Part shown: piece after piece, positions 1 to 11,541 of the stretch
How positions within the stretch are numbered: position 1 is the stretch's first letter
Layout: each line of letters begins with the position of its first letter
Notes under the pieces: generated by a model
What the model was told of the DNA's origin: nothing
The model's input: the letters and a program-made list of their open reading frames with translations, nothing else
The model's database searches: none
Origin: Candidatus Azambacteria bacterium
Lineage (GTDB): Bacteria > Patescibacteriota > Minisyncoccia > GWC2-36-17 > M10-OD1-4
Direction: 5' to 3'
Assembly (NCBI GenBank): GCA_016200995.1
Contig: JACQDS010000063.1
Location: 1-11,541 of the forward strand
Length of the DNA: 11,541 nucleotides
Position numbers and translations under genes: made by a program

Positions 1-48
1 GCGAAGCTTGGCGTTTTTGATGCAAATTATCTTTATCAAAAACTTCGC
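1..48. other. Interrupted inverted repeat at the window edge
   Basis: GCGAAG at 1-6 is complementary to CTTCGC at 43-48, and TTTTTGAT at 14-21 is complementary to ATCAAAAA at 35-42, with a 7-base bulge on one side and a 13-base loop. The right arm overlaps the left end of the 80-bp repeat. It could be the end of a transcription terminator or a fold-back end of the repeat. The left context is cut off, so its role is unclear. Confidence 0.4.
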
Positions 49-116
49 CGTTGCGAGGAGAGGCGGAGGCCTCCACAGGAGAGGCCGTAGCGGGTGAAGG
101 CGCGGGGTGTGTTCCT
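37..116 (+). repeat. 80-bp GC-rich interspersed repeat, copy 1
   Basis: This segment matches 9223-9302 at 76 of 80 positions without gaps. It is much richer in G+C than its surroundings. It contains the palindrome GGAGGCCTCC (65-74) and an outer pair CTTCGCC (43-49) with GGTGAAG (93-99), so a nested hairpin can form. It lies about 46 bp upstream of the -35 box of the rplJ promoter. It behaves like a REP/MITE-type dispersed element, but only two copies can be seen in this window. Confidence 0.8.
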
Positions 117-162
117 GCAGAGATGTCGGATTCTCACCAAACAAAAGAAATGGTATTTTGTG

Positions 163-191
163 TTGACTTTTTTAAGAAAATGCGATAGGAT
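163..191 (+). promoter_or_regulatory. Sigma70-type promoter for the rplJL transcript
   Basis: TTGACT (163-168) and TAGGAT (186-191) are separated by 17 bp, close to the housekeeping consensus. Transcription would start near 198, just before the L10-leader structure at 210. It is the clearest promoter upstream of the stalk and ATP synthase genes. Confidence 0.7.
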
Positions 192-203
192 ATAACCAAT
201 TAA

Positions 204-309
204 AAATAACCGTAGACAAGAGGCGTTAAATAAGACCTCTCGAGGTGAAATTAAAATTTTTGCAGTTTTAATTTTTATTGTTCTACGGCCCTTTTAAAGG
301 TCGTTTTTT
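204..309 (+). promoter_or_regulatory. L10 leader RNA (autoregulatory leader of rplJ-rplL)
   Basis: A closing stem pairs CCGTAGA (210-216) with TCTACGG (282-288). Inside it, AGAGG (219-223) pairs with CCTCT (236-240), followed by CGAGGTG. A 9-bp stem pairs AAATTAAAA (248-256) with TTTTAATTT (266-274). This order and the conserved CCGTAGAC and CGAGGTG boxes match the known bacterial L10 leader, where L10 or the L10(L12)4 complex binds its own mRNA and represses the operon. The location between a good promoter and rplJ fits exactly. Recognition is from memory of the family pattern, not from a covariance search. Confidence 0.8.
286..309 (+). terminator. Terminator/attenuator hairpin at the end of the L10 leader
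   Basis: CGGCC (286-290) pairs with GGTCG (299-303) including one G-U pair; C291 is bulged, two more A-T pairs follow, and six T residues (304-309) come directly after. The 5' arm shares CGG (286-288) with the closing stem of the L10 leader, so the two structures exclude each other. This suggests transcription attenuation tied to L10 binding. Confidence 0.6.
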
Positions 310-328
310 ATTTAGTATAAGTTGCTTA

Positions 329-393
329 AGCTAAAAGCTTCCGCCAAAGGCGGATCAGCCTCTGGCTGAATAAGCTAAAAGCTATAAGCTAAT
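329..393 (+). repeat. AGCT heptamer array upstream of rplJ, interrupted by two small hairpins
   Basis: AGCT occurs at 329 and 336, then three full heptamers follow at 373-379 (AGCTAAA), 380-386 (AGCTATA) and 387-393 (AGCTAAT). The last unit ends three bases before the GTG start of rplJ. Between the two blocks sits a segment of two adjacent hairpins (340-369). The same heptamer family precedes atpB and atpE. Confidence 0.8.
340..369 (+). other. Two adjacent 6-bp hairpins with three-base loops
   Basis: TCCGCC (340-345), loop AAA, GGCGGA (349-354) is directly followed by TCAGCC (355-360), loop TCT, GGCTGA (364-369). Each is a perfect 6-bp stem. The pair sits inside the AGCT heptamer block, as if inserted. 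No T-run follows, so these are not terminators. They would lie in the rplJ 5' untranslated region. Confidence 0.65.
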
Positions 394-396
394 AAA

Positions 397-927
397 GTGG
401 CTTTAACCAGGAAACAAAAGGAAGAGATACTTGATGCGGTCAAGGAGAGATTTCAGGAGCAAAAGTCCGTTGTTTTTACGGATTTTACCGGAATTTCCGT
501 TGCGCAATCAAGCGATCTGAAAAGAAAGTTAAAAGAGACGAACACCGAGTATAAAGTGGTCAAGAAAAACTTGCTTGCAAAAGCGATCGAGGATCTGAAA
601 ATAGAAGGCGTTGACGCAAAGAGCTTTACCGGCTCAATGGGTGTCGCTTTTTCTTACGACGAACCGGCCGCTCCGGCAAAGATCATTTATGATTTTTCCA
701 AGCAGGAGGGGATCGGAGAGTTTAAGATCTTAGGAGGCATCTTGGACGGAATCGCAATCTCCGCAGGTCAAGTTCAGGCGCTCGCAAAACTTCCTTCAAA
801 GGATCAGTTGAGAGCAAACTTGCTTGCCCAGATGAACGCGCCTATTTCCGGATTCGTCAATGTTTTGGCGGGCAATATTAAAAATTTAATTTACGCATTA
901 AATGCAATTAAGGAGAAAAAGGCCTAA
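397..927 (+). CDS. rplJ: 50S ribosomal protein L10 (uL10)
   Basis: L10 is the base of the flexible ribosomal stalk: it binds 23S rRNA near the GTPase centre and carries L7/L12 dimers on its C-terminal helix. The 176-residue product has the family pattern. There is an N-terminal globular domain with a VVKKNLLAKA segment (about 54-63, equivalent to the conserved VVRNTLLRRA region of E. coli L10) and ILGG (111-114). LPSKDQLRANLLAQ (132-145) is followed by a long C-terminal helix that binds L12. The start is GTG at 397; no other start fits the family N-terminus MALTRKQKEE. No Shine-Dalgarno sequence is present; the preceding bases are an AGCT heptamer plus AAA. It is followed 51 bases later by rplL and preceded by an L10 leader, implying feedback regulation by its own product. 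Confidence 0.97.
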   Translation: MALTRKQKEEILDAVKERFQEQKSVVFTDFTGISVAQSSDLKRKLKETNTEYKVVKKNLLAKAIEDLKIEGVDAKSFTGSMGVAFSYDEPAAPAKIIYDFSKQEGIGEFKILGGILDGIAISAGQVQALAKLPSKDQLRANLLAQMNAPISGFVNVLAGNIKNLIYALNAIKEKKA

Positions 928-930
928 ATT

Positions 931-968
931 TTCTTTCTGAATCGTTCAGGAAGAAAGGCAAAGCCTTT
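931..968 (+). promoter_or_regulatory. Two overlapping hairpins between rplJ and rplL
   Basis: TTCTTTCTGAA (931-941) pairs with TTCAGGAAGAA (945-955) across a three-base loop, 11 bp with one G-U pair. A second hairpin, AAAGGC (954-959), loop AAA, GCCTTT (963-968), runs into a T-tract (966-971) and resembles a short intrinsic terminator. The two share bases 954-955. They fill almost the whole gap between the genes, so they may modulate the rplJ:rplL ratio by partial termination or mRNA processing; this role is inferred. Confidence 0.55.
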
Positions 969-978
969 TTTAAATAAA

Positions 979-1374
979 ATGTCAGAGGAAACAAAAGTTC
1001 CGGCTAAATTCAAAGATTTGGTCGAGTCTATTGAGAAGCTTAGCGTTATAGAGCTTTCAGAGCTTGTTAAGGTTCTTGAGGAGAAATTCGGAGTATCGGC
1101 TTCAGCGCCTATCGCTGTAGCGGCGGCTCCTGCGGCTGCTGCTGCGGATGCCGGATCGGTAAAGACCGAGTTTGCAGTTGAGCTAAAGAATGGCGGAGAG
1201 CAGAAGATCCAGGTGATCAAGGTTGTCAGAGAGTTGACAGGACTTGGCCTTAAAGAGGCGAAAGACTTGGTAGACGGAGCTCCTAAAGTTATCAAAGAGG
1301 GAGTTAAGAAGGAAGACGCCGAGGATATGAAAAAGAAGATCGAGGCCGCAGGCGGAGTTGTAGAGCTTAAATAA
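979..1374 (+). CDS. rplL: 50S ribosomal protein L7/L12 (bL12)
   Basis: L7/L12 forms the multi-copy ribosomal stalk that recruits and stimulates translational GTPases. The 131-residue product shows all three parts. The N-terminal dimerisation domain (about 1-42) is followed by an Ala/Pro-rich flexible hinge (about 43-60, with [12 protein letters not shown]). The C-terminal domain carries the diagnostic segments [20 protein letters not shown] (79-98) and [17 protein letters not shown]. Length is normal for the family (E. coli 121). The start ATG is preceded by TTTTTTAAATAAA with no Shine-Dalgarno sequence. It is in the standard rplJ-rplL order. A strong hairpin downstream separates it from the ATP synthase genes. 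Confidence 0.98.
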
Positions 1375-1386
1375 TAAAACTTTATT

Positions 1387-1419
1387 GGGCCTATGAGTTG
1401 TATTTAACTTCATAGGCCC
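1387..1419 (+). terminator. Hairpin after rplL, possible weak terminator or processing site
   Basis: GGGCCTATGA (1387-1396) is perfectly complementary to TCATAGGCCC (1410-1419). GTT/AAC adds three pairs beyond one bulged T, leaving a six-base loop. The following sequence, TTAAAGGCG, lacks a T-run, so it is not a typical intrinsic terminator. It lies between rplL and atpB and could mark the end of the ribosomal-protein message, stabilise its 3' end, or allow read-through. Confidence 0.5.
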
Positions 1420-1458
1420 TTAAAGGCGTTGTTTATCTTGTTAAGTTATAAGTTTTTC

Positions 1459-1500
1459 AGCTAAAAGCTAAAAGCTAAAAGCTAAAAGCTAAAAGCTAAC
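1459..1500 (+). repeat. Six tandem AGCTAAA heptamers upstream of atpB
   Basis: Five perfect copies of AGCTAAA (1459-1493) are followed by AGCTAAC (1494-1500). The array ends three bases before the atpB ATG at 1504 and leaves no room for a Shine-Dalgarno sequence. It is preceded by TAAGTTTTTC, close to the TAAGTTTTT that precedes the atpE array. Each pair of neighbouring units can form an AGCT-AAA-AGCT mini-hairpin. Confidence 0.95.
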
Positions 1501-1503
1501 TTT

Positions 1504-2250
1504 ATGGATGGAATACATATAGCGCTTTCTGCTGAAAAAATTACGGAAATATTCGGAGTGCCGATAACCAACACTCTCTTGATGAGTTTTGTGGTCTTTG
1601 GCATTTTGCTTTTAATCGCTTTTTTTGTCGGCAGAAATTTAAAGATAGTTCCGGGGAGAGTTCAGGTTTTATTTGAAATGCTTTTCTCTTATGTCTTGAG
1701 CTATATGGAAGAAACCCTTGAAAGCAAAAAGCTCGCAAAAAGATTTTTCCCGCTTGTGCTGACTATATTTCTTTTTGTTTTTGCCGCAAACTTGGTAGAA
1801 TTCACTCCCGGTGTCGGAAGTGTCGGATTTTACTTCGGAGCCGGCGAACATAAGGAGTTCGTGCCTCTGCTTCGCTCTATGAACACCGACTTGAACGTGA
1901 CGTTGGCATTTGCGATAATATCATTTTTGACGATCGAGATCACCGGCGTAGCGGCTATAGGATTCTTGAAATATTTCTCAAAGTTTGTTAACTTTAAGTC
2001 TGTGCTTGGTTTTTTGATAGGCGTTATAGAGCTGTTTTCAGAGATTGCGAGATTGATAGCTTTTTCCTTTCGTCTCTTTGGAAATATCTTTGCCGGCGAG
2101 GTGCTGATACTTGTTATCACATTTTTTGCGCCTTTTGTTTTGCCGGTGCCTTTGATGGCCTTTGAGGTTTTTGTCGGGTTCATTCAAGCGGCGATATTCG
2201 CTCTTTTGACGCTGTTTTTCATCAAGATAGCTGTGACGAAACCGCATTAG
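1504..2250 (+). CDS. atpB: ATP synthase Fo subunit a
   Basis: Subunit a is the membrane stator that forms the two ion half-channels next to the c-ring. The 248-residue product is very hydrophobic, with about five to six membrane segments (for example 27-43, 83-100, 132-152, 166-178, 196-216, 222-244). The family signature SFRLFGNIFAGEV (188-200) contains the essential arginine, R190, equivalent to E. coli R210. MNTDLNVTLA (126-135) and Q228 in the last helix are also typical positions. It is the first gene of the classical atpBEFHAGDC cluster; no atpI precedes it. The ATG at 1504 lies directly after the heptamer array; no Shine-Dalgarno sequence is visible. Confidence 0.97.
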   Translation: MDGIHIALSAEKITEIFGVPITNTLLMSFVVFGILLLIAFFVGRNLKIVPGRVQVLFEMLFSYVLSYMEETLESKKLAKRFFPLVLTIFLFVFAANLVEFTPGVGSVGFYFGAGEHKEFVPLLRSMNTDLNVTLAFAIISFLTIEITGVAAIGFLKYFSKFVNFKSVLGFLIGVIELFSEIARLIAFSFRLFGNIFAGEVLILVITFFAPFVLPVPLMAFEVFVGFIQAAIFALLTLFFIKIAVTKPH

Positions 2251-2298
2251 AATTGATGATTTGTGATTTAAGATTTTAGAATTAAGAATTAAGTTTTT

Positions 2299-2565
<267 letters not shown>

Positions 2566-2568
2566 AAT

Positions 2569-3018
2569 ATGGAAGAGGTATTAAAAGTTTTTGGAGTAAA
2601 TTGGCATCTTGTTTTGATCCAGTCTGTGAACTTTGGGCTGCTTTTGATAATTCTTCATAGGTTTTTGTATAAGCCGGTGATGAGGATGATAGACGAGAGG
2701 GCTAGAAAGATCGAAAAAGGAGTGAGAGACGCGGCAGAAGCGGAAAGAAGATTGCAAAACGCCGAAGATGAGAGAAGAATGCTTGTTTCCGTTGCCACCA
2801 AAGAGGCTGACGAGATAATCAACGCTTCAAGAAAAAATGCCGACGACATAAAAGCAAGTATCTTAAAAGAGGCCGGCGAAAGAAGCGACAAGATAGTCGC
2901 AGATGCCATAAAACAGGCGGAAGAAGAGAAGAAAAAGGCGATAGAGAAAAGTAAATCGGATATCGCAAAGATCGCGGTTTTGACGGCGGAGAATATTTTA
3001 AGGGAGAAGTTGAAATAA
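2569..3018 (+). CDS. atpF: ATP synthase Fo subunit b
   Basis: Subunit b is the peripheral stalk that holds F1 still against the rotor. The 149-residue protein has one N-terminal membrane helix (about 13-33) followed by KPVMRMIDERARKIEKGV (35-52) and a long, charged, Ala/Glu/Lys-rich helix (about 40-149) with coiled-coil character, as in the family. E. coli b is 156 residues. The start ATG is preceded by CATAAAAT, with no Shine-Dalgarno sequence, and sits three bases after the atpE stop, so translation is probably coupled. Only one b-type gene is present; there is no b' duplicate. Confidence 0.96.
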   Translation: MEEVLKVFGVNWHLVLIQSVNFGLLLIILHRFLYKPVMRMIDERARKIEKGVRDAAEAERRLQNAEDERRMLVSVATKEADEIINASRKNADDIKASILKEAGERSDKIVADAIKQAEEEKKKAIEKSKSDIAKIAVLTAENILREKLK

Positions 3019-3019
3019 T

Positions 3020-3412
3020 ATGCTTGAGGAAAAATACGCAAAAGCTTTATACGAACTGGCAAAAGACAAGACGGAAAACGAGAAAAAAAAGCTTTTCTTG
3101 AATTTTGTCGGGCTTTTGCAGAAAAACGGGCATCATTCTTTGATGGGAAAAATTTTGAAAAGCTATGAAAAAATTTCCATTGAGAAAAATATCTCCGATT
3201 CCGTGGAGCTTGTCGTTGCCGACCTGAAATTCAAAGAGCAATATAAAAAGGAGATAAAAAACAATAAGGAGTATATAGACGCGAAAGCGGAAATGAATGT
3301 TGTTGAGGATGGCTCCATTATCGGCGGTTTCATATTAAGATCGAAAAGCGTGGTTATAGACGGCAGTTACAGAAAGGCGCTTTTGGATCTTTATAATAAT
3401 TTTATAAAATAA
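3020..3412 (+). CDS. atpH: ATP synthase F1 subunit delta (short)
   Basis: Delta joins the top of F1 to the b stalk. The 130-residue product is clearly shorter than E. coli delta (177). It keeps the N-terminal pattern [11 protein letters not shown] (4-14) and the C-terminal signature [22 protein letters not shown] (100-121), the equivalent of the conserved IGG-x-R-DG-S segment. The missing length lies in the helical N-terminal domain and linker, which is compressed to about 80 residues. It begins one base after the atpF stop (TAATATG). GGGAG at 3002-3006 is too far away (13 bases) to be a good Shine-Dalgarno sequence. Confidence 0.92.
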
Positions 3413-3417
3413 TCAAG

Positions 3418-4986
3418 ATGAACGACTTTATCGTAGAAAAATTAAAAAAGGAGATTGAAAAGTTTTCGCAAAATGCGGAAGTGGAAAAAGTCGGCGCTGT
3501 GACAAAAGTCGCGGATGGTATTTGCGAGATAGACGGCTTGGAAAGATCTATGATGTCCGAGATGGTCGTCTTTTCCGATAAAGCCGGCAAAACGCTTGCC
3601 GAGACTTTGGCAAATCCGGATGCGGTTTTCGGACTTATCTTAAATCTTGAAGAGGGTTCCGTGAAGGCTGTTATCCTTGGGGATGCGAGAAAGATAAGGG
3701 AGGGGATGACTGTCAAAAGCACAGGGCAGGTTCTTTCCGTTCCCGCATCGGAAGGTTTTATCGGCAGAGTCGTTAACGCTCTTGGCGAACCGATCGACGA
3801 CGCCGGAAGCATCAAAGCCAAAGAGACAAGAAGGATAGAGAGAATCGCTTACGGAGTGATGGATCGTTCTCCGGTCAATACACCTTTGCACACCGGTTTA
3901 AAAGCCATTGATTCAATGATACCTATCGGCAGAGGCCAGAGAGAGCTCATCATCGGCGATCGCTACACCGGAAAGACCACCATTGCTATAGATACTATAT
4001 TAAACCAAAAAAACGAGCCGGAAGCGGAGAGGCCAATTTGCATATATGTCGCTATCGGGCAGAAAGCATCAAAAACGGCAAGAATAGTCAACGAGCTTAA
4101 GGAAAAAGGAGCAATGGATTATACCATTGTGGTTTCCGCTTCATCCTCCGAGCCGGCGCCAATGCAATTTCTCGCGCCTTTTTCCGGTGTTGCTATAGCG
4201 GAATATTTTATGGAAAAAGGCAAGGATGTCTTGATAGTTTACGACGATCTTTCAAAGCAGGCGGTCGCTTACAGACAGATGTCGCTTGTTTTGAGGCGTC
4301 CGCCCGGTAGAGAGGCGTACCCGGGAGATATTTTTTATCTTCACTCAAGACTTCTTGAAAGATCAGCAAAGCTCAACAAAAGCCTTGGCGGAGGATCTAT
4401 CACCGCTTTGCCGATCATTGAAACTCAAGAGGGCGATGTTTCGGCGTATATCCCTACAAATGTCATCTCCATCACCGATGGCCAGATATTTTTAAATTCC
4501 GATCTTTTCAACAAAGGCCTTAAGCCGGCGATCGATGTTGGCATATCCGTCTCTCGTGTCGGCTCGGCCGCTCAAACAAAGGCTGTGAAAAAAGTTTCCG
4601 GAAAGATAAAGCTTCAACTCGCGCAATTCAGGGAGCTGGAAGCATTTATGCAGTTCAGTCAGGACTTGGACCCGGAAACAAAAGCAAGTATAGAAAAGGG
4701 CAGAAGGCTTGTTGAGGTGTTGAAGCAGAAAAACGGCAATCCTTTAGGTTTTGAAAAGCAGACGGTGGCTATCTACGCAGCTATCAACGGAATGTTTGAC
4801 GGCGTTGAAGTTAGAAATGTCGTCAATGCTGAAGAAAAACTTTTGTCTTATATTGAAAATCAGAAAAAAGATATTTTTGACGCTATAAGAAAAGAAAAAG
4901 ATCTTTCCAAAGAAACGGAAGAGAAGATGAAAATGGCGATTGCGGATTTTAAGGATACGCACGGCGAATTGTTCACGATAAAATAA
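3418..4986 (+). CDS. atpA: ATP synthase F1 subunit alpha
   Basis: Alpha forms the F1 hexamer with beta and holds the non-catalytic nucleotide sites. The 522-residue product has the crown beta-barrel (about 25-95), the nucleotide-binding domain with P-loop GDRYTGKT (180-187), a Walker B region VLIVYDD (271-277), and the arginine finger R380 in [10 protein letters not shown], plus the C-terminal helical domain. Length is normal (E. coli 513). One unusual point: the P-loop, typically GDRQTGKT in this family, has Tyr183 in place of Gln. The start ATG is five bases after the atpH stop and is preceded by AATCAAG, with no Shine-Dalgarno sequence. Confidence 0.98.
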
Positions 4987-4989
4987 AAT

Positions 4990-5919
4990 ATGTCGCTTAA
5001 GTCAATCAAAAACAAGATCAGATCAGTGCAAAAAACCAAGCAGGTGACAAAAGCTATGGAGTCTGTTTCCGCCGTCAAAATGAGAAAAAGCCAGAAAGCG
5101 GCGCTGGATACCAGACACTACGCAATGCACGCTTTTAATATTTTAAAAAGGGTCAGCGGAAGCATAGACGGAAAAGGCCACTTTTTTATGGAGGAAAGGG
5201 ATGTTAAAAAAACCTGCCTTTTTGTCATCACAAGCGACAAAGGCCTTGCCGGTAGCCTAAACAGCGCGGTAATAAAAAGTATTGTCAGAGAGATGGCAAA
5301 AAATGGACTTAACAAAGATAATTCCGGCTTTATATTGATAGGCAGGAAGGGTTATGAATATTTTTCAAAAAGAGGATACAAAATAGAAAGATATTACGAG
5401 AAGCTGGGAGATGATGCGCCGATTGATCTTTTAAAAGACGCTTCAGACTTGATGGCGAAACTTTATGAAAATAAAGAATACGACAAGTTTGATATTTTTT
5501 ATACGGATTTTATCTCAACGACAGAACAGGAAGCAATATCAAGAACGGTGCTTCCGATAAAATACGAAGAGGTTAAAAAAACGATAGACGGCATTTTGCC
5601 AAAGACAGGAAAATATTCAAAAGTCAGAGATCTGAAAATTGAAAATACGGAGGATGTGAAGCTTTATCTTTTTGAGCCGGGAGCAAAAGAGATCTTAAAG
5701 GAGCTTTTGCCGTTTTTGCTTAACATCCAAGTTTATTATTCATTTTTGGAAGCAAAAGCCTCGGAACATTCAGCCAGAATGGTCGCAATGAAAAACGCTT
5801 CCGACAAAGCGGATGAACTATCAAGAGATTTAAAATTAATATTTAACAAGGCTCGCCAGGCCGCCATTACAAAAGAGATCAGCGAGATAACAGGCGGAAT
5901 AGAGGCTATGGTAAAATAA
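4990..5919 (+). CDS. atpG: ATP synthase F1 subunit gamma
   Basis: Gamma is the central shaft that rotates inside the alpha3beta3 hexamer. The 309-residue product keeps the two conserved terminal helices. The N-terminal one is KSIKNKIRSVQKTKQVTKAM (4-23). The C-terminal one contains SEHSARMVAMKNASDKADEL (258-277) and KARQAAITKEISEITGG (287-303). The middle domain contains ITSDKGLAGSLN (80-91), typical of the family. Length is slightly above E. coli gamma (287). It starts three bases after the atpA stop with an AAAATAAAAT leader. Confidence 0.97.
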   Translation: MSLKSIKNKIRSVQKTKQVTKAMESVSAVKMRKSQKAALDTRHYAMHAFNILKRVSGSIDGKGHFFMEERDVKKTCLFVITSDKGLAGSLNSAVIKSIVREMAKNGLNKDNSGFILIGRKGYEYFSKRGYKIERYYEKLGDDAPIDLLKDASDLMAKLYENKEYDKFDIFYTDFISTTEQEAISRTVLPIKYEEVKKTIDGILPKTGKYSKVRDLKIENTEDVKLYLFEPGAKEILKELLPFLLNIQVYYSFLEAKASEHSARMVAMKNASDKADELSRDLKLIFNKARQAAITKEISEITGGIEAMVK

Positions 5920-5923
5920 AAAT

Positions 5924-7248
<1,325 letters not shown>

Positions 7249-7254
7249 ATTTTT

Positions 7255-7491
7255 ATGTTTCTTTTGACCATAGCAAAAATAAATGAAACTCTTTTTTCCG
7301 ATATGGTGAGGTCGGTGAATTGTCCTGGCTCGGAAGGCGAGATGACGATCCTGCAAGATCACATCCCGCTCATCACGACGCTTAAAAAAGGCGAGGTGAG
7401 GGTCAAGCTTGACGGAGAAAAAACAGAAACCTTCCAAATAGAAAAAGGGATACTTGAGATATCAAAAAGAGAAGTGATCATCTTACTTTGA
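7255..7491 (+). CDS. atpC: ATP synthase F1 subunit epsilon, N-terminal domain only
   Basis: Epsilon sits at the foot of the gamma shaft and links it to the c-ring. The 78-residue product contains the beta-sandwich domain: CPGSEGEMTILQDHIPLITTL (23-43) matches the family signature of a Gly-rich turn followed by H-x-P-L. The protein then ends at LEISKREVIILL. The usual C-terminal two-helix hairpin (about 50 residues in E. coli, 139 total), which can block ATP hydrolysis, is absent. No continuation exists in any frame before the opposite-strand gene at 7523, so a frameshift is not the cause. The start ATG follows AATAAATTTTT with no Shine-Dalgarno sequence. It is the last gene of the ATP synthase cluster. 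Confidence 0.9.
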   Translation: MFLLTIAKINETLFSDMVRSVNCPGSEGEMTILQDHIPLITTLKKGEVRVKLDGEKTETFQIEKGILEISKREVIILL

Positions 7492-7500
7492 AATTTACTC

Positions 7501-7523
7501 ACTTAGATGTCGGGTTTCTAAGT
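7501..7523. terminator. Small inverted repeat between the convergent genes
   Basis: ACTTAGA (7501-7507) pairs with TCTAAGT (7517-7523) across a nine-base loop. It lies in the 31-base gap between the stops of atpC and the opposite-strand gene, so it could act on both. No strong T-run follows on either strand, so termination is uncertain. Confidence 0.35.
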
Positions 7524-9142
7524 TATCTATTTTCGGTTCTAAAAACCTCTCGCTCTGCGAGCAGGTATATATACTGATCGTTATCGGAGACCGTGAAATC
7601 TCTTATTTTTATCAATGTCAGCAGGTTGAAACGCTTATCCTGCCGGTCTTTTTGCGTTTTTGTTATCTGATTTTTGTCCAGTAAATAACTTGCTCCGGAA
7701 AATTCCTTGCTATATGCTGTCGGCTTGAGAAGTAGGAGGCTTCGCAATTCTTTTTCGTTGTTTATTTTATTCAATTTTTCATCTTTTAAGTCAAAGAAGT
7801 AAGCCTCGCCGGAAAGATAATTCAAAAAATAAAATTTCCCGTCTTTTTTGAACGCTCTTTCCGCTTCAAAACCGGTTTGATCAAAAAAAGAGAACGAACC
7901 CGAGGAGTCACCGGACTTTATTTTATAGAAAGAATCCAAAAGGTCCGAGAAAACATAAACATTGCCGTCATTTTCAAATATGAATTTCGGATTGAAGTCA
8001 AAAGACTTGCCTGATATCTTTCCGAATTTTTCAAGCGCAGTGACATTGAAAACGCCATTCACTTCATTTATCTTTTCTTCTATCTTTTTTATCAAGTCTT
8101 CGGATCTTTTTGCAAAAAGAGTGTATGATCTTGTTTTTTCCGCTTCGCTTTTTGCATCATTTAACATATTGATGGCCTCGTCTTTGTTTTTTGCGGCGAC
8201 TTTTTGAGCCGATTCAACTTTTGAACCGGCGTCGTTTATGAGTTTTTCCGCTTCCTTCACTTTCATATAAAAAGATATTGAAGCTACCGCAATGATGATC
8301 ACCAAGACGGCGCTGAGAAATTCTTTTTTTCTTTTTGCAAGCTCTATAGCCGGCGCAAGCATATCAAGAAGTTTTCTTTTTTTCTCAAGCTCCAGAGTCT
8401 CTTCCTCTTCAACGTATTTTGAGATCTTATCTTCTTCAATATTTTTTTTAAGTCCAAAAACATTTTTAATGGATCTTTGCTCTTTTTTGTTTGATATTTC
8501 AAAAAGTATCGCGGCTTGCGGAGGAAGCGGTATCTCTTCTGATTCGCCTTCGTATATCCTGCTTATGGTTTCAGACTGCTTTTTTATGTCATCGCTTAAA
8601 ACTCGCTTTATGCTTTTTGAAGAAAAGATCTCGCCAAGCTGGGATGTGGCAAAGATATATTTATCTCCGGCTTCAAGGTTTCCGGTGACGACGGATGAAA
8701 ATTTGTTTTTTGAATCGCTTGACTTGCCGATATTCACCAAAGAGCCGTTTCTCAAAAGATAAATAAAGTGGCTTCCAATGACGGCAAACCTAAGCTCATC
8801 TCTTACCGAGTTTATTATGCAAAAGGAGATGTGCTTGCTTATATTCTGATGCTCTTTGCTTATGTCGGCTATGGCTGAGTTTGCCTTTTTGAGGCAGCTT
8901 TCAAATCTGATCTCAATGGGAATATCGGAGAGCTTGTAAAACTCTCTCTTTGTTATGGAGGCTATAAGGTTCGGCAAAAATTCCAGATCCTTTCTCTGGC
9001 TTTTCACCCATCCTATTATGTATAAATTTCCGTATTCCTCTTCCTCTATATTGGAAGGCTCATAGACGAATGTTTCGCAGCCTGCCGGTTTTTTCTCGTT
9101 TGAAAGTATCAGCTCTTGTACTTTGATGTTAAGTTCGTTCAT
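7523..9142 (-). CDS. Single-pass membrane protein: PP2C-like pseudophosphatase head, coiled coil and beta-rich C-terminus
   Basis: I do not recognise a named gene. The 539-residue protein has four parts. Residues 20-215 resemble a PP2C/PPM phosphatase fold: GNLYIIGW (38-45), FAVIGSHFIYLLRNGSLVNI (119-138) and LEAGDKYIFATSQLG (156-170) fall where PPM enzymes have DGMGG, NVGDSR-AYL-RDG and PGD-LLCSDGL. The metal-binding aspartates of those motifs are missing, so catalysis is unlikely. A charged linker (220-270) leads to one membrane helix (about 274-293). A coiled coil follows (about 294-360). Residues 365-539 contain repeated strands such as DGNVYVFSD, DGKFYFLNY and DNDQYIYLL, suggesting a beta-propeller. 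The likely topology is a cytoplasmic head with the propeller outside. It is convergent with atpC. A possible -10 (TAAAAT, 9155-9150) lies just before the ATG, allowing a nearly leaderless mRNA. Confidence 0.75.
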   Translation of the reverse strand: MNELNIKVQELILSNEKKPAGCETFVYEPSNIEEEEYGNLYIIGWVKSQRKDLEFLPNLIASITKREFYKLSDIPIEIRFESCLKKANSAIADISKEHQNISKHISFCIINSVRDELRFAVIGSHFIYLLRNGSLVNIGKSSDSKNKFSSVVTGNLEAGDKYIFATSQLGEIFSSKSIKRVLSDDIKKQSETISRIYEGESEEIPLPPQAAILFEISNKKEQRSIKNVFGLKKNIEEDKISKYVEEEETLELEKKRKLLDMLAPAIELAKRKKEFLSAVLVIIIAVASISFYMKVKEAEKLINDAGSKVESAQKVAAKNKDEAINMLNDAKSEAEKTRSYTLFAKRSEDLIKKIEEKINEVNGVFNVTALEKFGKISGKSFDFNPKFIFENDGNVYVFSDLLDSFYKIKSGDSSGSFSFFDQTGFEAERAFKKDGKFYFLNYLSGEAYFFDLKDEKLNKINNEKELRSLLLLKPTAYSKEFSGASYLLDKNQITKTQKDRQDKRFNLLTLIKIRDFTVSDNDQYIYLLAEREVFRTENR

Positions 9143-9222
9143 AAAAGATATTTTAACATAAAATAAATAAAATTGGAAAAAAGATTCTACAAAAGCCTAG
9201 CGCGCCAAATGCAAAACATCCG

Positions 9223-9302
9223 CAAAAACTTCGCCGTTGCGAGGACAAGCGGAGGCCTCCGCAGGAGAGGCCGTAGCGGGTGAAGGCGCGGGGTGTGTTT
9301 CT
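9223..9302 (+). repeat. 80-bp GC-rich interspersed repeat, copy 2
   Basis: It is 95% identical to 37-116 (four substitutions, no gaps) and in the same orientation. It contains a perfect 14-bp palindrome GCGGAGGCCTCCGC (9249-9262), an inner stem GGCCTC (9254-9259) with GAGGCC (9267-9272), and an outer stem CTTCGCC (9229-9235) with GGTGAAG (9279-9285). Weaker similarity continues about 10-15 bases to the right. Like copy 1 it sits roughly 50-60 bp upstream of a + strand promoter. Confidence 0.85.
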
Positions 9303-9361
9303 AGGGAGATTGGCAACCCCGCATAAGAAGAGTCTCAAATGTGCTGGACGAGTACAAAAAA

Positions 9362-9389
9362 TTGATTTTTTGCAAAAATAAGTTAGAAT
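9362..9389 (+). promoter_or_regulatory. Promoter for the regulator/P-type ATPase pair
   Basis: TTGATT (9362-9367) and TAGAAT (9384-9389) are separated by 16 bp. Transcription would start near 9396, giving a leader of about 32 bases to the ATG at 9428. This supports the ATG over the GTG at 9341, which lies upstream of the promoter. Confidence 0.55.
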
Positions 9390-9427
9390 ATATAAGAGCT
9401 AAGATAAATTCATTATTCAATACTTAT

Positions 9428-9997
9428 ATGGTCACATTTGAGAGATTTTTCAATTCAGAGATAAAGGCGAGGCTTATCAAGTTTTTCATATACAACGCCC
9501 ATACCGCTTTTTTAGCGGAGGATATGGCAAAAAGACTGGATTTAAAACCCAGGTCAATAAGAGGCGCCTTGCAGGAGCTGGTTGACGATGGCTTTTTAAA
9601 GTCAAGAACGATCAGATCGACAAGGTCATACGCAAGAGACTTTAAATGTCCGTATCAAAAAGAGCTTAGAAATATTGTTCTGCAGTTTTCCGCCGCTTCG
9701 CATGACAAGATTTTGGAGAATATAAAAAAGATAGGCGCTGTAAAGCTGGCGATCCTCGGCGGCGTTTTTTTAAATGCCGAAAAATTCAGAGTTGACATAT
9801 TTATCGTTGTTGACAAGCCGAACGAATCAAAATTGCAGAAATTTTTAAAAAGCATAGAAGCCGAGGTCGGCAAAGAGATCTCTTACGCGACGATGAGCAT
9901 GGCGGAATTCAAATACAGAATGGATATGTTTGACAGGTTTGTCAGGGATGTTCTTGAGTTTCCAAATGAGAAAATTATAAACAAGCTCAAAGTTTAA
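9428..9997 (+). CDS. Winged-helix regulator with degenerate nucleotidyltransferase-like domain
   Basis: A probable DNA-binding transcriptional regulator of 189 residues. Residues about 5-70 form a winged helix: EIKARLIKFFIYN, FLAEDMAKRLDLKPRSIRGALQELVDDGFL (helix-turn-helix and recognition helix) and the wing RTIRSTRSYARDF. From about 85 the sequence resembles the MNT-type nucleotidyltransferase fold: VKLAILGGVFLNAEKFRVDIFIVVDKP. The catalytic GS and D-x-D pattern is reduced to GV and D-I-F, so it is likely an inactive, perhaps ligand- or protein-sensing domain. I chose ATG 9428 because a promoter lies between it and the alternative GTG at 9341 and because the domain starts here. The stop TAA overlaps the next ATG (TAATG), so the two genes are translationally coupled. 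It may control the ATPase gene. Confidence 0.75.
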   Translation: MVTFERFFNSEIKARLIKFFIYNAHTAFLAEDMAKRLDLKPRSIRGALQELVDDGFLKSRTIRSTRSYARDFKCPYQKELRNIVLQFSAASHDKILENIKKIGAVKLAILGGVFLNAEKFRVDIFIVVDKPNESKLQKFLKSIEAEVGKEISYATMSMAEFKYRMDMFDRFVRDVLEFPNEKIINKLKV

Positions 9998-11541
9998 TGG
10001 ATATTGAAAATGTGAATTTTTCAAAGCTTGCGCATGCCGATATTTTAAAAAAGCTGGAGGTCTCCGACTCCGGCTTGTCCGAAGAAGAAGCGAAAAAAAG
10101 AATAAAGGAGTTCGGTGAAAATAAGCTTCCTGAAAAAAAGAAAGGCAGGGAGCTTTTGTTGTTTTTGGCGCAGTTTAACAGTTCTCTTATTTACATACTT
10201 TTTGTGGCGGCTTTCATCTCTTGGTGGTTTGAACACTACATAGACGCTTATGTTATTTTGACGATAGTTTCTTTAAATGCGATCATAGGATTTTTCCAAG
10301 AGCTGAGAGTGGAGAAAATTTTGGACGCTCTGAAGAAAATGGTTAAGGTCTACGCAAGAGTTTTAAGAGGCGGAGCCGTGAGAAAGATATCAGCCGAGCA
10401 TATTGCCGTCGGGGATATCGTTATTTTGGAAGCCGGAGACAAAGTTCCGGCGGATATCAGAATTTTGGAAGAAAAAAATATTACCGCAAATGAATCATCC
10501 TTGACCGGTGAATCCACGCCGGTAGAGAAAAGCAGTCATCCAAAAAAAGAGGTTTCTCCGGGCGAATTTTCTGCCAATATGCTTTTTATGGGCACCATCG
10601 TTGTTTTCGGCTATGCCAAAGGCGTCGTTGTCGCTGTGGGAACAAATACAAAGCTCGGAACGATAGCAAAAGAGATACAGGAGATAAAATATGCCAAAAG
10701 CCATTTTGAAAAAAAGGTTGATGAGCTGGTTTTACAGATGGGCATTATCGCTTTTTTGGGGGCTTTCGCGACATTTGCGATAGGTTTTTATGTTAAGGGA
10801 ATGGAGTTTTTTGATATCTTTCTTTTTTCCGTCGCTTCTTTGGTTGCCGGAGTACCGGAGGGTCTGCCGGCGGTGCTGACAATAGTTCTTACGGTCGGAG
10901 CTTCCAGAATGGCGAAAAAAAATGCGATCATAAAGCACTTGCCTTCAGTGGAAACTCTCGGAGTCGCCAATGTGATCTGCACGGACAAAACCGGCACATT
11001 GACGCAAAATGTCTTAACGGTTGAGAAGATTTTTGTCGGTTCAAAGCTTATAAATGTTTCCGGCGTCGGCGCGGAGATAAAAGGCGAGTTTTCTTTGGGT
11101 ACGGCAAACATACTGCCGCAATTTTATCCGGATCTTGATTTTATTTTAAGGTCGGGTCTTTACACTTCGGATGCCTCGGTTTTTTTTGTGGATGAAAAAC
11201 TCAAAACCTTCGGCGAGCCGGTGGAGGCAGCTATGGAGATAGCCTCTCAAAAAGGCGGAATTTCAAAAGAAACGATCACGAAAAACATTGCCGTATTGGA
11301 TAAGATGCCTTTTGACACAAAATACAAATACAAAGCAAGTCTTATCAATCTTGGCAGCGAAGGCCATCCGGACAAAAAAATATTTTTCTCGGGCGCTTTT
11401 GAGGTTTTGCTCGAAAAGTCTTCGCATTTTTATGAAGGCGGGGAGATAAAAAAATTAACGAAAGAAAAACATAAAGAAATTTTAAATTATGCTTTGGATA
11501 TGGCCGGCGATGCTTTGAAAGTTGTCGGATGCGCATTTAAA
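9997..11541 (+). CDS. P2-type cation-transporting ATPase, SERCA-like (partial, 3' end outside window)
   Basis: A P-type ion pump; 515 codons are visible and the frame is open to the window end. Domains in order: cation-ATPase N-terminal region (8-50); helices M1-M2 (about 52-102); actuator domain with SLTGES (168-173); M3-M4 (about 245-300) with PEGLP (287-291), whose E288 matches the calcium-site glutamate of SERCA; phosphorylation motif CTDKTGTLT (328-336) with D330 as the phosphorylated aspartate; and much of the nucleotide-binding domain with MPFDTKYKYKAS (437-448). The P2A-like sequence around PEGLP suggests Ca2+ export, but Mn2+ or another cation is possible because M5-M6 are not visible. 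The nucleotide-site KGA motif reads SGA (465-467). It overlaps the regulator stop by one base. Confidence 0.93.
   Translation, partial: MDIENVNFSKLAHADILKKLEVSDSGLSEEEAKKRIKEFGENKLPEKKKGRELLLFLAQFNSSLIYILFVAAFISWWFEHYIDAYVILTIVSLNAIIGFFQELRVEKILDALKKMVKVYARVLRGGAVRKISAEHIAVGDIVILEAGDKVPADIRILEEKNITANESSLTGESTPVEKSSHPKKEVSPGEFSANMLFMGTIVVFGYAKGVVVAVGTNTKLGTIAKEIQEIKYAKSHFEKKVDELVLQMGIIAFLGAFATFAIGFYVKGMEFFDIFLFSVASLVAGVPEGLPAVLTIVLTVGASRMAKKNAIIKHLPSVETLGVANVICTDKTGTLTQNVLTVEKIFVGSKLINVSGVGAEIKGEFSLGTANILPQFYPDLDFILRSGLYTSDASVFFVDEKLKTFGEPVEAAMEIASQKGGISKETITKNIAVLDKMPFDTKYKYKASLINLGSEGHPDKKIFFSGAFEVLLEKSSHFYEGGEIKKLTKEKHKEILNYALDMAGDALKVVGCAFK

Follow-up and report, generated by a model that had tools for sequence, protein, structure and literature searches.

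What are the tandem AGCT heptamers that stand directly before three start codons in a ribosomal protein and ATP synthase gene cluster of Candidatus Azambacteria, and do they help to start the genes behind them? The window, by which we mean the whole stretch of DNA analysed (11,541 nucleotides), carries the L10-L7/L12 genes and ATP synthase genes and belongs to a genome, G000, of 612,635 bases in 96 contigs that is 86.7% complete. An initial annotation had read the arrays as a translation-initiation element in the position of a Shine-Dalgarno (SD) sequence, as an mRNA stability element made of AGCT-AAA-AGCT mini-hairpins or as a phase-variable spacer. Our analysis identifies a real, non-random element that is strongest in one genus and patchy across a class that we take to be Paceibacteria. 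A translational role is the best reading of this element, with roughly an even chance of being right, and a functionless slippage repeat is its main rival.

Arrays and predicted hairpins in the window

The arrays precede rplJ, atpB and atpE at the positions first reported for them, and Pfam matches identify all three genes (Table 1). The distances of 3, 3 and 4 nt to the start codons likewise hold if the final 7-mer is taken as the end of the array; measured from the last AGCT they become 6, 6 and 7 nt. The three bases that follow AGCT vary, being AAA, ATA and AAT at rplJ, AAA five times and then AAC at atpB, and AAA, ATA, ATA, GAA and GTT at atpE. The string AGCTN3AGCTN3AGCT has eight overlapping matches in the window, compared with 0.00 in 200 dinucleotide-preserving shuffles. 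The atpB and atpE arrays do have the flank TAAGTTTTT in common (1449-1457 and 2290-2298), a presumed left arm that could pair with AAAGCT via G-U wobble. No Rfam family scores above its gathering threshold at the arrays, either in the window, where the L10 leader is the only match, or at six array loci.

Table 1. Heptamer arrays of the window with their genes, predicted 5' arms and neighbouring elements
Feature	Position	Strand	Remarks
Ribosomal protein L10 leader, RF00557	192-319	+	cmscan 45.1 bits, gathering 44; precedes the rplJ array
Predicted 5' arm GCTTAAGCTAAAAGCT pairing with the rplJ array	324-339	+	Fold of 320-399
rplJ array, AGCT heptamers	373-393	+	Last AGCT ends at 390, 6 nt before GTG 397
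rplJ, ribosomal protein L10	397-927	+	PF00466, E 3.3e-25; start GTG 397
Predicted 5' arm AAGTTATAAGTTTTT before the atpB array	1443-1457	+	Fold of 1430-1506; holds the flank TAAGTTTTT
atpB array, 6 AGCT heptamer units	1459-1500	+	Last AGCT ends at 1497, 6 nt before ATG 1504
atpB, ATP synthase subunit a	1504-2250	+	PF00119, E 8.8e-42
Second, degenerate heptamer array, GATTTAA type, in the atpB-atpE gap	2265-2297	+	Tandem Repeats Finder, period 7
Predicted 5' arm AGTTTTTAGCT of the atpE stem-loop	2292-2302	+	Fold of 2251-2340
atpE array, 5 AGCT heptamer units	2299-2333	+	Last AGCT ends at 2330, 7 nt before ATG 2338
atpE, ATP synthase subunit c	2338-2565	+	PF00137, E 4.6e-19

The region before rplJ (320-399) folds into a stem-loop with a z-score of -3.93, none of 200 shuffles being as stable, and that before atpE (2251-2340) into another with a z-score of -2.77 (3 of 200 shuffles as stable). 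Both leave 10 unpaired nucleotides through the start codon, the start codon included. The fold of the atpB region (1430-1506) has a z-score of only -0.45, not clearly better than shuffles, and its left arm is partly paired. A covariance model, R1, built only from 19 elements of another genus (g28, described below), matches this same region up to the atpB start codon (E 4.8e-6); elsewhere in the window its matches are weak (315-397 at rplJ, E 0.1; 2280-2331 at atpE, E 0.2). R1 also matches several other G000 starts, down to E 7.6e-10. The atpB-atpE junction is a co-directional, structured gap; rplJ is instead preceded by the L10 leader, where no open reading frame (ORF) is seen.

Comparison with close relatives gives a mixed picture. 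Neither G001, of the same genus, nor G002, of the same family, has any (AGCTN3)3 array, and R1, run over 84.5 kb of these two genomes, has no match with an E-value of 1 or less. In G001, rplJ, atpB and atpE begin at the same codons as here, but that genome carries ACCTATA-type heptamers before two other starts.

Other features of the window deserve mention in their own right. A double G+C-rich palindrome (CCGCC...GGCGGATCAGCC...GGCTGA) lies at 341-369, between two AGCT stretches of the rplJ leader, and a near copy precedes another AGCT repeat on contig C18 (L027, about 2207-2236). A G+C-rich dispersed repeat (aacttcgccgttgcgagga...cgggtgaaggcgcggggtgtgtt), which contrasts with the otherwise G+C-poor genome, occurs in near-identical copies at about 38-113 and 9223-9299, flanking the gene block. 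The 5' end of atpD (5924-6060) looks disrupted: translation from the ATG gives a typical N-terminus but soon meets a stop, and the long ORF picks up again at 6022 in a different frame; the upstream part is open in G001, and the disruption could be an assembly error.

Position before start codons in genome, genus and class

Across G000 the pattern has 30 overlapping matches in 14 arrays, and its reversed form has none. Contexts read by eye place the ends of 10 of the 14 arrays 3-9 nt before a start codon, six of them at exactly 6 nt. Nine of these 10 consist of AGCTAAA-type units on the sense strand, and one of the 10 is counted at the TTG start of what is presumably a RuvX-like gene. The arrays on contigs C30 and C72 are left arms whose matching right arms reach start codons (gaps of 1 and 5 nt), and the remaining two lie inside genes, one in the N-terminal part of a protein that we take to be pilin-like and one within a presumably glycosyltransferase-like ORF. 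Behind G000 arrays stand ordinary housekeeping genes, among them those for L5, an M48 peptidase, a Clp-type ATPase, a type II secretion F-domain protein and a protein with an N-terminal methylation motif.

For the placement tests, genes were called as the longest non-overlapping ORFs of at least 60 amino acids (70 or 80 in some surveys, 100 in the SD tests), the first ATG, GTG or TTG being taken as the start codon. Only arrays flanked by called genes on both sides were used, and those with an identical flank were dropped, which retains 9 intergenic and 2 coding arrays of the 14 in G000. Six of the nine lie within 12 nt of a start (null 2.9, p 0.0145); this is an undercount, because a longer antisense ORF took the place of atpE in the gene calls, and the atpE array was scored at 238 nt.

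The same placement is far more pronounced in g28, a genus of four species (G030, G075, G097 and G118), all four genomes of which carry 10 to 25 matches. Among the 41 of 42 listed arrays that were analysed (one of G097 was left out), 26 are intergenic and 15 lie inside ORFs. For 22 of the 26 intergenic arrays a start lies no more than 12 nt away (3-5 nt for 20 of them), compared with a null of 5.2 that reached this figure in 0 of 2000 permutations. All 22 start-adjacent arrays are in sense orientation and none is antisense. Every one of the 26 sits in a co-directional gap, an arrangement shared by 32 of 46 background gaps (40 nt or longer) sampled from two of these species. Operon-type sites include S7 to EF-G and S11 to S4 (the S7 tail falls below Pfam's cut-off), and other neighbours are the genes for S13, S7 and SSB, together with fragments without a Pfam hit that we take to be recA and the tail of S12. 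The same junctions (ssb, EF-G, recA-like) carry arrays in two or three species, and at orthologous junctions such as ssb the number of units varies between species, one genome being available for each. A phase-variable spacer, as once suggested, sits badly with genes of this kind (L10, L5, ATP synthase, EF-G, S4, S7, S13 and SSB), which are housekeeping genes.

Arrays of three units occur in 20 of the 54 genomes of our first panel, G000 included, and arrays of four units in 71 of 383 genomes of the class, a patchy distribution. The notion that the arrays are an oddity of G000 was accordingly rejected. In other class members 9 of 22 arrays lie within 12 nt of a start (null 4.6, p 0.008). Placement before starts beyond chance, as first proposed, is thus borne out strongly in g28 and moderately in G000 and the rest of the class. 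A wider collection scan covered 80 of 115 loci, of which 12 were titled as Patescibacteria phyla and 68 were others, some titled only 'bacterium'. Start enrichment is absent both in the former (3 of 8, null 4.0) and in the latter (5 of 45 start-adjacent, null 6.4), which include Shewanella, Vibrio, Pleurocapsa and Dyadobacter. A general bacterial start element is unsupported by the counts outside the Patescibacteria titles.

The surveys also brought up arrays in other settings. At L263 (G293) some 20 AGCTAAA-type units follow one another without interruption, 3 nt from a start between divergent genes. At L008 and L009 (G003 and G004) AGCT heptamer arrays directly precede sequences that we take to be tRNA-like, with no start codon after them. 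In-frame arrays within ORFs (L023, L188, L193, L195, L197, L309, L313, L333, L336) encode repeats such as LSAISYQ, SYKLQAT or KSYKLKA, and several presumably belong to leaders of pilin-like proteins or to variable-loop-like parts. An extended hairpin of inverted AGCT heptamer arms occurs at L022 (1501-1568, G017), in a sequence that, judging from its flanks, is presumably a 23S rRNA gene; the repeat is therefore tolerated in an rRNA loop.

Paired arms and changing units

The usual arrangement in g28 is a stem-loop that fills the gap between stop and start and has the array as its 3' arm, 19 of the 26 gaps being 67-89 nt long. The stop codon and a few nucleotides are followed by TTAGCTT(CA) units, a small loop, AAGCTAA units, 3-7 nt and the start codon. 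Measured against dinucleotide shuffles, gaps with arrays have median fold z-scores of -4.1 in G030, -3.3 in G075, -1.5 in G097 and -4.3 in G118, and the eight co-directional array gaps of G000 have a median of -2.9 (range -0.2 to -4.8). The corresponding medians for array-free gaps are -1.6, -2.5, -2.7 and -0.4 in the four species and -0.4 in G000. Hairpins in G075 and G097 are thus not special to arrays, because array-free gaps fold well there too. Three of the eight G000 gaps reach only -0.2 to -0.9; the left arm is not universal in that genome. A stem with a U run behind it, as in an intrinsic terminator, was not found on reading the g28 gaps: between the 3' arm and the start codon they have a short tail that is mostly A-rich, and several of the sites are operon-type junctions.

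Since shuffling destroys the repeats, the own left part of each element was also compared with the left ends of array-free gaps. This comparison took in 20 of 22 g28 elements and 5 of 8 G000 elements, with gaps of at most 160 nt and left parts of at least 18 nt. In g28, own left parts pair with the array at a median of -24.0 kcal/mol and array-free left ends at -7.4 kcal/mol (20 elements); between 0 and 8% of control left ends pair equally well, and the pooled p of 2.9e-13 is rough since controls were reused. The medians in G000 are -18.2 and -7.1 kcal/mol (5 elements, p 0.0016), one of the five pairing no better than most controls. Such pairing with a separate upstream arm, together with the non-palindromic cores of relatives' units (ACCT, AACT), argues against AGCT-AAA-AGCT mini-hairpins as the working unit.

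Within g28 the arms fit any partner. A swap test among 19 elements found no pair-specific matching (p 0.48 with fixed halves, 0.32 with a fold-based split), the arms being interchangeable in this test because all use the same unit. Pair-specific covariation was sought in the genus and not found, a MAFFT-based consensus fold having 11 pairs and only one with a double change. Half-swaps within each of 20 genomes show a modest tendency towards own arms (mean rank 0.40 against 0.5, the own value below the other in 15 of 20), and the same procedure in G000 shows no own-arm preference (rank 0.52).

Related arrays carry GGCT, CGCT, ACCT and AACT units besides AGCT. The early statement that all units keep AGCT is thus correct for the three arrays of the window and fails for their relatives, and AGCT is not essential, because other units occupy the same architecture in other lineages. 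What recurs is the heptamer period, the orientation, the start-adjacent position and, often, a hairpin.

The junction between rpsG and fusA allows arms to be compared between lineages. It was read in 28 genomes, comprising G030 and 27 of a panel of 30 (G003, G008 and G118 had no full-length match), and two gaps were not found. Arms at this junction are of the AGCT type in G030 and G075, pair TTAGGT with ACCTAAA in G293 and GTAGGT with CCTACCA in G004, consist of CTAAAAA in G165 and are of the TACGAAT type in G097, G028 and G252. Other genomes have plain hairpins, and in many the gap is very short or its sequence unrelated. Thirteen gaps are 45-120 nt long, and a swap test used 11 of them, G075 and G097 being omitted as congeners of G030 and the G028 gap being entered minus its first 9 nt. 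Between these 11 junctions, all from different genera, own halves pair at -22.2 kcal/mol and swapped halves at -8.4 kcal/mol (0 of 20000 permutations), with deep stems at eight and none in G000 and G033. Most tested lineages keep the rpsG-fusA hairpin while its arms differ together, a result that does not by itself prove a single ancestral hairpin. A second heptamer family, TACGAAT / ATTAGTATAATTCGTA, supplies rpsG-fusA arms in three different families (L343, L350, L365; L321), and an exact 16-mer of it is found in L321, L343 and L350.

In sampled gaps of class genomes, a sample biased because several contigs were chosen for arrays already found on them, 17 local arrays have period 7, and 11 of these use units other than AGCT; the units include TATTTAG, ATTAGAG, TTAGGAA, GATTTAA and ACTAGTA. 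Periods of 6, 8, 9, 10, 11 and 12 account for 2, 3, 3, 0, 0 and 1 arrays, and period 5 for 13. A general lag-7 signal is the largest mean lag residual over 28 genomes and only moderate (t 2.8, with 2.9 and 2.7 at lags 15 and 30), and we therefore relied on the local arrays instead. On the sense strand upstream of starts, CTA is enriched at period 7 in 12 of 514 flanks (0.1 when shuffled, 1.0 at other periods) and is the most over-represented period-7 trinucleotide there apart from ATT.

Candidate function, rival explanations and known systems

Replacement of an SD sequence at these genes in particular, the first suggestion made for the arrays, did not hold up, since SD motifs are near background at other genes of G000, G001 and G002 too. 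Strong anti-SD matches precede 12% of 104 array-free G000 genes (10% in shuffles), 8% of genes in G001 (7%) and 3% in G002 (4%), and they are modestly above shuffles in G030 (15% against 7%), G097 (19% against 7%) and G075 (9% against 5%). None of the array genes examined (13 in G000, 7 in G030, 6 in G097 and 9 in G075) has a strong match to the canonical anti-SD CCUCCUUUC, and GGAG, GAGG or AGGA precedes one of the 13 array-bearing genes of G000.

The 16S tails of the group are themselves varied. No 16S gene was found in the incomplete G000 assembly; the tails of G001 (CCTCCTTTC) and G002 are canonical, and that of G030 (CUUCUUAUC / CTTCTTATC) has an altered core, CTTCT; with this tail the leaders of the G030 array genes show no pairing beyond that of shuffles (-1.30 against -1.28). 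Among the 147 tails listed of 183 readable in the class, GGATCA is followed by CCTCC in 73, by TCTCC in 3 and by neither in 71. The replacements differ from family to family, for example ATTCAATTTGAA, TATCCAATTGGA and TTTCTTTTTAGG (example loci L050, L057, L049 and L061); further altered tails are those of G015 (TTTCT) and of G009 and G010, which have no such core. Arrays are no commoner in genomes with altered tails (17 of 74) than in those with canonical ones (14 of 73; Fisher p 0.69), and the array is therefore not simply a replacement for a lost anti-SD. Pairing of an altered anti-SD with AGCTAAA was likewise rejected, as TTTAGCT is absent on reading from the tails of nine genomes and the association with arrays is lacking. 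In an earlier survey 15 of 1,182 bacterial genomes were without an anti-SD, and A-rich leaders were indicated in Flavobacteria among such genomes (PMC3522020). The literature passages searched held no statement on anti-SD loss in the present group, and an earlier description of it may exist.

It is an evenly balanced proposition, in our estimate, that the array is the start-proximal part of an intercistronic translation-initiation or coupling element. On this reading, degenerate heptamers would build an RNA element that sits between two genes or in a 5' leader, and each array would be its 3' part. The complete element would span the gap from stop to start with U-rich TTAGCTT-type units, a small loop and A-rich AAGCTAA-type units that end 3-7 nt before the start codon. 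The stem would draw stop and start close together and leave an A-rich tail at the start codon, and ribosomes finishing the upstream gene would either reinitiate on the next gene or unfold the stem (coupling). The proposed setting is genomes where SD motifs are rare, and the exact unit would be interchangeable, drifting between lineages by heptamer slippage. The computed basis for this proposal is the placement, the sense orientation, the co-directional gaps of g28, the complementarity of the arms and the differing units with matching arms; from it we infer action at the level of translation. The translation-initiation element of the initial annotation is thereby supported in part, in that a translation-related reading fits best.

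Judged from summed unpaired tails, the stem would shorten the effective distance between stop and start from about 70-90 nt to 1-28 nt, which fits either reinitiation or unfolding, both models of translational coupling in the part of PMC12548453 drawn on here. At atpB, where the array and a partly paired arm are present and the fold is not significant, it may be the A-rich leader by itself that matters. The composition of the A-rich sense arm would suit binding by ribosomal protein S1; ORFs with at least three S1 domains occur in G001, G030, G097 and G075, and G000 has two single matches, one of them below the cut-off.

Several results count against the proposed initiation or coupling element. 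Pair-specificity is absent in g28, array-free gaps can fold well, and some G000 arrays have no left arm. Arrays also occur inside ORFs (15 in g28, 2 in G000), G001 has none, loci titled as Patescibacteria show no enrichment, many genomes have very short or unrelated rpsG-fusA gaps, and there is no association with anti-SD loss. Furthermore, in a screen cited in the consulted part of PMC12548453, structure just after the stop codon goes with weaker coupling.

The main rival holds that the arrays are functionless heptamer slippage repeats, cleared by purifying selection from coding frames, promoters and terminators and so left at the edges of gaps, with palindromes as a by-product; we consider this possible, if on balance improbable. 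The dominance of period 7 among local arrays in the sampled gaps (17, of which 11 non-AGCT) is what slippage would give, as are the arrays inside ORFs and in 23S-like sequence, the patchy occurrence of 4-unit arrays and the lack of start placement in loci not titled as Patescibacteria. Earlier work cited in PMC4679880 also found heptanucleotides to be the commonest long simple repeats in most genomes examined. Slippage does not, however, predict an orientation of 22 to 0, a gap of 3-5 nt in 20 of 26 cases or the restriction to co-directional gaps, nor does it predict complementary left arms or junctions shared by two or three species (ssb, EF-G, recA-like).

Alternatively, the stem might serve in mRNA processing or stability, as a site of RNase III cleavage or a block to exonucleases, and so separate and stabilise the messages of an operon. 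Long intercistronic stems at operon-type junctions, RNase III in all five genomes searched and the related stem inside the 23S-like sequence of L022 agree with such a role. RNase III is nearly universal, which makes its presence weak evidence, many stems are broken by bulges, and the tight gap of 3-7 nt and the A-rich sense arm are left unexplained; we hold this role to be unlikely. Less probable still is a stop cassette, in which AGCTAAA-like units carrying TAA (sense) and TAG (other strand) block read-in from upstream to the next gene: three heptamer units give a stop in every frame because 7 is not a multiple of 3, as follows from the AAA, ATA and AAC units, and both the period-7 enrichment of CTA and the stops in the Beggiatoaceae unit TAACTGA (PMC4679880) agree with it, but a stop-free array would have counted as coding, so that stops are expected in intergenic arrays anyway, and some start-proximal units (AGCTACA, AGCTATC) have no sense stops.

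It is tempting to extend the initiation or coupling element to the class of ultra-small Patescibacteria, half of whose readable 16S tails have lost the anti-SD core, with heptamer-armed stem-loops joining stop to start in many gaps of co-transcribed genes for SD-independent initiation or coupling, the form (period, orientation, arm pairing and the 3-7 nt gap) being selected and the unit rewritten lineage by lineage through slippage and arm-copying, and with the TAACTGA repeats of Beggiatoaceae as an independent case; this extension is tentative, and we would rather expect it to fail than to hold. Were the architecture kept while the unit changes, it would be a conserved RNA form without a conserved sequence, easily missed by searches in a single lineage. 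Should the repeat be functionless, it would show how strongly tolerance alone can shape repeat placement. How genes are started inside operons is poorly known in bacteria that make little use of SD sequences, above all in the uncultured Patescibacteria, and a recognisable module at S7-EF-G, S11-S4, SSB and ATP synthase genes offers a direct target that could be moved into a reporter.

Among known repeats, REP, ERIC, BOX and NEMIS elements are dispersed intergenic inverted repeats that are transcribed as hairpins and have a lineage-specific, fixed consensus, whereas the element described here has tandem heptamer arms, a drifting unit and a 3' end tied to the start codon. Short tandem repeats of the heptanucleotide type in bacteria go by the name STRR. 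Long simple repeats of heptanucleotides, as cited in PMC4679880, likewise have a period of 7 nt and are patchy among relatives; the account of them drawn on here mentions neither start-adjacent placement nor orientation nor complementary arms. In the literature searched, which lacks most subscription journals, no paper on the AGCT form was found; the string agctaaaagct returned nothing on bacterial repeats, judging by titles and the starts of abstracts, and a search on SD sequences in Parcubacteria or Patescibacteria returned nothing relevant by title.

The opinion that no element of this form had been described nevertheless has to be revised. TAACTGA heptamers, the nearest precedent, form direct repeats in Beggiatoaceae, some Cyanobacteria and Bacteroidetes (MacGregor 2015, PMC4679880), and in the part of that paper drawn on here they resemble the present arrays closely, being few-copy heptamer arrays that are mostly intergenic, run forward and end one to several nucleotides before starts. 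They are mostly without a ribosome-binding site, some lie in ribosomal-protein operons, including before fusA and S4, they are absent from a near relative, and a translational role was proposed for them. The units found here (AGCTAAA, AGCTATA, AGCTAAC and similar) are different ones, belong to another phylum and vary between lineages. Whereas TAACTGA arrays have no particular predicted RNA structure according to PMC4679880, g28 has median z-scores of -1.5 to -4.3 and paired arms. We have therefore not filed the AGCT element as a member of the TAACTGA family, because its unit differs and its arms are complementary.

A functional counterpart may be sought in translational coupling via intercistronic RNA structure (PMC12548453, the part consulted), which likewise lies between co-directional genes near the downstream start and is expected to tie translation of the second gene to that of the first; rpmI-rplT, with a spacing of 52 nt, is one example given there. 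The cases cited in that part of the paper are individual gene pairs, whereas the element described here is a repeated, heptamer-armed module in a setting with few SD motifs, for which coupling is a prediction.
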